From positions 1 through 64,000 of the forward strand of contig CALZJF010000001.1 of the NCBI GenBank assembly GCA_945787885.1: a DNA stretch of 64,000 bases. Direction: 5' to 3'. The notes under the pieces were generated by a model. That model was given only the letters and a program-made list of their open reading frames with translations, was not told the origin of the DNA and ran no database searches. Numbering within the stretch: the stretch's first letter is position 1; the number at the start of each line of letters is the position of its first letter. Shown here one piece after another: positions 1 to 64,000 of the stretch. The position numbers and the translations under genes are program-made. This stretch comes from an uncultured Bacteroidales bacterium (lineage in GTDB: Bacteria > Bacteroidota > Bacteroidia > Bacteroidales > Bacteroidaceae).

Positions 1-77
1 TGAACTATGCTTCCTGCTCTCCTTACCGTGTGCCCATCGCACGCCTTGCAGCCGCCCAGGCAGCGGTGGAGGAGTAA
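1..77 (+). CDS. ppdK: Pyruvate, phosphate dikinase, C-terminal end only
   Basis: Only the last 24 codons lie in the window, ending at TAA 75-77. The residues NYASCSPYRVPIARLAAAQ followed by AVEE match the strongly conserved C-terminal strand of pyruvate phosphate dikinase, where the Cys in SCSP is the catalytic acid/base of the PEP/pyruvate half-reaction (family knowledge). The enzyme interconverts pyruvate, ATP and Pi with PEP, AMP and PPi in the cytoplasm. Nothing can be said about the rest of the gene or its promoter, which lie to the left of the window. Confidence 0.85.
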   Translation, partial: NYASCSPYRVPIARLAAAQAAVEE

Positions 78-101
78 CAACCGAATACTGATTTAGAGTG
101 A

Positions 102-143
102 GTTAGGCGGAAAGCCCCTGTAACAAAGGGACTTCCGCCTAAC
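102..143 (+). terminator. Hairpin downstream of ppdK
   Basis: A 12-bp stem GTTAGGCGGAAG / CTTCCGCCTAAC surrounds an 18-nt loop, 25 nt after the ppdK stop. No T-run follows, so it is a weak intrinsic terminator or a 3' end-protecting hairpin. Confidence 0.4.
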
Positions 144-316
144 TTCGTAAATGGAGGTTCGTGCATTTCGACACACTTTCCGAGCAGAATGAACGGAAAT
201 GTTTAGAGAAAGTTGCGAGATTTCAGCCCCCCTGTTTAGAGCGTGTTTAGAGTTCAGAATGACCGAGATAACAACGACTTACAGATTATTGACAACAAAC
301 GATAGGAACACAGATT

Positions 317-447
317 ATGGCAACACTGAAAGCATGCGTACAAAAGATGCGCAATGACGGGTTCTTTCCTGTCTATATCAGAGTGACGCACAACCGCACC
401 ACGCAGTACATCAAGACTGACAAGATGGTTACGAAACGCGAGCTATT
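317..447 (+). pseudogene. Tyrosine recombinase N-terminal fragment
   Basis: The ATG at 317 opens a frame whose first about 43 residues (MATLKACVQKMRNDGFFPVY, then IRVTHNRTTQYIKTDKMVTK) match the arm-DNA-binding N-terminus of Bacteroidales tyrosine integrases, normally about 400 aa. Similarity stops at about 447, where a perfect inverted repeat begins; the frame then runs into unrelated sequence. The core-binding and catalytic domains are absent. It is a relic of an integrative element. The frame continues to 676 in sequence that I do not regard as integrase. Confidence 0.7.
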
Positions 448-524
448 GGAAACGCCACGCGAGTTTGCCCCCCCCCGAGGGCAAGCGACGATGACCCCTG
501 TGGGCAAACTCGCGTGGCGTTTCC
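448..524. repeat. Perfect 23-bp inverted repeat at the junction of two gene fragments
   Basis: Arms 448-470 and 502-524 are exact reverse complements (GGAAACGCCACGCGAGTTTG + CCC), separated by 31 bp. The left arm abuts the integrase fragment and the right arm runs into a nuclease-like fragment. It could be a recombination scar, a short invertible site or a fold-back assembly artefact. Confidence 0.8.
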
Positions 525-690
525 AGAAGAGTTCGGAAAGGAATCAAGAGCGACGTATTATCATCAGTTCAAGGAGAACATGCCGTTCTCTATCGACTAC
601 GCATTTACCAACATCCAAACGTTTGCTTTTGAAATTGGAAAATGGGATAAGTCAGAAAGCGACCATTGCCCTTTGATGATAGTACTATGA
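523..690 (+). pseudogene. Endonuclease/exonuclease/phosphatase-family C-terminal fragment
   Basis: Reading from 523 in the frame that ends at TGA 688-690 gives about 55 residues including MPFSIDYAFTN and, near the end, SESDHCPLMIVL. The SDHxPL motif is the C-terminal metal/catalytic His motif of the EEP (DNase I-like) phosphodiesterase fold. No start codon or N-terminal domain is present. The fragment is joined to the integrase relic through the inverted repeat at 448-524. Confidence 0.5.
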
Positions 691-735
691 CATCCTTTGC
701 AAAAAAGCCCTTTCGCACGCCCTACCCTATGAGGC

Positions 736-957
736 TCACTTACCCTTCATCCTTGTTTTACTTATAAGCGAGCAAGGCAGCAGATGGAACACCGCCATCA
801 GCGCACGGTTCTTGAACTGCGGCATTTCACCGCAAGCCGCGTAGTTCATCAGTGCAAACATAAGGTTCCCCATGCTCGTTGCCGACAGGCATATCAGTGC
901 CTCCAGATTGTCGAGGTGCAGAATGATGCTTTGTGTGCGCGGTTGTATCATAATCAT
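736..957 (-). pseudogene. Possible fragment of a DUF6291-like protein
   Basis: A 73-codon minus-strand frame contains MGNLMFALMNYAACGEMPQF and KNRALMAVFHLL. This resembles the helical pattern of DUF6291-type proteins (LFxALxxYAxxGExPxF...ALxxAF), which are common in phage and integrative elements of Bacteroidales. The N-terminus does not look native and the C-terminus is short, so this is probably a relic in the same scar as the integrase fragment. Recognition is by pattern only and uncertain. Confidence 0.3.
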
Positions 958-1172
958 TTTAATCAGGATGAATATTTTGGAAATTATGTCGCAAATATAA
1001 CAATTCGGCTCTCTTAAAACAAAATATCAAATCCTATTTATTTGGAAAAACTAAACAAAAGTGATTGTTTAGCAAACTCAGATGTTACGTTTTCAGAGTT
1101 TCGCCGCTGCATCGCCCGTCATCTTCATTCTTCCGTATCATCCTCTCAGAATGCCAAATGCAGTTCCCCATC

Positions 1173-1209
1173 AATAGTGCTCACTCCGGGCTTCGGAGTG
1201 AGCACTATT
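1173..1209. repeat. 16-bp perfect hairpin next to iteron-like repeats
   Basis: Arms AATAGTGCTCACTCCG (1173-1188) and its exact complement (1194-1209) enclose a 5-nt loop. No T-run follows. Its last bases form the start of the adjacent 22-bp repeat array. Confidence 0.8.
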
Positions 1210-1269
1210 CGGTATCAATATAATCACTATGCGGTATCAATATAATCACTTTTCGGTATCAGAATAATC
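1204..1269 (+). repeat. Three 22-bp direct repeats
   Basis: Units start at 1204, 1226 and 1248 with the core CGGTATCAATATAATC (third copy CGGTATCAGAATAATC), period exactly 22 bp. The layout of a hairpin plus AT-rich iterons resembles a transposon end or a replication/transfer site of a lost mobile element. The function is inferred; the repeats are directly visible. Confidence 0.8.
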
Positions 1270-1288
1270 AGGCTTATTAGTCAAAAAG

Positions 1289-1340
1289 CACATCCTGCGG
1301 CATCTGGCTGAGTGCCAAATGCCGCAGGATGTGTTTTTTT
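1289..1340. terminator. Strong intrinsic terminator, probably bidirectional
   Basis: A 15-bp stem CACATCCTGCGGCAT / ATGCCGCAGGATGTG is followed by seven T on the plus strand (1334-1340) and preceded by AAAAA (1284-1288), giving TTTTT on the minus strand after the 1358-1564 gene. Confidence 0.8.
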
Positions 1341-1357
1341 GTCATGTCATCAATGGA

Positions 1358-1564
1358 TTAAAGCCTGCTGCTTCTGATTTCCAAAGTGATGTCCATATAT
1401 GACCGCTTGCCTTCGATATAGTCGGCATACAGTTGCTCCTCACTCCTGCCTTTCAGGATATGGCATTTACCGCATAGCTCGCAGTTATGCAGACATTTCC
1501 ATTCGTTCAGGACATAATCCAAGCGCTCTTCTCTCGTTGATGACTCTATATGCGGTGCAGTCAT
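1358..1564 (-). CDS. Small cysteine-cluster protein of unknown function
   Basis: A 68-aa protein, MTAPHIESSTREERLDYVLN to the C-terminal EIRSSRL. Its centre holds four cysteines spaced C-x3-C-x2-C-x2-C (CLHNCELCGKC), followed by HILKGR and DYIEGKRSYMD. The compact cluster suggests binding of zinc or an Fe-S centre; this is inference. It is a plausible conserved small Bacteroidales protein rather than a shadow frame: it is followed by a good terminator and preceded, 17 bp upstream, by a family B repeat element. No enzyme function is claimed. Confidence 0.6.
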   Translation of the reverse strand: MTAPHIESSTREERLDYVLNEWKCLHNCELCGKCHILKGRSEEQLYADYIEGKRSYMDITLEIRSSRL

Positions 1565-1581
1565 TATACGATTTTTTTTAA

Positions 1582-1676
1582 GTAGGTAATGAAAATTATT
1601 TTATGGTAAGTAGGGGCAAGAATATTCTATGGCTTTGCATGTCAGGACGCTCATAAAAAACATTTTCATCACCTAC
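1582..1676 (-). mobile_element. Family B miniature inverted-repeat element, copy 1 (95 bp)
   Basis: Termini GTAGGTAATGAAAAT / ATTTTCATCACCTAC match copies at 17461-17628 and 57089-57470. Non-coding. Its left end lies 17 bp upstream of the 68-aa gene start (1564), and its outward strand carries TAATTTTC, one base off the Bacteroidetes -7 box. Confidence 0.75.
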
Positions 1677-1686
1677 TTACAAGCAG

Positions 1687-2091
1687 TTACGCGATGCCCA
1701 GCAATTCTATCTCAAAGATGAGGGTGGAGCCACCAGGGATGCCTGGCTGCGAGAACCTGCCATAGCCCATCTCGGCAGGGATATAGACTTCCCATTTGTC
1801 GCCCACGCACATCTGCTGCATGGCGACAATCCAACCCTCGATAAGGTCGCAGAGGCGGATGGCCAACGGAACACCGCCGCGGCTGCTGTCAAACTTCTTG
1901 CCATTGATGGTTCGCCCCGTATAGTGGGCAGTGACGATGCTTCTGGGCGTAGGATGCCTTCCGTCAGCCTTGCCCTCTGCCAACACCTTATAATAGATGC
2001 CTTTGGGAAGCGGCTTTACGCCCTCCTCCTGTGCTTTTGCCGTAAGCCAATCCTTGTTGGCTTGTGCGTATTCTCTTTTGTTCATGTTCAA
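1687..2091 (-). CDS. FKBP-type peptidyl-prolyl cis-trans isomerase
   Basis: A 134-aa protein consisting mainly of one FKBP domain (about residues 25-134). Family residues are visible: VTAHYTGR, GKKFDSS, IEGW, YIPAEMGYG and the closing PGGSTLIFEIELLGI. It catalyses isomerisation of Xaa-Pro bonds during folding. There is no signal peptide or N-terminal FkpA dimerisation domain, so it is predicted cytoplasmic. The start could be MNMNKRE or the second Met two codons later. The gene stands alone; family B element 1 lies just after its stop. Confidence 0.9.
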   Translation of the reverse strand: MNMNKREYAQANKDWLTAKAQEEGVKPLPKGIYYKVLAEGKADGRHPTPRSIVTAHYTGRTINGKKFDSSRGGVPLAIRLCDLIEGWIVAMQQMCVGDKWEVYIPAEMGYGRFSQPGIPGGSTLIFEIELLGIA

Positions 2092-2162
2092 ATATATAGA
2101 AATGAGGTCATCATTGCTTGCAGAGACAGGGGATTTCAGATGCCGGACTCTTGGATTATCTT

Positions 2163-2687
2163 TTATCTCACAGAGAACTGTCTCTCAAGCTCCAACAAAA
2201 ATGCTTTCTTCGCCAACCCTCCCGCAAAGCCAGTCAGGGAATGGTCAGTGCCAATGACGCGATGGCAGGGGATAAGCACGCCGATGCCATTGGCACCAAT
2301 GGCTTGCGCCACGGCTCTCACGCCCTTCGCATTGCCCACCTTCCCGGCAATCTCCATATAGCTCCTTGTCTCTCCGTATGGGATGTCGAGCAAAGCCCTC
2401 CAGACCCGCAACTGGAAATCTGTGCCGAAAGGGCGCAGCGGAATGTCGAACTTCCTGCTGTTGCCTGCGAAATAGTCATCCAGCTGCCTCATGGCCTGTT
2501 CGAGAACTGAGGAAGATGCCATTCTGAAATCAGCCTTCACATATCGGCCTATCCTGCGCTTATTGCGCTCGGCACAAGGCATTCCATTCCAATCACACAG
2601 ACACAACTCATTGCCCACCGACGCCAAGATGAGTTCTCCACAGGGTGAGGGGTAATATTGTAAGCAAACCTTTTGCGCAGTCATAGT
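2163..2687 (-). CDS. ogt: Methylated-DNA-protein cysteine methyltransferase
   Basis: About 174 aa from MTAQKV. The C-terminal domain has RVWRALLDIPYGET (helix-turn-helix region), VRAVAQAIGAN (arginine finger) and the active-site IPCHRV, with the acceptor Cys at about residue 140. The enzyme transfers the alkyl group from O6-alkylguanine irreversibly to its own cysteine. The upstream in-frame Met at 2708 is possible, but MTAQ gives the usual Ogt length and spacing. The gene is transcribed in the same direction as its neighbours with about 60 bp to the next upstream gene, so co-transcription is possible. Confidence 0.92.
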   Translation of the reverse strand, partial: TMTAQKVCLQYYPSPCGELILASVGNELCLCDWNGMPCAERNKRRIGRYVKADFRMASSSVLEQAMRQLDDYFAGNSRKFDIPLRPFGTDFQLRVWRALLDIPYGETRSYMEIAGKVGNAKGVRAVAQAIGANGIGVLIPCHRVIGTDHSLTGFAGGLAKKAFLLELERQFSVR

Positions 2688-2745
2688 GAACCTTTTGACA
2701 GTGAGCATTTACCAGACCTGCCTGAAGCGAATATCCGTTGCTGGC

Positions 2746-3441
2746 CTATTTTGCCTGATTGCGCTGCAACCATTCTGCACGGCGGGCATCGGGCAGATGC
2801 TTCACCTTGAAGTCGGAGAAGCGCGCCTTGAAGCCTTCGCCGTCGGGGCAGGCTGCCACCGGGCCTACCATAAGCGGATGGTTGTCTTGCATCCAGAGAG
2901 TGCGCATCATGGTGTATGTCTTGTCGTCGAAACTGTAGAAGAGTTCGATGGCATCCAGGCGTCTGACGGCTTTCAGCCACAGATGCGGAATGGGATTTTC
3001 GAGGGGGACGACGCTCCAATCAGAAGTGTGGTGGGTGACGACGGCAGAGATATTGAAGAGTCCATCTACATATTCAATGCCAAACTTCACATAGTTTTCA
3101 TGATCCAGCCGAATCATCATGCCCGCTTGGTCAAACCGCTCGCGATAATCTCCGCTGACTTTCAGCTTGGCCTCGAACTCTCCGCCATAGACACCATAGA
3201 GGAAAGGGCCGTCATCCACGGTGAAGCCGTAGTGGGAGATACGCCAAAAGTCGGTCTTGGCAGGCACATCCATTTCGAGCACCCCATCTTGGACGCTGTA
3301 CGATTCGGGCTCGTTGAACCATTGCATCTTGTCGAAATGCTGCGATTGGGCAGTTAGGCAGGAAGCTGCAAGCAGCGTCGTGGTCAGTGCTGCCTTCGAG
3401 AATCTTGATGCCAAGAGAGTCGTTTGAGGATTTACTGTCAT
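2746..3441 (-). CDS. Secreted DUF1349 (concanavalin-like) protein
   Basis: About 231 aa from MTVNPQTTLL. The N-terminus has a basic stretch and a hydrophobic run (AALTTTLLAASCLTA) followed by QSQ, fitting a signal peptide. The mature part matches the DUF1349 beta-sandwich fold: FWRISHYGFTVDDGPFLYG, AGMMIRLDHENYVKFGIEYV, LWLKAVRR, GPVAACPDGEGFKARFSDF. DUF1349 proteins are thought to bind or process glycans; the substrate is unknown. The frame stays open upstream to 3585, but a TACCTTTG box at 3555-3562 puts the transcript start near 3547, so only the Met at 3480 or 3441 is usable. Confidence 0.82.
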   Translation of the reverse strand: MTVNPQTTLLASRFSKAALTTTLLAASCLTAQSQHFDKMQWFNEPESYSVQDGVLEMDVPAKTDFWRISHYGFTVDDGPFLYGVYGGEFEAKLKVSGDYRERFDQAGMMIRLDHENYVKFGIEYVDGLFNISAVVTHHTSDWSVVPLENPIPHLWLKAVRRLDAIELFYSFDDKTYTMMRTLWMQDNHPLMVGPVAACPDGEGFKARFSDFKVKHLPDARRAEWLQRNQAK

Positions 3442-3554
3442 ACAAAGAAAAAATAAGAAGGAAGAAAATCTGGTTTGCATGGGGAGGGATGGGTTTAAGG
3501 GATGATTGCGCGAGCATTTACAGGAATAGCAGGAACTACCCCACAGACGCGCTG

Positions 3555-3562
3555 CAAAGGTA
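3555..3562 (-). promoter_or_regulatory. Bacteroidetes -7 box (TACCTTTG) for the DUF1349 gene
   Basis: Minus-strand TACCTTTG about 115 nt upstream of the chosen start; no clear -33 TTTG at the usual distance. Confidence 0.5.
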
Positions 3563-3673
3563 CGCCACTTTTGACGAATGGGCAATAGTGATTTTTCACT
3601 ATGATGGGAGCAAAAAATCCATGGACCTGCAGCAGTGCTGCGATGTTCAGAATCAGGAGCCTCCCCCCTCTGA

Positions 3674-4468
3674 CTATAAGCTGGCTATGCCTAACTTTTC
3701 TGCCACCACGATAGCCTCAGCCGTGTTTTGGCAATGGAGCTTTCGCAGGATGTTCTGACGATGATTATTGACGGTGTTGATGCTAATCTCCAGAGCATCA
3801 GCTATCTGCTTGCTGGCCTTCCCCTTGCTGATGAGCAGCAATATCTCGCGTTCGCGGTTGGAGAGCAGTCCTTTGAGTGGGGTGACCGAGATGTTTACCA
3901 GTGTCGCATCTATTGAATGCACGATGCCAGTAGCTCCGCCATCCTGCCCAGCGGCGGTGTAAAGACAAAGAGCCAGCCGCACATGGCCCGCAGCGTCGAA
4001 GTCGAGGTAGAAGATACGATGGCGGATGAAGTGCATGCCGCCCTGCGCATCCATCAGGCGCAAGCAGTGTTGCAGATAATAGTCCGCCCTGTGCTCCGCC
4101 CTTTGTTGTTTCTGAAACGCGAGGAAGCGCATCTCCCATGCTATTTTCTCAGCCAGATCGTCGGGGTGTATGCGTCCTATCAGCGTCTTTTCCCAAATGG
4201 ACTCCACTTCCTCGCAATCTTTTCCCAATCCCAGCCTTTCGCCCAAATGTCCGTAGCAGACGTAGCTTTTGCCATACGGCATATTGCTCAACACCGCCAC
4301 GGCATTTTCAGCCATGCAATAGTGGCGCGCCACTATCATCGCCTCGCCATAGCGTCGTGCGAAGCCCTCATCGCACCCGAAGTCGTGGTTACGCAGTTGA
4401 TGGTCCAGCTCCGCCTTCTTCGCAGCAGGGGCAAAGCCTCTTCTCTGTGGAGTATGGAATGATTGCAT
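3674..4468 (-). CDS. LuxR-family transcriptional regulator
   Basis: 264 aa. The last about 65 residues form a GerE/LuxR helix-turn-helix: LLSNREREILLLISKGKASK, QIADALEISINTVNNHRQNI, LRKLHCQNTAEA. The about 190-residue N-terminal part (with GRIHPDDL, RHRIFYLDF and LALCLYTAA) looks like a PAS-type sensing domain as in other Bacteroidales stand-alone LuxR regulators. There is no receiver aspartate motif, so it is not a classical response regulator. It is probably cytoplasmic. Its 5' region is a family A repeat element beginning 35 bp upstream of the ATG. The regulon is unknown. Confidence 0.85.
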   Translation of the reverse strand: MQSFHTPQRRGFAPAAKKAELDHQLRNHDFGCDEGFARRYGEAMIVARHYCMAENAVAVLSNMPYGKSYVCYGHLGERLGLGKDCEEVESIWEKTLIGRIHPDDLAEKIAWEMRFLAFQKQQRAEHRADYYLQHCLRLMDAQGGMHFIRHRIFYLDFDAAGHVRLALCLYTAAGQDGGATGIVHSIDATLVNISVTPLKGLLSNREREILLLISKGKASKQIADALEISINTVNNHRQNILRKLHCQNTAEAIVVAEKLGIASL

Positions 4469-4503
4469 ACGGATATGGTTATTCAGCGCAGTAAGTGTTT
4501 TCA

Positions 4504-4693
4504 GGTAGGTTCTATAAATTAGTTTTCAATGTAAGCCAGTGTTTCTGTTTTACTTGGACGTCTTCACGCCTCTCGCACCGTATCTTTTTGTCTTTCATTC
4601 AGTCACGTAGCCCACTACGCTCCCTCGTGAAAAAACAAAAACCTACGGCACGATAGTCGCAAATACATCGCAAGCTAATTGATAGAACCTACC
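4504..4693 (-). mobile_element. Family A miniature inverted-repeat element, copy 1 (190 bp)
   Basis: The termini GGTAGGTTCTATAAATTAG and TAATTGATAGAACCTACC are inverted repeats. TTCA is duplicated at both flanks (4500-4503 and 4694-4697). No ORF. It fills most of the 330-bp gap between the luxR start and the next gene end. Confidence 0.9.
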
Positions 4694-4797
4694 TTCAAAG
4701 TATCTTCACCGGCAAATCCGCTGTGAGGTTCAAGCGTTTGACTCACATGGGCGGAAACCGAGCATACGAACGCAGCGGAAAGTCCGCTCCCTCCCGG

Positions 4798-5865
4798 TCA
4801 GGGGTTTAACATCTTCAGCAAAGTTCCCGTGGGGCAGACGAATCGGCAATACGGCCTGCTGACAAAGAGGCTGGCAACAAGAAACACAGCTGCCACAATG
4901 ATGACGCCCCATGCTGCCGACTGCCAGATGAAGGCGGTGAAGAGCTCGTAGTCCATCCATTCCAGGAAGATGCCCGTCCATGCCAGCAGCATCAGTATGC
5001 CCCACAGCACGCGGCGGAACCACTTCAGACGGTCAGCCCATGCTTTCGGGAGCGAGAACTTCCGACGATTCAGGCTGCCCATGAGTTCTTGCGCCGAGCC
5101 CAGCGGACATCCCCATGCGCAGTAGTGACCGGGGCGTCCGAAGAGGGGATAGAGGAATGCCGTGGCGAGCAGCACCATCAGCGCAAGGTCAGCACTCGTG
5201 AAACCGTTGGCGAGGAAACCTACGACGGAGGAGTAGCTGACGAAGGTGCCGGAAAGCAGCCCGAGGAAGAAAACATTGCACCCCAACTGCACGCGGCGAT
5301 ACAGCCTGCCCTTCACGAACAGGGGCAGGACGGCCATGCCTACTGCCGTCAGCAGGGCGAGCAGGGCTGTGGGGCTGAGGGGATTGCGGTGAGCGCGGAC
5401 GATGTAGGCATGATTGTCCAGCTCGCTGAGGCTGCGCCCGATGTTTTCTATCACCGCGTTCGAAGACAGTGTGGCTCCCGTGAGGGCATCCACCTTCATC
5501 GTCCGCGCCTCATCGAGTGTCTTGCCGATGTAGCGTCCCACGATGTCCTGCTCCACTCTTTCCATGAAAGAGGGAGTCTCGTCATTGTCGAGCAAGGCTA
5601 TCTGCCGGATTTTCCCCTCCTTCACATAGAGTTTCAAGGGGGTTGGTCCGCCATATCCCTGCACATCGTGGGCCAGACGAGTGGTGTTTACCACGATTTC
5701 GCCCTCGTCCGTCATGCTGACCGCGGTGGTATCAGCATCGGCGGTTGTCCTGAATCCCTGATTGAAGAGTCTGCCATAACGGGTGAGGCTAATGACCGAC
5801 AGCATCAGCATACAGGTGGCCAGCACGGCAAGTCGTGCTGCCACTCCGGCGCGCTTATTTCTCAT
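4798..5865 (-). CDS. Membrane flavoprotein with FMN-binding domain and 4Fe-4S (NosR-like) motifs
   Basis: 355 aa. One N-terminal membrane segment (about 10-28) is followed by an extracytoplasmic FMN-binding domain (about 55-150) with the covalent flavinylation motif DALTGAT (126-132; Thr132 is the likely FMN acceptor). Four or five membrane segments follow (about 165-183, 195-215, 225-242, 285-303, 318-335). Two CxxxCP motifs, CAWGCP (249-254) and CRFVCP (340-345), are typical of NosR/PceC-type iron-sulfur membrane proteins. The likely role is moving electrons across the cytoplasmic membrane to an extracellular flavin. No ApbE flavin transferase or partner reductase is adjacent, so the electron acceptor is unknown. 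Confidence 0.85.
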   Translation of the reverse strand: MRNKRAGVAARLAVLATCMLMLSVISLTRYGRLFNQGFRTTADADTTAVSMTDEGEIVVNTTRLAHDVQGYGGPTPLKLYVKEGKIRQIALLDNDETPSFMERVEQDIVGRYIGKTLDEARTMKVDALTGATLSSNAVIENIGRSLSELDNHAYIVRAHRNPLSPTALLALLTAVGMAVLPLFVKGRLYRRVQLGCNVFFLGLLSGTFVSYSSVVGFLANGFTSADLALMVLLATAFLYPLFGRPGHYCAWGCPLGSAQELMGSLNRRKFSLPKAWADRLKWFRRVLWGILMLLAWTGIFLEWMDYELFTAFIWQSAAWGVIIVAAVFLVASLFVSRPYCRFVCPTGTLLKMLNP

Positions 5866-5906
5866 GCCTTCTTACATATATATAGGAGTGTCTGACGTAT
5901 ATTTTG

Positions 5907-5938
5907 CAAAAGTAGCGAATAATCCATTGTACGCCAAA
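5907..5938 (-). promoter_or_regulatory. Promoter of the FMN/4Fe-4S membrane protein gene
   Basis: Minus strand: -33 TTTG at 5935-5938, 20-nt spacer, -7 TACTTTTG at 5907-5914, about 42 nt before the ATG at 5865. It matches the Bacteroidetes consensus exactly. Confidence 0.8.
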
Positions 5939-5984
5939 CTTCCGTCCTCATTTTTTCTCCATGATGTTCACATCTTCTGCAGCA

Positions 5985-6026
5985 TTACCAATGTCCGATA
6001 CCTGACGGCATCGGACATTGGTAATG
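5985..6026. repeat. 16-bp perfect inverted repeat in an intergenic region
   Basis: ATTACCAATGTCCGAT (5985-6000) and its exact complement (6011-6026) with a 10-nt loop. No T-run. It lies between two divergent genes in the otherwise gene-free 5866-6528 gap, where I see no credible ORF. Confidence 0.75.
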
Positions 6027-6042
6027 GCAGACACTAATCCAT

Positions 6043-6125
6043 GTGACCACATTGAAGGGTAAAAATGACCATGTTGAGGGGTAAAAATGGTCAGAATGAG
6101 GGCAGGAAATGACCACTTGCGAGGC
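6043..6125 (+). repeat. Degenerate 21-22-bp tandem repeats (GGGGTAAAAATGGTCA type)
   Basis: Three adjacent units (6058-6078, 6079-6100, 6101-6123) share a GGG-x-AAAATG(G/A)(T/C)CA core. Similar arrays occur at 22431-22577, 50610-50676 and 57793-57872. Confidence 0.65.
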
Positions 6126-6340
6126 TGCGCCCATCTGCAAGATTCCGGCAATTCAGGTGAACGGCAATCGATGCTCAGGCCCACGGAAAGGATTCCGTTG
6201 TCTCTGCTGCCATACAAAAGGGACACAAAGGGCAGGGGGAATACATTTTTAAGGACGCGAAGAAATGGGATGTGGGATTTTGTATGTAATTTTGAAGGGG
6301 AAAAACACGGCGTCAAACAGGCCGTGCTGCCACTTTTGCC

Positions 6341-6371
6341 TTTGCATTGCAAACAATCGTCGTTATCTTTG
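6341..6371 (+). promoter_or_regulatory. Promoter of the cation/proton antiporter gene
   Basis: -33 TTTG at 6341-6344, 19-nt spacer, -7 TATCTTTG at 6364-6371. A 101-bp family A element lies between this promoter and the ATG at 6529, so it would form most of the leader. Confidence 0.75.
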
Positions 6372-6387
6372 CACCCAAAGCACTATA

Positions 6388-6488
6388 GGTAGGCTCTATC
6401 AATTAGCTTGCGATGTATTTGCGAGAGAAGACATCCAAGTAAAACAGAAACACTGCCTTACATTGAAAACTAATTGATGGAACCTACC
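6388..6488 (+). mobile_element. Family A miniature element, copy 2 (internally deleted, 101 bp)
   Basis: Both terminal repeats are kept (GGTAGGCTCTATCAATTAG and AACTAATTGATGGAACCTAC + C) but about 88 bp of the centre are missing compared with the 189-bp copies. TATA is duplicated at 6384-6387 and 6489-6492. It ends 40 bp upstream of the antiporter ATG. Confidence 0.85.
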
Positions 6489-6528
6489 TATATGCCTGAG
6501 AAACACACCATCTAATCCCCACAGACTT

Positions 6529-8013
6529 ATGTTTACCTTTGAAAACGCACTGCTCGTAGGTTCGGTTCTCCTGTTCGTCAGCATCATTGCCAGCAAGACG
6601 GGCTATCGCTTCGGTGTGCCCACACTGCTGCTCTTCCTCCTCGTCGGCATGATTTTCGGCAGCGACGGGCTCGGACTGCAGTTTCACGATGCCGGCGAAG
6701 CACAATTCATCGGCATGGTGGCACTGAGCGTCATCCTGTTTTCGGGCGGCATGGACACGCGCTATGAGGACATTCGCCCCGTCGTCGGGCCCGGACTGAT
6801 GCTTTCCACCCTCGGTGTCCTCTTCACCGCACTCCTGACTGGCGGATTCATCTGGTGGCTGGCGGGACTGCCTTGGACGAACATTCACTTCGGACTCGCC
6901 TCATCGCTCCTGCTCGCTGCCACCATGTCGTCCACCGACTCTGCATCCGTCTTCGCCATCCTGCGCACACAGAAAATGTCGCTGAGCCATCATCTGCGGC
7001 CGATGCTCGAACTCGAAAGCGGCAGCAACGACCCCCTGGCTTACATGCTGACCATACTGCTCATACAATGCGTCACGGCTGAGGGGATGACCGTGGCAGA
7101 CATTGCGCAGACGCTCGTCATGCAGATGGCCATCGGCGTGGCGATGGGCTACCTCTTAGGCCGTCTGGCGGTGTATGCCCTCAATCATCTCAACATCGAC
7201 AACCATGCGCTCTACCCCATCCTGCTCCTTTCGTTCATCTTCTTCATCTTCGCCTTCACTGACCTGACGGGGGGCAACGGATACCTGGCGGTCTATCTCG
7301 CCGGCATGATCGTGGGCAACAGCCGCTTCTGCTATCGCCGCGAAATCAACACCTTCATGGACGGGCTTTCGTGGCTCTGCCAAATCTGCATGTTCCTCTG
7401 TCTGGGCCTGCTGGTCAATCCCCACGAAATGCTCGATGTGGCAGCCGTGGCCATGCTCGTCGCCCTGTTCATGATTTTTGTGGGGCGTCCGCTCAGCGTC
7501 CTCCTCTGCCTCCTGCCCTTTGGCCGCAGGGTGAACCGCCGCGCGGGGCTGTTCGTCTCGTGGGTGGGACTGCGCGGGGCTGTCCCCATCATCTTCGCCA
7601 CTTATCCCGTCGTGGCAGGCGTGCCGCAGGCCTCCCTTATATTTAATATTGTGTTCTTCATCACCATCGTCTCCCTCATCGTGCAGGGGACGAGCATCGG
7701 ATGGGCAGCGCGGAAGCTGGGGCTCGCGCAGCCGCTCCCCAAGACGGGGAACGACTTCGGCGTGGAACTCCCGGAGGAGACGGGCACCGAACTCTCCGAA
7801 ATGCTCCTTACGCCCGAACTTCTGGCTCAGGGCGACACGCTGCGCACGATGGCACTGCCGAAGGGCAAGCTGGTGATGATGGTGAAGCGGGGCGAGAAAT
7901 ACCTCGTCCCCGATGGGGCGCTGCGGCTCCTGCCCTACGACAAGCTCCTTCTTATCAGCAGTCAGACGCCGCCGCAAGCCCATCCGCCCGCAGCTTCACC
8001 CTCCGCCGAATAG
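6529..8013 (+). CDS. Potassium (or sodium)/proton antiporter, CPA1/NhaP2 (CvrA) type
   Basis: 494 aa. About 12-13 membrane segments occupy residues 5-395, with the family motifs MSSTDSASVFAIL and ELESGSNDPLAYML (the ND pair is the proton/cation site), then GLRGAVPIIFATYP. A soluble C-terminal part (about 400-480) resembles a TrkA-C/RCK regulatory domain (ALPKGKLVMMVKRGEKYLVP). It exchanges cytoplasmic K+ or Na+ for external H+ across the inner membrane. Single gene with its own consensus promoter (6341-6371) and a repeat-element leader. The ATG at 6529 is the first Met after that leader. Ion specificity cannot be read from sequence. Confidence 0.9.
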   Translation: MFTFENALLVGSVLLFVSIIASKTGYRFGVPTLLLFLLVGMIFGSDGLGLQFHDAGEAQFIGMVALSVILFSGGMDTRYEDIRPVVGPGLMLSTLGVLFTALLTGGFIWWLAGLPWTNIHFGLASSLLLAATMSSTDSASVFAILRTQKMSLSHHLRPMLELESGSNDPLAYMLTILLIQCVTAEGMTVADIAQTLVMQMAIGVAMGYLLGRLAVYALNHLNIDNHALYPILLLSFIFFIFAFTDLTGGNGYLAVYLAGMIVGNSRFCYRREINTFMDGLSWLCQICMFLCLGLLVNPHEMLDVAAVAMLVALFMIFVGRPLSVLLCLLPFGRRVNRRAGLFVSWVGLRGAVPIIFATYPVVAGVPQASLIFNIVFFITIVSLIVQGTSIGWAARKLGLAQPLPKTGNDFGVELPEETGTELSEMLLTPELLAQGDTLRTMALPKGKLVMMVKRGEKYLVPDGALRLLPYDKLLLISSQTPPQAHPPAASPSAE

Positions 8014-8140
8014 CCTCCGCATGGCCCCTGCCCTTCGCACACACCCCCCATATTGCGCAATACCATGCTAAAGAAAGGACAGAAATGGCTATTTTCGTAG
8101 AAAAACTTGAAAAACTTGGGAGTTTTCAAAAATAAATGCT

Positions 8141-8148
8141 TACCTTTG
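8141..8148 (+). promoter_or_regulatory. -7 box TACCTTTG upstream of a long structured leader
   Basis: TACCTTTG at 8141-8148 with CTTG 22 nt upstream. The next gene starts at 8494, so the leader would be about 340 nt. Confidence 0.6.
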
Positions 8149-8154
8149 CCGCAT

Positions 8155-8493
8155 CTTTTTAGCCTTAGGTTGCCATTCTGAGCCTTTAAGCCAAAACGCG
8201 TCAGGCCTGCGTATGACATCGCAGGCCCACGTGCCGACTCCCTATGTGCAGCGTGGTCCATGCAGACCGTGCGACTTAGGGTGCTCCTTTTGCGCACACC
8301 CTGCGGCACGCCCCCCGTTCGGAGAGGGAAATGCTGCGCGGGCGATGCTCACGGCTTCCTATCCGCAAGCACACACACACACTTCACACCTGCCATCCAC
8401 CGCGCCAAGAAGCCTACGCCGATGCTTCATGGCGTGGAGAATGGCGTGAAGTATTCTCTTGCCACATATAAATTCGTTATATAACTTCAAACA
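8155..8493 (+). other. Long, structured untranslated leader or small RNA candidate
   Basis: GC-rich non-coding stretch after a -7 box. Visible hairpins include GCCTGCG/CGCAGGC (8205-8211/8220-8226) and CCACG/CGTGG (8227-8231/8252-8256), and a GGGTG/CACACCC pairing near 8278-8303. I do not recognise it as any named RNA family. Confidence 0.35.
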
Positions 8494-9801
8494 ATGAAAG
8501 CAACGACAGTAAAACCCGCAGAGGGTAAACTCGGAATTCTGGTCGTCGGCAACGGTGCCGTCGCAACAACATTCATGACTGGCGTGTTTATGGCCCGCAA
8601 GGGTTTGGCAAAGCCCGTGGGCAGCATGACGCAATACGACAAGATGCGCGTGGGCAAGGGTGCTGACAAGCAGTATCTCCACTATGCCGACATCGTGCCT
8701 ATGGCTTCGCTCGACGATATCGTCTTCGGAACGTGGGACGTTTATCCGCAGAACGCCTTCCAGAGTGCCATGTATGCCGAGGTACTGAAGGAGAAGGACA
8801 TTCTCCCTGTCAAAGACGAACTGGAGCAGGTGGTGCCCATGAAGGCTGCCTTCGACAAGAACTTTGCAAAGCGTCTTGACGGCGACAACGTGAAGGACTG
8901 CAAGACTCGCTGGGAAATGGTAGAGGCCCTGCGTCAGGACATCCGCCAGTTCAAGGCTGAGCACGACTGCGCTCGCATCGTAGTGCTCTGGGCTGCATCG
9001 ACGGAAATCTATGTGCCCGTCAATATGGAGGTTCACGACACGATGGCTCACCTGGAAGAGGCCATGAAGGCCAACGACACGAAGAACATCGCACCCTCCA
9101 TGTGCTATGCCTACGCCGCACTTGCTGAAGGCGCACCCTTCATCATGGGAGCTCCCAACACCACCGTGGACATCCCCGCCATGTGGGAAATGGCAGAGAA
9201 GACCAAGATGCCTATCGCCGGCAAGGACTTCAAGACGGGCCAGACGCTCGTCAAGTCGGGATTCTCCCCCATCCTCGGCACTCGCTGCCTCGGCCTGAGC
9301 GGATGGTTCTCCACCAACATCCTCGGCAACCGCGACGGACTCGTGCTCGATGAGCCCGACAACTTCCGCACGAAGGAGGTGAGCAAGCTCTCTACGCTCG
9401 AGACTATCCTCAAGCCCGAAGACCAGCCCGACCTCTACACGGACTACTACCACAAGGTGCGCATCAACTACTATCCTCCCCGCAACGACAACAAGGAAGG
9501 ATGGGACAACATCGACATCTTCGGATGGATGGGCTATCCCATGCAAATCAAGATTAACTTCCTCTGCCGCGACTCTATCCTCGCCGCTCCGCTCTGCCTT
9601 GACCTCTGTCTGCTCTCTGACCTCGCCGCCCGCGCTGGTCGCTACGGCATTCAGCGCTTCCTGAGCTTCTTCCTCAAGTCGCCTATGCACGACTACACGA
9701 AGAACGAGGAGGCTGTCAATCACCTCTATCAGCAGTACACCATGCTCAAGAATGCCATTCGCGAGATGGGTGGCTACGAGGCTGACGAAGAAATCGACTA
9801 A
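8494..9801 (+). CDS. ino1: myo-Inositol-1-phosphate synthase (inositol-3-phosphate synthase)
   Basis: 435 aa. The N-terminal Rossmann motif LGILVVGNGAVATTFMTGV (residues 12-30) binds NAD. Further family stretches are ADIVPMASLDDIVFGTWDVY, ARIVVLWAASTE, PFIMGAPNTTVDIPA, GKDFKTGQTLVKSG and DQPDLYTDYY. The enzyme converts glucose-6-phosphate to inositol-3-phosphate in the cytoplasm. In Bacteroidetes it feeds phosphatidylinositol and inositol-phosphoceramide synthesis (pathway knowledge); the downstream lipid genes are not adjacent here. Length matches the bacterial/eukaryote-like class. The leader is unusually long and structured, and a strong terminator follows, so it is monocistronic. Confidence 0.93.
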   Translation: MKATTVKPAEGKLGILVVGNGAVATTFMTGVFMARKGLAKPVGSMTQYDKMRVGKGADKQYLHYADIVPMASLDDIVFGTWDVYPQNAFQSAMYAEVLKEKDILPVKDELEQVVPMKAAFDKNFAKRLDGDNVKDCKTRWEMVEALRQDIRQFKAEHDCARIVVLWAASTEIYVPVNMEVHDTMAHLEEAMKANDTKNIAPSMCYAYAALAEGAPFIMGAPNTTVDIPAMWEMAEKTKMPIAGKDFKTGQTLVKSGFSPILGTRCLGLSGWFSTNILGNRDGLVLDEPDNFRTKEVSKLSTLETILKPEDQPDLYTDYYHKVRINYYPPRNDNKEGWDNIDIFGWMGYPMQIKINFLCRDSILAAPLCLDLCLLSDLAARAGRYGIQRFLSFFLKSPMHDYTKNEEAVNHLYQQYTMLKNAIREMGGYEADEEID

Positions 9802-9853
9802 TCCCCCCCTCATCTTCCTGCCGGGGATTCCCCCCTGACAGACACACAAACAG

Positions 9854-9892
9854 CGCCCCGCCTGCCGACTCTGGCATGCGGGGCGTTTTTTT
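9854..9892 (+). terminator. Intrinsic terminator after ino1
   Basis: Stem CGCCCCGC-CTGCC / GGCAT-GCGGGGCG followed by seven T (9886-9892), 52 nt after the stop codon. Confidence 0.9.
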
Positions 9893-10014
9893 CTTCTCCT
9901 GCGGCAGCTCCAGGCACTGCTCCACGCACTGCTCCACGCATTTTTTCTTCACGCACTTTTAACCTCGCTGCATTTTCTTCATCATATAGACAAACGCCCC
10001 TCAAACGAAGCCCA

Positions 10015-10578
10015 ATGGAAAGCCCTGACACCGACTCCCGGATTATCCGTATGCTCCGCAGTGAGAGCATGAAAGAGAATGGCTTCCGACTGCTCACAAA
10101 GACCTATGGCGAACGGCTCTACTGGCACATACGCCGCATCGTCATCAGCCACGATGACGCTGAAGACGTGCTGCAAGAGACTTTCATACAAATCTTCACA
10201 AAGTCTGCCACCTTCAAAGGCAACGCCGAACAACTCGCCGCTTGGCTCTACCGCATCGCCCTCAACGAAGCGCTAATGCACCTGCGACGCCAGACGCACT
10301 TCTTCCAGAGCATCGACGATGTCAATCCGCTGCTGCTCGAAAAACTGGAAGCTGCCGAGACCCACGATGGCGATGCTGCCGAACGACTGCTGCAAAAGGC
10401 ATTGCTGCAACTGCCCACCACGCAACGCACCACATTCATCATGCGCTACTATGATGAGATGACCTACGAACAGATGGCGGCAATCACGGGCAAGAGCATC
10501 GGAACACTCAAGACGAACTATCACTATGCAACGGAACGTATCAAACAGTATATCCAAGCCCATCATGACAGTATCTAA
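10015..10578 (+). CDS. ECF-type RNA polymerase sigma factor
   Basis: 187 aa with the two ECF regions. Region 2 is at about residues 20-90 (FRLLTKTYGERLYWHIRRIV, then DDAEDVLQETFIQIF) and region 4 at about 120-180 (LLQLPTTQRTTFIMRYYDEM, TYEQMAAITGKSIGTLKTNY). It directs core polymerase to a small regulon, probably envelope-related. It is the first gene of a three-gene plus-strand run: its end overlaps the next gene by 14 bp, implying translational coupling. The third gene encodes a Spy/CpxP-like protein, which supports an envelope-stress role (inference). Confidence 0.92.
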   Translation: MESPDTDSRIIRMLRSESMKENGFRLLTKTYGERLYWHIRRIVISHDDAEDVLQETFIQIFTKSATFKGNAEQLAAWLYRIALNEALMHLRRQTHFFQSIDDVNPLLLEKLEAAETHDGDAAERLLQKALLQLPTTQRTTFIMRYYDEMTYEQMAAITGKSIGTLKTNYHYATERIKQYIQAHHDSI

Positions 10579-10909
10579 ACCTTCATCCAAGCCCTTCAGC
10601 GAACCGCCTGCCTACGTAGAGCAACTGGTGGAACGCTGCACGGAGAATGCGCTGCGGCAGGCTCCCCTTCGGCAGCAGCACCGCCGCCTGCAACTGCGCC
10701 GCCGCTTCATGGCAGCCGCAGCCTCCATCGTCATCATCGTCGGCGTAGGCTTCACCCTGCCCACGCTCCGACAGCAACTTCTGCCAACGGCACAAACGGC
10801 GGCGATGCAAGCGGATGCCAACGCACTGGAGAACTATCTGGCAAGCATCTCCGACGAGGAAGCCCAGCTCCTCACGGACTACGAGGTGGAGGAGTTCGTG
10901 GAATATTGA
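10565..10909 (+). CDS. Small single-pass membrane protein, probable anti-sigma partner
   Basis: 114 aa from the ATG at 10565, which lies inside the sigma gene's last codons; this overlap and the native-looking MTVSKPSSKP start decide it over the Met at 10526. Layout: about 45 cytoplasmic residues rich in Gln/Arg (YVEQLVERCTENALRQAPLR), one membrane segment (about 50-68, FMAAAASIVIIVGVGFTLP), then an acidic C-terminal tail (ISDEEAQLLTDYEVEEFVEY). No zinc-binding anti-sigma motif is seen. The position fits a membrane-tethered anti-sigma factor; this is inference from context. Confidence 0.7.
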   Translation: MTVSKPSSKPFSEPPAYVEQLVERCTENALRQAPLRQQHRRLQLRRRFMAAAASIVIIVGVGFTLPTLRQQLLPTAQTAAMQADANALENYLASISDEEAQLLTDYEVEEFVEY

Positions 10910-10983
10910 TGCCCCTTGCCTCTACCGTATGCCTATTGTTCTCAACAATCCTGACACATCATTTCTAAACAAAACTTACCATC

Positions 10984-11472
10984 ATGAGACACACCATTCA
11001 ATTCCTTCTCGCACTCTTCTTCGCCATCTCTGCCGCAGCCATAGCCCGGCCGCAGCAGCCACGCCACGAGCGCAACCGCGAAGAGGTGAACCAGCAATTG
11101 TTCGAGGCTAAATGCACGGAGATGTGCTGCCGCCTGAAACTTACGGACGACCAGAAGGCGAAGTTCGTGCCGCTCTACAAAGAGTATGATACCAAAATCC
11201 GACAGGTATGGCATAAATATCGCGTCGCGAAAAAGGATGCCACCAGTGCCGAAAAGGAGAAGATGCACATCAAGCGTCAGCAGAAAGTGCAGGAGGTGCG
11301 CCTGAAGTACATCGACGATTTCAGCAAAATCCTCACAGAAGAGCAGTTCAGCCAATTCCTCAGGATTGAGAAGGAGATGCAAAACCGCGTCATGCTTCGC
11401 AAGAATGCAAGGGGAGGCAAACGCCCTCGCCCAGCCCATGACAAAAACGCCCGGCAACCCGCTAATCCCTAA
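10984..11472 (+). CDS. Periplasmic Spy/CpxP-like protein
   Basis: 162 aa with a signal peptide (MRHTIQFLLALFFAISAAAI, then A). The mature protein is helical and highly charged, with two LTxxQ-type motifs (LKLTDDQKAKFVPLYKEY and ILTEEQFSQFL) as in the Spy/CpxP family of periplasmic chaperones and stress sensors. The C-terminus is basic (NARGGKRPRPAHDKNARQPA). It is third in the sigma/anti-sigma-like run, 74 bp downstream, and ends at a bidirectional terminator. It probably takes part in the envelope-stress response that the sigma factor controls. Confidence 0.8.
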   Translation: MRHTIQFLLALFFAISAAAIARPQQPRHERNREEVNQQLFEAKCTEMCCRLKLTDDQKAKFVPLYKEYDTKIRQVWHKYRVAKKDATSAEKEKMHIKRQQKVQEVRLKYIDDFSKILTEEQFSQFLRIEKEMQNRVMLRKNARGGKRPRPAHDKNARQPANP

Positions 11473-11487
11473 ACATTCCTTCATCGA

Positions 11488-11526
11488 AAAGGGGGGTGTG
11501 TCAGTTGAATCTGACACACCCCCTTT
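11488..11526. terminator. Bidirectional terminator between convergent operons
   Basis: Stem AGGGGGGTGTGTCA / TGACACACCCCCTT with an 8-nt loop. TTT follows on plus, and TTTT (from GAAAA at 11486-11490) on minus. It lies between the Spy-like gene and the rprY-like gene, which converge. Confidence 0.85.
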
Positions 11527-11558
11527 ATATATATATTATATAAGGAGACAGGGAAGAA

Positions 11559-12260
11559 TTATTCCTCACCCATAGGGCAAACGAGCTTGTAGCCCTGACC
11601 GTGGATGTTGATGATTTCAACATCGGGGTCGTCCTTGAGGAAACTGCGGAGCTTGGCGATATAGACATCCATGGAGCGGGCCTTAAACTGTCCCTCTTCC
11701 ACCCAGATGGTGCTGAGGGCATATTCGCGCTGAAGGATATCGTTGGCATGCTTGCAGAGGAGAGCAAGAAGCCCGTTCTCCTTCGTAGTGAGCTTGCGGC
11801 TGCCTTCAGGACCGCTGAGCACCTGCTTCATGCTGTCGAAGTTGTACTTTCCGATGACGAAACGCGTCTGGTCGCGGTTGCGCTTGATGGAGGTGCGACG
11901 CAGGATAGCCTCGATGCGGAGAGTAAGCTCCTCCATGGAGAAGGGTTTCGTGATATAGTCGTCGGCTCCCATCTTGAATCCTTCGAGGATGTCGTCGCGC
12001 AGATTCTTTGCTGTGAGGAAGATGATGGGCGTCTCGCTATCGGTGGCACGGATTTCGCGTGCGAGAGTGAAACCGTCTTTCTTCGGCATCATGACGTCGA
12101 AGATGCAAAGGTTGAAACTTCCGCTGCGGAAAGCAATGAGGCCGGCTTCACCATCTACGCAGAGGAGGGTTTCATAGCCTTTGGCCTGGAGATATTCGCG
12201 AAGAAGCATGCCGAGGTTCTCGTCGTCTTCGCAGAGTAGGATTTTATAAGAGTCAGACAT
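11559..12260 (-). CDS. rprY: OmpR-family response regulator, RprY-like
   Basis: 233 aa from MSDSYKIL. The receiver domain (about 1-120) has the acidic pair EDD (11-13), phospho-acceptor Asp55 (CIFDVMMPKKDG), IIFLTAK and the DDYITKPFSMEEL lysine. A winged-helix DNA-binding domain (about 140-230) ends with ARSMDVYIAKLRSFLK and INIHGQGYKL. The sequence is very close to the RprY family of Bacteroides. The start at 12260 is preferred because the upstream residues do not fit a receiver fold. It is co-directional with the kinase gene 122 bp upstream and probably forms one operon with it. Confidence 0.88.
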   Translation of the reverse strand: MSDSYKILLCEDDENLGMLLREYLQAKGYETLLCVDGEAGLIAFRSGSFNLCIFDVMMPKKDGFTLAREIRATDSETPIIFLTAKNLRDDILEGFKMGADDYITKPFSMEELTLRIEAILRRTSIKRNRDQTRFVIGKYNFDSMKQVLSGPEGSRKLTTKENGLLALLCKHANDILQREYALSTIWVEEGQFKARSMDVYIAKLRSFLKDDPDVEIINIHGQGYKLVCPMGEE

Positions 12261-12382
12261 AATTAGAAAAGTATTTAGAGATATTCTACAAATGATTGCA
12301 GGAAAAGGGGCGTGTGGGGCTTTTACCACGGACGGATGAGGGGATGGAGTTCAGCCGCCATGGATTTTGCAGGGCAGCATTG

Positions 12383-13897
12383 TCAGCCGACGGCATCCAT
12401 CAGGGGGAGCTGGATGACGAAGGTAGTGCCTTGCCCATAAACGCTCTCGGCGTGGATGCTACCACGATGGCCCTTGATGACGGAACTAACGTAGGCAAGA
12501 CCGAGGCCGAAACCTTTTACATCATGACGGTTGCCCGTGGAGACACGATAGAAACGGTCGAAAATGCGTTTGAGGTCTTCCTTCTTGATGCCAATACCAT
12601 TGTCGGAAATGAGGATTTTCAGATAACGTCCCTCATTGACTGTTCGGATGTCGATATGCAGAGGCGGACAGTTCTCATAGCCCAGGCCTGGACTCTTATG
12701 GTATTTCAGGGCATTGTCGAGGAGATTGAAGATGACGTTGGTGAAGTGCATCTTGTCGGCACAGATAATGGGGTCGGCAGCTTCAAGGTGCGTGGCAATC
12801 GTTCCGCCCACGTTCTGCACCTTGAGGGTGAAGGTGGAAGCCACGTCCTCTATGATACTGTTGGCATCGAGCTCATCCATCTTGAAGGTTGCTGCCCTGC
12901 CATGCTCGAAAAGGCTCGTCTGCAACACCTTATCCACCTGAAATCGCAGCCGGCGACTCTCATCGCCGATGATGCGTGCGAGATTTCGGAGCATCGCCTC
13001 GTTCTTCGCCACGATGGGGTCAGAGAGCATCTGCGCAGCAAGGGAGATGGAGGAGATGGGGGTCTTGAACTCGTGCGTCATATTGTTGACAAAATCGTTC
13101 TTCATCTCCGTCAGACGTTTCTGTCGGAATATGATGTAGATGCTGTAGATAAAGACGACGAGGAGGATGAACGTCAGGACGAGGGCTGGAACGAGGAGAC
13201 TGACAGTGGCGAAGATATACGCCTTGCTGTCGGGGAAGTGGACATAGATGATGGCCTGACCGCTGGGCGGGTCGGCGGGGAAGAGCACTTGCGAATAGAC
13301 CGTGGTGCGCTCAGGGTCTTCGTAGTCAATGCAGCGATAAAGTTCGCGCCCATCGTAGGTGGTGACGCGGAAATGATACTTGGAGGTCACGTGGTAGCGT
13401 TGCAGAAGTTGCTGCATGGAGCGGTCGAGCTCCTCGTAATTCACTCGCCCCTCAATGGGACGCAGGAGGGGCTTATAGCCGATGGAATAAACGACATCGG
13501 TGAGGAGTTCCTGCTGATGGAGCACCCGCTGACGAAGACGCTCCTGACGCAGCAATCTGTCTTGCTCCTTCTTCAGCGTCCCACTCGTGGTAACACCGTT
13601 CTCAGGCGACTTTGAAGTATTGACCTTGTCAATAGAATCCCTGATGGCAGCAAGTTCGCGCTGAGCTCGCTGCTGGAGCATGCTGTCAGAAAGCTCGATT
13701 TCCTTTTCGACGGCAGCGCGCACCTCGTTCATCTCTATATTATAGGCAGTGCGGGCAAGAACACGTCCGACTACGCCATCAAACTGCGCTTGACGGGCCT
13801 CGACGACCTCATCAAAATAACGCATCTGCGTATAGATAAGTCCGATGAAAGTGAATGCCATTATAATGGCAATGGACCATATTGTTCTCTTTTTCAT
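12383..13897 (-). CDS. rprX: Membrane sensor histidine kinase, RprX-like
   Basis: 504 aa. A membrane segment at about 6-24, a long extracytoplasmic sensor (25-228) with a heptad-like Arg/Glu/Gln-rich stretch, a second membrane segment at about 229-257, then the kinase core. The H-box NNMTHEFKTPISSISLAAQM carries His275. N-box IFNLLDNALKYHK, G1 ISDNGIGIKKED, F/G2 FYRVSTGNRHDVKGFGLGLAY and G3 GQGTTFVIQLPL follow. It autophosphorylates and should transfer to the RprY-like regulator encoded next. Two TAATTTTG boxes lie directly at the start codon, predicting a very short or absent leader. Confidence 0.9.
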   Translation of the reverse strand: MKKRTIWSIAIIMAFTFIGLIYTQMRYFDEVVEARQAQFDGVVGRVLARTAYNIEMNEVRAAVEKEIELSDSMLQQRAQRELAAIRDSIDKVNTSKSPENGVTTSGTLKKEQDRLLRQERLRQRVLHQQELLTDVVYSIGYKPLLRPIEGRVNYEELDRSMQQLLQRYHVTSKYHFRVTTYDGRELYRCIDYEDPERTTVYSQVLFPADPPSGQAIIYVHFPDSKAYIFATVSLLVPALVLTFILLVVFIYSIYIIFRQKRLTEMKNDFVNNMTHEFKTPISSISLAAQMLSDPIVAKNEAMLRNLARIIGDESRRLRFQVDKVLQTSLFEHGRAATFKMDELDANSIIEDVASTFTLKVQNVGGTIATHLEAADPIICADKMHFTNVIFNLLDNALKYHKSPGLGYENCPPLHIDIRTVNEGRYLKILISDNGIGIKKEDLKRIFDRFYRVSTGNRHDVKGFGLGLAYVSSVIKGHRGSIHAESVYGQGTTFVIQLPLMDAVG

Positions 13898-13901
13898 GAA
13901 G

Positions 13902-13928
13902 CAAAATTACGTTCATGAGGCAAAATTA
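13902..13928 (-). promoter_or_regulatory. Two tandem -7 boxes (TAATTTTG) at the rprX-like start
   Basis: Minus-strand TAATTTTG at 13921-13928 and 13902-13909, inside a 19-bp direct repeat (CATGA-GCAAAATTACG on plus). The proximal one is 4 nt from the ATG at 13897 and would give a leaderless transcript. No -33 TTTG is evident. The rest of the 13898-14276 gap is AT-rich and holds no credible gene. Confidence 0.5.
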
Positions 13929-14152
13929 CGCCTTCAGGCGTTGTCGGTGTGGGAAAGTGTAAAAAAAAAATCTGAGGTAAGGCATAATTTGTAAAAATCA
14001 AGGGGCGAAGTTGCGAAAAACGCAAGTAAGGCCTTTACCTTCTTTTACCATTTTACGGCATTTTGTGGCGTTAGGAAATAGAAAAGGAGGGAAACTTTGG
14101 GAGAAAGCTAAAAAAGAAAGGGACTCGGGACAACAAATGCCAAAGAAAATTG

Positions 14153-14160
14153 TAAATTTG
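14153..14160 (+). promoter_or_regulatory. -7 box TAAATTTG upstream of a secreted-protein gene
   Basis: TAAATTTG at 14153-14160, 116 nt before the ATG at 14277; -33 element not clear. Confidence 0.45.
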
Positions 14161-14276
14161 CGGCGTATAGTAGCACGGCTGACAGCAAATTTTGCCGAAA
14201 CTGAATGTTTCCTGAAACTGGCACGGCATCGTTCCACTGACGCTTTTACCACGTTTTACTCCTCTATATATTATAT

Positions 14277-14984
14277 ATGACGCGCCATCTCCGCACTCTC
14301 ATTCTCGCCCTCGCTCTCTTCTCTTCGCTCTCAGCTATGAGCCAGAGCATCTCCGTCTATGCCAAAGACGGTGGGCGGCATGACTACCAGACGAAAGACA
14401 TTGAAAGCATCGTCTTCACGGATGCCGACCCGCTTCCGCTGACTCAACCTTCAAATGTGGAGGCCGTGGACCTCGGGCTGAGCGTGAAATGGGCCAGTTG
14501 CAATCTGGGAGCAACGAAGGAGACTGAACCGGGAGCTTACCTTGCATGGGGTGAGACGGCAGAGAAGTCAGTTTACGACTGGACCACCTATTTCGATGCT
14601 GACTGCACGGCGACGGACGCGCTGATATGCGGCTCGCCCCAGGATGCAGCCTATGAGGCATGGGGCGGCCCGTGGCGTTTGCCGACATTGACTGAGATGC
14701 AGGAACTCTGCGAACGCTGCACGTGGATATGGCAGACGAAGAACGGCGCGGTGGGATGCCTCGTGACTGGGCCAAACGGCGCATCCATCTTTCTCCCTGC
14801 TGCTGGCGTGAAGCAGGGCAGCGACACGTATCTTCCCGCAGCCTTCGGAGCTTATCTGACGGGAACGCGCGATGCCACGAACCGCTACTATGCGCGCTCA
14901 CTGGTGTTCTATAAAGATGCCTCGCACTGGATTGACACGCATCTGCGCGACTATGGCCAGCTGCTGCGTCCGGTCAGACGATAA
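14277..14984 (+). CDS. Secreted protein with Fibrobacter-type major paralogous domain
   Basis: 235 aa. Signal peptide MTRHLRTLILALALFSSLSA followed by MSQ. A short N-terminal segment (ISVYAKDGGRHDYQTKDIES, IVFTD) resembles the start of Bacteroidales surface proteins. Residues about 60-232 match the 'Fibrobacter succinogenes major paralogous' domain: VEAVDLGLSVKWASCNLGA, YLAWGE, WGGPWRLPTLTEMQELCERC, GNGA-like segment and a final QLLRPVRR. Such proteins are secreted or surface-exposed with unknown function. Monocistronic, followed by a terminator. The TATATATTATAT run directly before the ATG recurs elsewhere in this window. Confidence 0.8.
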   Translation: MTRHLRTLILALALFSSLSAMSQSISVYAKDGGRHDYQTKDIESIVFTDADPLPLTQPSNVEAVDLGLSVKWASCNLGATKETEPGAYLAWGETAEKSVYDWTTYFDADCTATDALICGSPQDAAYEAWGGPWRLPTLTEMQELCERCTWIWQTKNGAVGCLVTGPNGASIFLPAAGVKQGSDTYLPAAFGAYLTGTRDATNRYYARSLVFYKDASHWIDTHLRDYGQLLRPVRR

Positions 14985-14998
14985 GGAAAAGATAAAGC

Positions 14999-15049
14999 AA
15001 CTGCTGCGAACAGGAGTCCTTTCGGATTTCCCGTTCGCAGCAGTTTTTT
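14999..15049 (+). terminator. Intrinsic terminator
   Basis: Stem AACTGCTGCGAAC / GTTCGCAGCAGTT with a 21-nt loop, ending in TTTTTT, 15 nt after the stop of the secreted protein gene. Confidence 0.85.
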
Positions 15050-15176
15050 GTTGCAGCGCATTTGGCAGGAAAGCATTTCCACGATGTTTTTTCAAGGCCG
15101 ACACGCCTGACAATCCGCTTCCTCCGCGTTTTTCGTGGAGAAATGATTACTTTGCAGCCTGTTCATAGCCCGAACT

Positions 15177-16349
15177 TCAGGCTTTCATAGCGGCGAGCTT
15201 ATTGCGCACAGGGTTGGCATACATCGTGAGCATACACTCGCGGAGGAAGGCCTCATCCTTGCCGGGGATGTCTATCTTCTTCAACTGGCCAGCAAGGTAT
15301 TTTTCAAAGACCGCCTTATCGGCAGCCGTGTATTTGTCAGCAAACTCTTGGGTGCCAGACAGCCAATCGGCAGCGATATAGTTGCCCGGGAAGAGCGTGT
15401 AGCCTTTGTGAATCTCGCGATCCATGCGGCGTGCCACCTCGTCGAAGAAGTAGCCATCGGGGATGCCCTCAAGCTCATCGAGCCAAGTGTCAATGCAGGG
15501 AGCACACTCGTAGGCGACGCGTCCCTTGAAACCCATGATGCCCGTCTTCATATTCTCCAAATCGTCCTTGCGGCTCTTGCGATACATCGGATTGTCGCGC
15601 TTGAGCTGGAACTCCTTGGCTTTGAGATAATCGCAGGGGTCATACTCATAGCTAATCGTGAGAGGCACGATATGCAGCGATTTCAGGCTTTCGATGAAGG
15701 TGCCTTCGCCTCCCATCGAGAGCATCTTCAACACGGAGGGCTGCGTGCGGTCGCTGCTGTCCTTCGCGCGCCCCTCGCGCTGTGCAATCCATATGTTCTC
15801 GCGCTTCTCAGCGACGGCGAAGTGGATGTATTCGCTCATGAGTTGGCTGCTCTTGTACATCTCGCGCGGCGTGAGGCTTCGGCGCACAATGAAGGCCTTG
15901 TTCAGGCGCACCAGCTTTTCTATCCAGGGATAGATCAGGAGGTTGTCGCCAATGGCAATCTCCACCGTCGTCTCAAATTTCTCGCGTATGAGGAGATAGT
16001 CGAGCAGTGCGCTGTCGAGCACGATGTCGCGATGGTTGCTGATGAAGGTATAGCGCCCCTTGGTGTCGGGGAGGGGATGTCCGGTGAAGGAGATAGACGT
16101 CATGCAACGCCGAATGACGGATTCGACGATGGGACTCATAAACTTGATTTGAAATCCTAGCAGCGTCTTCACTCCTGCCAGTTTGAACGCCATCTTCAGC
16201 ATTCCGCTGCGCGCAAACTTGGGCAGCCAAGGCACGTAGCCCTTGATGAGCCGCGAGAACTGACGGTCGGAAATCAATTCTTGAAAGGCTTGCTTGACCT
16301 CTTCGTCATTGTACGGGCGTATGGGGTCGAATTTTGCTGGAATTTTCAT
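15177..16349 (-). CDS. Glycerol-phosphate-type acyltransferase (PlsC/PlsB-like)
   Basis: About 390 aa from MKIPAKFDPI; the frame extends further upstream but those residues overlap the ddl stop region and look non-native. The acyltransferase core shows the catalytic His motif FISNHRDIVLD (about 102-112; His106), the substrate-binding NKAFIVRRSLTPREMY, the EGRAKDSSDRTQ block and IVPLTISYEYDP. It is probably a membrane-associated acyl transfer enzyme for phospholipid or related lipid synthesis; the acceptor is not certain. It lies directly downstream of ddl on the same strand (55 bp) and may be co-transcribed. Confidence 0.82.
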   Translation of the reverse strand: MKIPAKFDPIRPYNDEEVKQAFQELISDRQFSRLIKGYVPWLPKFARSGMLKMAFKLAGVKTLLGFQIKFMSPIVESVIRRCMTSISFTGHPLPDTKGRYTFISNHRDIVLDSALLDYLLIREKFETTVEIAIGDNLLIYPWIEKLVRLNKAFIVRRSLTPREMYKSSQLMSEYIHFAVAEKRENIWIAQREGRAKDSSDRTQPSVLKMLSMGGEGTFIESLKSLHIVPLTISYEYDPCDYLKAKEFQLKRDNPMYRKSRKDDLENMKTGIMGFKGRVAYECAPCIDTWLDELEGIPDGYFFDEVARRMDREIHKGYTLFPGNYIAADWLSGTQEFADKYTAADKAVFEKYLAGQLKKIDIPGKDEAFLRECMLTMYANPVRNKLAAMKA

Positions 16350-16404
16350 GGTGGTTAGGTGGGGGGAAGGGTGTGAGAGTTGGGAATTTTGCAAGCGCGA
16401 GGGG

Positions 16405-17442
16405 TCAGTTCTGCAAGCGTCCTTCAATGATTTCGCTCAGCACATCTTTGATTTCGAACTCAGAGGCTCTCACTTGCTGGGGGATGAAGCTGGCGGGCGT
16501 CATGCCGGGAGTGGTATTGATTTCGAGCAGATTGATTTGTTCGTTGCCCGCCTCGCCGGAGAGAATATAGTCAATGCGGATAATGCCATAGCATCCCAGG
16601 AGATTGTAGATGCTTCGGGTCAGCGCGCCTACGCGTTCTGCCGTTTGCGGGGCAATTCGTGCCGGAGTAATCTCGTCGCTCTTGCCTTCGTATTTCGCTT
16701 CGTAGTCAAAGAACTCCACATCCTTCACCACCACCTCCGTAATGGGGAAGGTGCAAGGCGTTCCGTCGAGTCGGCGGAAACAGCCGCAGGTGATTTCCGT
16801 ACCCGTCAGCAGGCGTTCTATCATGACTTCATCGCTCTCCTGCATGGCTTTGTCAATGGCAGGAGCCAGTTGCTCAGCAGTCTTCACCTTGGTGACGCCG
16901 AAGCTCGAACCTCCCGCATTGGGTTTCACAAAGCAGGGGAGTCCGAGACGACTGATGATGTCGGCATCTGCTGGCCGCGGCATGCCCCGGCGTACGAGGA
17001 TGCTGTCAGAGACATGCACTTCGGGGAAGGCGCGAAGGAAATTGTTGAGAGCAAACTTATTGAATGTCAGGGCTTCCACGAGCACGCCACTCGTGCTATA
17101 GGGCACCCCGACGATGTCAAGGTAGCCCTGCAAGATGCCGTTCTCGCCGGGCGTTCCGTGGATGGTGATGTAGGCAAAGTCGAAGGTATAGCGTGTGCCG
17201 TCGTAGGTAAAGCTGAAATCGTTGCCATCAATGGGGCAAACCGTGGCTCCGGCATCGTCGTGCTGCGCATAGGGCTGCCCGTCGGCTCCCACCACGACGT
17301 TCATCGTGCGGCCTTGCTGCTCCACCAGATAGCAATCATATTTTTCACGATCCATGAATGACAGGATTCCACCTGCGCTGCGCAGGCTGACATCGTGCTC
17401 GGAGCTGTCGCCTCCGGCAACGATTGCAATACGTTTTTTCAT
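16405..17442 (-). CDS. ddl: D-alanine--D-alanine ligase
   Basis: 345 aa from MKKRIAIVAG. ATP-grasp enzyme: N-terminal IAIVAGGDSSEHDVSLRSAG, HGTPGENGILQGYLD, central LPCFVKPNAGGSSFGVTKV, and C-terminal CYGIIRIDYIL and NLLEINTTPGMTPASFIPQQ carry the ATP/Mg and D-Ala site residues. It makes the D-Ala-D-Ala dipeptide for the peptidoglycan stem in the cytoplasm. The start at 17442 is preferred over the 6-residue longer form, which would begin at the edge of the upstream repeat element. A family B element lies 18 bp upstream and must supply most of the 5' region. Confidence 0.93.
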   Translation of the reverse strand: MKKRIAIVAGGDSSEHDVSLRSAGGILSFMDREKYDCYLVEQQGRTMNVVVGADGQPYAQHDDAGATVCPIDGNDFSFTYDGTRYTFDFAYITIHGTPGENGILQGYLDIVGVPYSTSGVLVEALTFNKFALNNFLRAFPEVHVSDSILVRRGMPRPADADIISRLGLPCFVKPNAGGSSFGVTKVKTAEQLAPAIDKAMQESDEVMIERLLTGTEITCGCFRRLDGTPCTFPITEVVVKDVEFFDYEAKYEGKSDEITPARIAPQTAERVGALTRSIYNLLGCYGIIRIDYILSGEAGNEQINLLEINTTPGMTPASFIPQQVRASEFEIKDVLSEIIEGRLQN

Positions 17443-17460
17443 AACGAAGGGTTGTGCCAA

Positions 17461-17628
17461 GTAGGTAATGAAAATTATTTTACAGGAAGCATCGTAGGAA
17501 TTATTATGGTTTGTATGTCTGAACGCTCTCTTTGGCGCATCTTTTAGCCTTGAAAACAGTCACATAGCCTGCCATGCTCCTTCATTTCAAGCCTAAAACC
17601 TAACATAAAAATCATTTTCATCACCTAC
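17461..17628 (-). mobile_element. Family B miniature inverted-repeat element, copy 2 (168 bp)
   Basis: Ends GTAGGTAATGAAAATTATTT and AATCATTTTCATCACCTAC. The internal sequence closely matches the interrupted copy at 57089-57470 (shared CTCTTTGGCGCATCTTTTAG). Non-coding; no clean target duplication. It lies between ddl and rluD. Confidence 0.85.
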
Positions 17629-17664
17629 CTATAAAGATTTTTCTACAGGAATATTCAATATCTG

Positions 17665-18771
17665 TTAGCTATTTGCAGCAGACGGCGCAGAACGTCTGGC
17701 AGCAGCCGTATAGTTGCGCCATTTTTCTATCAGTGCCGCCATATCTTCTGCCACGGGGGAATCAAAATCCATTTCCTGCCCAGTGGTAGGATGTCGGAAC
17801 CCGAGGGTCTTGGCGTGCAATGCCTGACGCGGGCAGAGGTTCATGCAGTTGTGTATGAAACTATTGTATGACGAACTGCGGGTTCCCCATAAGATTTGGC
17901 AACCGCCGTATCGCTCATCAGCAAAGAGGGGATGTCCGATGTGGCGCATGTGCGCCCGGATTTGATGGGTGCGCCCCGTCTCAAGAATGCACTCCACGAG
18001 AGTGACGTAGCCGAAACGCTCCAAGACGCGGTAGTGCGTGACGGCGGGCTTTCCCACCTCGCTTTCCGGCGGAAACACCGACATCTGCAAGCGGTCGGAG
18101 GGATTGCGGCCGATATTGCCTTCTATGCGCCCCGTGTCTGCCGCCACATTGCCCCACACCAAGGCGTGATAGCGGCGGCGCGTAGTCTTGTTGAAAAATT
18201 GTGCGCAGAGCTTCGTTTTTGCCTCGGGAGTCTTGGCAACGACGAGCAGTCCGCTGGTGTCCTTGTCGATGCGATGCACGAGTCCGACGGTGGGGTCGTT
18301 GGGGTCGAAAGCGGGATTGTCGCGCAAATGCCATGCAATGGCGTTCACCAAGGTTCCGCTATAGTTGCCGCACCCAGGGTGTACGACGAGTCCGGCAGGC
18401 TTATTGACCACGATGACGGCGTCATCCTCATATATTATATTAAGGGGGATATCTTCCGCCTCGATAGTCGTCTCGTGTTTCGGGCGGTCGAGCATGAGCG
18501 TGATGACATCGCCGGGCTTGACGCGATAGTTGGACTTTACGGGTTTTCCGTTGGCAAAGATGCACCCCGCGTCTGCCGCCATCTGCACGCGGTTTCTGGA
18601 AGTGTCGTGTATGAGATTGATGATGAACTTATCGACGCGGAGAAGTTGCTGCCCCTTGTCTGCCACGAGTCGCCAATGCTCATACATTCCCTCATCGCCC
18701 TCGTCGGTGTCGTCCGTCAGCGCGGGGGGCGGCGGAATTTGTACGGGTAGTTCTTCTGTCGCGCTATTCAT
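17665..18771 (-). CDS. rluD: Ribosomal large-subunit pseudouridine synthase, RluD family
   Basis: 368 aa from MNSATEEL, whose ATG overlaps the stop of the PASTA gene (ATGAATAG); this overlap decides the start. An S4 RNA-binding domain (about 40-95: LRVDKFIINLIHDTSRNRVQ, VKSNYRVKPGD) precedes the catalytic domain with DDAVIVVNKPAGLVVHP, the catalytic Asp in LVHRIDKDTSGLLVVAKT, and LVECILETGRTHQIRAHM. It isomerises uridines in helix 69-type regions of 23S rRNA. It is the second gene of a translationally coupled operon with the PASTA protein. Confidence 0.92.
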   Translation of the reverse strand: MNSATEELPVQIPPPPALTDDTDEGDEGMYEHWRLVADKGQQLLRVDKFIINLIHDTSRNRVQMAADAGCIFANGKPVKSNYRVKPGDVITLMLDRPKHETTIEAEDIPLNIIYEDDAVIVVNKPAGLVVHPGCGNYSGTLVNAIAWHLRDNPAFDPNDPTVGLVHRIDKDTSGLLVVAKTPEAKTKLCAQFFNKTTRRRYHALVWGNVAADTGRIEGNIGRNPSDRLQMSVFPPESEVGKPAVTHYRVLERFGYVTLVECILETGRTHQIRAHMRHIGHPLFADERYGGCQILWGTRSSSYNSFIHNCMNLCPRQALHAKTLGFRHPTTGQEMDFDSPVAEDMAALIEKWRNYTAAARRSAPSAANS

Positions 18772-19396
18772 AGATTCCTTGGTCAAATTCAGTTTCCTGT
18801 TCGATCACCCATTCCAGCGAGTCGTCGCCGATGAAGGTGTCTTCCGTAATGCCGTTTCCGGCCACGATGGTGATAGGGTCTTCCACGCTGATGCGCTCGC
18901 CGTAGCGAACTTCCCGCCCACGGATTTCCAGTCGCATGACGAGGTCGAGGTCGCCATCAACGCGCTTCACGTCGCCGAGCCTGAAGCCAATGGCTTTCAG
19001 CCTCATTTCTGCCTCTCGGAGCGAGCCATCGACGACGTTTGGCAGGGGAATGGTGCGTGCTTGCGCCGAGTTGATGGTCAGCCGCACCAGTCGGTTTGCC
19101 TTCACCTCCGTGCCGGCTTCGATGTGCTGCTCAAGGATGATGTCGGGCGCCATCGTCGTGATATGGCCCGTATCTGAAATCTCAGTCCGCAGTCCGAGTG
19201 CTTCGAGTTTTTCCTGCGCCACATCGCTCCGAAGTCCTACGACGCTGGGCACGGTGATGGTCTCGCCGTGGTGGGTGTAATGGCTCAGATAGGCAAGCAG
19301 CCCCACTATGATGGCCACGCTCAGGAGGAACATGGCAAGGAGATTGCCCCAGACGATACGGCTCGAAATTTTCTGATAAAATTCTCTGAAGGTCAT
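18764..19396 (-). CDS. Single-pass membrane protein with PASTA domains
   Basis: 210 aa from MTFREFYQKI. One membrane segment (about 15-36, GNLLAMFLLSVAIIVGLLAY) then two PASTA repeats facing the periplasm: ITVPSVVGLRSDVAQEKLEA and so on with VRLTINS, and IPLPNVVDGSLREAEMRLKA with the closing PITIVAGN. PASTA domains bind peptidoglycan stem peptides or muropeptides; here there is no kinase or penicillin-binding domain attached. It is the first gene of the operon with rluD, a pairing conserved in Bacteroidetes. The longer upstream frame is rejected because the promoter lies inside it. Confidence 0.85.
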   Translation of the reverse strand: MTFREFYQKISSRIVWGNLLAMFLLSVAIIVGLLAYLSHYTHHGETITVPSVVGLRSDVAQEKLEALGLRTEISDTGHITTMAPDIILEQHIEAGTEVKANRLVRLTINSAQARTIPLPNVVDGSLREAEMRLKAIGFRLGDVKRVDGDLDLVMRLEIRGREVRYGERISVEDPITIVAGNGITEDTFIGDDSLEWVIEQETEFDQGIYE

Positions 19397-19486
19397 GGAA
19401 AGAGCATGAGTGATGATGCAATAAAACTGGAGAAACTCGGCTGTCCTGCGGCATTGCGCCTGCTGCCTTGCCCTCCTTGTAAGTGG

Positions 19487-19517
19487 CAAAATTAACGAGA
19501 TATTGCGAGAGCGCAAA
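19487..19517 (-). promoter_or_regulatory. Promoter of the PASTA-rluD operon
   Basis: Minus strand: -33 TTTG 19514-19517, 19-nt spacer, -7 TAATTTTG 19487-19494; about 84-nt leader to the ATG at 19396. Confidence 0.75.
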
Positions 19518-19613
19518 GCAAAAAAGCTGAAAATGTGTTTTTTGTGGCCACTTTTCGTTTCCGTGCGGCAGGAGGAAGTAGCCCCCTACGGTGCGAAACT
19601 TCTCCGCAAAGCG

Positions 19614-19646
19614 AAAAAAAGGGGTGTCTCCAGCAGGAGACACCCC
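19614..19646 (-). terminator. Intrinsic terminator of rpmH
   Basis: Stem GGGGTGTCTCC / GGAGACACCCC with a 4-nt loop, then seven T on the minus strand (19614-19620), 14 nt after the rpmH stop. Confidence 0.92.
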
Positions 19647-19659
19647 GAAAAATCTCTTT

Positions 19660-19818
19660 TTACTTCTTGCCGTGTACCTCGTCAGAAACGGTGAGTTTCT
19701 TGCGGCCCTTTGCGCGACGGGCGGCGAGAACGCGACGACCATTGGCGGTCTGCATGCGCTGACGGAAACCGTGCTTGTTATTGCGCTTGCGATTGTGCGG
19801 TTGGAATGTTCTTTTCAT
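19660..19818 (-). CDS. rpmH: Ribosomal protein bL34
   Basis: 52 aa, ATG at 19818 and TAA at 19660-19662. The sequence begins [20 protein letters not shown] and continues [20 protein letters not shown], the universal bL34 pattern, with a short extra C-terminal tail ([12 protein letters not shown]) as in other Bacteroidales. It is a very basic component of the 50S subunit. The gene is monocistronic with its own consensus promoter and terminator, and is not next to rnpA or dnaA as in many other bacteria. Confidence 0.97.
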
Positions 19819-19885
19819 TTTGTGTTATATCGATATAATTATTATTTTCTGCAAATGCTCACGCATTCTTTACGCATTCGGAGCG

Positions 19886-19916
19886 CAAAGGTAGTAAGAA
19901 AACCTTTTCCTGCAAA
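19886..19916 (-). promoter_or_regulatory. rpmH promoter
   Basis: Minus strand: -33 TTTG 19913-19916, 19-nt spacer, -7 TACCTTTG 19886-19893, about 68 nt before the ATG. Confidence 0.82.
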
Positions 19917-20003
19917 GTTTTCATCCGTGTTTTTTCCGTTTCGCACGCCCGACGTCGCATTTTTTGCAAAGCCTGTGCGGCATTTTCTCAGCAGCCTTTC
20001 GCC

Positions 20004-21197
<1,194 letters not shown>

Positions 21198-22055
21198 TTA
21201 TACTTCTATTTCTAAGCCGTCGTAGGCAAAATGCACATTATCTGGCAGCATGGTTTCCGAATCTTTCTGCAGTCCTGCCCCGTGGCTCATGTGTATAAAG
21301 TAGGTCTGCCGCGCTCCCACGTGCTGTGCGAAAGCCACGGCCTCCTTCAGACTTTGGTGCGTAGGGTGCGGTTCGTGGCGCAAGGCATTGACGACGAGGG
21401 TCTCCGTGCCGCGGAGTTTCTGCATCTCTGCCTCTTCCATGCCCGACATATCCGTGATGTATGCCAGCCTGCCGATACGAAATCCCATGATGGGCAGCCG
21501 CCCGTGCATCACGCGTACAGGCACTACCGTGAGACTGCCAAGGCTGAAGGGGGCGAAGTCGCACACTTCGTGCATGGTCAGATGGGGCGAACCGGGATAG
21601 GGATGCTCGGAAAAACAGTAGAAAAGATTCTTGCGTATGCTTTTCGCCACCTCTGATGCGGCGCATATCTTCACGCTCTGCAGGGCGGAGAAGGGGCGCA
21701 GGTCGTCCAGCCCGCCCACATGGTCGTAGTGCTCATGGGTGATGAGCACGGTGTCTATAAGCGGGATGCGATAATGATAGGCTTTCGCCGCCTCCCTCGA
21801 CTCTGTGATGTTGCAGTGCGCATAGGGGAGGAGGTTTCCGGGCGCCTCCATCGGATGTTCTGCCACGAATCTTAGCATCTGCTGCCTGAAGTCCGGCCCG
21901 CAGTCTATGAGTATCAGCCGATTGTCGTCGGTCTGCAGCATTGCCGACGTACGCAGCCGGCCATCGCGGGCATCGTCCGACTTGCACACCGCGCAGTTGC
22001 ATCCAATTTGGGGCACGCCCGATGAGGTGCCTGTTCCAAGGAAATAAAGTTTCAT
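21198..22055 (-). CDS. Metallo-beta-lactamase-fold hydrolase, PhnP-like
   Basis: 285 aa beginning MKLYFLGTGTSSGVPQIGCN. Metal-site motifs are present: LITHEHYDHVGGLDD (HxHxDH), a His in VMHGRLPIMGFRIG, ITDMSG, and HMSHGAG near the end. CNCAVCKSDD near the N-terminus is a PhnP-like zinc cysteine motif. These enzymes are phosphodiesterases, acting on cyclic phosphate or nucleotide substrates; the precise substrate is unknown. The -7 box lies 5 nt from the ATG, predicting a leaderless mRNA. Confidence 0.85.
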   Translation of the reverse strand: MKLYFLGTGTSSGVPQIGCNCAVCKSDDARDGRLRTSAMLQTDDNRLILIDCGPDFRQQMLRFVAEHPMEAPGNLLPYAHCNITESREAAKAYHYRIPLIDTVLITHEHYDHVGGLDDLRPFSALQSVKICAASEVAKSIRKNLFYCFSEHPYPGSPHLTMHEVCDFAPFSLGSLTVVPVRVMHGRLPIMGFRIGRLAYITDMSGMEEAEMQKLRGTETLVVNALRHEPHPTHQSLKEAVAFAQHVGARQTYFIHMSHGAGLQKDSETMLPDNVHFAYDGLEIEV

Positions 22056-22060
22056 GGGTG

Positions 22061-22068
22061 CAAAATTA
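22061..22068 (-). promoter_or_regulatory. -7 box TAATTTTG abutting the PhnP-like gene start
   Basis: Minus-strand TAATTTTG ends 5 nt before the ATG at 22055; transcription would start at or inside the start codon. Confidence 0.5.
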
Positions 22069-22199
22069 CGAACTTCTCCGTGATTTTAGCGATGTTGCGA
22101 GCCATCAAAACATCCGCGCACGCTTGATTTTCACGGAATGACGCGGGAAACGCGGAGTATTCATGGCTGCTGGACCTGAAATCACTGACCGCATTGGCA

Positions 22200-22275
22200 T
22201 CATTCACGTTAGTATCGTTATTTACGTTATTCTCGTTATTTACGTTATTATCGTCATCAACGCCATTAACGTTCG
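22200..22275. repeat. AT-rich short tandem repeat (ACGTTATT-like units)
   Basis: Repeated TTTACGTTATT / CTCGTTATT units of about 9 bp. It lies in the 22056-22761 intergenic gap, which holds this array, a 21-bp array and a terminator but no credible gene. Confidence 0.6.
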
Positions 22276-22430
22276 TCCTTCCCCTCGTTTTCCATAGTTC
22301 GCCTCCAGCCTCGCAGCCGCGCCTTCGCCCTCCACTGTCGTTTCCCTGCGGGGCTGCTGCCATTCTTTTCCCTTCTGCATTGCCGCCGCTTTCCAAGTGG
22401 CCATTTTCACCCCTGATTTTGATTGTTTTC

Positions 22431-22577
22431 AGGCGAAATCTGGCCATTTTCAGGCGGAATGTGGTCACTTCGGGGCGAAAGGCGGCCAGCCCTGGGCGGA
22501 AGGCGGCTGGCTTGAGGCGGAAGGTGGCAAGTTGAAGGCGGAAGGTGGCCACTTCGGGGCGGAAGGTGTAGTCGGAA
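22431..22577 (+). repeat. Seven 21-bp tandem repeats (GGCGGAAGGTGGCCACTTCG type)
   Basis: Seven consecutive units starting about every 21 bp with GGCG(A/G)AA followed by a GGCCA/GGTCA core. Divergence rises in the middle units. It gives open frames on both strands with repeated TFRLK-like peptides, which I take as a by-product. Confidence 0.8.
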
Positions 22578-22668
22578 TGGGGGCGCGGCATGGTCGTCCC
22601 AGTTCTTTTCGCTCATCCTTCGCGCAGCATCCCCCTCATTTCCCTCTCAGCCCTATGGCAAAAAACAA

Positions 22669-22709
22669 GCCGTACGGAGAAGTCCCATTGCTGAGACCAT
22701 CCGTACGGC
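22669..22709 (-). terminator. Terminator of the 1195-aa protein gene
   Basis: Stem GCCGTACGGA / TCCGTACGGC with a 21-nt loop; on the minus strand it is followed by TTGTTTTTTG. It lies 53 nt after the stop. Confidence 0.85.
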
Positions 22710-22761
22710 TCTCCTTACGCTTTCATGAAATCCTTTTCGCTAAAAGGAGAATAAGCGACTA

Positions 22762-25700
22762 TCACTTCACAAAAATCTTTTTCACAGTTCCGTCAGGCAT
22801 ACGGACAATGTTCACCTTACCCTTGATGACCTTGTCGCTCTGTACACCCGAAGTAGAATAGATGCTCGTGGGCTGTTCGCCGTCGATCTCGATGAGTCCG
22901 ATGCCGACGGTCTGCTGCTCATCGATGGCTGCCTGCAACATTTCGTCGATGGCTACCTTGATGTCAGCCACGCTGAAGACGAAGTCGAAGAGATTGCCAG
23001 AGGTCTTGGCTGCCTCCACGTCTGCCTTCACGGCATCAATCATAGCTTGGATTTCTTCCGCTCTGTCCTTATAGTTGTCGGCTACGTCCGCACATTCGTT
23101 CTCGATGTACTTCACGGTCTCTTCAAGGGCTGCCTGTACCTCGTCCACCTGTGCGGTGTAGTCTGCATAGAGTGCGGTATATTCCTCCTGGGCTGCCTTG
23201 GCCTCAGCCTGAATGGCGGCGAGCTCGGTCTCCATAGCCTGAATGGCTTCCTTGGCGGAGGTGAGGTCGGTGGCGTCAGCACCGGCGGCCTTGCTCTCCT
23301 CAATGAATGCCTGGACTTCGGCAAGGGCGGCCTCTACGGCGGCCATGCGCTCGGCGAAGTTGTCCTTCACGTCGGGACAGTTGTCCAGCGTCTCCTTCGT
23401 GTCAGCGAGGGCGGTGCCGAGCTGTGTCAGTGCCTTGTCGAACTCGGCGTAGGCGAAGTCGTTCTGGGCTGCCTTGGCCTCAGCTTGAATGGCGGCGAGC
23501 TCGGTCTCCATAGCCTGAATGGCTTCCTTGGCGGAGGTGAGGTCGGTGGCGTCAGCACCGGCGGCCTTGCTCTCCTCAATGAATGCCTGGACTTCGGCAA
23601 GGGTGGCCTCCACGTCGGCCATGCGCTTGGCGAAGTTGTCCTTCACGTCGGGACAGTTGTCCAGCGTCTCCTTCGTGTCGGCGAGGGCGGTGGCGAGCTG
23701 TGCCAGTGCCTTGTCAAATTCGGCGTAGGCGAAGTCGCTCTGGGCAGCCTTGGCTTCGGCAAGGATGCTGGCGAGCTCGGCATCCATAGCCTGGAGGGCT
23801 TCCTTGGCAGAGGTGAGGTCAGAAGCATCTGCACCAGCGGCCTTGCTCTCCTCAATGAATGCCTTGACTTCGGCAAGGGCGGTCTCGACGGCGGCCATGC
23901 GCTCGGCGAAGTTGTCCTTCACGTCGGGATAGTTGTTCAGGGCTTCCTTCGTGTCGGCGAGGTCGGTGGCGAGCTGTGCCAGCGCCTTGTCGAACGCGGC
24001 GTAGAGGTAATCGCTCTCAGCAGCCTTGGCATCGGCGAGGATCTGGATGAGTTCGGCATCCATTGCCTGCAGAGCCTCCTTGGCGGAAGTGAGGTCCATG
24101 GCGTTCGTGTCGGCGGCCTTGCTCTCCTCGATGAAGCCCTTCACCTCGGCGAGGGCGGTCTCTACGGCGGCGATGCGCTTGGCGAAGTCGTCCTTCACGT
24201 CGGGATAGTTCTCCAGGGCTGCCTTCGTGTCGGCGAGGTCGGTGGCGAGCTGTGCCAGCGTCTTGTCGAACTCAGCGTAGAGGTAATCGCTCTCAGCAGC
24301 CTTGGCGTCGGCGAGAATCTGGATGAGTTCGGCATCCATTGCCTGCAGAGCCTCCTTGGCGGAGGTGAGGTCCATGGCGTTCGTGCCGGCGGCCTTGCTC
24401 TCCTCGATGAAGCCCTTCACCTCGGCGATGGCGGTCTCTACGGCGGCGATGCGTCCGGCGAAGTTGTCCTTCACGTCGGCATAGCCTTCCAGCGCCTCCT
24501 TCGTATCGGCGAGGTCGGTGGCGAGCTGTGCCAGCTTCTGCTCGTACTCCATATAGAGGTAGGTGCTTTCTGCAGCCTTGGCCTCTGTGAGAGCGAGCGT
24601 CATATTCTGGTCGATGGCTTCGAGGTCTGCCATTCCGAACTTCAGCTCCTGGGCGAGCTTGCCCGCAGCCTTGAAGCTCTTGATGGTATTCTCGAAGTTC
24701 TCGATGTCCTGTCCAGCCTTCTCCATCGTGGCGGCATACTGCTGTGCCACATTGGGGAGGTAGGTTTCGATGTATGCCTTCGTGTCTTCGAAGCTCTGCT
24801 TCAGTTCTGCCAGCTTCGCCTCGTAAGCGGTGTAGATGATGTCGCTTTGGGCAGCCTTGGCATCGGCGAGAATCTGGATGAGTTCGGCATCCATTGCCTG
24901 CAGAGCCTCCTTGGCGGAGGTGAGGTCCATGGCGTTCGTGCCGGCGGCCTTGCTCTCCTCGATGAAGCCCTTCACCTCGGCGATGGCGGTCTCTACGGCG
25001 GCGATGCGTCCGGCGAAGCTGTCCTTCACGTCGGGATAGCTCTCCAGAGCTGCCTTCGTGTCGGCGAGGTCGGTGGCGAGCTGTGCCAGCGTCTTGTCGA
25101 ATTCGGCGTAGAGGTAATCGCTCTGGGCAGCCTTGGCAGCAGCCAGGATTTCGCCGACTTTGTTATCGTAAGCCTGCAGGTCAGGCTCCACTTCGGTGGG
25201 CAACTTGTTTGCGTCCTGTCCCTGACGGATGTTCTGCTCCTCCGTATCAAGTGCTGTCTTCACGGCTTCCAGCTGGGGCACATAGGTTTCAGCCACATCC
25301 TTGTAGTTGTCCGTGATGGTCTGAATAGCATCGTCGCACTCTTTGCGGACGCCATCGATGCCTTTCAGGAAATCCTCGTAGCAACCATCGATGTAAGCCG
25401 AGTTATCGACCTTCACCACCAGTTCCTGTTCGCTAACGATGGATTTGTAATCTCCATCCGTAGCCACGAACTGTCCGAGTTTGATTTCAGAAGTCTTTGT
25501 CAGAGCCTTCTCGTCCATTTCCAGTTCGAGCGCGAAGAGCATGCCGCTGTTGCCCGCCCAATTCTCCGTAGAGAAAGCAAAGAGCTGGAAGTTGCCGGTT
25601 GACGCATCATACGTGAAGCTCGTACCTTCCGGCAAACGCTCGCCGTAGGTGATGGCATAGTCGCCATATTCATTCTTCACCTTGATCTTCACACCCTCAG

Positions 25701-26349
25701 GCAGAGAGAGGTTGCCCTCTATGGCTTTGACAGTAGGGGTATTGTCCAGCGAAAGTTCCAACACATACGGACCACCGTCTTCGGCAACCACCAACTCCGA
25801 GCTGGCCAGGCTGAACTGCACTTTGGCAGGCCCGGCAACGCTCACCTCAAATTGGTCTTGCGTATAAGTTGTTCCGACAGCTGTAGAAAGCTCGATGCCC
25901 GTCACTGAGATATCGCCACCCGCAAAGGTATCGTCTGCCGTCAGCGTCAGGTAGAAGAATTCGGCATCCGCGTTGGCCGTAGTGCGGAAAGGCGTCGGTG
26001 GCATGGAGAAGATGAAGATTCGTGCGGTCTTTTCTCCAAGGGCATTGGTTCCGTAATCGAGATTTTTATTGAATGTATGCTTGCCCGGCACAATGCTTTC
26101 GCTGTTGGCTGTGGCGGCCTCAGCCGTCACGCCTTTCGGGAAAGTGAAATCAGCCTGGAAGCCACAGATATCACCCGTCTGGTTCAGTCTGACAGGCACC
26201 GTAATGGTCTCTCCGGGTTTCAGGGAGAATCCATCCATGCTGATCGTTCCGTCAGCCATTGCCACACTGACACTTCCAGCCATTGCCAGGAAAGCCAGGG
26301 CATAGCGGGCGGGAAGGCGGTAGAATGTGGAGTTATTGTTCTTTTTCAT
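22762..26349 (-). CDS. Large secreted repeat protein: cohesin-like N-terminus, helical repeats, secretion-tail-like C-terminus
   Basis: 1195 aa. Signal peptide about 1-32 (basic, then YALAFLAMAGSVSVAMA). Residues about 33-320 form beta-rich domains resembling cohesin modules (FSLKPGETITVPVRLNQTGD, FQADFTFPKGVT; then YVLELSLDNTPTVKAIEGNL). Residues about 330-1100 are helical repeats of 92 aa: seven copies (DNA about 23178-25110, 276-bp period) with consensus ALAQLATDLADTK, PDVKDNFA, FIEESKAAG and LTSAKEALQAMDAEL, plus diverged flanking copies. The C-terminus (INIVRMPDGTVKKIFVK-like) matches the tail of its 2267-aa neighbour. Predicted to be a surface or secreted adhesin-like filament; the ligand is unknown. 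Its only possible 5' region, between the ATG and the neighbour's terminator, is almost entirely a family A element. Confidence 0.85.
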   Translation of the reverse strand: MKKNNNSTFYRLPARYALAFLAMAGSVSVAMADGTISMDGFSLKPGETITVPVRLNQTGDICGFQADFTFPKGVTAEAATANSESIVPGKHTFNKNLDYGTNALGEKTARIFIFSMPPTPFRTTANADAEFFYLTLTADDTFAGGDISVTGIELSTAVGTTYTQDQFEVSVAGPAKVQFSLASSELVVAEDGGPYVLELSLDNTPTVKAIEGNLSLPEGVKIKVKNEYGDYAITYGERLPEGTSFTYDASTGNFQLFAFSTENWAGNSGMLFALELEMDEKALTKTSEIKLGQFVATDGDYKSIVSEQELVVKVDNSAYIDGCYEDFLKGIDGVRKECDDAIQTITDNYKDVAETYVPQLEAVKTALDTEEQNIRQGQDANKLPTEVEPDLQAYDNKVGEILAAAKAAQSDYLYAEFDKTLAQLATDLADTKAALESYPDVKDSFAGRIAAVETAIAEVKGFIEESKAAGTNAMDLTSAKEALQAMDAELIQILADAKAAQSDIIYTAYEAKLAELKQSFEDTKAYIETYLPNVAQQYAATMEKAGQDIENFENTIKSFKAAGKLAQELKFGMADLEAIDQNMTLALTEAKAAESTYLYMEYEQKLAQLATDLADTKEALEGYADVKDNFAGRIAAVETAIAEVKGFIEESKAAGTNAMDLTSAKEALQAMDAELIQILADAKAAESDYLYAEFDKTLAQLATDLADTKAALENYPDVKDDFAKRIAAVETALAEVKGFIEESKAADTNAMDLTSAKEALQAMDAELIQILADAKAAESDYLYAAFDKALAQLATDLADTKEALNNYPDVKDNFAERMAAVETALAEVKAFIEESKAAGADASDLTSAKEALQAMDAELASILAEAKAAQSDFAYAEFDKALAQLATALADTKETLDNCPDVKDNFAKRMADVEATLAEVQAFIEESKAAGADATDLTSAKEAIQAMETELAAIQAEAKAAQNDFAYAEFDKALTQLGTALADTKETLDNCPDVKDNFAERMAAVEAALAEVQAFIEESKAAGADATDLTSAKEAIQAMETELAAIQAEAKAAQEEYTALYADYTAQVDEVQAALEETVKYIENECADVADNYKDRAEEIQAMIDAVKADVEAAKTSGNLFDFVFSVADIKVAIDEMLQAAIDEQQTVGIGLIEIDGEQPTSIYSTSGVQSDKVIKGKVNIVRMPDGTVKKIFVK
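23178..25110 (-). repeat. Seven in-frame 276-bp coding repeats
   Basis: Period 276 bp (92 codons) within the 1195-aa gene. Blocks around 23240-23330 and 23516-23606 are nearly identical in DNA. Copies 2 (about 24558-24833) and the flanking ones are more diverged. It could expand or contract by homologous recombination. Confidence 0.85.
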
Positions 26350-26372
26350 AATTGTCTTGGGATATTGTTAGA

Positions 26373-26630
26373 GGTAGGTTCTATAAATTAGTTTTCAATG
26401 TTAGGCAGTGTTCCTGTTATACTTGGATGTCTTCACGCCTCTCGCACCGTATCTTTTTGATTTTCATTCAGTCACGTAGCCCGCTACGCTCCCTCATGAA
26501 ACTCAAAAACCTACGGCACGATAGCCGCAAATACATCACATCCGACGACAAACCGAGAGCCATCAAGTTTACTTGTATGGCCGAGGTGCGAAGGAGGACG
26601 ATTTTGTCAAGCTAATTTATAGAACCTACC
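26373..26630 (-). mobile_element. Family A miniature element, copy 3 (258 bp, with extra internal segment)
   Basis: Ends GGTAGGTTCTATAAATTAG / CTAATTTATAGAACCTACC are perfect inverted repeats. About 70 bp of extra sequence (26543-26610) is inserted near the right end. Flanks TAGA/TTGA, imperfect. It lies 23 bp upstream of the 1195-aa gene start and occupies most of the 26350-26698 gap. Confidence 0.88.
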
Positions 26631-26647
26631 TTGAAAAAATCATTTTC

Positions 26648-26688
26648 GAGACGTGGCAATCTGCCTGCGGAAGGCAGAGCCACGTCTC
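26648..26688 (-). terminator. Terminator of the 2267-aa protein gene
   Basis: Stem GAGACGTGGC / GCCACGTCTC with an inner CTGCCT/AGGCAG stem, 10 nt after the stop on the minus strand. Downstream bases are AT-rich (GAAAATGATTTTTTC). Confidence 0.8.
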
Positions 26689-26698
26689 AAAAAGAGTA

Positions 26699-29600
26699 TT
26701 ACTTCACGATAACCTTCTTGGACGAGCCGTCGTTACCGCGGATGATGTTCACACCGCGCTTGAGTCCATCCATGAGGATACCGCCTACGTTGTAGATCTT
26801 CTCCTTCACCTCCTGCGTCATGCTGACGTTGCTCAGACCCGTGGTCTCTCCGGCAGCGATGGCAAGTTCGAAGGCGCGGCCGTAGCTGTTGGCGAAGAGG
26901 ACGTTGGAGAGGACGATACCCTCACCGTTGTAGTTGTGGTCAACGTTCACATCGAGCCAGAGGAGAGCGCCCTTGCCCGTGTTCATGCCGGCACCCTCAG
27001 CGGAAGAGAGGAGGATGCGGTGGCTGCCGTTCTCAAGGTCGTTGCTGAGGAGCGAGAGTGCGCCTGCCATTTCGCCCGTGGTCTCAGCGGCGAGCGTTAC
27101 GCCCTCGGGGAGTGTGATGTCCATCTGGCAGCCGGCATAGGTCTGCTCAGCGTCGAGCAGGATGCCGATGCGCTGATGAACGCCCTCACCCTCGACGATG
27201 ATGGAAAGGGCATCGTCGGTAGTAGCGTGAGGAATGGCCACGCGGACGCGTGCGGGAGCAGGAGCGGCATTTGGATTGAGAATCATCTGAACGAGCTTCA
27301 TGAGGTCAGAGATATCCACACGGTCGTCATTGTTGAGGTCGGCAGCGGCCTTCTGTACTTCCGTTACACCCTCCTCGTGTCCGAGAATGATGTACTGGAG
27401 CATAGCGAAGTCAGAGAGCGAAACGTTACCGTTCTCATCCTGGTCGATGTTGCCCGGTTTGTAGGTATCCTTCTGGATATCAGAGTTGAGCTTTTCAGCC
27501 TCCTTAAGAATATCCTCAAAGATTGCGATGGCTGCAGGAACATCCTTTCCCACGAAAGTCTCATGGTCATGGTATTCACCGACGGTATTGCCTGCTTCAT
27601 CTTTAATTTCCTCACCCGTTATTTTTGTTGTGGTATAATATTTCCCGGAACGAATATAATTAAGGTAAAGATTATAGATGAAGTTATATGCAGCAGAGGC
27701 TTGCTGTATCAATTCGTCACATTTAGCACTGTGAGTTTCTGCATTAAGGATATACTGATTATCATTCAGCAAGTTGGCGATATTTTTGAGAGTCGTTCCG
27801 ACAGTGGTGTACTCTGTGGCATTTGGGTTGTAACGATTCCAAACTTCGTTGTAATAGCTACTACCCTCGAAGTCCGTAATGATGCTCTTGTAATTTCTTA
27901 TATCCTTCAGCTGAGTCGGATTGTCAGGATCTTGGTCTTTCAACGCGCCTTCAGTGGTGGGAACGCTGTTAATATCTGCCTCGTTGGATGGAATAAACCC
28001 ATTATCCCCATTAAACCAATCTTCGTAGCCCCAATCTGACCAGGCGTCTTTAACTTTAAACTGTTGGAAGAGTTCGTTATTCAGCAGGTCTTCGACGTGT
28101 TTCTTGATGCCTTCGAGTTCTTTCGTGAGCCTTTCGCGTGCTGCGACATCGGCATCATGTTTTTTCTTGGCAGTAGTTACCTTGGTCTCCAAGGGTTCGA
28201 GAGTCTCCTTCCTCCAATCGTCGATCTGCGACTTCAGATTGCTTTCTTGAACGATAAGCCATCCATTGGCTTTGAACGTTTCGACACTTTCCTTAAGCTC
28301 AGCAGTCTTGTCAGCTTCAAGAATGATACCAGCCTTCATGAAGTCATAGAGACCTTCGTGGTCAGCAGCCATAACATCGTAGCGCTTCTTGAGACTTTCG
28401 AGGCTTTCCATGAATGCATTATAGACGCCTGTCATTCTGCCAGCAGAAAGAGTATTGCGGGCATCGATGATTTCGTTCTGAATATCAAGCAGCTTGTTGC
28501 AGGTGTGCGTGGAAGTCGCTACGCCTTCTGCATCCCATTCCGTATCGGCCAGCTCCTCATCTGTGAATACCAAGCGAGTCTCGAAGTCAAGAATCTTCGG
28601 CTCGTATTCCTTCTGCAAGGTCTGCTTGGCTTCATCAGTCAGGTTCTCCTCGGTCAGAGCCTGCTGATAGTCGGACTTGAGATAAGCCAATTGAGTTTTG
28701 AGAGTCTCATATTCCTCATTGTTGATAGTTACCTTCAGATTGTCAGCCTCATACTTTGCAGGGGAGAGATATCTGCTATGGAGGTATGCATAGTTCCATT
28801 GCATACAACATATAGAATGAATGTATTCTGCCTCCGACTTTGCTTTATCCAGCTTTTCCTGAGCTTTTGTAACGGCAGAGGCCTTAGCGATGAACTCAGA
28901 AGCGTAATCGCTGTAACTATCGATAATCTTCTGAACAGCCTCTACGGAAGTGTAAGTACTACCTTCAGGAAGCCCTGCACCCGTCATGAACATTTCATAA
29001 TAAACCTTACTCTGTTCAAATTTGGAGACTATATTCTTGAAGTCAGTATAACCACTATCAGACTTGAAGTTGCTAAACTTTTGGGCAACATCCGACATAT
29101 TAACAGCCCCTTCTTCCGTGCTGTCTTCATATTTCGGCGTATAACCTTCTACATAAGATTGCCACTCCTCATAAGCTGCATCGAAGGTCTCCTTATAGGT
29201 CTTTCCATTCTTGTACTCCCGATTTGCATCTTTAGCACACATGGTAAACAGACCTTCTGTTCCAGTCACTTTATTACCATACAATTCTTCGTAGAGCTTG
29301 TCCAATTCTGCTACCCAAGCATCGTACTGGGCTTTGGCAAGTTCATCCAGAGCTGCGGGCAAAGTCTCGGTTTCAAGGGTCTTCAAGTCAGAATCGTACT
29401 TACTCATGTAGTTCAGAGCCAGTTCCTTATCATCCAACCCACGTTTTGCCGATGCCAGTTTGGTATTAACCTCAGAGAAATATGGCTTGAGAAGCTCAGT
29501 TGAAAAATCACCCTTCTCGTCAAAGCATATAGAATATATCTTGCGGTTCTTGCTGTCGTTGGGTATTGCCTGGTTTTCGATAAGCTTGATTTTATCTTCA

Positions 29601-32600
29601 ACGGCTTGGATTCGATTGCTAAGAGTTTCTTTCGCTGAACTATTCAGCTTTTTAACAGCAGAATCATAGGCATCTTTAATAGCTTTGTGGGCTTCATAAA
29701 TCGTACCTGATTCCGACGTGATACCCTCTTCATTGGTTACCTTCTGATAGTACTTATAGGCAGTCTCGAAGTATTTAGCATTCTCGACATCCTCTTTTTC
29801 AAGTTCGGCATTTTCTTTATCTAAAGCCTCTTTTGCATCTGTTGCCTTTTTATACTCTTTCTCCAGAACATTCTTCTGAGTATAGAGTTCTGCCGTCGCA
29901 TTTGCTACAATATCATTCCAGCGATTAGCGTCTCCATCTACATCGAAGAACTTCTTGAGCTTATTGATATAATCTATGCAATCATTCACAGCCGCATTGT
30001 AAGCAGCCGTAATGGTAGCCAATGCTTCACCGTTCGCTATAGCCACGGACGCCAGATAGCCATTGTCCTTATCTATCCAAGCTCCGTAGACTGCATTGAT
30101 GTCAGTGGTTTGGGTGTTATAATCCTTGACATACGTCTGATATTGCGAAGTCTTGGTATCATTGCTGAGTTTACCTTCACCGAAGGCTGTTTCAATAGCC
30201 TTTTTAGCCGTTTGAATAGCAGTATCGATAGCTGCCAATTTCTTCAGGTAAGTCTGCTTATCGTCGGTTTGGTCTTTGGTATCAATCTTGTTGTAAATCT
30301 TGATATAGAGCTCTTCTACCTTCTTACCACGTGCAACGAGGTCAGTATGATTCTTCTCATTGTCAGCGCAGTTGGTCTTGACAGCGTTTACTTTGGCGAC
30401 TATCTCTTTTATGTTGTTCTTTGTGGCAGTCTCCTTGTCCTGAGCAACACCGTTAGTATAATAATTCTCAATGCTTAATACAAGAGCTTCAATCTCCTGC
30501 TTCAAACCATCAAGATGTTTAATGTAATACTGACGTCCTGCGTTGTCAACGAAATTGCTAAGAATATATGTTCTGACAGCTTCGGTGATAGGAGTCGTGC
30601 CATTCGTTGCATCATACAAATCCTTCTTTGCTGCTATCAAATTGTTATAAGCCGATAGGTTCTCCTTAGCATTTGTTGCCTTAGTAAGATAGTCAGAGAT
30701 AGTCTTTGTGATATCATTCAACTGAGAATCGAAGCCCTTTTTGCCATCTGCATCTTTGCAGTCTGCAACGAACGTCTCTGCACTCTTGGAAGCATCCAGG
30801 GCGGTCTTCAAATTCTTAAGAGAAGTTTCAACTTCCGTGTAGTAGCCTTCAAATTCTGCCTTGCGATTGGCATCGCCATATTTCTTTTCATCCTTGATGT
30901 CGGCAGCAGCTGTTACAGCTTTGTCGTAGTTTACGATAAAGTCTTCATAAGCCTTATTGTTTGCCTCAAAGGCATTCTTGACTCCTTCAGCCGCCTTATC
31001 AAGTCCGGCAATGCGCTCGCTGATTTTTGTAAATGCGCTGCGGTCGTTACCCAAAACAATGATATATTCCTGAGCCTCTTGTAAGGTAGGATTTTCAGGA
31101 AGCGCACGAGCAGTGTACGTACCATCCGGGTTTACACCCCAAGACTCCGTCTCGGAGATTACATGCTTAACGTCATAAAATGCCTGACGGATACCGCAGA
31201 AGTTATCTGCTGTGGCATCGCCTGCATCAAGACCCGGACCGAATATATCCACAAGGTGCTTTCCGTAGATATCGACATTCGCTTGAATATTGGGGTTGTA
31301 TTTATTGTATCTATCTCCCAGTTCATTGCGAAGGGCTTTTGCCATAGCTGGCACCTCAACGGCAAGCTTATTGGCAGTGGCAATCGCCGTAGTCAGATCA
31401 TGAGCGTCCTTAGCTGCGTTGTACGTTTCAGCATCAACAGAGAGGATTTCAGGCATATCCTTAGAATCAGGAACCTTCAAGTCCTTCATCGCATTTGCGT
31501 GAGCATAGAGGTCATCTTCTGTATTCAGTGTTCCTACAGCAGTATTCAGGTCTGACTCCAGATTTTCAATCTCCTTCTTAGCCTCCACCAATGCAGCACC
31601 GTAGGTGGTAGTGTTATACGGCACGAGGGAAGTGGTGCTGATAAATTTTGCTACTTTATCATATTCGTCATTCCAGCTGTCAATAACAGCCTTCATGGCC
31701 ACATATTTATCATAGGCAGCCTTAGCCTTAGACTTATACGTGGCGATAGAGCCGGATTCAGTTGCAGTTTCACCTTCACCATCCTTGACATAGACAGCCT
31801 TAATGGCTTTTTCAATTTCAGTATAGTTGTATCCCTCTGCGGTAGGATCGATGGAAATATTATCGAGCTCGCCGAGTTCAGCTTCAATAGCAGCTTCGGC
31901 AAGACCCCAGAAGCTTGCCGCTACGTACTTTCCATCTTCAGTCTTATATTCAGCCACCTCTCCCTTTGCAGCCTTATAGGCGGCATGTGCAGCAGAACGA
32001 AGACCCGTCAGATAAGCCGTACTTGCATCGTTGTCAACAAGAGTCTTTAAGTTGCTGACAGCAGTATGGGCAGCAGATTTCAGTTCATCGTAATTCGTGG
32101 GGAAAGCTCCCAGGGCATCCTTCGTGGCTCCTGCCATAACAGCTTCCAGTGCATTTTTAACAGCCTGAGTTGCATCTTCAGCTGCCTGCGTAGAGATATT
32201 CCACTGGTTTGCCTTAATCTGAGCCTGGCATTCAGCCAAAGTGCTGAAGTCACTCTGAACTTCATTGAAATACCGCTTCATGTCATTTCCATGATCAACA
32301 AAAGCATCCTTTACGCCTTGCATTTCGCTCACAGCCTTTTCGACACCGGTTGTCAAGGCATCTTTATTGTTGGAGAATCCCAATTGGGGGAAACCATCCT
32401 TCAGAGTCACTACGGCAGAATACTCTGCTTGGAGTGCTTTTTTAGCCTTGTCGAGCAGGGTAGCATATTCCTCGCCAGCAATCTGCTGCTCCAATTTTGT
32501 TAAGCAGTTGTCGTATTCCGTCGAAGCTTCGTTGAACTTTGAATTTACAGCATCATAGGAAGAAAAATCCGCACTGAGAGTTGAAATAGTGACGCGATAT

Positions 32601-33502
32601 CCAGATTCTACACCATCTTCAGACTTATAATATATCTTGTCAAGCCATTCTTGCTTGTTCACGGTGATGTTATCCTCCGTATAGGCGAAGCTTTTTTTGA
32701 ACTCTCCAATCTTCTTTTCGAGTTTATCAACCGTGTCCTTGTACTGAGCCTTTACGGCATCAGAAGCTTTTTCTAACTTAGCTTTAAGGCCAGACAGTTC
32801 TTCATCCATACCATCGAAAGCAGTGAGCACGGCGTAACAATCCTCTAAGGTCTGGATATCCTTCTCAATCTTAGATGGGGTCTTGCTATTACCATAGTTG
32901 TAGAGCTGCTGTGCTTTATATGTTTTGTAAACATCGCTCTCAGTGCCATTTGCTAATGTGCCATTCTGCAATACACCGATTATCTTCTCAATAGATTCCG
33001 CCTTTTTTTGGAGAGTCTCTCCCCAAGTACTTGTTACAAAAGCCAAATCGACTTTTACCTTATCAAGCCTTGATGTAAGACTACTATTTGTTGCTGCAAA
33101 ATCAAAAATCAGGCTTACGTTAATGCCACCGACGGTGAAGATGTTGTCGGGGCTTATGCGATCAACCTTCAGCGTGACAGTATTCGTCTCTGCTTCAAGC
33201 GTGAACACATCGCCAGGATTGTAACTTTTACCATCCACCCAGATGGTGAATGTGGCATTGGACGTTTTTTCAGCATCAACCGTAACCGTATAGGTACCCT
33301 TCACCAATGTAATATCCTGTGAGATACCAGCACCAAAACCTACAAGATAGTCTTCAACAGAAGAATCCAACTTCGTATTCTCTGCTGCCGTCCAGTCCTT
33401 GACAGAATTTTTGTCAGCAGGAACAGACCATGTAGCATTGGCAAAACCAGCCATTGGCAGTGCTGCCAAGGCTGTAAGAGAAAGCATAAAATTTTTTCTC
33501 AT
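26699..33502 (-). CDS. Giant secreted coiled-coil protein with dockerin-like and cohesin-like C-terminal modules
   Basis: 2267 aa. Signal peptide MRKNFMLSLTALAALPMAGF + ANA. A beta-rich N-terminal domain (about 25-140: YTVTVDAEKTSNATFTIWVD) precedes about 1850 residues of predicted long helices/coiled coil rich in Lys, Glu, Ala and Asp with irregular repeats. Residues about 2016-2076 contain two EF-hand-like dockerin repeats (DQDENGNVSLSDF and DLNNDDRVDISDLMKLVQ), then a cohesin-like beta domain (about 2088-2215; YAGCQMDITLPEGVTL) and a C-terminal tail IYNVGG...GVNIIRGNDGSSKKVIVK. It is predicted to be an exported, possibly surface-anchored, rod-like protein. The upstream region carries what looks like an invertible promoter, presently pointing away from this gene. 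Base composition is more AT-rich than its neighbours. Confidence 0.85.
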   Translation of the reverse strand: MRKNFMLSLTALAALPMAGFANATWSVPADKNSVKDWTAAENTKLDSSVEDYLVGFGAGISQDITLVKGTYTVTVDAEKTSNATFTIWVDGKSYNPGDVFTLEAETNTVTLKVDRISPDNIFTVGGINVSLIFDFAATNSSLTSRLDKVKVDLAFVTSTWGETLQKKAESIEKIIGVLQNGTLANGTESDVYKTYKAQQLYNYGNSKTPSKIEKDIQTLEDCYAVLTAFDGMDEELSGLKAKLEKASDAVKAQYKDTVDKLEKKIGEFKKSFAYTEDNITVNKQEWLDKIYYKSEDGVESGYRVTISTLSADFSSYDAVNSKFNEASTEYDNCLTKLEQQIAGEEYATLLDKAKKALQAEYSAVVTLKDGFPQLGFSNNKDALTTGVEKAVSEMQGVKDAFVDHGNDMKRYFNEVQSDFSTLAECQAQIKANQWNISTQAAEDATQAVKNALEAVMAGATKDALGAFPTNYDELKSAAHTAVSNLKTLVDNDASTAYLTGLRSAAHAAYKAAKGEVAEYKTEDGKYVAASFWGLAEAAIEAELGELDNISIDPTAEGYNYTEIEKAIKAVYVKDGEGETATESGSIATYKSKAKAAYDKYVAMKAVIDSWNDEYDKVAKFISTTSLVPYNTTTYGAALVEAKKEIENLESDLNTAVGTLNTEDDLYAHANAMKDLKVPDSKDMPEILSVDAETYNAAKDAHDLTTAIATANKLAVEVPAMAKALRNELGDRYNKYNPNIQANVDIYGKHLVDIFGPGLDAGDATADNFCGIRQAFYDVKHVISETESWGVNPDGTYTARALPENPTLQEAQEYIIVLGNDRSAFTKISERIAGLDKAAEGVKNAFEANNKAYEDFIVNYDKAVTAAADIKDEKKYGDANRKAEFEGYYTEVETSLKNLKTALDASKSAETFVADCKDADGKKGFDSQLNDITKTISDYLTKATNAKENLSAYNNLIAAKKDLYDATNGTTPITEAVRTYILSNFVDNAGRQYYIKHLDGLKQEIEALVLSIENYYTNGVAQDKETATKNNIKEIVAKVNAVKTNCADNEKNHTDLVARGKKVEELYIKIYNKIDTKDQTDDKQTYLKKLAAIDTAIQTAKKAIETAFGEGKLSNDTKTSQYQTYVKDYNTQTTDINAVYGAWIDKDNGYLASVAIANGEALATITAAYNAAVNDCIDYINKLKKFFDVDGDANRWNDIVANATAELYTQKNVLEKEYKKATDAKEALDKENAELEKEDVENAKYFETAYKYYQKVTNEEGITSESGTIYEAHKAIKDAYDSAVKKLNSSAKETLSNRIQAVEDKIKLIENQAIPNDSKNRKIYSICFDEKGDFSTELLKPYFSEVNTKLASAKRGLDDKELALNYMSKYDSDLKTLETETLPAALDELAKAQYDAWVAELDKLYEELYGNKVTGTEGLFTMCAKDANREYKNGKTYKETFDAAYEEWQSYVEGYTPKYEDSTEEGAVNMSDVAQKFSNFKSDSGYTDFKNIVSKFEQSKVYYEMFMTGAGLPEGSTYTSVEAVQKIIDSYSDYASEFIAKASAVTKAQEKLDKAKSEAEYIHSICCMQWNYAYLHSRYLSPAKYEADNLKVTINNEEYETLKTQLAYLKSDYQQALTEENLTDEAKQTLQKEYEPKILDFETRLVFTDEELADTEWDAEGVATSTHTCNKLLDIQNEIIDARNTLSAGRMTGVYNAFMESLESLKKRYDVMAADHEGLYDFMKAGIILEADKTAELKESVETFKANGWLIVQESNLKSQIDDWRKETLEPLETKVTTAKKKHDADVAARERLTKELEGIKKHVEDLLNNELFQQFKVKDAWSDWGYEDWFNGDNGFIPSNEADINSVPTTEGALKDQDPDNPTQLKDIRNYKSIITDFEGSSYYNEVWNRYNPNATEYTTVGTTLKNIANLLNDNQYILNAETHSAKCDELIQQASAAYNFIYNLYLNYIRSGKYYTTTKITGEEIKDEAGNTVGEYHDHETFVGKDVPAAIAIFEDILKEAEKLNSDIQKDTYKPGNIDQDENGNVSLSDFAMLQYIILGHEEGVTEVQKAAADLNNDDRVDISDLMKLVQMILNPNAAPAPARVRVAIPHATTDDALSIIVEGEGVHQRIGILLDAEQTYAGCQMDITLPEGVTLAAETTGEMAGALSLLSNDLENGSHRILLSSAEGAGMNTGKGALLWLDVNVDHNYNGEGIVLSNVLFANSYGRAFELAIAAGETTGLSNVSMTQEVKEKIYNVGGILMDGLKRGVNIIRGNDGSSKKVIVK

Positions 33503-33684
33503 AGTCTATAAGAATTATTAAATGTTAATATTGTTATTTCGTTTTTCGTTTTCGGAGCGCACCCCGTACGCTCCACTCATCTAATATATATAATAATACG
33601 TGCAATCACCCCTTTCCCGAGGGCTACGGCCATAGGAAAAGTATGGTTCGGGCTGTACCGCTGAATGGAAAATTATGTCAAAAT

Positions 33685-33969
33685 ATTCCGATTTCTTGGG
33701 AAGAAATCTGAAACATCAATGTACAAAGGGGATTTCTCATCTTTTCGGCGGAAAAATTGCCGCAAATTCCATCCCTTTTCCCCCTCAAATTCTCGCTCCT
33801 CCCATAGTGCAGCATTCTTAAGAATTAGGAAGGCTCTATGGCAAAAAGCCTATAAAACAGCGCAGTATCATGCTTTTTTTAGCAAAAAAGCGGCAAAAAA
33901 TTTGGTGAATGATGATTTTTCCTCTACCTTTGCGGCGAAGTTTCAGATTTCTTCCCAAGAAATCGGAAT
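33685..33969. promoter_or_regulatory. Putative invertible promoter segment (phase-variation switch)
   Basis: Perfect 30-bp inverted repeats at 33685-33714 and 33940-33969 (arm begins ATTCCGATTTCTTGGGAAGA) bracket 225 bp. Inside, next to the right arm, is a full Bacteroidetes promoter: TTTG 33901-33904, 20 nt, TACCTTTG 33925-33932, reading rightward. No equivalent promoter faces left. Inversion would aim it at the 2267-aa gene, with a leader of about 210 nt. This is the classic layout of Bacteroidales invertible promoters. The recombinase is not in the window. Inversion itself is inferred. Confidence 0.7.
33901..33932 (+). promoter_or_regulatory. Consensus promoter inside the inverted-repeat segment
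   Basis: -33 TTTG (33901-33904), spacer 20 nt, -7 TACCTTTG (33925-33932); the start of transcription would fall at the edge of the right repeat arm. Confidence 0.8.
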
Positions 33970-34016
33970 AATTTAACATATATATACGCTTTCGGGATGC
34001 TCTTGCCGCGGAGAAT

Positions 34017-34139
34017 ATGAACTTTGGGATGACACGAAGCAGCAGGGAGAGGAACACAAATGTGTTAAGAAAATTAACACAAAGAAGGGAGAATGGAGTT
34101 AAGAAATCAAAAACCATACGCAAAAACAACAGCACTTGA
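34017..34139 (+). CDS. Possible 40-aa basic peptide downstream of the invertible promoter
   Basis: ATG at 34017, TGA at 34137-34139. The peptide starts MNFGMTRSSRERNTNVLRKL and is rich in Arg, Lys and Asn with no hydrophobic segment. It is the first ORF that the promoter in its present orientation would transcribe. There is no homology I recognise; it may be a chance frame. The rest of 33970-34634 holds a 21-bp inverted repeat and nothing else I can name. Confidence 0.2.
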   Translation: MNFGMTRSSRERNTNVLRKLTQRRENGVKKSKTIRKNNST

Positions 34140-34207
34140 GAGCGCAGCGAATGCTCCGCGATGGCGAAAGCACTGAGCTTCGCGCCCATTCTACAGCACA
34201 AAAACAT

Positions 34208-34267
34208 CAGAACTGACCATTTTCTGCCCCAAAGTGATTACTTGGAGGCAGAAAATGGTCAGTTCTG
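34208..34267. repeat. 21-bp perfect inverted repeat, 18-bp spacer
   Basis: CAGAACTGACCATTTTCTGC+C (34208-34228) and its exact complement (34247-34267). The spacer itself is a partial palindrome (CCAAAGTGATTACTTGG). The GACCATTTT/AAAATGGTC core is shared with the 21-22-bp tandem arrays elsewhere. Confidence 0.8.
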
Positions 34268-34634
34268 TGCAAAAAACGATGTGGAAAATCTGAAAATCGC
34301 CATCGGAAAAAGGGCGGGAATTAGGGAAAACCGGGCGATTTCAGGGCAAAATGTGGGGGAAGACTGGGGAAGAAATGGGAAAATCAGGGCTTCCGGACTC
34401 CTAAACAGGGAAAATCCGATGGCTGCCTGCCCAAATTTCGGGAGGCAGGGCAATGCGAAGGGCTTTCCTCAGAGCGTTAAGAAGTGTTAAGGCTCGCGGG
34501 GCGCAAACGCGCTGCTGCCATCCGCATTTTCCGGGACGGAGGGGGAGGATTTATGGAGGGGCTAATGCCGGGATTTGCTTTTTGAGGATTTTAACAATGT
34601 TGGGGTGTTGGCGTTATTAACGTTATTGACGATT

Positions 34635-34853
34635 TTAACAGCAAGGCGGCGGGGCGGGGAGCAAGGCGCGGCGACCCTGAAAATAATATTTCAGCGTGGA
34701 GAGAAGGAGGCTCTTTCCGAAGCGCCGCGGACGACTGAGGAAATAGATATGCCCCTCGTTGGCGAGCCTATACACCAAGTCCGTCTTATCAACATACACA
34801 TATCCGTCTTGGATGATCCGCTCGAAGTCTTGAATGCCTATGGGATACTTCAT
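34635..34853 (-). pseudogene. N-terminal remnant of an AAA-ATPase-like / PD-(D/E)XK protein
   Basis: Starts MKYPIGIQDFERIIQDGYVY and continues VDKTDLVYRLANEGHIYFLS, RPRRFGKSLLLSTLKYYFQG, the highly conserved N-terminus of the Bacteroidales 'AAA-ATPase-like domain' family (normally about 520 aa, with a C-terminal nuclease-fold domain). The Walker A-like RRFGKS is intact. After residue 60 the sequence changes abruptly to RRALLPAPPPCC and stops. It is therefore a truncated, presumably non-functional copy. Confidence 0.8.
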
Positions 34854-34907
34854 ACGCTAAAGAAGATGATGAAAATGATTGATTTGCGAGCAAATATACG
34901 ACATTTT

Positions 34908-35942
34908 TCAGGAAAGGCGAGCAGGAAAAGTGATTGTTTTTGCCCGCAAGCACTCAGCGACGGCACTTCTGCCAACACCGTTGGGGGCGTTCCGCTTGCC
35001 GAACGGGCGATGCAGCAGAGACCATGCGGGGGAGCGGAGGCGGAAGATGCGGACGCCGATGCTCGTCCTGATGCCTTGCAGATAGACATCCAAGGGACGA
35101 GCGTCTGCCACCACGCACCGCCTGGCAGACGAGGCATGAAGGAGATGCAGCTTGCCATCCTGCCCCCAGAAGGCTATGCCCTGATGGCTATAGTCGAGGC
35201 CGGCCAACGTGGTGACGATGCAGACGATGTCGCCATCGCGGACAGCTCCCAACTGCTCCTTCGACAGTCCGCAATATTCCTGTGGGATATACCGGAACGA
35301 CTGTCCGGCATACTGCGCCTCCAGCGCTGCCATGCGCCGCACATCGTCGGGGCTCTTCAGTCCGGCATACTTGTCGGGATGCGTGCTCATGAAGTGTATG
35401 TCGGTGGTACGGCGTTTCATCCATTTCGCCCCGACCACCACTTCCTCCACATCCCCGCGACGGAGATGATCGTCGATCCAAAACGTCAGGTAGTGGAGGC
35501 GCGAGAGATAGTCCGTGCAACGCCCGTCGCGGTATCGGAGGCTCTCCAACGCCTCGCAAAACAGGGCCCACGCATCGGGCACGGCGGGAGCGAGGGCGGA
35601 CTGCGGGGAAGCCCAGGGCAGGGCGTAGGGCAGCGTCCGCTCCGCGCGCTCCAAACGGGAGCGGGCGATGGAGAGCGCGGAGGCCGTCTCGACGAGGGTG
35701 GCACAGTCCAGCTCGCGAAGATTGACGACGAGATGTTCGGCACCACGCTCCAAGGTGTGAGCCACATAGGGGCGGCCTTCGAGACGGCGGGCAAAATCGA
35801 GGGGCGAACGGAGCGTGCTGTCAGCCAGCCAGGCAGCAACCTCAAGCGAGTCGGCAGCAGCATATTCCACCTTCACCGACGGCTGAGCCAGCACGGCGGA
35901 CACGCAGGCGAGGAGGGAGAGGAAAAAGGCAATGCGGCACAT
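34908..35942 (-). CDS. DUF1460 family secreted protein (amidase-like fold)
   Basis: 344 aa. Signal peptide MCRIAFFLSLLACVSAVLA. DUF1460 motifs include LDFARRLEGRPYVAHTLER, the catalytic-Cys block LRELDCATLVETASAL, the pair DYLSRLHYLTFWIDDHLRRG, IPQEY, VRDGDIVCIVTTLAGLDYSH with the His in YSHQGIAFW, and LLHASSARRCVV. Members have an NlpC/P60-like papain fold and are annotated as N-acetylmuramoyl-L-alanine amidase-like, acting on cell-wall peptides in the periplasm. Residues after about 318 (HRPFGKRNAPNGVGRSAVAE) look less conserved. Single gene between a terminator and the ATPase relic. Confidence 0.85.
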   Translation of the reverse strand: MCRIAFFLSLLACVSAVLAQPSVKVEYAAADSLEVAAWLADSTLRSPLDFARRLEGRPYVAHTLERGAEHLVVNLRELDCATLVETASALSIARSRLERAERTLPYALPWASPQSALAPAVPDAWALFCEALESLRYRDGRCTDYLSRLHYLTFWIDDHLRRGDVEEVVVGAKWMKRRTTDIHFMSTHPDKYAGLKSPDDVRRMAALEAQYAGQSFRYIPQEYCGLSKEQLGAVRDGDIVCIVTTLAGLDYSHQGIAFWGQDGKLHLLHASSARRCVVADARPLDVYLQGIRTSIGVRIFRLRSPAWSLLHRPFGKRNAPNGVGRSAVAECLRAKTITFPARLS

Positions 35943-35956
35943 AGGAAGCAGATGAT

Positions 35957-36013
35957 AAAAAAAACCGACGACCGCGCAGCAACGGGGGAATGATTGCCAC
36001 GCAGGGTCGTCGG
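35957..36013 (-). terminator. Terminator of htpG
   Basis: Minus strand: stem CCGACGACC / GGTCGTCGG with a long loop, ending in eight T (35957-35964), 28 nt after the htpG stop and just before the DUF1460 start. Confidence 0.8.
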
Positions 36014-36041
36014 GAGATGATGATGATTATGCAAGATGCAC

Positions 36042-38144
36042 TTATCCAATCAGCTCTACGCTACGCTTGACGAAAGCATTGAGAGCCTCGCCCTTCAGCA
36101 GGCCATTCTGGAGGAGAGCCAAATCGATGAGCTGGGGGACGATGCGGTTCGTGCGGGCATACTCGCCGAGGATGGCATCGCGCTCGCCCTCCTGCTTCGT
36201 GATTTCCTCGCGCACCTTCTTCAGGTCTTCCTTCTCGGCCTCGCTGAGGTCTTCGGGCTTCACGTCCTTCTGCGCCGTCGTCATGGCATCGCGCTGCGCA
36301 CGGAGATTCTTCAGTTCGCCGTCGATGGGAGCCAGACGCTCATCGAGCTGGGCATGGAGGTCGGCCGTCACGCCCTTCACGAGACGGTGGTCCGTGTTGA
36401 GCACGAGGGTGTAGGAATCGGGCATTTCGCCGTAGAAGCCCATGCCCTGCTGCAACTTCGCCATTTCCTTATAGCGGCGCATATATTCGCTCTGGGTGAC
36501 GACGACGGGGCTGCCCTCCTCGCCCATGGCCGAAGCCTCGACGTGGAAATCCGTCTTATCGACGTGCGGCATGACAGCCTGGAAGATGGCAGAGAGCGAA
36601 TGCTTCGTCTCAGCATCCACCTCATGGCTCTTATCGTCGGACTTCTGTATGAGCTTGTCGATCGTATCGCCATCGACGCGGAGGAACCTGACATTCTTAT
36701 AGGCGCGCTTCTCCTCGCCCTCCTTCGGCTCGCCGTCCGCGCTCCACTTCTGCTCAAGGGTGCTGACGAGGGGCGAATCGAGCTGGCCATCGAGGAGAAG
36801 GACGTTGTAGCCCTTCGCACGCGCAGCCTCAATGTAGCCGTACTGGGCATCGCGGTCGTTGCTGTAGAGGCAAATGAGGTCTCCATGCTTATCCACCTGA
36901 CTGCCCTGCACGGCAGCCTGATACTCCTCGTAGGTGTAGCACTTGCCGTCGATGTCGCGAAGCAGGGCGAAGGCCTTGGCCTTGTCGTAGAAGTCGGGCT
37001 CGCTCAGGATGCCATAGTGGATGAAAAGCTTGAGGTCGTCCCACTTCCGCTCAAAGTTCTCACGGTCTTCGCGGAAGATGGCCTTCAGGCGGTCGGCCAC
37101 CTTCTTCGTGATATACTGCGAAATCTTCTTCACATTGCTGTCGCTCTGGAGATAGGAACGGCTGACGTTGAGGGGAATGTCCGGACTATCGATGACACCG
37201 TGGAGGAGGGTCAGGAAATCGGGGACGATGTTCTCCACGCTGTCCGTGACGAACACCTGATTGCAGAAGAGCTGAATCTTATTGCGGTGAATGTCGATGT
37301 TGCTCTTGATCTTGGGGAAATAGAGCACGCCCGTGAGGTGGAAGGGATAGTCCACATTGAGGTGAATCCAGAAGAGCGGATCATCCTGCATGGGGTAGAG
37401 GTCGCGATAGAAGGCCTCGTAGTCTTCATCCTTCAGGGTAGAGGGCTGCTTCGTCCAGAGCGGGGAGGTCTCGTTGATGATGTTCGGCTCGTCGGTCTCC
37501 TGCTGGCTGCCGTCCTTCCACTCCGTCTTCTTGCCGAAGGCGATGGGAATGGGGAGGAACTTGCAATACTTCTTCAGGAGTTCCTCTACGCGATACTTCT
37601 CCAGAAATTCCTTGCAGTCATCATCGATATGCAGCACGATGTCCGTGCCGCGCCCGGCACGCTCCGTCTCCTCCAAGGTATATTCGGGATTACCGTCGCA
37701 GCTCCACTTCTGCGCGGGGGCATCCTGCCAACTCTTGGTGATGATATCCACGCGCTTGGCCACCATGAAGGCGCTATAGAATCCCAGGCCGAAATGCCCG
37801 ATGATGGTGGCGGCATCGTCCTTGTATTTCTCCAGAAAGTCGGTAGCACCGCTGAAGGCAATCTGATTGATATAGCGTTCGATTTCGTCGGCAGTCATGC
37901 CGATACCGCGGTCGCTGATGGTCAGCGTGCCGGCCTCAGCATCCACCTTGACCTCGATGGTAAGATTCTCCATGTCGCCCACGCTCTCGCCCTTGGCAGC
38001 AAGCGTCTTGAGCTTTTGGGTAGCATCGACAGCGTTGGCGACGATTTCGCGGAGGAAAATCTCGTGGTCGCTATAGAGGAACTTCTTGATGACGGGGAAA
38101 ATGTTCTCGGTGGTAATACCGATGTTGCCTTTCATTTGTGCCAT
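36042..38144 (-). CDS. htpG: Chaperone HtpG (Hsp90)
   Basis: 700 aa. The N-terminal GHKL ATPase domain contains FLREIVANAVDATQKL (E and N of the ATP site), ISDRGIGMTADEI and IGHFGLGFYSAFMVAKRV. The middle domain has RGTDIVLHID and GVLYFPK, and the SRSYLQSD stretch. The C-terminal dimerisation domain is followed by a run of charged residues (EDLSEAEKEDLKKVREEITK). It is a cytosolic ATP-dependent chaperone. Single gene. Only 15 bp upstream of its ATG lies an inverted-repeat element related to family A, so its leader is transposon-derived. Confidence 0.95.
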   Translation of the reverse strand: MAQMKGNIGITTENIFPVIKKFLYSDHEIFLREIVANAVDATQKLKTLAAKGESVGDMENLTIEVKVDAEAGTLTISDRGIGMTADEIERYINQIAFSGATDFLEKYKDDAATIIGHFGLGFYSAFMVAKRVDIITKSWQDAPAQKWSCDGNPEYTLEETERAGRGTDIVLHIDDDCKEFLEKYRVEELLKKYCKFLPIPIAFGKKTEWKDGSQQETDEPNIINETSPLWTKQPSTLKDEDYEAFYRDLYPMQDDPLFWIHLNVDYPFHLTGVLYFPKIKSNIDIHRNKIQLFCNQVFVTDSVENIVPDFLTLLHGVIDSPDIPLNVSRSYLQSDSNVKKISQYITKKVADRLKAIFREDRENFERKWDDLKLFIHYGILSEPDFYDKAKAFALLRDIDGKCYTYEEYQAAVQGSQVDKHGDLICLYSNDRDAQYGYIEAARAKGYNVLLLDGQLDSPLVSTLEQKWSADGEPKEGEEKRAYKNVRFLRVDGDTIDKLIQKSDDKSHEVDAETKHSLSAIFQAVMPHVDKTDFHVEASAMGEEGSPVVVTQSEYMRRYKEMAKLQQGMGFYGEMPDSYTLVLNTDHRLVKGVTADLHAQLDERLAPIDGELKNLRAQRDAMTTAQKDVKPEDLSEAEKEDLKKVREEITKQEGERDAILGEYARTNRIVPQLIDLALLQNGLLKGEALNAFVKRSVELIG

Positions 38145-38159
38145 AATCTACTGATTCAT

Positions 38160-38288
38160 GTGGGGCTCTATTTATTAGTCGGAAAGAGCGGAAGCCATGC
38201 AAGCCGTGCATGGCAGCCTCGAACGACGTAGCCCGGACTGTTTTAATATCGTTGTTTTGATGAAGGTGGTAATAAATAGAACCCACCC
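38160..38288 (-). mobile_element. Diverged miniature inverted-repeat element (family A relative, about 129 bp)
   Basis: Ends GGGGCTCTATTTATTAG / AATAAATAGAACCCACCC are inverted repeats resembling family A ends, and the interior shares ACGTAGCCCG. No clear target duplication. It starts 15 bp upstream of the htpG ATG. Confidence 0.65.
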
Positions 38289-38310
38289 TGTTGTTGTTTT
38301 CTTACAGGCT

Positions 38311-38548
38311 CTCTCGCGCGCGTATATATATAATGAGCGGGCGAAGGCTCACAGCCAGCGGCTGAGAGGGCAGGGCCTCGCGCGCGCGTATATATACAAT
38401 GAGGGGGGCGAGGGCCACAGCCAGCAGCTGAGAGGGCAGACCCTCATGCGCGCGCGTGTATGATGCGCCCATTCCCTCCTGTCGCCGACTGAGAACCCCA
38501 CAGGGCCTCGCGCGCGCGTATATATATAATGAGGGGGACGAGGGCTGG
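38311..38548. repeat. Tandem array of about 67-bp units with CG/TA alternation
   Basis: CTCGCGCGCGCGTATATATA followed by (T/C)AATGAG occurs at about 38311, 38377 and 38507, with a degenerate copy near 38443. Between them GGGCGAGGGC-CACAGCCAGC and GCTGAGAGGGCAG are repeated. Alternating purine/pyrimidine runs of about 18 bp are candidates for Z-DNA or cruciforms. The 38145-38923 gap holds no credible gene. Confidence 0.8.
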
Positions 38549-38633
38549 AACGATGCGCGCCCACATGCGAAAGCCATGGGAAAGCCTTGGGAAAAGCGCG
38601 CATTCACTGGCGATTTTGAGCAAAGTGTATGCC

Positions 38634-38667
38634 AAGTGATCACTTTTTGGGGGAAAAGTGGTCACTT
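38634..38667. repeat. Inverted repeat with GATCACTTTT/AAAAGTGGTC arms
   Basis: AAGTGATCACTTTT (38634-38647) and AAAAGTGGTCACTT (38654-38667), one mismatch, 6-nt loop. It resembles the GGTCA-core repeats elsewhere. Confidence 0.6.
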
Positions 38668-38832
38668 TTGTCAGACATCCACCTTGCTTCAACAGTAAAA
38701 TGACTTTTTGTCATCACTTTTTTCCCCGTCGCACCCCCCTGCTCTCACAACAACCCTCACACACGATTGCATCATCACCCCGACAAAACGCAGAGGTTTC
38801 GGGCGCATCGCCCTGATTTTCAATATATATTT

Positions 38833-38863
38833 TTTGCGCACTCACGCAAAAGAAGTAATTTTG
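38833..38863 (+). promoter_or_regulatory. Promoter of tsaB and the following genes
   Basis: -33 TTTG 38833-38836, 19-nt spacer, -7 TAATTTTG 38856-38863; 60 nt to the tsaB ATG. Confidence 0.8.
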
Positions 38864-38923
38864 CAACTTGACGGATAATACATCTGCGAATAGGAAAACC
38901 ACCCGAACGAAAAAGAAACACAC

Positions 38924-39646
38924 ATGTCGTGCATACTGCATATCGAAACCAGCACGGAAATCTGCTCCGTAGCCGTCTCTGAGGACGCACAAGTCATCTT
39001 TGAACTGGAGAACCGCGAGGGCCATACGCACGCCACCCATCTGGCACCCTACGTTGAGGAGGCGGTGCGCTTCGCCGAAAACCATGCCATACCGCTTGAT
39101 GCCGTAGCCGTGTCGAGCGGTCCGGGCAGCTATACGGGTCTGCGCATCGGCGTATCGACGGCGAAGGGAGTGGCGTACGGCAAGGGGATTCCCCTCATTG
39201 AGGTGCCGACGCTCAAGCTCCTCAGCGTGCCCGTACTGCTCTATCATGAAGAAATAGAAGACGATGCGCTGATTTGCCCCATGATCGACGCCCGGCGCAT
39301 GGAGGTCTATGCCGCCGTATATGACCGCGCGCTGCGTCCGCAACGTGGCGATGCCGATACGCCGCTCAACTATCGGGGCGTACGGCCGGAAATCGTCGGC
39401 GAGGAGAGCTATCGCGAATTTCTCGACAGGGGCATTGTCTATTTCTTCGGCAACGGCGCGGCAAAGTGTAAGGAAGTGCTGAAACACCCCAACGCGCGCT
39501 TCATAGAAGACATCGTGCCGCTGGCAAAACACATGGCGCCACTGGCAGAAATGGCACACGCACGCCGCCAGTTTGTAGATACCGCCTACTTCGAGCCCTT
39601 CTACCTCAAAGAATTTCAGGCCACCGTAGCCAAAAGGCCTTTCTAA
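38924..39646 (+). CDS. tsaB: tRNA threonylcarbamoyladenosine biosynthesis protein TsaB
   Basis: 240 aa. ASKHA fold with ILHIETSTEICSVAV at the N-terminus, HATHLAPYVEEA, and the hallmark AVAVSSGPGSYTGLRIGVST followed by AKGVAYG. MIDARRMEVYAAVYD follows. TsaB is the scaffold partner of TsaD/TsaE that builds t6A37 on ANN-reading tRNAs in the cytoplasm. It is the first gene of a plus-strand run with DUF4290, murA, rimM, dxr and rseP and has its own consensus promoter. Confidence 0.93.
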   Translation: MSCILHIETSTEICSVAVSEDAQVIFELENREGHTHATHLAPYVEEAVRFAENHAIPLDAVAVSSGPGSYTGLRIGVSTAKGVAYGKGIPLIEVPTLKLLSVPVLLYHEEIEDDALICPMIDARRMEVYAAVYDRALRPQRGDADTPLNYRGVRPEIVGEESYREFLDRGIVYFFGNGAAKCKEVLKHPNARFIEDIVPLAKHMAPLAEMAHARRQFVDTAYFEPFYLKEFQATVAKRPF

Positions 39647-39668
39647 CGCAACGAATACCCTTATATTT

Positions 39669-39929
39669 ATGGAATACAACACCAACCGCCCGCGTCTGAG
39701 AATGCCCTCCTATGGCAGAAACGTGCAGACAATGGTCGAAGAATGCAAGAAGATTGAGAATCCCGGAGAGCGTCAGGCGTATGCCGAACGCATCGTAGAA
39801 GTCATGGCAATCGTTTCGCAGCAGAACCTTCGCAACCCGGAAATCCACCATAAACTCTGGAACCATCTGGCATACATAGCCAACTTTCAACTGGACATCA
39901 ACTATCCCTGCGAGATCAACCGCGCATAG
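39669..39929 (+). CDS. DUF4290 family protein, short form
   Basis: 86 aa: MEYNTNRPRLRMPSYGRNVQ, MVEECKKIENPGERQAYAER, IVEVMAIV, then NPEIHHKLWNHLAYIANFQL and DINYPCEINRA. This matches the N-terminal half of DUF4290, a helical Bacteroidetes protein that normally runs to about 200 aa and sits just before murA. Here a TAG stop follows at once and murA begins 15 bp later, so the C-terminal half is missing. It may be a natural compact form or a truncated remnant; the clean ending at INRA and the tight spacing favour a functional short protein. Function unknown. Confidence 0.75.
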   Translation: MEYNTNRPRLRMPSYGRNVQTMVEECKKIENPGERQAYAERIVEVMAIVSQQNLRNPEIHHKLWNHLAYIANFQLDINYPCEINRA

Positions 39930-39944
39930 CCCAGCCTTTACCAC

Positions 39945-41258
39945 GTGCCATCATTTATCATAGAAGGCGGACACCGCCTAACAGGAGAAATCACACCGCA
40001 GGGCGCGAAAAACGAGGCTCTGCAGGTCATCTGTGCCACGCTGCTGACACCGGAAGAGGTGACACTGAGCAATGTGCCTGACATTGTGGATGTCAATAAT
40101 CTTATCTGCCTCTTGCAGGACATCGGCGTCAAAGCCACGCGCCACGGGCAGGGCAGAATCACCCTGCAGGCAGACCATATCAACCTGGACTATCTACGCA
40201 GCGAGGAGTATTTGGAACGCTGCTCCACCCTGCGCGGCAGTGTGCTGACCATCGGACCGCTCATAGCGCGCTTCGGACATGCCCTCATCAGCAAACCGGG
40301 CGGTGACAAAATTGGACGCCGCAGGATGGACACGCATTTCATGGGACTGCAACGCCTGGGCGCAACATTCGCCTTCGACAACGAAAAGGACCTCTTCGAG
40401 CTCACCGCGCCTGACGGACTGAAGGGAGCCTATATGCTGCTCGACGAGGCATCAGTGACGGGAACGGCGAACATCATCATGGCTGCCGTCATGGCTGAGG
40501 GGACGACGACGATTTACAATGCGGCGTGCGAGCCCTATATCCAGCAGCTCTGCCATTTGCTCAACAAGATGGGAGCGAACATCTCGGGCATTGCCTCCAA
40601 CCGTCTGACCATCGTGGGCGTGAGCTCACTGCATGGGGCTTCCCACCGCCTTCTGCCTGACATGATTGAGGTGGGATCCTTCATCGGTATCGGAGCAATG
40701 TGCGGCGATGGCCTGACCATCAAGGACGTAAGCCTGCCCGACCTCGGCATTATCCCTGATGCCTTCAGGCGTCTGGGTATCACGATTGAGGAGCAGGGCG
40801 ACGACCTCTACATCCCGGGACGGCAGAACTACAGCATCGACACATTCATCGACGGCTCGTTTATGACGCTGAGCGATGCTCCCTGGCCAGGACTCACGCC
40901 CGACCTGCTGAGCATCCTGCTCGTCGTCGCCACGCAGGCTCGCGGCAGTGTGCTGATTCACCAGAAAATGTTTGAGAGCCGCCTGTTCTTCGTAGATAAA
41001 CTCATTGAAATGGGTGCGCAGATTATCTTGTGCGACCCTCATCGTGCCGTCGTCGTCGGTCATAACCACGAAATTCCGCTCCGTGCGCGCCGTATGGTTA
41101 GTCCGGACATCCGCGCGGGCATTGCCCTGCTCATAGCTGCCATGTCGGCAGAAGGCACGAGCCGTATTGACAATGTGGGCCAGATAGACCGCGGCTATCA
41201 GTGCATAGAGCAGCGCCTCAACGCCTTGGGCGCACGCATCACGCGCATAGAGCATTAA
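39945..41258 (+). CDS. murA: UDP-N-acetylglucosamine 1-carboxyvinyltransferase
   Basis: 437 aa, GTG start at 39945 (MPSFIIEGGHRLTGEITPQG). The EPSP-synthase-like double domain is complete: GAKNEALQVICATLL, PDIVDVNNLICLL, GSVLTIGPL, EASVTGTANIIMAA, HRLLPDMIEVGSFIG and the C-terminal RGYQCIEQRLNALGARI. It transfers enolpyruvate from PEP to UDP-GlcNAc, the first committed step of peptidoglycan synthesis. At the active-site loop the usual Cys is Asp (GGDKIGRRRMD, Asp121; E. coli GGCTIGARPVD), a variant known to make MurA insensitive to fosfomycin. GTG is an uncommon start but fits the spacing after DUF4290. Confidence 0.93.
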   Translation: MPSFIIEGGHRLTGEITPQGAKNEALQVICATLLTPEEVTLSNVPDIVDVNNLICLLQDIGVKATRHGQGRITLQADHINLDYLRSEEYLERCSTLRGSVLTIGPLIARFGHALISKPGGDKIGRRRMDTHFMGLQRLGATFAFDNEKDLFELTAPDGLKGAYMLLDEASVTGTANIIMAAVMAEGTTTIYNAACEPYIQQLCHLLNKMGANISGIASNRLTIVGVSSLHGASHRLLPDMIEVGSFIGIGAMCGDGLTIKDVSLPDLGIIPDAFRRLGITIEEQGDDLYIPGRQNYSIDTFIDGSFMTLSDAPWPGLTPDLLSILLVVATQARGSVLIHQKMFESRLFFVDKLIEMGAQIILCDPHRAVVVGHNHEIPLRARRMVSPDIRAGIALLIAAMSAEGTSRIDNVGQIDRGYQCIEQRLNALGARITRIEH

Positions 41259-41363
41259 GCCGCGCTGCCTGACTTCCGAGGAATGTTCTCTCAGTCGGCG
41301 ACTGAGAGCGCAAGCAGCCCCCAGTTCCCCATCCTCTTTCATCCCCGAAAACCCCTGACAACA

Positions 41364-41930
41364 ATGATAAAACCCGAAGAAGTGTTCCGTATCGGACATA
41401 TCACCCGCACACACGGTGTAAAGGGAGAGGTGGAGATAGCCTTCACCGACGATGCCTTCGAACGCGGAGATGCTGAATATCTGATACTGGAGATTGACGG
41501 CATACTCGTGCCTTTCTTTTTCACGGAATACCGCTACAAGGGAAACTCCTCAGCTCTCTTCACTTTCGAGGATTTTGGCAGCGAGAACGAGGCACGACGC
41601 CTCGTCGGGCTCCCCGTCTTCTATCCGCGTCATGCCGTCGATGACAGCCATGCCACTCCAGACGACCTGCGCTCGCTCAGAGCTTTCACTGGATTCCGCG
41701 TCTTCGCCATCGACCACGAGGAGAGTTCGGACGAGGAACTGGCCACTTACGACTTGGGAGAAATCACCCTGGTAGATGATTCCAGCCTCAACGTGCTGCT
41801 CACTATCACCGACGATGAGGGAACAGAGCGCCTCGTGCCTTTCCACCATGACTTCCTCTTGGACATTGATATGCAGGAACGCACGCTCCTTATGGATATT
41901 CCCCTCGAACTCCTCGCGCTGAACGACTAA
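41364..41930 (+). CDS. rimM: 16S rRNA processing protein RimM
   Basis: 188 aa from MIKPEEVFRI. The N-terminal beta-barrel has FRIGHITRTHGVKGEVEIAF, and the PRC-barrel half includes FRVFAIDHEESSD, LGEITLVDDSSLNVLLTI, LVPFHHDFLLDIDMQERTLL and MDIPLELLALND. RimM binds ribosomal protein uS19 and helps 30S head assembly. The upstream in-frame Met at 41283 would add 27 non-conserved residues. It is the gene after murA in the run; a family A element follows it. Confidence 0.9.
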   Translation: MIKPEEVFRIGHITRTHGVKGEVEIAFTDDAFERGDAEYLILEIDGILVPFFFTEYRYKGNSSALFTFEDFGSENEARRLVGLPVFYPRHAVDDSHATPDDLRSLRAFTGFRVFAIDHEESSDEELATYDLGEITLVDDSSLNVLLTITDDEGTERLVPFHHDFLLDIDMQERTLLMDIPLELLALND

Positions 41931-41987
41931 TCCGCTCATCGTCAGCAGGCACACACTACGCTCCCCCATTATTCCACTGAAGATTAT

Positions 41988-42176
41988 GGTAGGTTCTATA
42001 AATTAGCTTGCGATGTATTTGCGACTATCGTGCCGTAGGTTTTTGTTTTTCACGAGGGAGCGTAGCGGGCTACGTGACTGAATGAAAGACAAAAAGATAC
42101 GGTGCGAGAGGCGTGAAGACATCCAAGTAAAATAGAAACACTGCCTTACATTGAACACTAATTTATAGAACCTACC
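41988..42176 (+). mobile_element. Family A miniature element, copy 4 (189 bp)
   Basis: Perfect terminal repeats and 4-bp duplication TTAT (41984-41987 and 42177-42180). The right duplicate overlaps the dxr start codon (TTATG), so the element is fused to the dxr coding start. It is inverted relative to copy 5. Confidence 0.93.
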
Positions 42177-42178
42177 TT

Positions 42179-43327
42179 ATGAAAAAGAAAATAGCTATTC
42201 TGGGCTCCACGGGCTCAATCGGCACGCAGGCTCTTGACGTCATCCGTGAGCATTCGGATGATTATGAAGCCTATGTGCTGACGGCGAACAACAGTGTAGA
42301 ACGCCTCATCAGCCAAGCCCGCGAATTTCAACCCGAAGTGGTGGTCATTGCCAATGAGGCGCACTATGCCAGCGTGCGCGATGCCCTCGCCGATCTTCCC
42401 ATCAAGGTCTTTGCCGGGGCAAATGCCCTCTGCGAAGTGGTGCAGATGGATGCCATCGACGTGGTGCTGACAGCAATGGTAGGATTTTCAGGATTACGCC
42501 CCACCATTGCTGCCATAGAATCCAAGAAGACCATCGCACTGGCGAACAAGGAGACCCTCGTCGTGGCGGGCGAACTCATCACGCAACTCGCCAACCGCCA
42601 TCATGCGCCCATCTTGCCCGTTGACAGCGAACATTCTGCCATATTCCAGAGCCTTGCGGGTGAAAACCTCGAACGCATCACGCGCATCATCCTGACTGCC
42701 AGCGGCGGACCTTTCAGGCTGCTCACTGAGGAGGAGATGGAAAACGTCACGGCTGCACAGGCGCTCAAGCACCCCAACTGGGAGATGGGAGCAAAGATTA
42801 CCATCGACAGTGCTACGATGATGAACAAGGGCTTTGAGATGATTGAGGCAAAATGGCTTTTCGGCGTCGAACCTTCACAGATAGATGTCCACGTGCATCC
42901 TGAGAGCATCGTCCACAGTGCCGTCGAGTTTTGCGATGGCAGCGTCAAGGCGCAATTGGGCGTGCCTGACATGCGACTCCCCATACAGTATGCCTTCAGC
43001 TATCCTGACCGCAAAACCCTGAGCGGCGAGCGTCTCGACCTCTTCAAGGTGGGCACGCTGCACTTCGAACGCCCAGACTTCAAACGCTTCGACTGCCTGC
43101 AAATTGCCTACGATGCTGCGGAGCGGGGTGGAAATATGCCTTGCATTGTCAATGCTGCCAATGAAATCGTCAACCTCGCCTTCCGACAGGGCCGCATTGC
43201 CTTCCCCGACATCGCACGCCTCATTCGCCGCGCCATGGACGAAGCTACATTCATCGCACAACCATCGTTAGAGTCTTATCTCAACACTGACGCTGAAGTG
43301 CGCCGGCTCGTAAGTTCCTACCTGTAG
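42179..43327 (+). CDS. dxr: 1-deoxy-D-xylulose-5-phosphate reductoisomerase
   Basis: 382 aa. NADPH-binding N-terminus MKKKIAILGSTGSIGTQALD, then IALANKETLVVAGELI, the metal site LPVDSEHSAIFQSLAGE, RIILTASGGPFR, LKHPNWEMGAKITIDSATMM, MNKGFEMIEAKWLF, and HPESIVHSAVEFCDGSVKAQ. It converts DXP to MEP, the first committed step of the non-mevalonate isoprenoid pathway. The ATG at 42179 begins 3 bp after a family A element, so there is no native leader left; expression may depend on that element or on read-through from rimM. rseP follows 66 bp later. Confidence 0.95.
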   Translation: MKKKIAILGSTGSIGTQALDVIREHSDDYEAYVLTANNSVERLISQAREFQPEVVVIANEAHYASVRDALADLPIKVFAGANALCEVVQMDAIDVVLTAMVGFSGLRPTIAAIESKKTIALANKETLVVAGELITQLANRHHAPILPVDSEHSAIFQSLAGENLERITRIILTASGGPFRLLTEEEMENVTAAQALKHPNWEMGAKITIDSATMMNKGFEMIEAKWLFGVEPSQIDVHVHPESIVHSAVEFCDGSVKAQLGVPDMRLPIQYAFSYPDRKTLSGERLDLFKVGTLHFERPDFKRFDCLQIAYDAAERGGNMPCIVNAANEIVNLAFRQGRIAFPDIARLIRRAMDEATFIAQPSLESYLNTDAEVRRLVSSYL

Positions 43328-43393
43328 TGTAACGGAGAGCGCAGACCACACATATATATATAATAGAATTACCCTAAAGCCCTTCCTGCTCCA

Positions 43394-44794
43394 ATGGAAA
43401 TATTCCTGATCAAAGCCGCCCAGTTGCTCTGCTGTTTTATGATTCTCGTGCTGCTGCACGAAGGCGGCCACTTCTTCTTTGCAAAAATCTTCGGCATCCG
43501 CGTCAAGAAATTCTGCATCTTCTTCGACCCCGGATTCAACATCGGCTCGCGACACTTCACGGGCAATGTAAAACTATTCTCCCTCCACGGCACGGACTAT
43601 TGCCTGGGATGGCTGCCGCTGGGTGGCTATGTCACGATAGCGGGCATGGTCGATGAAAGTACGAACGCCGAACAACTGGAAGCCGACGATACGCCCCCCA
43701 ACCAGATGTTCTGCAACAAGCCCGCTGCACAGCGTCTGCTCGTCATGGTAGGAGGCGTGTTGATGAATTTCATCACGGCACTTGTCATTTACAGTGCCAT
43801 CTTCTATACTTGGGGTGAGGAATACGTGCCGGCACGCAACATGACCCACGGTTATCTCTACAACGAGCAAGCCGAGGCCCTCGGTTTCCGAGACGGCGAC
43901 ATCATCATCGGCACTGACCAACAGGAGTTTGAGCGGTGGTCGCCAGACGTTTATACGGAACTGACGAAGGCTTCTTCTGCCACCGTCGTCCGAAATGGCA
44001 AGGAGCTGACCATTCAGCTGCCCGAAAAGCTTGACCTCATTGAGATGATTGGCCACGCACCACTCTTCCTTGAGCCTGCCATCCCATCCGTTGTAGATAG
44101 CATCCTGCCAGGAGGTCCTGCCGACAAGGCGGGAATGCGCAAGGGCGACCAAATCGTGGCGTTCAACGGCAAAGCCCTTTCCACATGGAACGAGCTCGAC
44201 GCTGAACTGGGAACCATCGCTGACCAGATAGCGGCTGCCGATGGGAAAGTCGCACCCTCTGTACTCAACACCAAAATCATCGTACAACGCGCTGCCAACA
44301 CCCGCGACACGCTCAACGTCCTGCTGAATGAAAATGGAAAACTGGGCGTAACGAAGCACAATGTCTTTGCAGAATACGAGACGAAGACCATCAACTACGA
44401 CCTGCTGAGTTCCATTCCCGCAGGCATTAGCCATGGCTGGGACAAACTCTGCGCCTACGTCTATCAGCTGAAGTTCATCTTCTCGGCAGAAGGCGCGAAG
44501 AGCGTGGGGTCGTTCGGCACTATCGGAAGCCTCTTCCCCTCCGCTTGGAATTGGTATGCCTTCTGGAATCTGACGGCATTCATCAGCATCATTCTTGCCG
44601 TCATGAACTTCCTGCCCATCCCCATGCTCGACGGTGGCTACATCTTCCTCACGCTTATCGAACTCGTCACACGGCGGAAATTCTCGCCGAAGGCTATCGA
44701 ACGTGTGAACACCGTGGGCTTCTACTTCGTGCTTGCCATCATGGCGCTGGGCATCTTCAACGACCTCGCACGCATGGTATTCCATATTTATTAG
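43394..44794 (+). CDS. rseP: Site-2 membrane metalloprotease RseP
   Basis: 466 aa. The zinc-binding HExxH motif is in LVLLHEGGHFFFAKIFGI (His22, Glu23, His26) within the first membrane segment. A PDZ domain (about 215-290, with VDSILPGGPADKAGMRKGDQ) follows, and the second metal motif FLPIPMLDGGYIFLTLIEL lies in a late membrane segment. It cuts membrane-embedded substrates, typically anti-sigma factors, so it could act on the anti-sigma-like protein encoded at 10565 (speculative). It is last in the tsaB-to-rseP run, downstream of dxr as in other Bacteroidetes. Confidence 0.92.
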   Translation: MEIFLIKAAQLLCCFMILVLLHEGGHFFFAKIFGIRVKKFCIFFDPGFNIGSRHFTGNVKLFSLHGTDYCLGWLPLGGYVTIAGMVDESTNAEQLEADDTPPNQMFCNKPAAQRLLVMVGGVLMNFITALVIYSAIFYTWGEEYVPARNMTHGYLYNEQAEALGFRDGDIIIGTDQQEFERWSPDVYTELTKASSATVVRNGKELTIQLPEKLDLIEMIGHAPLFLEPAIPSVVDSILPGGPADKAGMRKGDQIVAFNGKALSTWNELDAELGTIADQIAAADGKVAPSVLNTKIIVQRAANTRDTLNVLLNENGKLGVTKHNVFAEYETKTINYDLLSSIPAGISHGWDKLCAYVYQLKFIFSAEGAKSVGSFGTIGSLFPSAWNWYAFWNLTAFISIILAVMNFLPIPMLDGGYIFLTLIELVTRRKFSPKAIERVNTVGFYFVLAIMALGIFNDLARMVFHIY

Positions 44795-44995
44795 TGCAAT
44801 AGGGGCAAAAAAAACTGAATCACCTCCCCGGAACACGAAAAAGTGGCCTCCAAATTTGGTATAATGACCACAAACAGCTACTTTTGCAAGTGAAGAGGAG
44901 CAAACCACACACGCCTTTTGCTCCATCCTCGCCTAATTTCAACATCTACAGAAAACGATGGTCTGCTCCCCCGCAGGCCTTCCACATAAGCACTT

Positions 44996-45349
44996 ATGAG
45001 AAACGTCATCATCCAACCCCTGCTTCTCCTCGTCCTCGCCCTATCCGCCCCTCACGCGTATGCCGCACAGACGATGATGCCCCTGCATTCACCCTGGGCA
45101 ATAGCAGCTACGGAACTTGCTTCTGCCACGAACAGTCAGAACACCGACGAGATAACCATCAAGGCCGAAGGCAGGAAAATCCACGTCAGCGGTGCTGAAG
45201 ACAAGACCTTAGAGGTCTATAACATCGTCGGCGTGAAGGTCACTTCCTACAACATTGATGCTCCGGAGAAGACCATCACTCTCAGCGTGCCTCGTGGCAT
45301 ATATATCCTGCGAGTAGATAAGGTGGCGCGCAAGGTGAACATTCCTTGA
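44996..45349 (+). CDS. Small secreted protein consisting of a signal peptide and secretion-tail-like domain
   Basis: 117 aa. Signal peptide MRNVIIQPLLLLVLALSAPH + AYA. After a short linker (about 25-50) the remaining residues form one beta-sandwich-like domain: ITIKAEGRKIHVSGAEDKTL, EVYNIVGVKVTSYNIDAPEK, TITLSVPRGIYILRVDKVAR, KVNIP. This matches the Bacteroidales C-terminal tail seen on type-IX-style secreted proteins (VYNxxGxxV ... GIYIxxVxxxxxKV). Here it stands without any cargo domain, which is unusual. A strong terminator follows. Confidence 0.75.
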   Translation: MRNVIIQPLLLLVLALSAPHAYAAQTMMPLHSPWAIAATELASATNSQNTDEITIKAEGRKIHVSGAEDKTLEVYNIVGVKVTSYNIDAPEKTITLSVPRGIYILRVDKVARKVNIP

Positions 45350-45421
45350 TCATTCGCCCGCACTTCCCTCTCCTCTTTTATATTCTTCCACCTGAAAAGC
45401 AGGAGGAATACGGCTTTTTCA

Positions 45422-45465
45422 GATGCCGGCATACAGGAAACACCCCGTATGCCGGCATCTTTTTT
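45422..45465 (+). terminator. Intrinsic terminator
   Basis: 13-bp stem GATGCCGGCATAC / GTATGCCGGCATC followed by six T, 72 nt after the stop. The remainder of the 45350-45755 gap has a -7 box and no gene. Confidence 0.92.
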
Positions 45466-45571
45466 GGCTTAATGCACCACTTTTAAGCGTTAAAAAAGGA
45501 TTTTTGATCATATTTCGGAGCTGTTTTTGCATTTTTTGACCACATCCTGCCTGCATTTTATGATTTCTTCT

Positions 45572-45579
45572 TACATTTG
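45572..45579 (+). promoter_or_regulatory. -7 box TACATTTG for the 473-aa lipoprotein gene
   Basis: TACATTTG at 45572-45579, about 177 nt upstream of the ATG at 45756; -33 not clear. Confidence 0.45.
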
Positions 45580-45755
45580 CCAGCGTAATATTGCCATGAC
45601 GGTGCTGAAAGGAAACAATACAAAGAAGAACAAACTCTCTCAGAAACTGTGCTGCTGCCTTCAATTCTCTTGCACGCAGATAATAATTTCGAGAACCTGA
45701 AGGGCGCAAAGATGCAAAGACGCAAAGAAACAACAAACTTCAAACACATACTATT

Positions 45756-47177
45756 ATGAAAAGAACAAGAATCTTAGCTCTCATTCCCATGCTGATGACA
45801 GCCGGAATGATGCTGTTTTCCTGTGGTGATGAAGACCCCGCAGACGACAACAACCACGACAACGGAAACAAGGAGGAAGAACCCATCACCCCCGTTGACC
45901 CCAACTCAAAGGAGGCTCTCAAACCTTCCCAGCAAAAGGAACGTATGCAGAAAATCTCAAAGGAATTCATGGATATGGTGCCTGCCTACGACTTTGAAGA
46001 TATTGCTGACCTGTATATGTATGTCGCAGATGAATATGAAGACTACGAATGGGACACCGTGGAAGACTGGGCTGAAGACATCTATGATGCAACCCTGAAG
46101 GCAACTGGCAACAATTACAAAGAAACAGAGAAAGACTACGGCTACACCTACAACTACTTCTACACGGAATACACCAACCTGATTCTCGCCTCCAACTTCA
46201 CGGGACATTTCACCGCCAAGCGCGGCGAATGGGTCTATTCCAAAGCCAACGACATTCAGTTCATCTTCACTGACAAACTGGGTAAAGAGTGTGTGCTGAA
46301 GCTGACCACCAGTGGCAATGTCAAGAAAGTGCATGCTGCCTGCATCGAAGATTGGACAGACTATGATTGGGAAGACTACGTCAGCAACGAGTACATTGAC
46401 CGCACGGAACTCACTATCGGCGTGCCCGAACACATTGTCGTGACGCTGACGCAGGGCGGAAATCAAGTGGTCAAGACCAGCGTTGACATTGACCTTGCTG
46501 CCATCAGTGGCGAAGAGTTTGACGTCAGCAAAAATGCCCTCACCTTCAACAGCACGACAGAGCTGAACAACGGCTATACATTTGAAGTGAAGAACGTGGC
46601 ATACAACGGCAACGTCAAGGCTTCGGCTACCATGAATATGAAAAAGCAGGGAACAACCTTGCTCTCCTTCGCCTTTGCCGCTGACCTCAAGGATATTCCA
46701 TCATGCAATGTCAGTGCCTTCAGCCATGATTTCGACATCGATGACTACGAAACTGACAACACCACTGCCAAGGATGCCTTCGTAAAGCTCGATGTGCTAG
46801 GCAAAATGCAGATTCAAGGCAGCATCACCGACGTACACAAATACGCTGACTATCTGGAGAAGGCTGACGACAACGATGACAACGAACAGAATTTCAAGTC
46901 CTACCTCAATCATGCCAACAGCCTTAGCGACATCAACCTCTTCTATGACAACACTGCTACGAAGCAGGCCAGCGTGAAATGGGAGGCATTCGTTGATGAA
47001 CAGTGGAATGGATACACCTATTGGACGGCTGAGCCCGTACTGCTTTTCTTCGATGGCTCGTCGTACAGCACCTTCAGTGCTTTCTTCGACGAAGACGATT
47101 TTGAAGAAATCATTGACCTCTTCGAAGAGCTTGCCGACCGTTACGCCAACCTCGTTGATGAGGAGATTGACTGGTAA
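45756..47177 (+). CDS. Surface lipoprotein of unknown function
   Basis: 473 aa. Lipoprotein signal MKRTRILALIPMLMTAGMML + FSC, with the acylated Cys followed at once by acidic residues (CGDEDPADDNNHDN), the pattern that sends Bacteroidetes lipoproteins to the cell surface. The mature chain is acidic and rich in Tyr/Asp (FEDIADLYMYVADEYEDYEW) and predicted mixed alpha/beta with repeated lipocalin-like strands (NALTFNSTTELNNGYTFEVK). The last 40 residues are very acidic. It belongs to no family I can name. Monocistronic, with a family A element downstream. Confidence 0.8.
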   Translation: MKRTRILALIPMLMTAGMMLFSCGDEDPADDNNHDNGNKEEEPITPVDPNSKEALKPSQQKERMQKISKEFMDMVPAYDFEDIADLYMYVADEYEDYEWDTVEDWAEDIYDATLKATGNNYKETEKDYGYTYNYFYTEYTNLILASNFTGHFTAKRGEWVYSKANDIQFIFTDKLGKECVLKLTTSGNVKKVHAACIEDWTDYDWEDYVSNEYIDRTELTIGVPEHIVVTLTQGGNQVVKTSVDIDLAAISGEEFDVSKNALTFNSTTELNNGYTFEVKNVAYNGNVKASATMNMKKQGTTLLSFAFAADLKDIPSCNVSAFSHDFDIDDYETDNTTAKDAFVKLDVLGKMQIQGSITDVHKYADYLEKADDNDDNEQNFKSYLNHANSLSDINLFYDNTATKQASVKWEAFVDEQWNGYTYWTAEPVLLFFDGSSYSTFSAFFDEDDFEEIIDLFEELADRYANLVDEEIDW

Positions 47178-47278
47178 GCAGACGCGGAGATTACGGGGCA
47201 AAAGCCTCGGCTTGCCCCACCCGCCCAAGCTACGACCTGCGGAAAATCTCCAGCACCTACTTATATAAGGTTGGTTCT

Positions 47279-47457
47279 ATAAATTAGTTTTCAATGTAAG
47301 GCAGTGTTTCTGTTTTACTTGGATGTCTTCACGCCTCTCGCACCGTACCTTTTTGTCTTTCACTCAGTCACGTAACCCGCTACGCTCCCTCGTGAAAAAC
47401 AAAAACCTACGGCACGATAGTCGCAAATACATCGCAAGCTAATTTATAGAACCTACC
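47279..47457 (-). mobile_element. Family A miniature element, copy 5 (179 bp)
   Basis: Ends GGTTGGTTCTATAAATTAG and CTAATTTATAGAACCTACC; target duplication ATAA at 47275-47278 and 47458-47461. It is the only copy beside a start codon with its other end facing the gene: 20 bp upstream of the TonB-receptor-like gene. Confidence 0.9.
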
Positions 47458-47477
47458 ATAAACAATTTCAAATCATT

Positions 47478-49502
47478 TTGAACACTCTGCTCATCTTATT
47501 ACTCTGCCTTGCAGCAACGCTCCCCGCCACCGCGCAGGAGCCTGCTGCAAGGCAGCGTGCATTGATGGACACCGTTCAACTGGGCCATGCCACCATCAAG
47601 GGACATAGTGCCGGACTGCGAACCAACGACGATGGGAGACTCCTTTGGAATATTAAATCCATCGACCGCCTACCACAAATTCTGGGCAATGCCGACCCTA
47701 TACGCTATGCGCACTTCCTGCCGGGCGTACAGATGAACGGGGAATACAAGTCGGGGATTCACATTCAAGGCTGCGAGAGCAGTCAGAACATGATTGACCT
47801 GGGGGGCGTGCCTATCTACAACGTCAATCATCTGCTGGGCCTGTTTTCCACATTCAACACGCCCCATTTCTCCAGCATGGCCCTGACCACTTCGCCCATG
47901 CAGGCCGCCGACCCTAACCGCATCGGCGGACGACTGTCAATGCTGCCCCATGACGAACAGCCACAACAGCCCACGGGGGAAGTGGACGTGGGACTAATCT
48001 CCTCACAAGGCACACTGCGCACGCCAATAGGCAAGAAGGTCTCGCTCGCTGTCTCTGCGCGCGCCTCCTATTTCAATCTGATTTACGGGCATTGGCTGAT
48101 AACGGGCGAGACAATGATGAACTACCGTTTTTTTGATTCGAACGCAACATTGACGGTTCGCCCCGACAGTCTCAACACCATCATCCTCAACGCTTATGCA
48201 GGACAAGATGCAGGACGCATGGACGAACCCTACTACGTGGCAGAGATGAAGGCACGATGGGGCAACGCGATGGGGAGCCTCACCTGGGACTTGCAGAAGC
48301 ATCGCTACCGCCTCCGCCAGACGCTCTACACGACAGCCTATGCCAATCGTTTCAGCATGACGATGCAGGAACTGAAATATCGGCTTCCGTCAGATATCAC
48401 CACGCTGGGATATGCCGGCCACCTTGCTCTCGCGCGCTGGCAGACGGGGCTTGAATTGGCCTACCATGCCATACAACGTCAGAAGATGGAGCAAGAGGGA
48501 GAGATACACCTCGCCCCAAATTCCACGCCGCTCCAGCGAGTCTGCGAAGCATCAGCCTGGGCAGACTATACCCAACCTCTGACACCCCATTTCTCCCTCG
48601 CACTCGGGCTGCGGCTCAACGCCTACCGCAATGGCGATTTTACGCAATGGGGGGCCGACCCCTCCTGCGCCCTGCACTACAACACGGAGACGCTGCACGC
48701 GACGGCGGCATACGCCCTGCGACACCAATACTTACACCAAGCGGGGTTCTCCGATGCCGGACTCCCAACGGAATATTGGATGGCTGCCGACGACAGGCAA
48801 CCTCCGCAATATGCCCATGCCGTCAGCCTGAAGGCTACGATGCCCTTGTGGCAAAACCGATACCGCATCAGTGCGGAGGTGTTCGTGAAACGACTTTTTC
48901 ATCAGGTGGAATATGCCGGAAGCATTCTCGACCTCGCCAACACGGTCTATGATGCCGATGCGTCCCTCATTCATGGGCGGGGATGGAACAGCGGTGTCAG
49001 CGTCATGATTCAGAAGCCTTCGGGACGGCTAAACGGATGGATTTCCTACACCTTCACCCATGCCCGGCGCACTTTCAGCGAATATGGCGAGGCGCACTCC
49101 TTTCCTGCCAACCACGAACGCCCACACGAATTAAACATCGTGGCATCTTGGATGCAGAACGAACACTTCTCGTTTGGTGCCACCCTCGTCGTAGCCTCCG
49201 GAACTCCTTTTACGGCTCCTTACTCCGTGGCTTTCATCAATGGCAATTTAGTGGTGGAATATGGCCCGCACAATGCCAATCGACTCCACACTTATTTCAA
49301 GACCGATGTCTCTGCCAACTATCGCTGGAGAGGACACCTCGGCAAGGAGCAGGGCGTGAACCTATCGCTCTACAACGTCACCTGCCACGAAAACGAACTC
49401 TTCTATTCCCTCCGAACGCACAAGGATGGCATGTTTGCCTATCGTCCCTCCTCATTTTTCGTGCGCATACTCCCCTCCCTCTCTTATTATCTGAAATTCT
49501 GA
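47478..49502 (+). CDS. TonB-dependent outer-membrane receptor-like protein
   Basis: 674 aa from a TTG at 47478 (NTLLILLLCLAATLPATAQ signal peptide). A plug domain (about 55-160) has RLPQILGNADPIRYAHFLPG, VQMNGEYKSGIHIQGCESSQ and NMIDLGGVPIYNVNHLLGLF. The rest is predicted outer-membrane beta-barrel strands ending in an aromatic C-terminus (SFFVRILPSLSYYLKF). The N-terminal carboxypeptidase-like domain common in SusC proteins is missing, so the plug follows the signal peptide directly. It is paired with a DUF4249 lipoprotein whose ATG overlaps its stop by one base. The substrate is unknown. The start is uncertain because no ATG lies upstream within the gene-side of the repeat element. Confidence 0.82.
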   Translation: MNTLLILLLCLAATLPATAQEPAARQRALMDTVQLGHATIKGHSAGLRTNDDGRLLWNIKSIDRLPQILGNADPIRYAHFLPGVQMNGEYKSGIHIQGCESSQNMIDLGGVPIYNVNHLLGLFSTFNTPHFSSMALTTSPMQAADPNRIGGRLSMLPHDEQPQQPTGEVDVGLISSQGTLRTPIGKKVSLAVSARASYFNLIYGHWLITGETMMNYRFFDSNATLTVRPDSLNTIILNAYAGQDAGRMDEPYYVAEMKARWGNAMGSLTWDLQKHRYRLRQTLYTTAYANRFSMTMQELKYRLPSDITTLGYAGHLALARWQTGLELAYHAIQRQKMEQEGEIHLAPNSTPLQRVCEASAWADYTQPLTPHFSLALGLRLNAYRNGDFTQWGADPSCALHYNTETLHATAAYALRHQYLHQAGFSDAGLPTEYWMAADDRQPPQYAHAVSLKATMPLWQNRYRISAEVFVKRLFHQVEYAGSILDLANTVYDADASLIHGRGWNSGVSVMIQKPSGRLNGWISYTFTHARRTFSEYGEAHSFPANHERPHELNIVASWMQNEHFSFGATLVVASGTPFTAPYSVAFINGNLVVEYGPHNANRLHTYFKTDVSANYRWRGHLGKEQGVNLSLYNVTCHENELFYSLRTHKDGMFAYRPSSFFVRILPSLSYYLKF

Positions 49503-50392
49503 TGTATCGTTTCCCTTCCCTGCTCTCGCATCGTCTTCGTTTCCTCTGCCATTTCCTGTCAGTTCTGCTGGCAGGAGTGGCATCATGGATGATGGGCTGC
49601 ACCGATGATGTACTGCCTCCCTATCATCCCGAACTGGTGGTGGAGGGATGGATAGAAGAGGGGGGCTTCCCCATCGTCATCGTCACGCAGACCATTCCCC
49701 TCAACGGCGAATACCAAGACAAGGCTTCTCTTGCTGACCACATCATACAATGGGCCACGGTGTCTGTCTCCGACGGACAAGACACCGTGGTACTGACGGG
49801 AAAGGTGGACAAAGGCTATTTCCCTCCCTTCATCTACACCACCTCGAAGATGCGCGGCGAACGGGGGAAGACCTACCATCTGAAAGTGGAATATGCCGAT
49901 TTTTGCGCCACTGCCGTCACGCGCATTCCTCCGCCCCCTGCCGTAGAGCAATTCGTCGTCGAACCCGTGCCGGACCTCGACACCCTTTACCGCGTTCGGG
50001 CCTTGCTCAACGACCCTCCTGCGGAGAAAAACTATTATCAGCTCTTCTGCCGGACGGGCGGACATAGCCGGCAGTTTCTCGCTGCATATCTGGGCAGCAT
50101 CGACGATGCCATCCTCGACGGCCCTACCTGGCTGAACATCAGCCGTGGCCATCAACTCGGCATCATCCAGCAATACACCCCCTACTTCTTTCATGGCGAC
50201 ACCGTGAGTGTCAAAGTGGCGCAAATCTCTGAAGAGGCCTATCATTTCTGGGACAGCTATACAAAAATCGTGGCAGAAGGCAACAACCTCATGTGGTCGT
50301 CCTTCAAATCGCTCCCTTCCAACATCACAGGGGGCAAGGGATATTGGAGCGGGATGGGGAGCGTCACGGACTATTTCGTCATAAGCAGGTAA
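49502..50392 (+). CDS. DUF4249 family outer-membrane lipoprotein
   Basis: 296 aa; the ATG at 49502 shares its A with the stop codon of the receptor gene. Signal and lipobox: a hydrophobic stretch FLSVLLAGVASWMMG before Cys (GCTDDVLPPYHPELVVEGWI). DUF4249 motifs follow: LVVEGWIEEGGFPIVIVTQT, ADHIIQWATVSVSDGQDTVV, LTGKVDKG, TYHLKVEYADFCATAVTRIP and FWDSYTKIVAEGNNLMWSSF. Members accompany TonB-dependent receptors in Bacteroidetes and probably act as surface ligand-capture partners; the ligand is unknown. Translational coupling to the receptor is clear from the overlap. Confidence 0.85.
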   Translation: MYRFPSLLSHRLRFLCHFLSVLLAGVASWMMGCTDDVLPPYHPELVVEGWIEEGGFPIVIVTQTIPLNGEYQDKASLADHIIQWATVSVSDGQDTVVLTGKVDKGYFPPFIYTTSKMRGERGKTYHLKVEYADFCATAVTRIPPPPAVEQFVVEPVPDLDTLYRVRALLNDPPAEKNYYQLFCRTGGHSRQFLAAYLGSIDDAILDGPTWLNISRGHQLGIIQQYTPYFFHGDTVSVKVAQISEEAYHFWDSYTKIVAEGNNLMWSSFKSLPSNITGGKGYWSGMGSVTDYFVISR

Positions 50393-50609
50393 ATACCCTT
50401 ACATTAGCAGGTGTGCAGAATTATCGATATCATCCTTACAAAAAAAATTCTCCGGCACACCTACTTGTCTGTTACGCTTCACCATCTTCATCACAAAGCA
50501 ATTCGCTGATGATGCTTGCCATCGCCCGGACTGCCTGCCAGGACCACGCCTATCGTATATGCTGCCCCATTTTTCCACAGCACATGCCGTCTCCACGTGA
50601 TTGCTTTGA

Positions 50610-50676
50610 GGGGCGAAAATGGTCAGTTTCAGGGGCGGAAATGGTCAGTTTCAGGGGGCAGAATGACCACTTGGGA
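50610..50676 (+). repeat. Three 22-bp tandem repeats (GGGGCGAAAATGGTCAGTTT type)
   Basis: Units at 50610, 50632 and 50654; the first two differ at one position. Same core (AAATGGTCA) as the arrays near 6058, 22431 and 57793. It lies in the 50393-51154 gap between converging genes, where no credible ORF is seen. Confidence 0.8.
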
Positions 50677-50958
50677 GGCAGCAGCCCTGCGGAAGGAGGG
50701 CGAAGCTCTGAGCTTCCACCCCAGCGGCACGCTTCATGCCTGCGGAAAACGATGAATTTCAGGGAATTGCAAGAAGGGCTTACGCCCGGAAAGGCAGGGC
50801 GCAAGCATTGTGGACAGCCTTGGATTGGCTGCCGACGACGCTTGTCCGCCTCCGCTTTTCACCACATTCGGGCAACAGCGCCATTCGTGCTCATCCATTC
50901 CACCCTGCCACGAGACGAACGAGCCATACGCCCCCACCCATTTATACACGAGAAAAAT

Positions 50959-51041
50959 AACGTTTCCACACGGGGAAAAAATATTTCCACACGAGGAAAA
51001 AACGTTTCCACACGGAGAAAAAAAGTTTCCACACGAGGAAA
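50959..51041. repeat. Four 21-bp tandem palindromes (TTTCCACACGRGGAAA)
   Basis: TTTCC...GGAAA palindromes begin at 50963, 50984, 51005 and 51026, period exactly 21 bp, each containing TTTCCACA. This could be a phased protein-binding array. Confidence 0.85.
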
Positions 51042-51056
51042 GACTCCGGACACAAG

Positions 51057-51120
51057 AATAGCACGAACAACACGAAGCAGCAGAAACGTCATTCACTGCA
51101 TTCGTGTTATTCGTGCTATT
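51057..51120. repeat. 20-bp inverted repeat downstream of the sulfatase gene
   Basis: AATAGCACGAACAACACGAA (51057-51076) and TTCGTGTTATTCGTGCTATT (51101-51120) pair with one mismatch across a 24-nt loop. It could terminate the sulfatase transcript although no T-run is present. Confidence 0.6.
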
Positions 51121-51154
51121 CGTGTTCCGTCAAGACACAGCCGCGCCTGCCGCG

Positions 51155-52666
51155 CTATTCAGGGAGCGTCACGCGGAAGAGAGGGCTATCCGTATGCTCG
51201 CGACGGAGGATTTCCTTCATGCGAGCCACGATTTCGGGATGCTGCGCTGAGACATCGTGGTCTTCGTGGAGGTCGGCAGCAAGATTGTAGAGCCTGCACT
51301 GCCCTTTCTGCACTACCATTTTCCAATCGCCCATGCGGAGGCCCATCATGTCCGTCTCTGCAAATTCCCAATACAGGCTTTCGTGCGTCGGCTGCGTGCC
51401 CTCGCCCGTCAGCGTGGGATAGAAGGAGATGCCATCGAAATAGTCGGTCGGGAGCGAACGGCTGCGATAGCGTTCGGCATAACGGTCGATGCCGGCAATG
51501 TCGCAGAATGTAGGCATCAGATCATAGAATGCCAGCTGATGATTGCTCACGGTGCCCGCCTTCACCTTTGCAGGCCATCTGACGATGAAGGGGATGCGGA
51601 TGCCGCCCTCATACGTGCTGCGCTTAATGCCCCGCAGCAGTCCGTCGCGATTGAAGAAATTGGGGTCTGCCCCGCCCTCCTCGTGCGGCCCGTTGTCAGA
51701 GGTAAAGATGAGGACGGTGTTTTCAGCGAGGCCCTTCTCCTCCAGTTTGTCCATAATCTCCCCCACCTGCACATCAAGGCGTGAAATCATGCCGGCAAAT
51801 TCCGCATGGCCGCAGTCGGTGGGGTTATAGCGCGAGCCCTCCGAGCCTGCATACGTTCGCTCGCCCGTAGTGAAACGCTGCTTGTATCGCTGAAGAATCG
51901 AGTCGTCGGGCTGTGCCAGTTCGGCGTGCGGGAGGGTGTAGGTGAAGATACCCAAGAAGGGCTGGTCGGGACGCTGGGCATCGAGCCATTCGAGCGCACG
52001 GCGATGAATGAGGTCGGCGGAGTATTGCGTGCGGCGTTTATAGTCAGCGCCGTACATCGGCCAGCAGGTGTTGGCTTCGAGGACCTCGCGCCGCACGCGG
52101 GTGTCGCCGCTGCTGCGGCTATAGACATTCAGAAAATTCGGGTAGTACAGATGCGCCTGAAACTGGCAGATATAGCCATAGAACTCGTCGATGCCTCGCG
52201 CCTCGGGCGTGGAGACGGAGCCTTCGTAGCCTCCTGCCCATTTGCCGAAAAGCCCGGTGGTGTAGCCATTATCCTTGAATATCTCGGGCAGGACCACGTG
52301 TGCCGTGTCGTATGGCTCCTGCCCCACGATGCGATAGTCCGCGTTTTCGCCATAGCGCACCTCGCCGCTCCAATGCTCCTTGTTGCCGCGCACATGGGTG
52401 TGCCCCGTGTGCTGCCCCGTCATGAAGCAGGCGCGCGAGGGAGCTGACACGGGGCTGCCGGCATAAGCCTGCGTGAAAAGCATTCCTTCCGCGGCAAGGC
52501 GGTCGATATGAGGGGTGTCGATGAGCCGCTGGCCATAGCAGGCGAGGTCGCCATAGCCCATGTCGTCACACATTATATATATAATATTAGGGCGGCTCTG
52601 GGCTTCTGCCGACTGGGCAGAGAGGGCGATGCTGCCCAGGAGGAGGGAGGTGGGGAGGATTTTCAT
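51155..52666 (-). CDS. Secreted sulfatase (serine-type active site)
   Basis: 503 aa. Signal peptide MKILPTSLLLGSIALSAQSA. Alkaline-phosphatase fold: PNIIYIMCDDMGYGDLACYG with metal-binding Asp34/Asp35, the sulfatase signature SAPSRACFMTGQ (Ser74 is the residue to be converted to formylglycine), IFTSDNGPHEEGGADP and TYEGGIRIPFIVRWP. It hydrolyses sulfate esters, probably on host or dietary glycans, in the periplasm. The Ser-type motif needs an anaerobic radical-SAM maturase, not seen in this window. The specific glycan cannot be read from sequence. Confidence 0.93.
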   Translation of the reverse strand: MKILPTSLLLGSIALSAQSAEAQSRPNIIYIMCDDMGYGDLACYGQRLIDTPHIDRLAAEGMLFTQAYAGSPVSAPSRACFMTGQHTGHTHVRGNKEHWSGEVRYGENADYRIVGQEPYDTAHVVLPEIFKDNGYTTGLFGKWAGGYEGSVSTPEARGIDEFYGYICQFQAHLYYPNFLNVYSRSSGDTRVRREVLEANTCWPMYGADYKRRTQYSADLIHRRALEWLDAQRPDQPFLGIFTYTLPHAELAQPDDSILQRYKQRFTTGERTYAGSEGSRYNPTDCGHAEFAGMISRLDVQVGEIMDKLEEKGLAENTVLIFTSDNGPHEEGGADPNFFNRDGLLRGIKRSTYEGGIRIPFIVRWPAKVKAGTVSNHQLAFYDLMPTFCDIAGIDRYAERYRSRSLPTDYFDGISFYPTLTGEGTQPTHESLYWEFAETDMMGLRMGDWKMVVQKGQCRLYNLAADLHEDHDVSAQHPEIVARMKEILRREHTDSPLFRVTLPE

Positions 52667-52692
52667 GGTGAAGTTTTTTTGAATGACACTTG

Positions 52693-52700
52693 CAAAGTTA
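52693..52700 (-). promoter_or_regulatory. -7 box TAACTTTG of the sulfatase gene
   Basis: Minus strand TAACTTTG 27 nt upstream of the ATG. The rest of the 52667-53031 gap shows no gene and no clear groS promoter. Confidence 0.5.
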
Positions 52701-53031
52701 CGTCATTTGGCGTGTCTGAGCAACGGGAAAGGGAGTTTTTAGCTGAAAGAACCGCATTTACGCCGCCTGACTGCACTGACGATTCCTGCATATCATAAGC
52801 GCACACGGGAAAAAGAGGAAGAATTGTCAGGAAAGAGGCGAGGATTCTGTGACAACTTGTCAGTATTGAAGCAGCCGCCCCCTCGTTGGCACTCCATTTG
52901 CTGACCTTCAAGGCGTAAAGACAAGGCAATGCTGCACAAGGGGCTCCCCGCAAAGGGGAAAGCAATCCGCCCCGCCATGCGGAAGATGCCTGCTACACGC
53001 CAAAAAAACAACAAAAATAACTATCACCACA

Positions 53032-53304
53032 ATGAAACTTACACCGCTTGCAGACCGCGTCATCATTAAACCCGCTCCTGCAGAAGAAAAGACCGTCGGT
53101 GGCATCATCATCCCCGACACCGCTAAGGAAAAACCCCTGAAAGGCACTGTCATCGCCGTGGGCAAAGGCACGAAAGACGAAGAGATGGTGCTCCAGGAAG
53201 GGCACGAAGTGCTCTACGGAAAATATTCTGGCACGGAGGTGGAACTCGAAGGTGAGAAATACCTCATCATGCACCAGAAGGATGTACTCGCCATCCTCGG
53301 ATAA
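53032..53304 (+). CDS. groS: Co-chaperonin GroES
   Basis: 90 aa: [20 protein letters not shown], then [59 protein letters not shown]. The mobile loop ([15 protein letters not shown]) and roof region are intact and the length is typical. It caps the GroEL cavity during ATP-driven folding. It is followed after 70 bp by groL in the usual operon. Confidence 0.97.
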
Positions 53305-53350
53305 TCTCCACAGACAATTCCCAAACCTACGAGCGAAGACTAACTCCTAA

Positions 53351-55012
<1,662 letters not shown>

Positions 55013-55050
55013 GCTGACTGCCGGCGAATAGTCGGACACGATAATAGCGG

Positions 55051-55097
55051 GCGTGCGCGGAAAGGAATGTCATCACTTTCCGGCGCACGCTCTTTTC
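55051..55097 (+). terminator. Terminator of groS-groL
   Basis: Stem GCGTGCGCGGAAAG / CTTTCCGGCGCACGC (one bulge) followed by TCTTTTC, 39 nt after the groL stop. Confidence 0.8.
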
Positions 55098-55187
55098 GTT
55101 CTGTCGGCATTTTTAGTTGTTTTGCCATATTTATAATACATTTCGGAAGCATCATCGCGAAGAAAGACGAAAAAAGTGGGAGATTTT

Positions 55188-55219
55188 CTTGCGGCAAACG
55201 CAGAAACGCACTACCTTTG
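55188..55219 (+). promoter_or_regulatory. Promoter of the tRNA-Lys pair
   Basis: CTTG 55188-55191 (-33), 20-nt spacer, TACCTTTG 55212-55219 (-7), 32 nt before the first tRNA. Confidence 0.7.
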
Positions 55220-55251
55220 CACTCGCAATTGAGAAATTCAAGCCTTTACAT

Positions 55252-55327
55252 GCACTCTTAGCTCAGTTGGTAGAGCAACTGACTCTTAATCAGTGGGTCC
55301 AGGGTTCGAACCCCTGAGAGTGTACCA
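55252..55327 (+). tRNA. tRNA-Lys (CTT), copy 1, CCA encoded
   Basis: Acceptor GCACTCT / AGAGTGT (terminal G-U pair), D arm GCTCAGTTGGTAGAGC, anticodon stem ACTGA...TCAGT with loop CTCTTAA (anticodon CTT), T arm CAGGGTTCGAACCCCTG. Discriminator A and genomic CCA (55325-55327). Confidence 0.96.
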
Positions 55328-55385
55328 AGGCAGCGCGGAACTATTCCCGATGCTGTACGACTTGAAACATCAATTGCTTCCACTT

Positions 55386-55458
55386 GCACTCTTAGCTCAG
55401 TTGGTAGAGCAACTGACTCTTAATCAGTGGGTCCAGGGTTCGAACCCCTGAGAGTGTA
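55386..55458 (+). tRNA. tRNA-Lys (CTT), copy 2, CCA not encoded
   Basis: Identical 73-nt body to copy 1, but followed by CAAAA instead of CCA, so CCA must be added by the nucleotidyltransferase. 58 bp downstream of copy 1 and probably co-transcribed; a terminator follows. Confidence 0.96.
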
Positions 55459-55466
55459 CAAAACAA

Positions 55467-55499
55467 CCGATAATGGCCATACGCCGTTATCGGTTTTTT
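55467..55499 (+). terminator. Terminator of the tRNA-Lys operon
   Basis: Stem CCGATAATGG / CCGTTATCGG followed by six T (55494-55499). Confidence 0.92.
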
Positions 55500-55527
55500 G
55501 TTGGCTTTTCATGCCGACGCCTAAGAA

Positions 55528-55587
55528 ATCTCCTGTCCCCGATGCCGTCTGCCTGCGATGGGCAGCACTGCATCGGGGACAGGAGAT
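55528..55587. repeat. 18-bp perfect inverted repeat, long hairpin
   Basis: ATCTCCTGTCCCCGATGC (55528-55545) and exact complement (55570-55587), with a nested CTGCC/GGGCAG stem. It lies directly before family A copy 6 in the 55459-55820 gap. Confidence 0.8.
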
Positions 55588-55595
55588 ATTGTTTA

Positions 55596-55784
55596 GGCAG
55601 GTTCTATAAATGAATATTTAACGGAAGATAGTGTTTCTATTTTTCTTGGATATCTTCGCGGCTGTCGTGCCGCAGGTTTTTGTCTTTCACTCAGTTGCGC
55701 AGTCCGCTACGCTCCCTCATGAAAATCAAAAGCCTACGGCACGACAGCCGCGAAGACATTAAAAGCTAACTGACAGAACCCGCC
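55596..55784 (+). mobile_element. Family A miniature element, copy 6 (diverged, 189 bp)
   Basis: Ends GGCAGGTTCTATAAAT and CTGACAGAACCCGCC; TTTA duplicated at 55592-55595 and 55785-55788. The interior is about 85 percent like the other copies by eye. It lies downstream of genes rather than next to a start codon. Confidence 0.85.
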
Positions 55785-55820
55785 TTTACGGAGAAAGAGC
55801 GGGGATGCCGAACGGCAAGG

Positions 55821-57086
55821 CTATGCCGTGGCCTCGCGGCTCTCGCGGAAAAGCAACGTGAAGAGGACGAGGACTACGAGGGCATAGGCAGCAAAGACGA
55901 ACCAACACGTGCGCCAACCTGCGAGCACATCCGTCACGCCTGAATCGAAGACAAAATGGTTCACCACGGCCTGGGCAGAGAGCGTGCCGATGGTGGCACC
56001 GAGGCCGTTCGTCATAATCATGAAGAGGCCCTGCGCTGAGGAACGGATGTCGGTGCTCGTGTGGCGATCGACGAAAAGCGCACCGCTGATGTTGAAGAAA
56101 TCAAACGCCACGCCATAGACGATACAGCTGAGGACGAACATCCATACGCCGGCCCCCGTGTCGCCCATGCCGAAGAGCCCGAAACGCAGGACCCACGCCA
56201 GCATGGCTATCATCATCACACGCTTGATGCCGAAACGTTTCAGGAAGAAGGGTATGAGAAGGATGCAGCAAGTCTCGCTGATTTGACTGATGGAAATCAA
56301 GATGTTGGCATGCTGTGCGCCGAAAGTGTCGGCAAATTCAGGGAGGGAACTGAAACTCGTGATGTAGGGATTAGCGTAGCCATTGGTGATTTGCAGACTG
56401 ACGCCAAGGAGCATGGAGAAGATGAAGAAAACAGCCATGCGCCATTCACGGAAGAGCTTGAAGGCATCGAGCCCCAAAGCCTGCATCCATCCGCCTCCCG
56501 CAGACTGTTTCCCCTTGACGGGGCAGGCAGGCAACATGAGGCTATAGGCTGCGAGGATGAGACTCAGCGCTCCGCTGACGAGGAATTGCCGGCTCGAATC
56601 CTGATAGCCCAGCAAATCCACCGTCATCATCATGACAATGAAGCCCACAGTGCCGAAAACGCGGATGGGCGGAAAGTCCTTCACGATGTCGAGCCCATAG
56701 CGCGTCAAGCCATTGAAGGCCACGGAGTTCGACAGGGCGAGCGTCGGCATGTAGAAAGCCACGGAGAGGGCATAGAGCGCGAAAAGCACGCCAATCTGGA
56801 AACCGGCCTGCAGACCATACCAGCCCGCCGCGAAGAGGAAACCGCCCGCCAGCACATGGCAAAGGCTGAGCAGACGCTGCGCCTGCACCCAACGGTCAGC
56901 CACAATGCCCATAACGCCTGGCATCACCAGTGAAACAATGCCTTGGACGGCATAAAACCATCCGATGATGTCGCCGTAGCCATTCTTCGCCAGGAACGTA
57001 CCCATGCTGGTCAGGTAAGCACCCCATACGGCGAACTCCAGAAAGTTCATCACCGTGAGGCGGGATTTCAATACAATGTTATTCAT
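55821..57086 (-). CDS. Nucleoside permease, MFS (NupG/XapB family)
   Basis: 421 aa with 12 predicted membrane segments. Family features: N-terminal RLTVMNFLEFAVWGAYLTSM and GTFLAKNG, GVMGIVADRWVQAQRLLSLC, YMPTLALSNSVAFN, DFPPIRVFGTVGFIVMM and FFNISGALFVDRHTSTDIRS with SAQGLFMIMTNGLGA. It imports nucleosides with protons across the inner membrane. The start codon (57084-57086) lies 2 bp from a composite repeat element, so its 5' region is transposon-derived. Single gene. The exact nucleoside range is unknown. Confidence 0.9.
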   Translation of the reverse strand: MNNIVLKSRLTVMNFLEFAVWGAYLTSMGTFLAKNGYGDIIGWFYAVQGIVSLVMPGVMGIVADRWVQAQRLLSLCHVLAGGFLFAAGWYGLQAGFQIGVLFALYALSVAFYMPTLALSNSVAFNGLTRYGLDIVKDFPPIRVFGTVGFIVMMMTVDLLGYQDSSRQFLVSGALSLILAAYSLMLPACPVKGKQSAGGGWMQALGLDAFKLFREWRMAVFFIFSMLLGVSLQITNGYANPYITSFSSLPEFADTFGAQHANILISISQISETCCILLIPFFLKRFGIKRVMMIAMLAWVLRFGLFGMGDTGAGVWMFVLSCIVYGVAFDFFNISGALFVDRHTSTDIRSSAQGLFMIMTNGLGATIGTLSAQAVVNHFVFDSGVTDVLAGWRTCWFVFAAYALVVLVLFTLLFRESREATA

Positions 57087-57088
57087 AA

Positions 57089-57470
57089 GTAGGTAATAAA
57101 AATTATTTTACGATAGATATAGTAGGCGACTATTATGGATTGTATGTTAGAACCCTCTCTTTGGCGCATCTTTTAGCCTTGAAAAACGTCACATAGCACG
57201 CGCTATGCTCCTTTTTTTCAAGACTAAAACCTGCATCCAAATAGAATTCTAACATAAAAGGTAGGTTCTATAAATTAGTTTTCAATGTAAGGCAGTGTTT
57301 CTGTTTTACTTGGATGTCTTCACGCCTCTCGCACCGTATCTTTTTGTCTTTCATTCAGTCACGTAGCCCGCTACGCTCCCTCGTGAAAAACAAAAACCTA
57401 CGGCACGATAGTCGCAAATACATCGCAAGCTAATTGATAGAACCTACCAAAAATCATTTTCATTACCTAC
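57089..57470 (-). mobile_element. Family B element, copy 3, interrupted by a family A element
   Basis: Outer ends GTAGGTAATAAAAATTATTT and AATCATTTTCATTACCTAC flank a body matching 17461-17628. At 57260-57448 it is split by family A copy 7. TAA is found on both outer flanks (57086-57088, 57471-57473). It fills the first part of the 57087-58077 gap. Confidence 0.88.
57260..57448 (-). mobile_element. Family A miniature element, copy 7 (189 bp), nested in family B
   Basis: Complete element with AAAA duplicated on both sides (57256-57259 and 57449-57452), inserted into the right part of family B copy 3. This gives the order of insertion. Confidence 0.92.
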
Positions 57471-57792
57471 TAAAAGGAGAAGTTTTGATTTTTTTGAGGA
57501 AAATTTGCGGTCGCAAAATTATACTTTCTCCTTCTTTTACACAAGAAATACGCGGGAAAACAGGGAGGCAAGCGCAAAAACGCCGCTCGTTTTTCCGAAT
57601 ATCTCCCTGCTTTTCATCGACGGACTTGGGGCAAAAGCGCATTTTCCGCCTGCGGCGTGAGGGCACTCCTGACGTCCGCCTTCGCGCCACAATCATTCTT
57701 GCCCTACTCCATTCAAATAATTTCCATCAAGCAGGCAGAGAAGAATCCGTTTATTGGCAAGCTGCCTGAGTTCCACGCCGCATTCCGCCCAA

Positions 57793-57872
57793 GAGTGACC
57801 ATTTTGAAGCGAAAAATGGCCATTTTCCGGGGGCAATACAATCACTTGGAGGGGCGAAAATGATGACTTGGG
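57793..57872 (+). repeat. Degenerate GGGGCGAAAATG-type 21-22-bp repeats
   Basis: GTGACCATTTTGAAGCGAAA, AATGGCCATTTTCCGGGGGC and GGAGGGGCGAAAATGATGAC form about four decayed units of the same family seen at 6058 and 50610. Confidence 0.55.
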
Positions 57873-58050
57873 AAGCGGGAGCCCTGACGAAGGATTGAGA
57901 ACCACGGATTTCCCACACAGCCGCAAACCATTTCCTGCGACTTACCCACCTACTTATTTTTGCTTAACGCCGTCTGCAAAGCACCCCTTTGCCGACGCAT
58001 CTTCAAGAATATAATCAAAAAAAACATAGGATATTTTTGCCACAAATTCG

Positions 58051-58058
58051 TAAATTTG
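58051..58058 (+). promoter_or_regulatory. -7 box TAAATTTG of mutS2
   Basis: TAAATTTG at 58051-58058, only 19 nt from the ATG at 58078, implying a very short leader; -33 not clear. Confidence 0.5.
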
Positions 58059-58077
58059 CACGCAAAAGCAAAATTCA

Positions 58078-60678
58078 ATGACGTACCCAGATAATATAGA
58101 ACGAAAAATCGGATTCTCCGATATACGCACCCTGCTGAAAGGCCGCTGCATGTCCACATTGGGCACAGAATGGGTGGACAGCCGGGTACAATTCTCGGAC
58201 GACTATGAGAGCGTCACGGAAACACTGGCACAAGCCCGCGATTTCATGCGCTTCATGGAAGTGGAGGAAGATGTGTATGAAGAGAATTTCTATGATGTGC
58301 GCCAACCGCTGTTGCGCATACGCCCCGAACGCACCTACATGGAGGAGCTCGACCTCTTCGACCTGAAGCGCTCCCTCCAGACAGTGGTCAGCCTCGTCGA
58401 GTTCCTGCGCAAGACTTCCGCTGAAGACGCTACCACCCCGCATACCGACGAGGCGCAGCCCGCACCGCGATACCCCGCCCTCTACCGCATGACCGAGGGA
58501 GTGGAATGCTTCCCGGAAATCATACGGCGCATTGACGCGGTGCTGAACAAATACGGAAAAATCAAAGACACCGCCTCGCCCGACCTCCTCTCCATACGCC
58601 ATAGCATCGAGGTGACGGCACGCGGCATCAGCCATTCATTGCGCAGCATCATCAACGTAGCACAACAGGAGGGCTACATAGACCGCGATGTCAGTCCGAC
58701 CATGCGCGACGGACGCCTCGTCATACCCGTAGCTCCCTCGCTGAAGCGCAAAATCAAGGGCATCATCCACGATGAAAGCGCAACGGGAAAGACCGTCTTC
58801 ATAGAGCCTACGGAAGTGGTGGAAGCCAACAATCGCATCCGCGAGCTGAAAGCTGCCGAGAAACGCGAGACGATACGCATTCTTCAGGAGCTTTCCAGCC
58901 AGATTCGTCCGCACGTGTCGGACATGATGGCCTCGCTGCAGTTCCTCGCCCACATTGACTATCTGCGCGCTCTTGCCACCTTCTCTGCCAATTTCAACGC
59001 CATCGTCCCCCAGCTCACTGACCATCCCCACCTCGACTGGGTGCAGGCGCGCCATCCGCTCCTCCAGCAGAGCCTGGAACGCCATGGCAAGAAGATGACT
59101 CCCCTCGACATTTCCCTGCGCGGAAAGGCACGCATCCTCATCATTTCCGGTCCGAATGCGGGCGGAAAGTCAGTGTGCCTGAAGACCATCGGCCTGCTGC
59201 AATACATGTTGCAATGCGGCATGCCCATCCCCGTCCGCGAAAATTCCACGGCCGGACTCTTCCACGACATCATGATCGACATCGGCGATGAGCAAAGCAT
59301 TGAGGACGACCTCTCCACCTATTCCTCCCATCTGCTGAACATGAAGATGATGATGAAGCATAGCTCTGGCCGATCGCTCCTGCTCATTGACGAATTTGGC
59401 GGCGGCACGGAACCGCAGATTGGCGGCGCACTGGCAGAAGCCATGCTCCACAAATTCGTGGAGCGCGGGGCATACGGCGTCATCACCACCCACTATCAAA
59501 ACCTCAAGCACTATGCTGACGACTGCGAACAAGTGGTGAACGGCGCCATGCTCTACGACCGCGCCCAGATGCAACCCCTATTCGTGCTGCAAATCGGCAA
59601 TCCCGGCAGCTCGTTCGCCGTAGAGATAGCCCGCAACATCGGCCTGCCCGAAGACGTCATCGCCTATGCCTCCGACTTGGTGGGCAAAGACTACGTGATG
59701 AGCGACAAATACTTGCAAGACATCGTCCGCGACAAGGTATATTGGGAGAACAAGCGCCAGAAGATTCGCCAGCGCGAGAAGCAGCTCGAACAGACCATCG
59801 CCTCCTACGAAGAACAGCTGTCAAGCATTTCCCAGGAGAAACGCCAAGTGCTCTCTGGAGCGCGCGAAGAGGCGCAACGCCTGATTCAGGAATCGAACGC
59901 CCTCATCGAAAATACCATCCGCACCATCCGCGAAAGTCAGGCCGAGCGCGAGCGCACACTGGAGGCCCGAAAGGAGTTGCAAGAGTTTCGCGAGAGCGTT
60001 CAGGCTGCCGAGAAGGCAAAGCCCGACGATGAAATCACGCGCAAGATGGAGAAAATCCGCCGGCGCCAGGAACGCAAGAAGGAGGGCAAGCGCGCCGTGG
60101 GCAATCTCATGACCTCGCTGGGCGGACTGGGCAGCGGCAGCGGACTGAGCGGCACTCTTGCCAACCTGCGCGACCATGCCTCGCAGCAAGAAGCCCTGGC
60201 ACGCCAGCCCATCACAGTGGGATGCTGGGTGAGAATCAAGGGGCAGAACACGGTGGGACGCGTAGAGGTGGTGCAGCCGAAGGTGGCACGCGTGCTCTTC
60301 GGCGTGATGAACACGATGGTTCCCCTCTCGCGACTGGAAGTGGCGACACCGCCCGATACCAAGAAGCCCGCCACACAGGTCAGCTCGTTCGTGGGAAAGG
60401 AGACGCGCGACCAAGTGTATGAGAAGAAACTCCATTTCCGCCCTGAAATCGACCTGCGCGGCATGCGCGGCGAAGAGGCCCTGACGGCTGTGAAATACTT
60501 CATCGACGATGCCATCCTGCTGGCACAGAGCCGCGTACGCATCTTGCACGGAACAGGAACGGGCGCACTCCGCACGCTCATCCGCCAATATCTCAACACG
60601 GTGACTGGCGTGAAGAACTATCACGACGAGCATGTGCAGTTCGGCGGCGCGGGCATCACGGTAGTGGAACTGGAATAA
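58078..60678 (+). CDS. mutS2: MutS2 family protein (endonuclease / ribosome-rescue ATPase)
   Basis: 866 aa. Clamp/lever helices (about 1-330) lead to the MutS ATPase: Walker A ISGPNAGGKSVCLKTIGLLQ, Walker B LLLIDEFGGGTEPQIGGALA, and the ITTHYQNLKHYAD stretch. A long coiled coil (about 550-670, KRQKIRQREKQLEQTIASYE) and a KOW-like segment (VGCWVRIKGQNTVGRVEVV) precede the C-terminal Smr domain (EIDLRGMRGEEALTAVKYFI, RILHGTGTGALR). MutS2 suppresses homologous recombination and/or splits collided ribosomes. Length is slightly above the usual about 780 aa because of the coiled coil and linker. Single gene. Confidence 0.94.
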   Translation: MTYPDNIERKIGFSDIRTLLKGRCMSTLGTEWVDSRVQFSDDYESVTETLAQARDFMRFMEVEEDVYEENFYDVRQPLLRIRPERTYMEELDLFDLKRSLQTVVSLVEFLRKTSAEDATTPHTDEAQPAPRYPALYRMTEGVECFPEIIRRIDAVLNKYGKIKDTASPDLLSIRHSIEVTARGISHSLRSIINVAQQEGYIDRDVSPTMRDGRLVIPVAPSLKRKIKGIIHDESATGKTVFIEPTEVVEANNRIRELKAAEKRETIRILQELSSQIRPHVSDMMASLQFLAHIDYLRALATFSANFNAIVPQLTDHPHLDWVQARHPLLQQSLERHGKKMTPLDISLRGKARILIISGPNAGGKSVCLKTIGLLQYMLQCGMPIPVRENSTAGLFHDIMIDIGDEQSIEDDLSTYSSHLLNMKMMMKHSSGRSLLLIDEFGGGTEPQIGGALAEAMLHKFVERGAYGVITTHYQNLKHYADDCEQVVNGAMLYDRAQMQPLFVLQIGNPGSSFAVEIARNIGLPEDVIAYASDLVGKDYVMSDKYLQDIVRDKVYWENKRQKIRQREKQLEQTIASYEEQLSSISQEKRQVLSGAREEAQRLIQESNALIENTIRTIRESQAERERTLEARKELQEFRESVQAAEKAKPDDEITRKMEKIRRRQERKKEGKRAVGNLMTSLGGLGSGSGLSGTLANLRDHASQQEALARQPITVGCWVRIKGQNTVGRVEVVQPKVARVLFGVMNTMVPLSRLEVATPPDTKKPATQVSSFVGKETRDQVYEKKLHFRPEIDLRGMRGEEALTAVKYFIDDAILLAQSRVRILHGTGTGALRTLIRQYLNTVTGVKNYHDEHVQFGGAGITVVELE

Positions 60679-60698
60679 AAGAACGGGCAAGCAGGCAA

Positions 60699-60742
60699 GT
60701 AGGTAAAGGTAGATGGGAATCATGATGGCTTTCATCACCTAC
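60699..60742. mobile_element. Family B remnant (44 bp)
   Basis: GTAGGTAAAGG ... TTCATCACCTAC keeps only the two ends of a family B element, 46 bp upstream of the SulP gene start. Confidence 0.5.
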
Positions 60743-60788
60743 TTACCTCCCCCCGACGCTATACAGACTTAACCTAAATGATATATTT

Positions 60789-62507
60789 ATGGCATTTATC
60801 TCTACATCCAACCTCAAAGGCGACGTGTTCGGCGGCATCACAGCCGGCATCGTAGCCCTTCCTCTGGCTCTCGCCTTCGGCATTCAGGCATTTGGCGGCA
60901 TTGACGACCCTGCTGCCAGCAGCCTCGGAGCATTGGCAGGCTTGGTCGGCGCTACGCTCCTGGGATTCTTCGCTGCAATCTTCGGCGGAACCCATAGCCA
61001 AATCAGCGGTCCGACAGGCCCGATGACGGTCATCACTGCCAGCATCGTCAGCGGCACATGGACTGCCGCACAGACCGCACACCTCGACACGCAGGCGGCA
61101 TTCACCAGTGTCATCGTTGCCATGAGTCTTGCAGGCATCTTCTGCGGACTCTTCCAAATCCTCTTCGGCATCATCCGCATTGGCAAGTATGTGCGCTACA
61201 TACCCTATCCCGTCCTCTCAGGATTCATGAGCGGCATCGGCGTCATCATCATCCTCCAGCAGCTCTATCCGCTGATTGGCCTGAAAAGTCCTGTGCTCGT
61301 GGTAGATATGATCATGGAGTTCATTGACCGCGCCAGCGATGGCCTGAGCTGGATTGCCCTCGTCTTGGGCATCGGCACCATCGCCATCGTGCAGCTCTTC
61401 CCACTCTTGACGAAGAAAATCCCTGCCACGCTCGTCGCGCTCATCATCATGACGGTCGTCAGCCTCTTCATCCCGGGCAATTTTCCTACGATTGGCAGCA
61501 TTCCCGCCGGACTTCCCCTACCCTTCTTCGCCAAGGAGGGCATCGACTTGACAGGGCTTGACTGGTACGTGCTCATCACGAACAGCCTCGTGCCGGGCCT
61601 GACGCTTGCCGGATTAGGCAGCATCGACACCCTGCTGACAAGCGTCGTGGCCGACAACATCACGAAGACGCACCACAATCCCAATCGCGAACTCATCGGC
61701 CAGGGCTTAGGCAACGCCATTGCCGGACTCTTCTGCGGCCTGGCAGGTGCCGGAGCCACGATGCGCACAGTGGTAAACGTGAAAAGCGGTGGCCGCACGC
61801 AGCTCAGCGGTGCAGTTCATGCCCTTTTCCTCTTCGCCATCCTGATGGGCCTCGGCGCACTCGTGCAATATGTTCCCCTCGCCGTCTTGGCAGGTATTCT
61901 GATTACGGTGGGCTGGGGCATCATTGACTTCCGCGGCTTCCGCGATCTTCGCAAGATTCCCCGTGCCGATGCGTTCGTGCTCATCATCGTTTTCCTCATG
62001 ACAGTCTTCATCGACCTCCTCACTGCCGTCGGCATCGGCATGGTGGTAGCGAGCGTGCTGTTCATGAAGCGTGCCAGCGACTTGGCAGAAGGTGGCTATG
62101 TGACGATGGATGCTGCCAATGAGGAGAGCCCCTGGGCAGACGAGGCATCGCTCCCTGAAAGCATCAAGCATCAGATATGTATCGAACGTTTCCACGGCCC
62201 TATTTTCTTCGGCTCCATCACGGGCTTCAACAAAGTGATGCACCAAGTGCCGGAAGAGGCCAAGGTGGTGATTCTGAGAATGAAGCGCGTGAAATATATG
62301 GACCAGAGCGGCGTGTATGCCATGGAGGCTGCCGTCAAGGAGCTTCAGGAACGCGGCATCCTCGTGCTGATGACCATCATACAGCCACAGCCGGCATATC
62401 TGCTCCAGAAGATGGACTTCATTCCCGACGTAGTGAAGAAGGAACACACCTTTGACACTTTTGAGGAATGCACGGAGTTCCTCAAGAAGCTCGACATCTT
62501 CGCTTAA
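60789..62507 (+). CDS. SulP family anion transporter with STAS domain
   Basis: 572 aa. About 11-14 membrane segments. N-terminal FGGITAGIVALPLALAFGIQ, GTHSQISGPTGPMTVITASI, YIPYPVLSGFMSGIGVIIIL, GLGSIDTLLTSVVADNITKT and the NAIAGLFCGLAGAGATMRTV block are SulP hallmarks. A cytoplasmic STAS domain (about 455-560) contains VILRMKRVKYMDQSGVYAME. It carries sulfate, bicarbonate or another anion across the inner membrane; the substrate cannot be determined here. Single gene downstream of mutS2 on the same strand, separated by a family B remnant. Confidence 0.92.
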   Translation: MAFISTSNLKGDVFGGITAGIVALPLALAFGIQAFGGIDDPAASSLGALAGLVGATLLGFFAAIFGGTHSQISGPTGPMTVITASIVSGTWTAAQTAHLDTQAAFTSVIVAMSLAGIFCGLFQILFGIIRIGKYVRYIPYPVLSGFMSGIGVIIILQQLYPLIGLKSPVLVVDMIMEFIDRASDGLSWIALVLGIGTIAIVQLFPLLTKKIPATLVALIIMTVVSLFIPGNFPTIGSIPAGLPLPFFAKEGIDLTGLDWYVLITNSLVPGLTLAGLGSIDTLLTSVVADNITKTHHNPNRELIGQGLGNAIAGLFCGLAGAGATMRTVVNVKSGGRTQLSGAVHALFLFAILMGLGALVQYVPLAVLAGILITVGWGIIDFRGFRDLRKIPRADAFVLIIVFLMTVFIDLLTAVGIGMVVASVLFMKRASDLAEGGYVTMDAANEESPWADEASLPESIKHQICIERFHGPIFFGSITGFNKVMHQVPEEAKVVILRMKRVKYMDQSGVYAMEAAVKELQERGILVLMTIIQPQPAYLLQKMDFIPDVVKKEHTFDTFEECTEFLKKLDIFA

Positions 62508-62663
62508 GATTTCCATTCACAGAAGGCTTACAACGTATGAGGGGGTAAGGGCGAAAGGTGGGCTCAGCGCGCACCGCCCTCACTCCCTCTTGCCCGTTTG
62601 GCAGGCAAAGCCATGCAGGCCATCTGACAAAAAGCAGGAATAATCCCTCATCCCTCTCTCCCC

Positions 62664-63401
62664 TTGCTCCTCCTCCAACATCTCAGCATAGGCTATCGTC
62701 GCCACCGCGTAGCTGAAGGGCTCAACGCCTCTCTCCCCACAGCCAGCCTGACGGCACTCATCGGGCGGAACGGCAGTGGAAAATCCACGCTCATACGCAC
62801 CGTCTGCGGACTGCAGGCTCCCATCGAAGGAAAAATCATTGTCGATGGGGGCGATGGCAACGTCTGCCATCGGCCCGGCCCACGCGACATCGCCGTCGTG
62901 CTCTCCATGACGCACTACGCCACACCACGGCTGACGGTGGAAGAGGCCGTGGCACTGGGCCGCCTGCCCTATGCCGGCCGCACCGGCCACACTACTCCTG
63001 CCGACCATCACGCCACCGAGCGGGCTATCCGCCAGTGCGACATCGAGCCGCTGCGCCGCCGCCTGCTCACCGACATCAGCGATGGCGAACGGCAACGCGT
63101 CATGATAGCGCGGGCACTGGCGCAGGAGACTCCGCTCATCATCCTGGACGAGCCCACCGCCTTCCTCGACTACAGCGCGCGAGTGCAGACCATGCGACTT
63201 CTGCGCAGACTCTGCGACGAGGAGGGGAAGACGCTGCTCTTCTCCACCCACGATTTGGAAATTGCCCTCCCCGCTGCCGACCGCCTCTGGGCTTTCCTGC
63301 CGCCGGAGACATCGGGAACGCGCCTCATCGAAGGCACTGCGGCTCAGCTGGCCACTGAAGGAACCCTTCAGCGCATCTTCCCTGAATACCAGCAAGAGTA
63401 G
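62664..63401 (+). CDS. ABC transporter ATP-binding protein (iron/hemin/cobalamin type)
   Basis: 245 aa beginning with a TTG codon at 62664 (LLLQHLSIGYRRHRVAEGLN). Walker A GRNGSGKST (34-42), Q-loop region, signature ISDGERQRVMIARAL (SDGE instead of SGGQ), Walker B LIILDEPTAFLD and the H-loop FSTHD. Overall it resembles FecE/BtuD/HmuV ATPases of metal-chelate importers. No permease or binding-protein gene is adjacent, so it must work with components encoded elsewhere or is an orphan. It is followed 65 bp later by topB on the same strand. Confidence 0.88.
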   Translation: MLLLQHLSIGYRRHRVAEGLNASLPTASLTALIGRNGSGKSTLIRTVCGLQAPIEGKIIVDGGDGNVCHRPGPRDIAVVLSMTHYATPRLTVEEAVALGRLPYAGRTGHTTPADHHATERAIRQCDIEPLRRRLLTDISDGERQRVMIARALAQETPLIILDEPTAFLDYSARVQTMRLLRRLCDEEGKTLLFSTHDLEIALPAADRLWAFLPPETSGTRLIEGTAAQLATEGTLQRIFPEYQQE

Positions 63402-63466
63402 CCGACCGATTACCTTCAGGGACACCATCCTCCACAAACAGTCATTTTTCAACCTACACCTACAGC

Positions 63467-64000
63467 ATGATAGTCTGCATTGCCGAGAAGCCCTCGGTAG
63501 CCAAGGATATTGCCCGCATATTAGGGGCCGACAAAGACTGCCGCGACCGCAACCGCCACGGCTACTACGAAGGCAACGGCTACCAAGTGACATGGACTTA
63601 TGGCCACCTCTGCGAGCTGAAGAATCCCGAGGAGTATTCTCCACTATGGAAATCGTGGGCACTTTCTACGCTGCCCATGATTCCGCCACGCTTTCAGATA
63701 CACCTGAAAGAGGAATACGAGGCGCAATTCAATCATATCAAACGTCTCATGCAGCACGCCGACGCCATCATCAACTGCGGCGATGCCGGGCAGGAGGGCG
63801 AACTGATACAACGCTGGGTGATGCAGCTTGCACAACCTTCCTGCCCCGTGAAGCGCTTGTGGATAAACTCCATGACGGACGAGGCCATCCGCGAGGGCTT
63901 TGACAACCTCCGCCCGCAGGACGACTACCAGTCGCTCTACGAGGCCGGGCTGTGCCGCAGCATCGGCGACTGGCTGCTCGGCATGAATGCCACTCGCCTC
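63467..64000 (+). CDS. topB: DNA topoisomerase III, N-terminal part (runs off the window)
   Basis: 178 codons from the ATG at 63467 to the window edge. The Toprim domain is visible: MIVCIAEKPSVAKDIARILG with the catalytic Glu, WTYGHLCELKNPEEYSPLW, and the acidic motif NCGDAGQEGELIQRWVM. VKRLWINSMTDEAIREGF and the beginning of the next domain (YEAGLCRSIGDWLLGMNATR) follow. It is a type IA topoisomerase that decatenates DNA; the active-site Tyr lies outside the window. Many TopB copies in Bacteroidales sit on conjugative elements, but the housekeeping context here suggests a chromosomal one. Confidence 0.93.
   Translation, partial: MIVCIAEKPSVAKDIARILGADKDCRDRNRHGYYEGNGYQVTWTYGHLCELKNPEEYSPLWKSWALSTLPMIPPRFQIHLKEEYEAQFNHIKRLMQHADAIINCGDAGQEGELIQRWVMQLAQPSCPVKRLWINSMTDEAIREGFDNLRPQDDYQSLYEAGLCRSIGDWLLGMNATRL

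Follow-up and report, generated by a model that had tools for sequence, protein, structure and literature searches.

The question raised by this locus is whether the short intergenic segment that lies between inverted repeats, upstream of the gene for a 2267-aa secreted protein, is an invertible promoter (inverton) for that gene, and which recombinase might turn it. The segment was analyzed within the whole stretch of 64,000 nucleotides (the window), within its own genome (2.70 Mb in 96 contigs, 91% complete, and the one genome of the species), and against genomes of the same genus. Our answer is that the 287 bp at 33684–33970 very probably function as an invertible promoter for the 2267-aa gene and stand in the OFF orientation in the assembly; we assign a probability of about 85% to this reading. 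From the sequence, we infer the inversion at 33684–33970, its ON/OFF effect, and the identity of the recombinase. The features needed for the argument are the following.

22762..26349, minus strand: gene for a 1195-aa protein with an N-terminal cohesin (Pfam) and coiled-coil-like repeats; next gene, same strand as the giant gene
26373..26630, no strand: copy of a MITE-like element between the two genes, which bears on their co-transcription
26699..33502, minus strand: open reading frame of the 2267-aa secreted protein, with a Pfam dockerin at residues 2020–2075 and a tail ending in ..GVNIIRGNDGSSKKVIVK; putative target of the switch
33684..33714, plus strand: left arm, with the core palindrome GATTTCTT-GGG-AAGAAATC at 33690–33708 (repeat search and own-genome pattern search)
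33715..33939, no strand: segment inside the arms, 225 bp, putatively invertible
33901..33932, plus strand: Bacteroidales-type promoter TTTG-N20-TACCTTTG, exact consensus; rightward at present, which is OFF for the giant gene
33940..33970, minus strand: right arm, with the core palindrome at 33946–33964 and the centre CCC (repeat search and own-genome pattern search)
34908..35942, minus strand: AmiA-like amidase gene (Pfam), reading towards the segment

Arms, promoter, and neighboring genes

The two arms are perfect inverted repeats of 31 nt, in keeping with the inverted repeats of approximately 10–40 nt that surround the short segment of an inverton. The initial annotation had described perfect repeats of 30 bp around 225 bp; the perfection and the enclosed length stand, and the measured arm length is 31 nt. 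With the flanks included, the arms are 93% identical over 44 nt. The pair is the longest in the window at spacings of 60–700 nt, where the runners-up reach 20 nt. In dinucleotide shuffles of the 64-kb window searched at the same spacings, the longest perfect arm was 14 nt, and arms of at least 15 nt were found in 0 of 40 shuffles. Each arm is nearly palindromic about its GGG or CCC centre, as had been claimed from the letters alone.

No match to 33400–34200 was found in plasmid records, no exact match to a 23-nt stretch of the arm in viral contigs, and no full-length homologue of the intergenic DNA in 60 other genomes; a short AT-rich match to the intergenic region was found in G053. Rfam at gathering scores returned two tRNAs and nothing else. 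An RNA switch in the leader of the would-be ON transcript was considered and no case could be made for it (folding z of −1.6; an arm hairpin does form). To the right of the segment, at 34208–34267, is a separate 28-nt inverted repeat, CAGAACTGACCATTTTCTGCCCCAAAGT, with a 4-nt loop and 93% complementarity; the word AAAATGGTCA from this repeat is found again beside the fimbrial locus described below.

Between the −7 box of the promoter at 33901–33932 and the right arm are 7 nt, and the promoter matches exactly the consensus, TTTG and TANNTTTG, that is looked for on one strand inside an inverton. The window holds nine exact consensus sites (spacers of 19–21 nt), compared with 0–1 per shuffle in 10 shuffles. 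This promoter faces right, away from the giant gene on the opposite strand, and no leftward promoter-like site with up to one mismatch was found in the segment. The first reading of a single full consensus promoter adjoining the right arm, directed away from the gene and with no comparable leftward counterpart, is borne out by these results. One poor leftward site, TTTG-N21-TAAGAATG at 33845–33813, carries both of its two mismatches in the −7 box and was not accepted as a promoter. Leftward promoter-like sites with up to two mismatches are absent from the 181-bp gap between the segment and the gene. When the segment was flipped in silico, the distance between the end of the −7 box and the ATG at 33502 became 220 nt; placement upstream of the gene had been predicted correctly, at a distance of about 210 nt.

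On the right of the segment, the amidase gene and an Hsp90 gene (36042–38144) both read leftward, and the rightward open reading frames at 33665–33976, 34161–34490, 34575–35993, and 36036–38231 gave no Pfam matches. The promoter therefore has no recognisable gene to serve in its present orientation.

The gene that it would serve after a flip is intact over its 2267 codons, and its product, as judged by eye, begins with a signal-like sequence and is helical over long stretches. An inverton is expected to drive a surface-associated gene in one of its orientations, and this arrangement is found here for the 2267-aa protein, which is presumably located at the surface. The C-terminal tail resembles those of other secreted proteins in the genus and may be read as a candidate type IX secretion signal; the region past the dockerin may be read as a cohesin-like candidate. 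The initial annotation had placed both a dockerin and a cohesin in the giant protein. Pfam confirms the dockerin, and its cohesin match sits in the next gene, 22762–26349, whose product contains several long similar coiled-coil-like repeats. The N-terminal piece of this protein scores 27.5 bits when searched alone (cut-off 24.1), and the whole protein scores 22.1 bits, under the cut-off. It is possible that the cohesin protein and the adjoining dockerin protein form a matched pair. Since no promoter-like site with up to one mismatch was found at 26300–26760, between the two genes, they are possibly co-transcribed.

The MITE-like elements, of which 12 were listed, are mostly 189 bp in length with the terminal inverted repeats GGTAGGTTCTATAAATTAG; a longer form is 258 bp and a shorter form about 100 bp. 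Copies occur in the window at 4504–4693, 26373–26630, 41988–42176, 47269–47457, and 57260–57448, and on many other contigs, several of which begin within about 100 nt of an element. In the 2.70-Mb genome the arm of the element was found 171 times forward and 180 times in reverse at up to one mismatch (control, 0).

Near-full-length homologues of the giant gene were found in G076 and G034, with 28–29% identity over the larger aligned parts. In the 700 bp upstream of these homologues, an inverted pair with arms of at least 13 nt is absent, and on this evidence the switch looks like a feature of the lineage studied. A promoter homologous to that of the window (79% over 55 nt) is found in G007 (contig C41; L006 1501–1580) before a different secreted-looking gene, and the likeness takes in CGGCAAA upstream and CGGC downstream; on reading the sequence, inverted repeats did not stand out around it.

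A second pair of arms and the tyrosine recombinases of the genome

With up to one mismatch, the arm core GATTTCTTNNNAAGAAATC occurs at exactly four places in the own genome. Two of these are the window arms, and the other two form a pair on contig C6. Both pairs are inverted, with spacings of 256 bp (window) and 263 bp (C6), and a reversed-pattern control gave 0. Relaxing the search to an 18-mer with three mismatches added one further place, with two forward matches in the control. The C6 pair (segment C6:44313–44594) lies to the left of a fimbrial operon that consists of genes for DUF3575/OmpA, DUF5119, a protein with no family, and Mfa_like_1. The arms of the fimbrial pair are alike over only about 19–22 nt and have begun to diverge, with a core mismatch in one arm. 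The segment between them contains the promoter TTTG-N20-TTCCTTTG, with one mismatch, near the left arm and facing away from the operon, so that the assembled orientation is OFF for the window and C6 pairs alike. The alignment of the two promoters extends past their boxes, and the alignment score of the segments (15.5) is below that of the highest shuffle (17) and is not significant alone. Beyond the C6 pair lies TTTG-N20-TACCTTGG, a fixed promoter-like sequence one mismatch away from the consensus; the fimbrial operon thus need not be strictly off, and it may be only partly off in the assembly. The presence of the same arm core at the fimbrial operon suggests that one recombinase probably acts on both pairs.

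Mpi, a master invertase of Bacteroides fragilis, is a serine recombinase, and unlike an Mpi-type regulon, the own genome (91% complete) gave no match to Resolvase (PF00239). It gave five Phage_integrase matches. Two of these, the XerC/XerD-like recombinases of C85 and C6:72394, were set aside as housekeeping enzymes by their neighbors, which we take to be hpf and aroQ from their translations. The remaining three are related tyrosine recombinases of about 402 aa (C19, C6:212–1423, and C70), two of them sharing 33 and 36% identity with the remaining one. All three contain the Phage_int_SAM_5 (PF13102) and Phage_integrase (PF00589) domains that are characteristic of Tsr-type enzymes. In answer to the suggested search for a serine or tyrosine invertase with further targets sharing the arm, a second pair of arms and three tyrosine recombinases were found, a serine enzyme was not, and no recombinase was found beside the window pair or the fimbrial pair in a Pfam search of selected neighbors and the own-genome search.

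Two of the three recombinases have invertons of their own with the same arm plan (CATCTCTTGGCAAGAGATG before the UpxY-family gene at C19; CTCTACATAAGAG). The order at C19 is recombinase, inverton with 22-nt arms CTTCATCTCTTGGCAAGAGATG, UpxY-family gene (99.8 bits against a curated cut-off of 100), and Epimerase_2 gene. At C6:212–1423, the contig starts with the arm CTCTACATAAGAGAGGGATG, and the partner arm is at 176–195. Contig ends thus coincide with arms of this site family at the first base of C6 (L029 1–195) and at the end of C77 (L142 3361–3475), where a similar site starts 114 nt before the contig stops, next to what appears to be the 3′ end of a recombinase gene like that of C19. Such breaks could reflect the presence of both orientations in the sampled population.

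Of the three enzymes, C70 alone has no detected adjoining inverton, and no inverted repeat was found beside it. Its closest relative in the genus is in G025 (51% identical), and both genes are flanked by Pro_isomerase and seryl-tRNA synthetase genes. A tree of 44 recombinases, in which the bootstrap is not fully converged, places these two in one group at 100/99. The window and fimbrial arms have in common the half-site TTTCTT and the centre GGG. For C19 and the two recombinases nearest to it in the tree (L128 and L129), the half-site is TCTCTT and the centre GGC or GGT. By elimination, which is a weak basis, the stand-alone 401-aa enzyme of C70 is our first choice and best guess as the recombinase for the window arms.

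We envisage that a tyrosine recombinase encoded elsewhere in the genome would bind the palindromic arms through the half-site GATTTCTT, that the asymmetric GGG/CCC centre would set the direction, and that the joining of both arms would invert the segment. As assembled, the promoter would fire rightward, where there is no recognised gene (OFF). In the flipped orientation, transcription would start just ahead of the left arm, approximately 210–220 nt upstream of the 2267-aa gene, and would turn on the secreted dockerin protein and possibly also the cohesin protein downstream. The same enzyme, with C70 as the best guess, would probably switch the giant-protein and fimbrial loci. We put forward more tentatively, at a little under even odds, a scheme in which the chromosomally fixed C70 enzyme would set the fimbrial operon and the giant dockerin/cohesin scaffold stochastically via their shared arm, as an adhesion switch independent of the capsule switch, for which a separate recombinase and arm sequence exist.

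Related sites in other genomes and alternative readings

The arm core was matched in 5 of 58 same-genus genomes besides the own one, and an inverted pair at up to one mismatch was found in no genome of the 58 other than the own one. Four of the five have one site each, for which an inverted partner at up to two mismatches was absent within 700 bp, and were rejected as further switches. In the fifth, G016, the match belongs to a series of similar palindromes close to an integrase-like open reading frame. At this place (contig C3; L033 1420–1680), at least six near-palindromes, TTTCTTCGGAAGAAA and variants of it, were counted by eye in the approximately 260 bp downstream of the reading frame. 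Sites of the form TTTCTTNNNAAGAAA lie close together in none of 27 other genomes, and such pairs occur only in the own genome (28 searched). Counts of the simpler site YTCTTNNNAAGAR are at chance (13 against 15 in the control for the own genome; 8 against 8 for G025), and three pairs in the own genome are the only YTCTTNNNAAGAR sites to stand out in these two genomes. In G025, the stretches around the eight sites lack an inverted repeat of at least 12 nt that takes in the site. C70 relatives and arm sites were not found to co-occur, with pairs in none of G025 and 26 further genomes, a result that weighs neither for nor against C70.

The arm plan itself, a palindromic YTCTTNNNAAGAR around a 3-nt asymmetric centre, is found beside related tyrosine recombinases in the own genome and in relatives. 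Of 20 same-genus recombinase loci, which are the better matches of a longer list, nine have a palindromic inverted pair of the YTCTT-NNN-AAGAR type near the recombinase (L114, L115, L118, L120, L122, L125, L128, L129, and L132, with L120 off by one base, CTCTTTGCGAGAG); such arms are absent from the other 11, several of which are near a contig end. Among loci from named records, 5 of 21 have such a pair by eye (L075, L079, L082, L084, and L089), some with an altered base or centre. Among the matches listed, the −7 box of a promoter is at most 14 nt from the arm ahead of it in 8 of 16 invertons at up to one mismatch and in 11 of 16 at up to two. A promoter so placed is absent, among the matches listed, from the remaining five (L114, L118, L120, L122, and L132, the list being complete for L132).

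A further comparison between genomes concerns the C19 segment, which aligns with its homologue in a sister species (G079) only when inverted (52.5 vs 10.5; highest of 100 shuffles, 18). With the G069 segment it aligns only as it stands, in the same orientation (50.0 vs 10.5 inverted; highest of 100 shuffles, 15). The inverted alignment with G079 indicates that a site of the same family as the window arms has flipped. A possible link to fimbriae also recurs: in G066, a recombinase of the same family is followed by an inverton with the arms TCTCTTTGGAAGAGAAAT, a DUF3575 gene, and a DUF6562 gene, and TTAC-N20-TACCTTTG (two mismatches) faces the DUF3575 gene. The encoded protein is 24% identical to that of the own genome (E = 8.8e-18), and by its DUF3575 gene the G066 locus would be a fimbrial operon. 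Palindromic arms with at least six paired bases were found at 2 of 30 DUF3575-type loci, the own one and that of G066.

Could the arms instead be a pair of operators, at which a dimeric transcription factor loops or represses a fixed promoter with no inversion? Each core is palindromic alone (GATTTCTT-NNN-AAGAAATC), and such a pair flanks a promoter at two loci. However, the window arms are identical outside the palindrome as well, the sequences on its inner and outer sides matching in inverted register across 31 nt, and both pairs have their asymmetric centres in inverted orientation. A fixed layout leaves unexplained why the promoters face away from the giant gene and from the fimbrial operon. 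Recombinase genes also have like arms at their side, and the orientation of one such segment is opposite to that of its homologue in another species; we consider the operator arrangement to be very improbable. The locus might also be a former inverton that is now locked, the recombinase having been lost or become inactive on these arms, with the gene off or read from an unseen promoter. The lack of a recombinase adjoining the pair, the divergence of the fimbrial arms, and the OFF orientation of both pairs are all in accord with this idea, but the 31-nt arms of the window show no difference, the giant reading frame is intact, and the genome encodes three recombinases of a suitable family, which makes a locked switch unlikely in our judgment.

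An invertible promoter, the reading that we prefer, draws support from the long and specific arms, the single promoter adjoining one of them, the second pair at the fimbrial operon (fimbriae being a usual target of invertons), the recombinases with like arms, and the inverted homologue of the C19 segment. Within this reading, the capsule-locus enzyme of C19, instead of C70, might act in trans on the window arms. The C19 arm CATCTCTTGGCAAGAGATG matches the window core at 14 of 19 bases, counted by eye, with GG of the centre included, and PMC4747536 provides a precedent for an invertase that sits beside a polysaccharide locus and acts in trans. Against C19 are the half-site difference described above (TCTCTT vs TTTCTT) and the weak argument from elimination that favors C70. 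We regard action by C19 as a real possibility, although we would bet against it.

Comparison with known invertible promoters

PMC4747536 describes BF2766/Tsr19 of B. fragilis, a single tyrosine recombinase that inverts a local polysaccharide promoter (IVp-I) and a distant one (IVp-II), the latter serving a cluster with a lipoprotein gene; the −7 consensus is TAnnTTTG. The present system resembles that of Tsr19 in having promoters between inverted repeats at local and distant loci, the likeness being one of layout, with arm sequences aside. It differs in its putative targets, a giant dockerin protein and fimbriae, and in that no recombinase adjoins either pair. Mpi is described as inverting 13 regions, many of them distant (PMC4747536).

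For the invertible promoters of Bacteroidales that are associated with UpxY, PMC8748976 gives the consensus −33 TTTG and −7 TANNTTTGY. The C19 locus agrees with these systems in its order of recombinase, inverton, and UpxY and in its promoter consensus (PMC8748976). The window pair, in contrast, is far from any recombinase found and outside a polysaccharide locus. The survey of the hCom2 gut community reports short inverted repeats, a Bacteroidota promoter motif, and tyrosine invertases tied to groups of arms; the short inverted repeats and the promoter motif of the window are like those of its inverton groups (PMC11892184).

In the PMC open library, no paper was found that joins invertible promoters or invertons to dockerin, cohesin, or type IX secretion, and nothing found there contradicts the novelty initially suggested for the control of a dockerin/cohesin protein. 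If the segment flips, the species could vary a very large surface scaffold, together with pili, from cell to cell, and phase variation would reach beyond capsules, fimbriae, and outer-membrane systems to cohesin–dockerin assembly at the surface. The arm plan, a half-site with a 3-nt asymmetric centre, suggests a way to pair orphan invertons with recombinases in one genome. The mechanism is already known from the systems cited above; what is new here is a dockerin-bearing putative target and a probable recombination site that it has in common with fimbriae.
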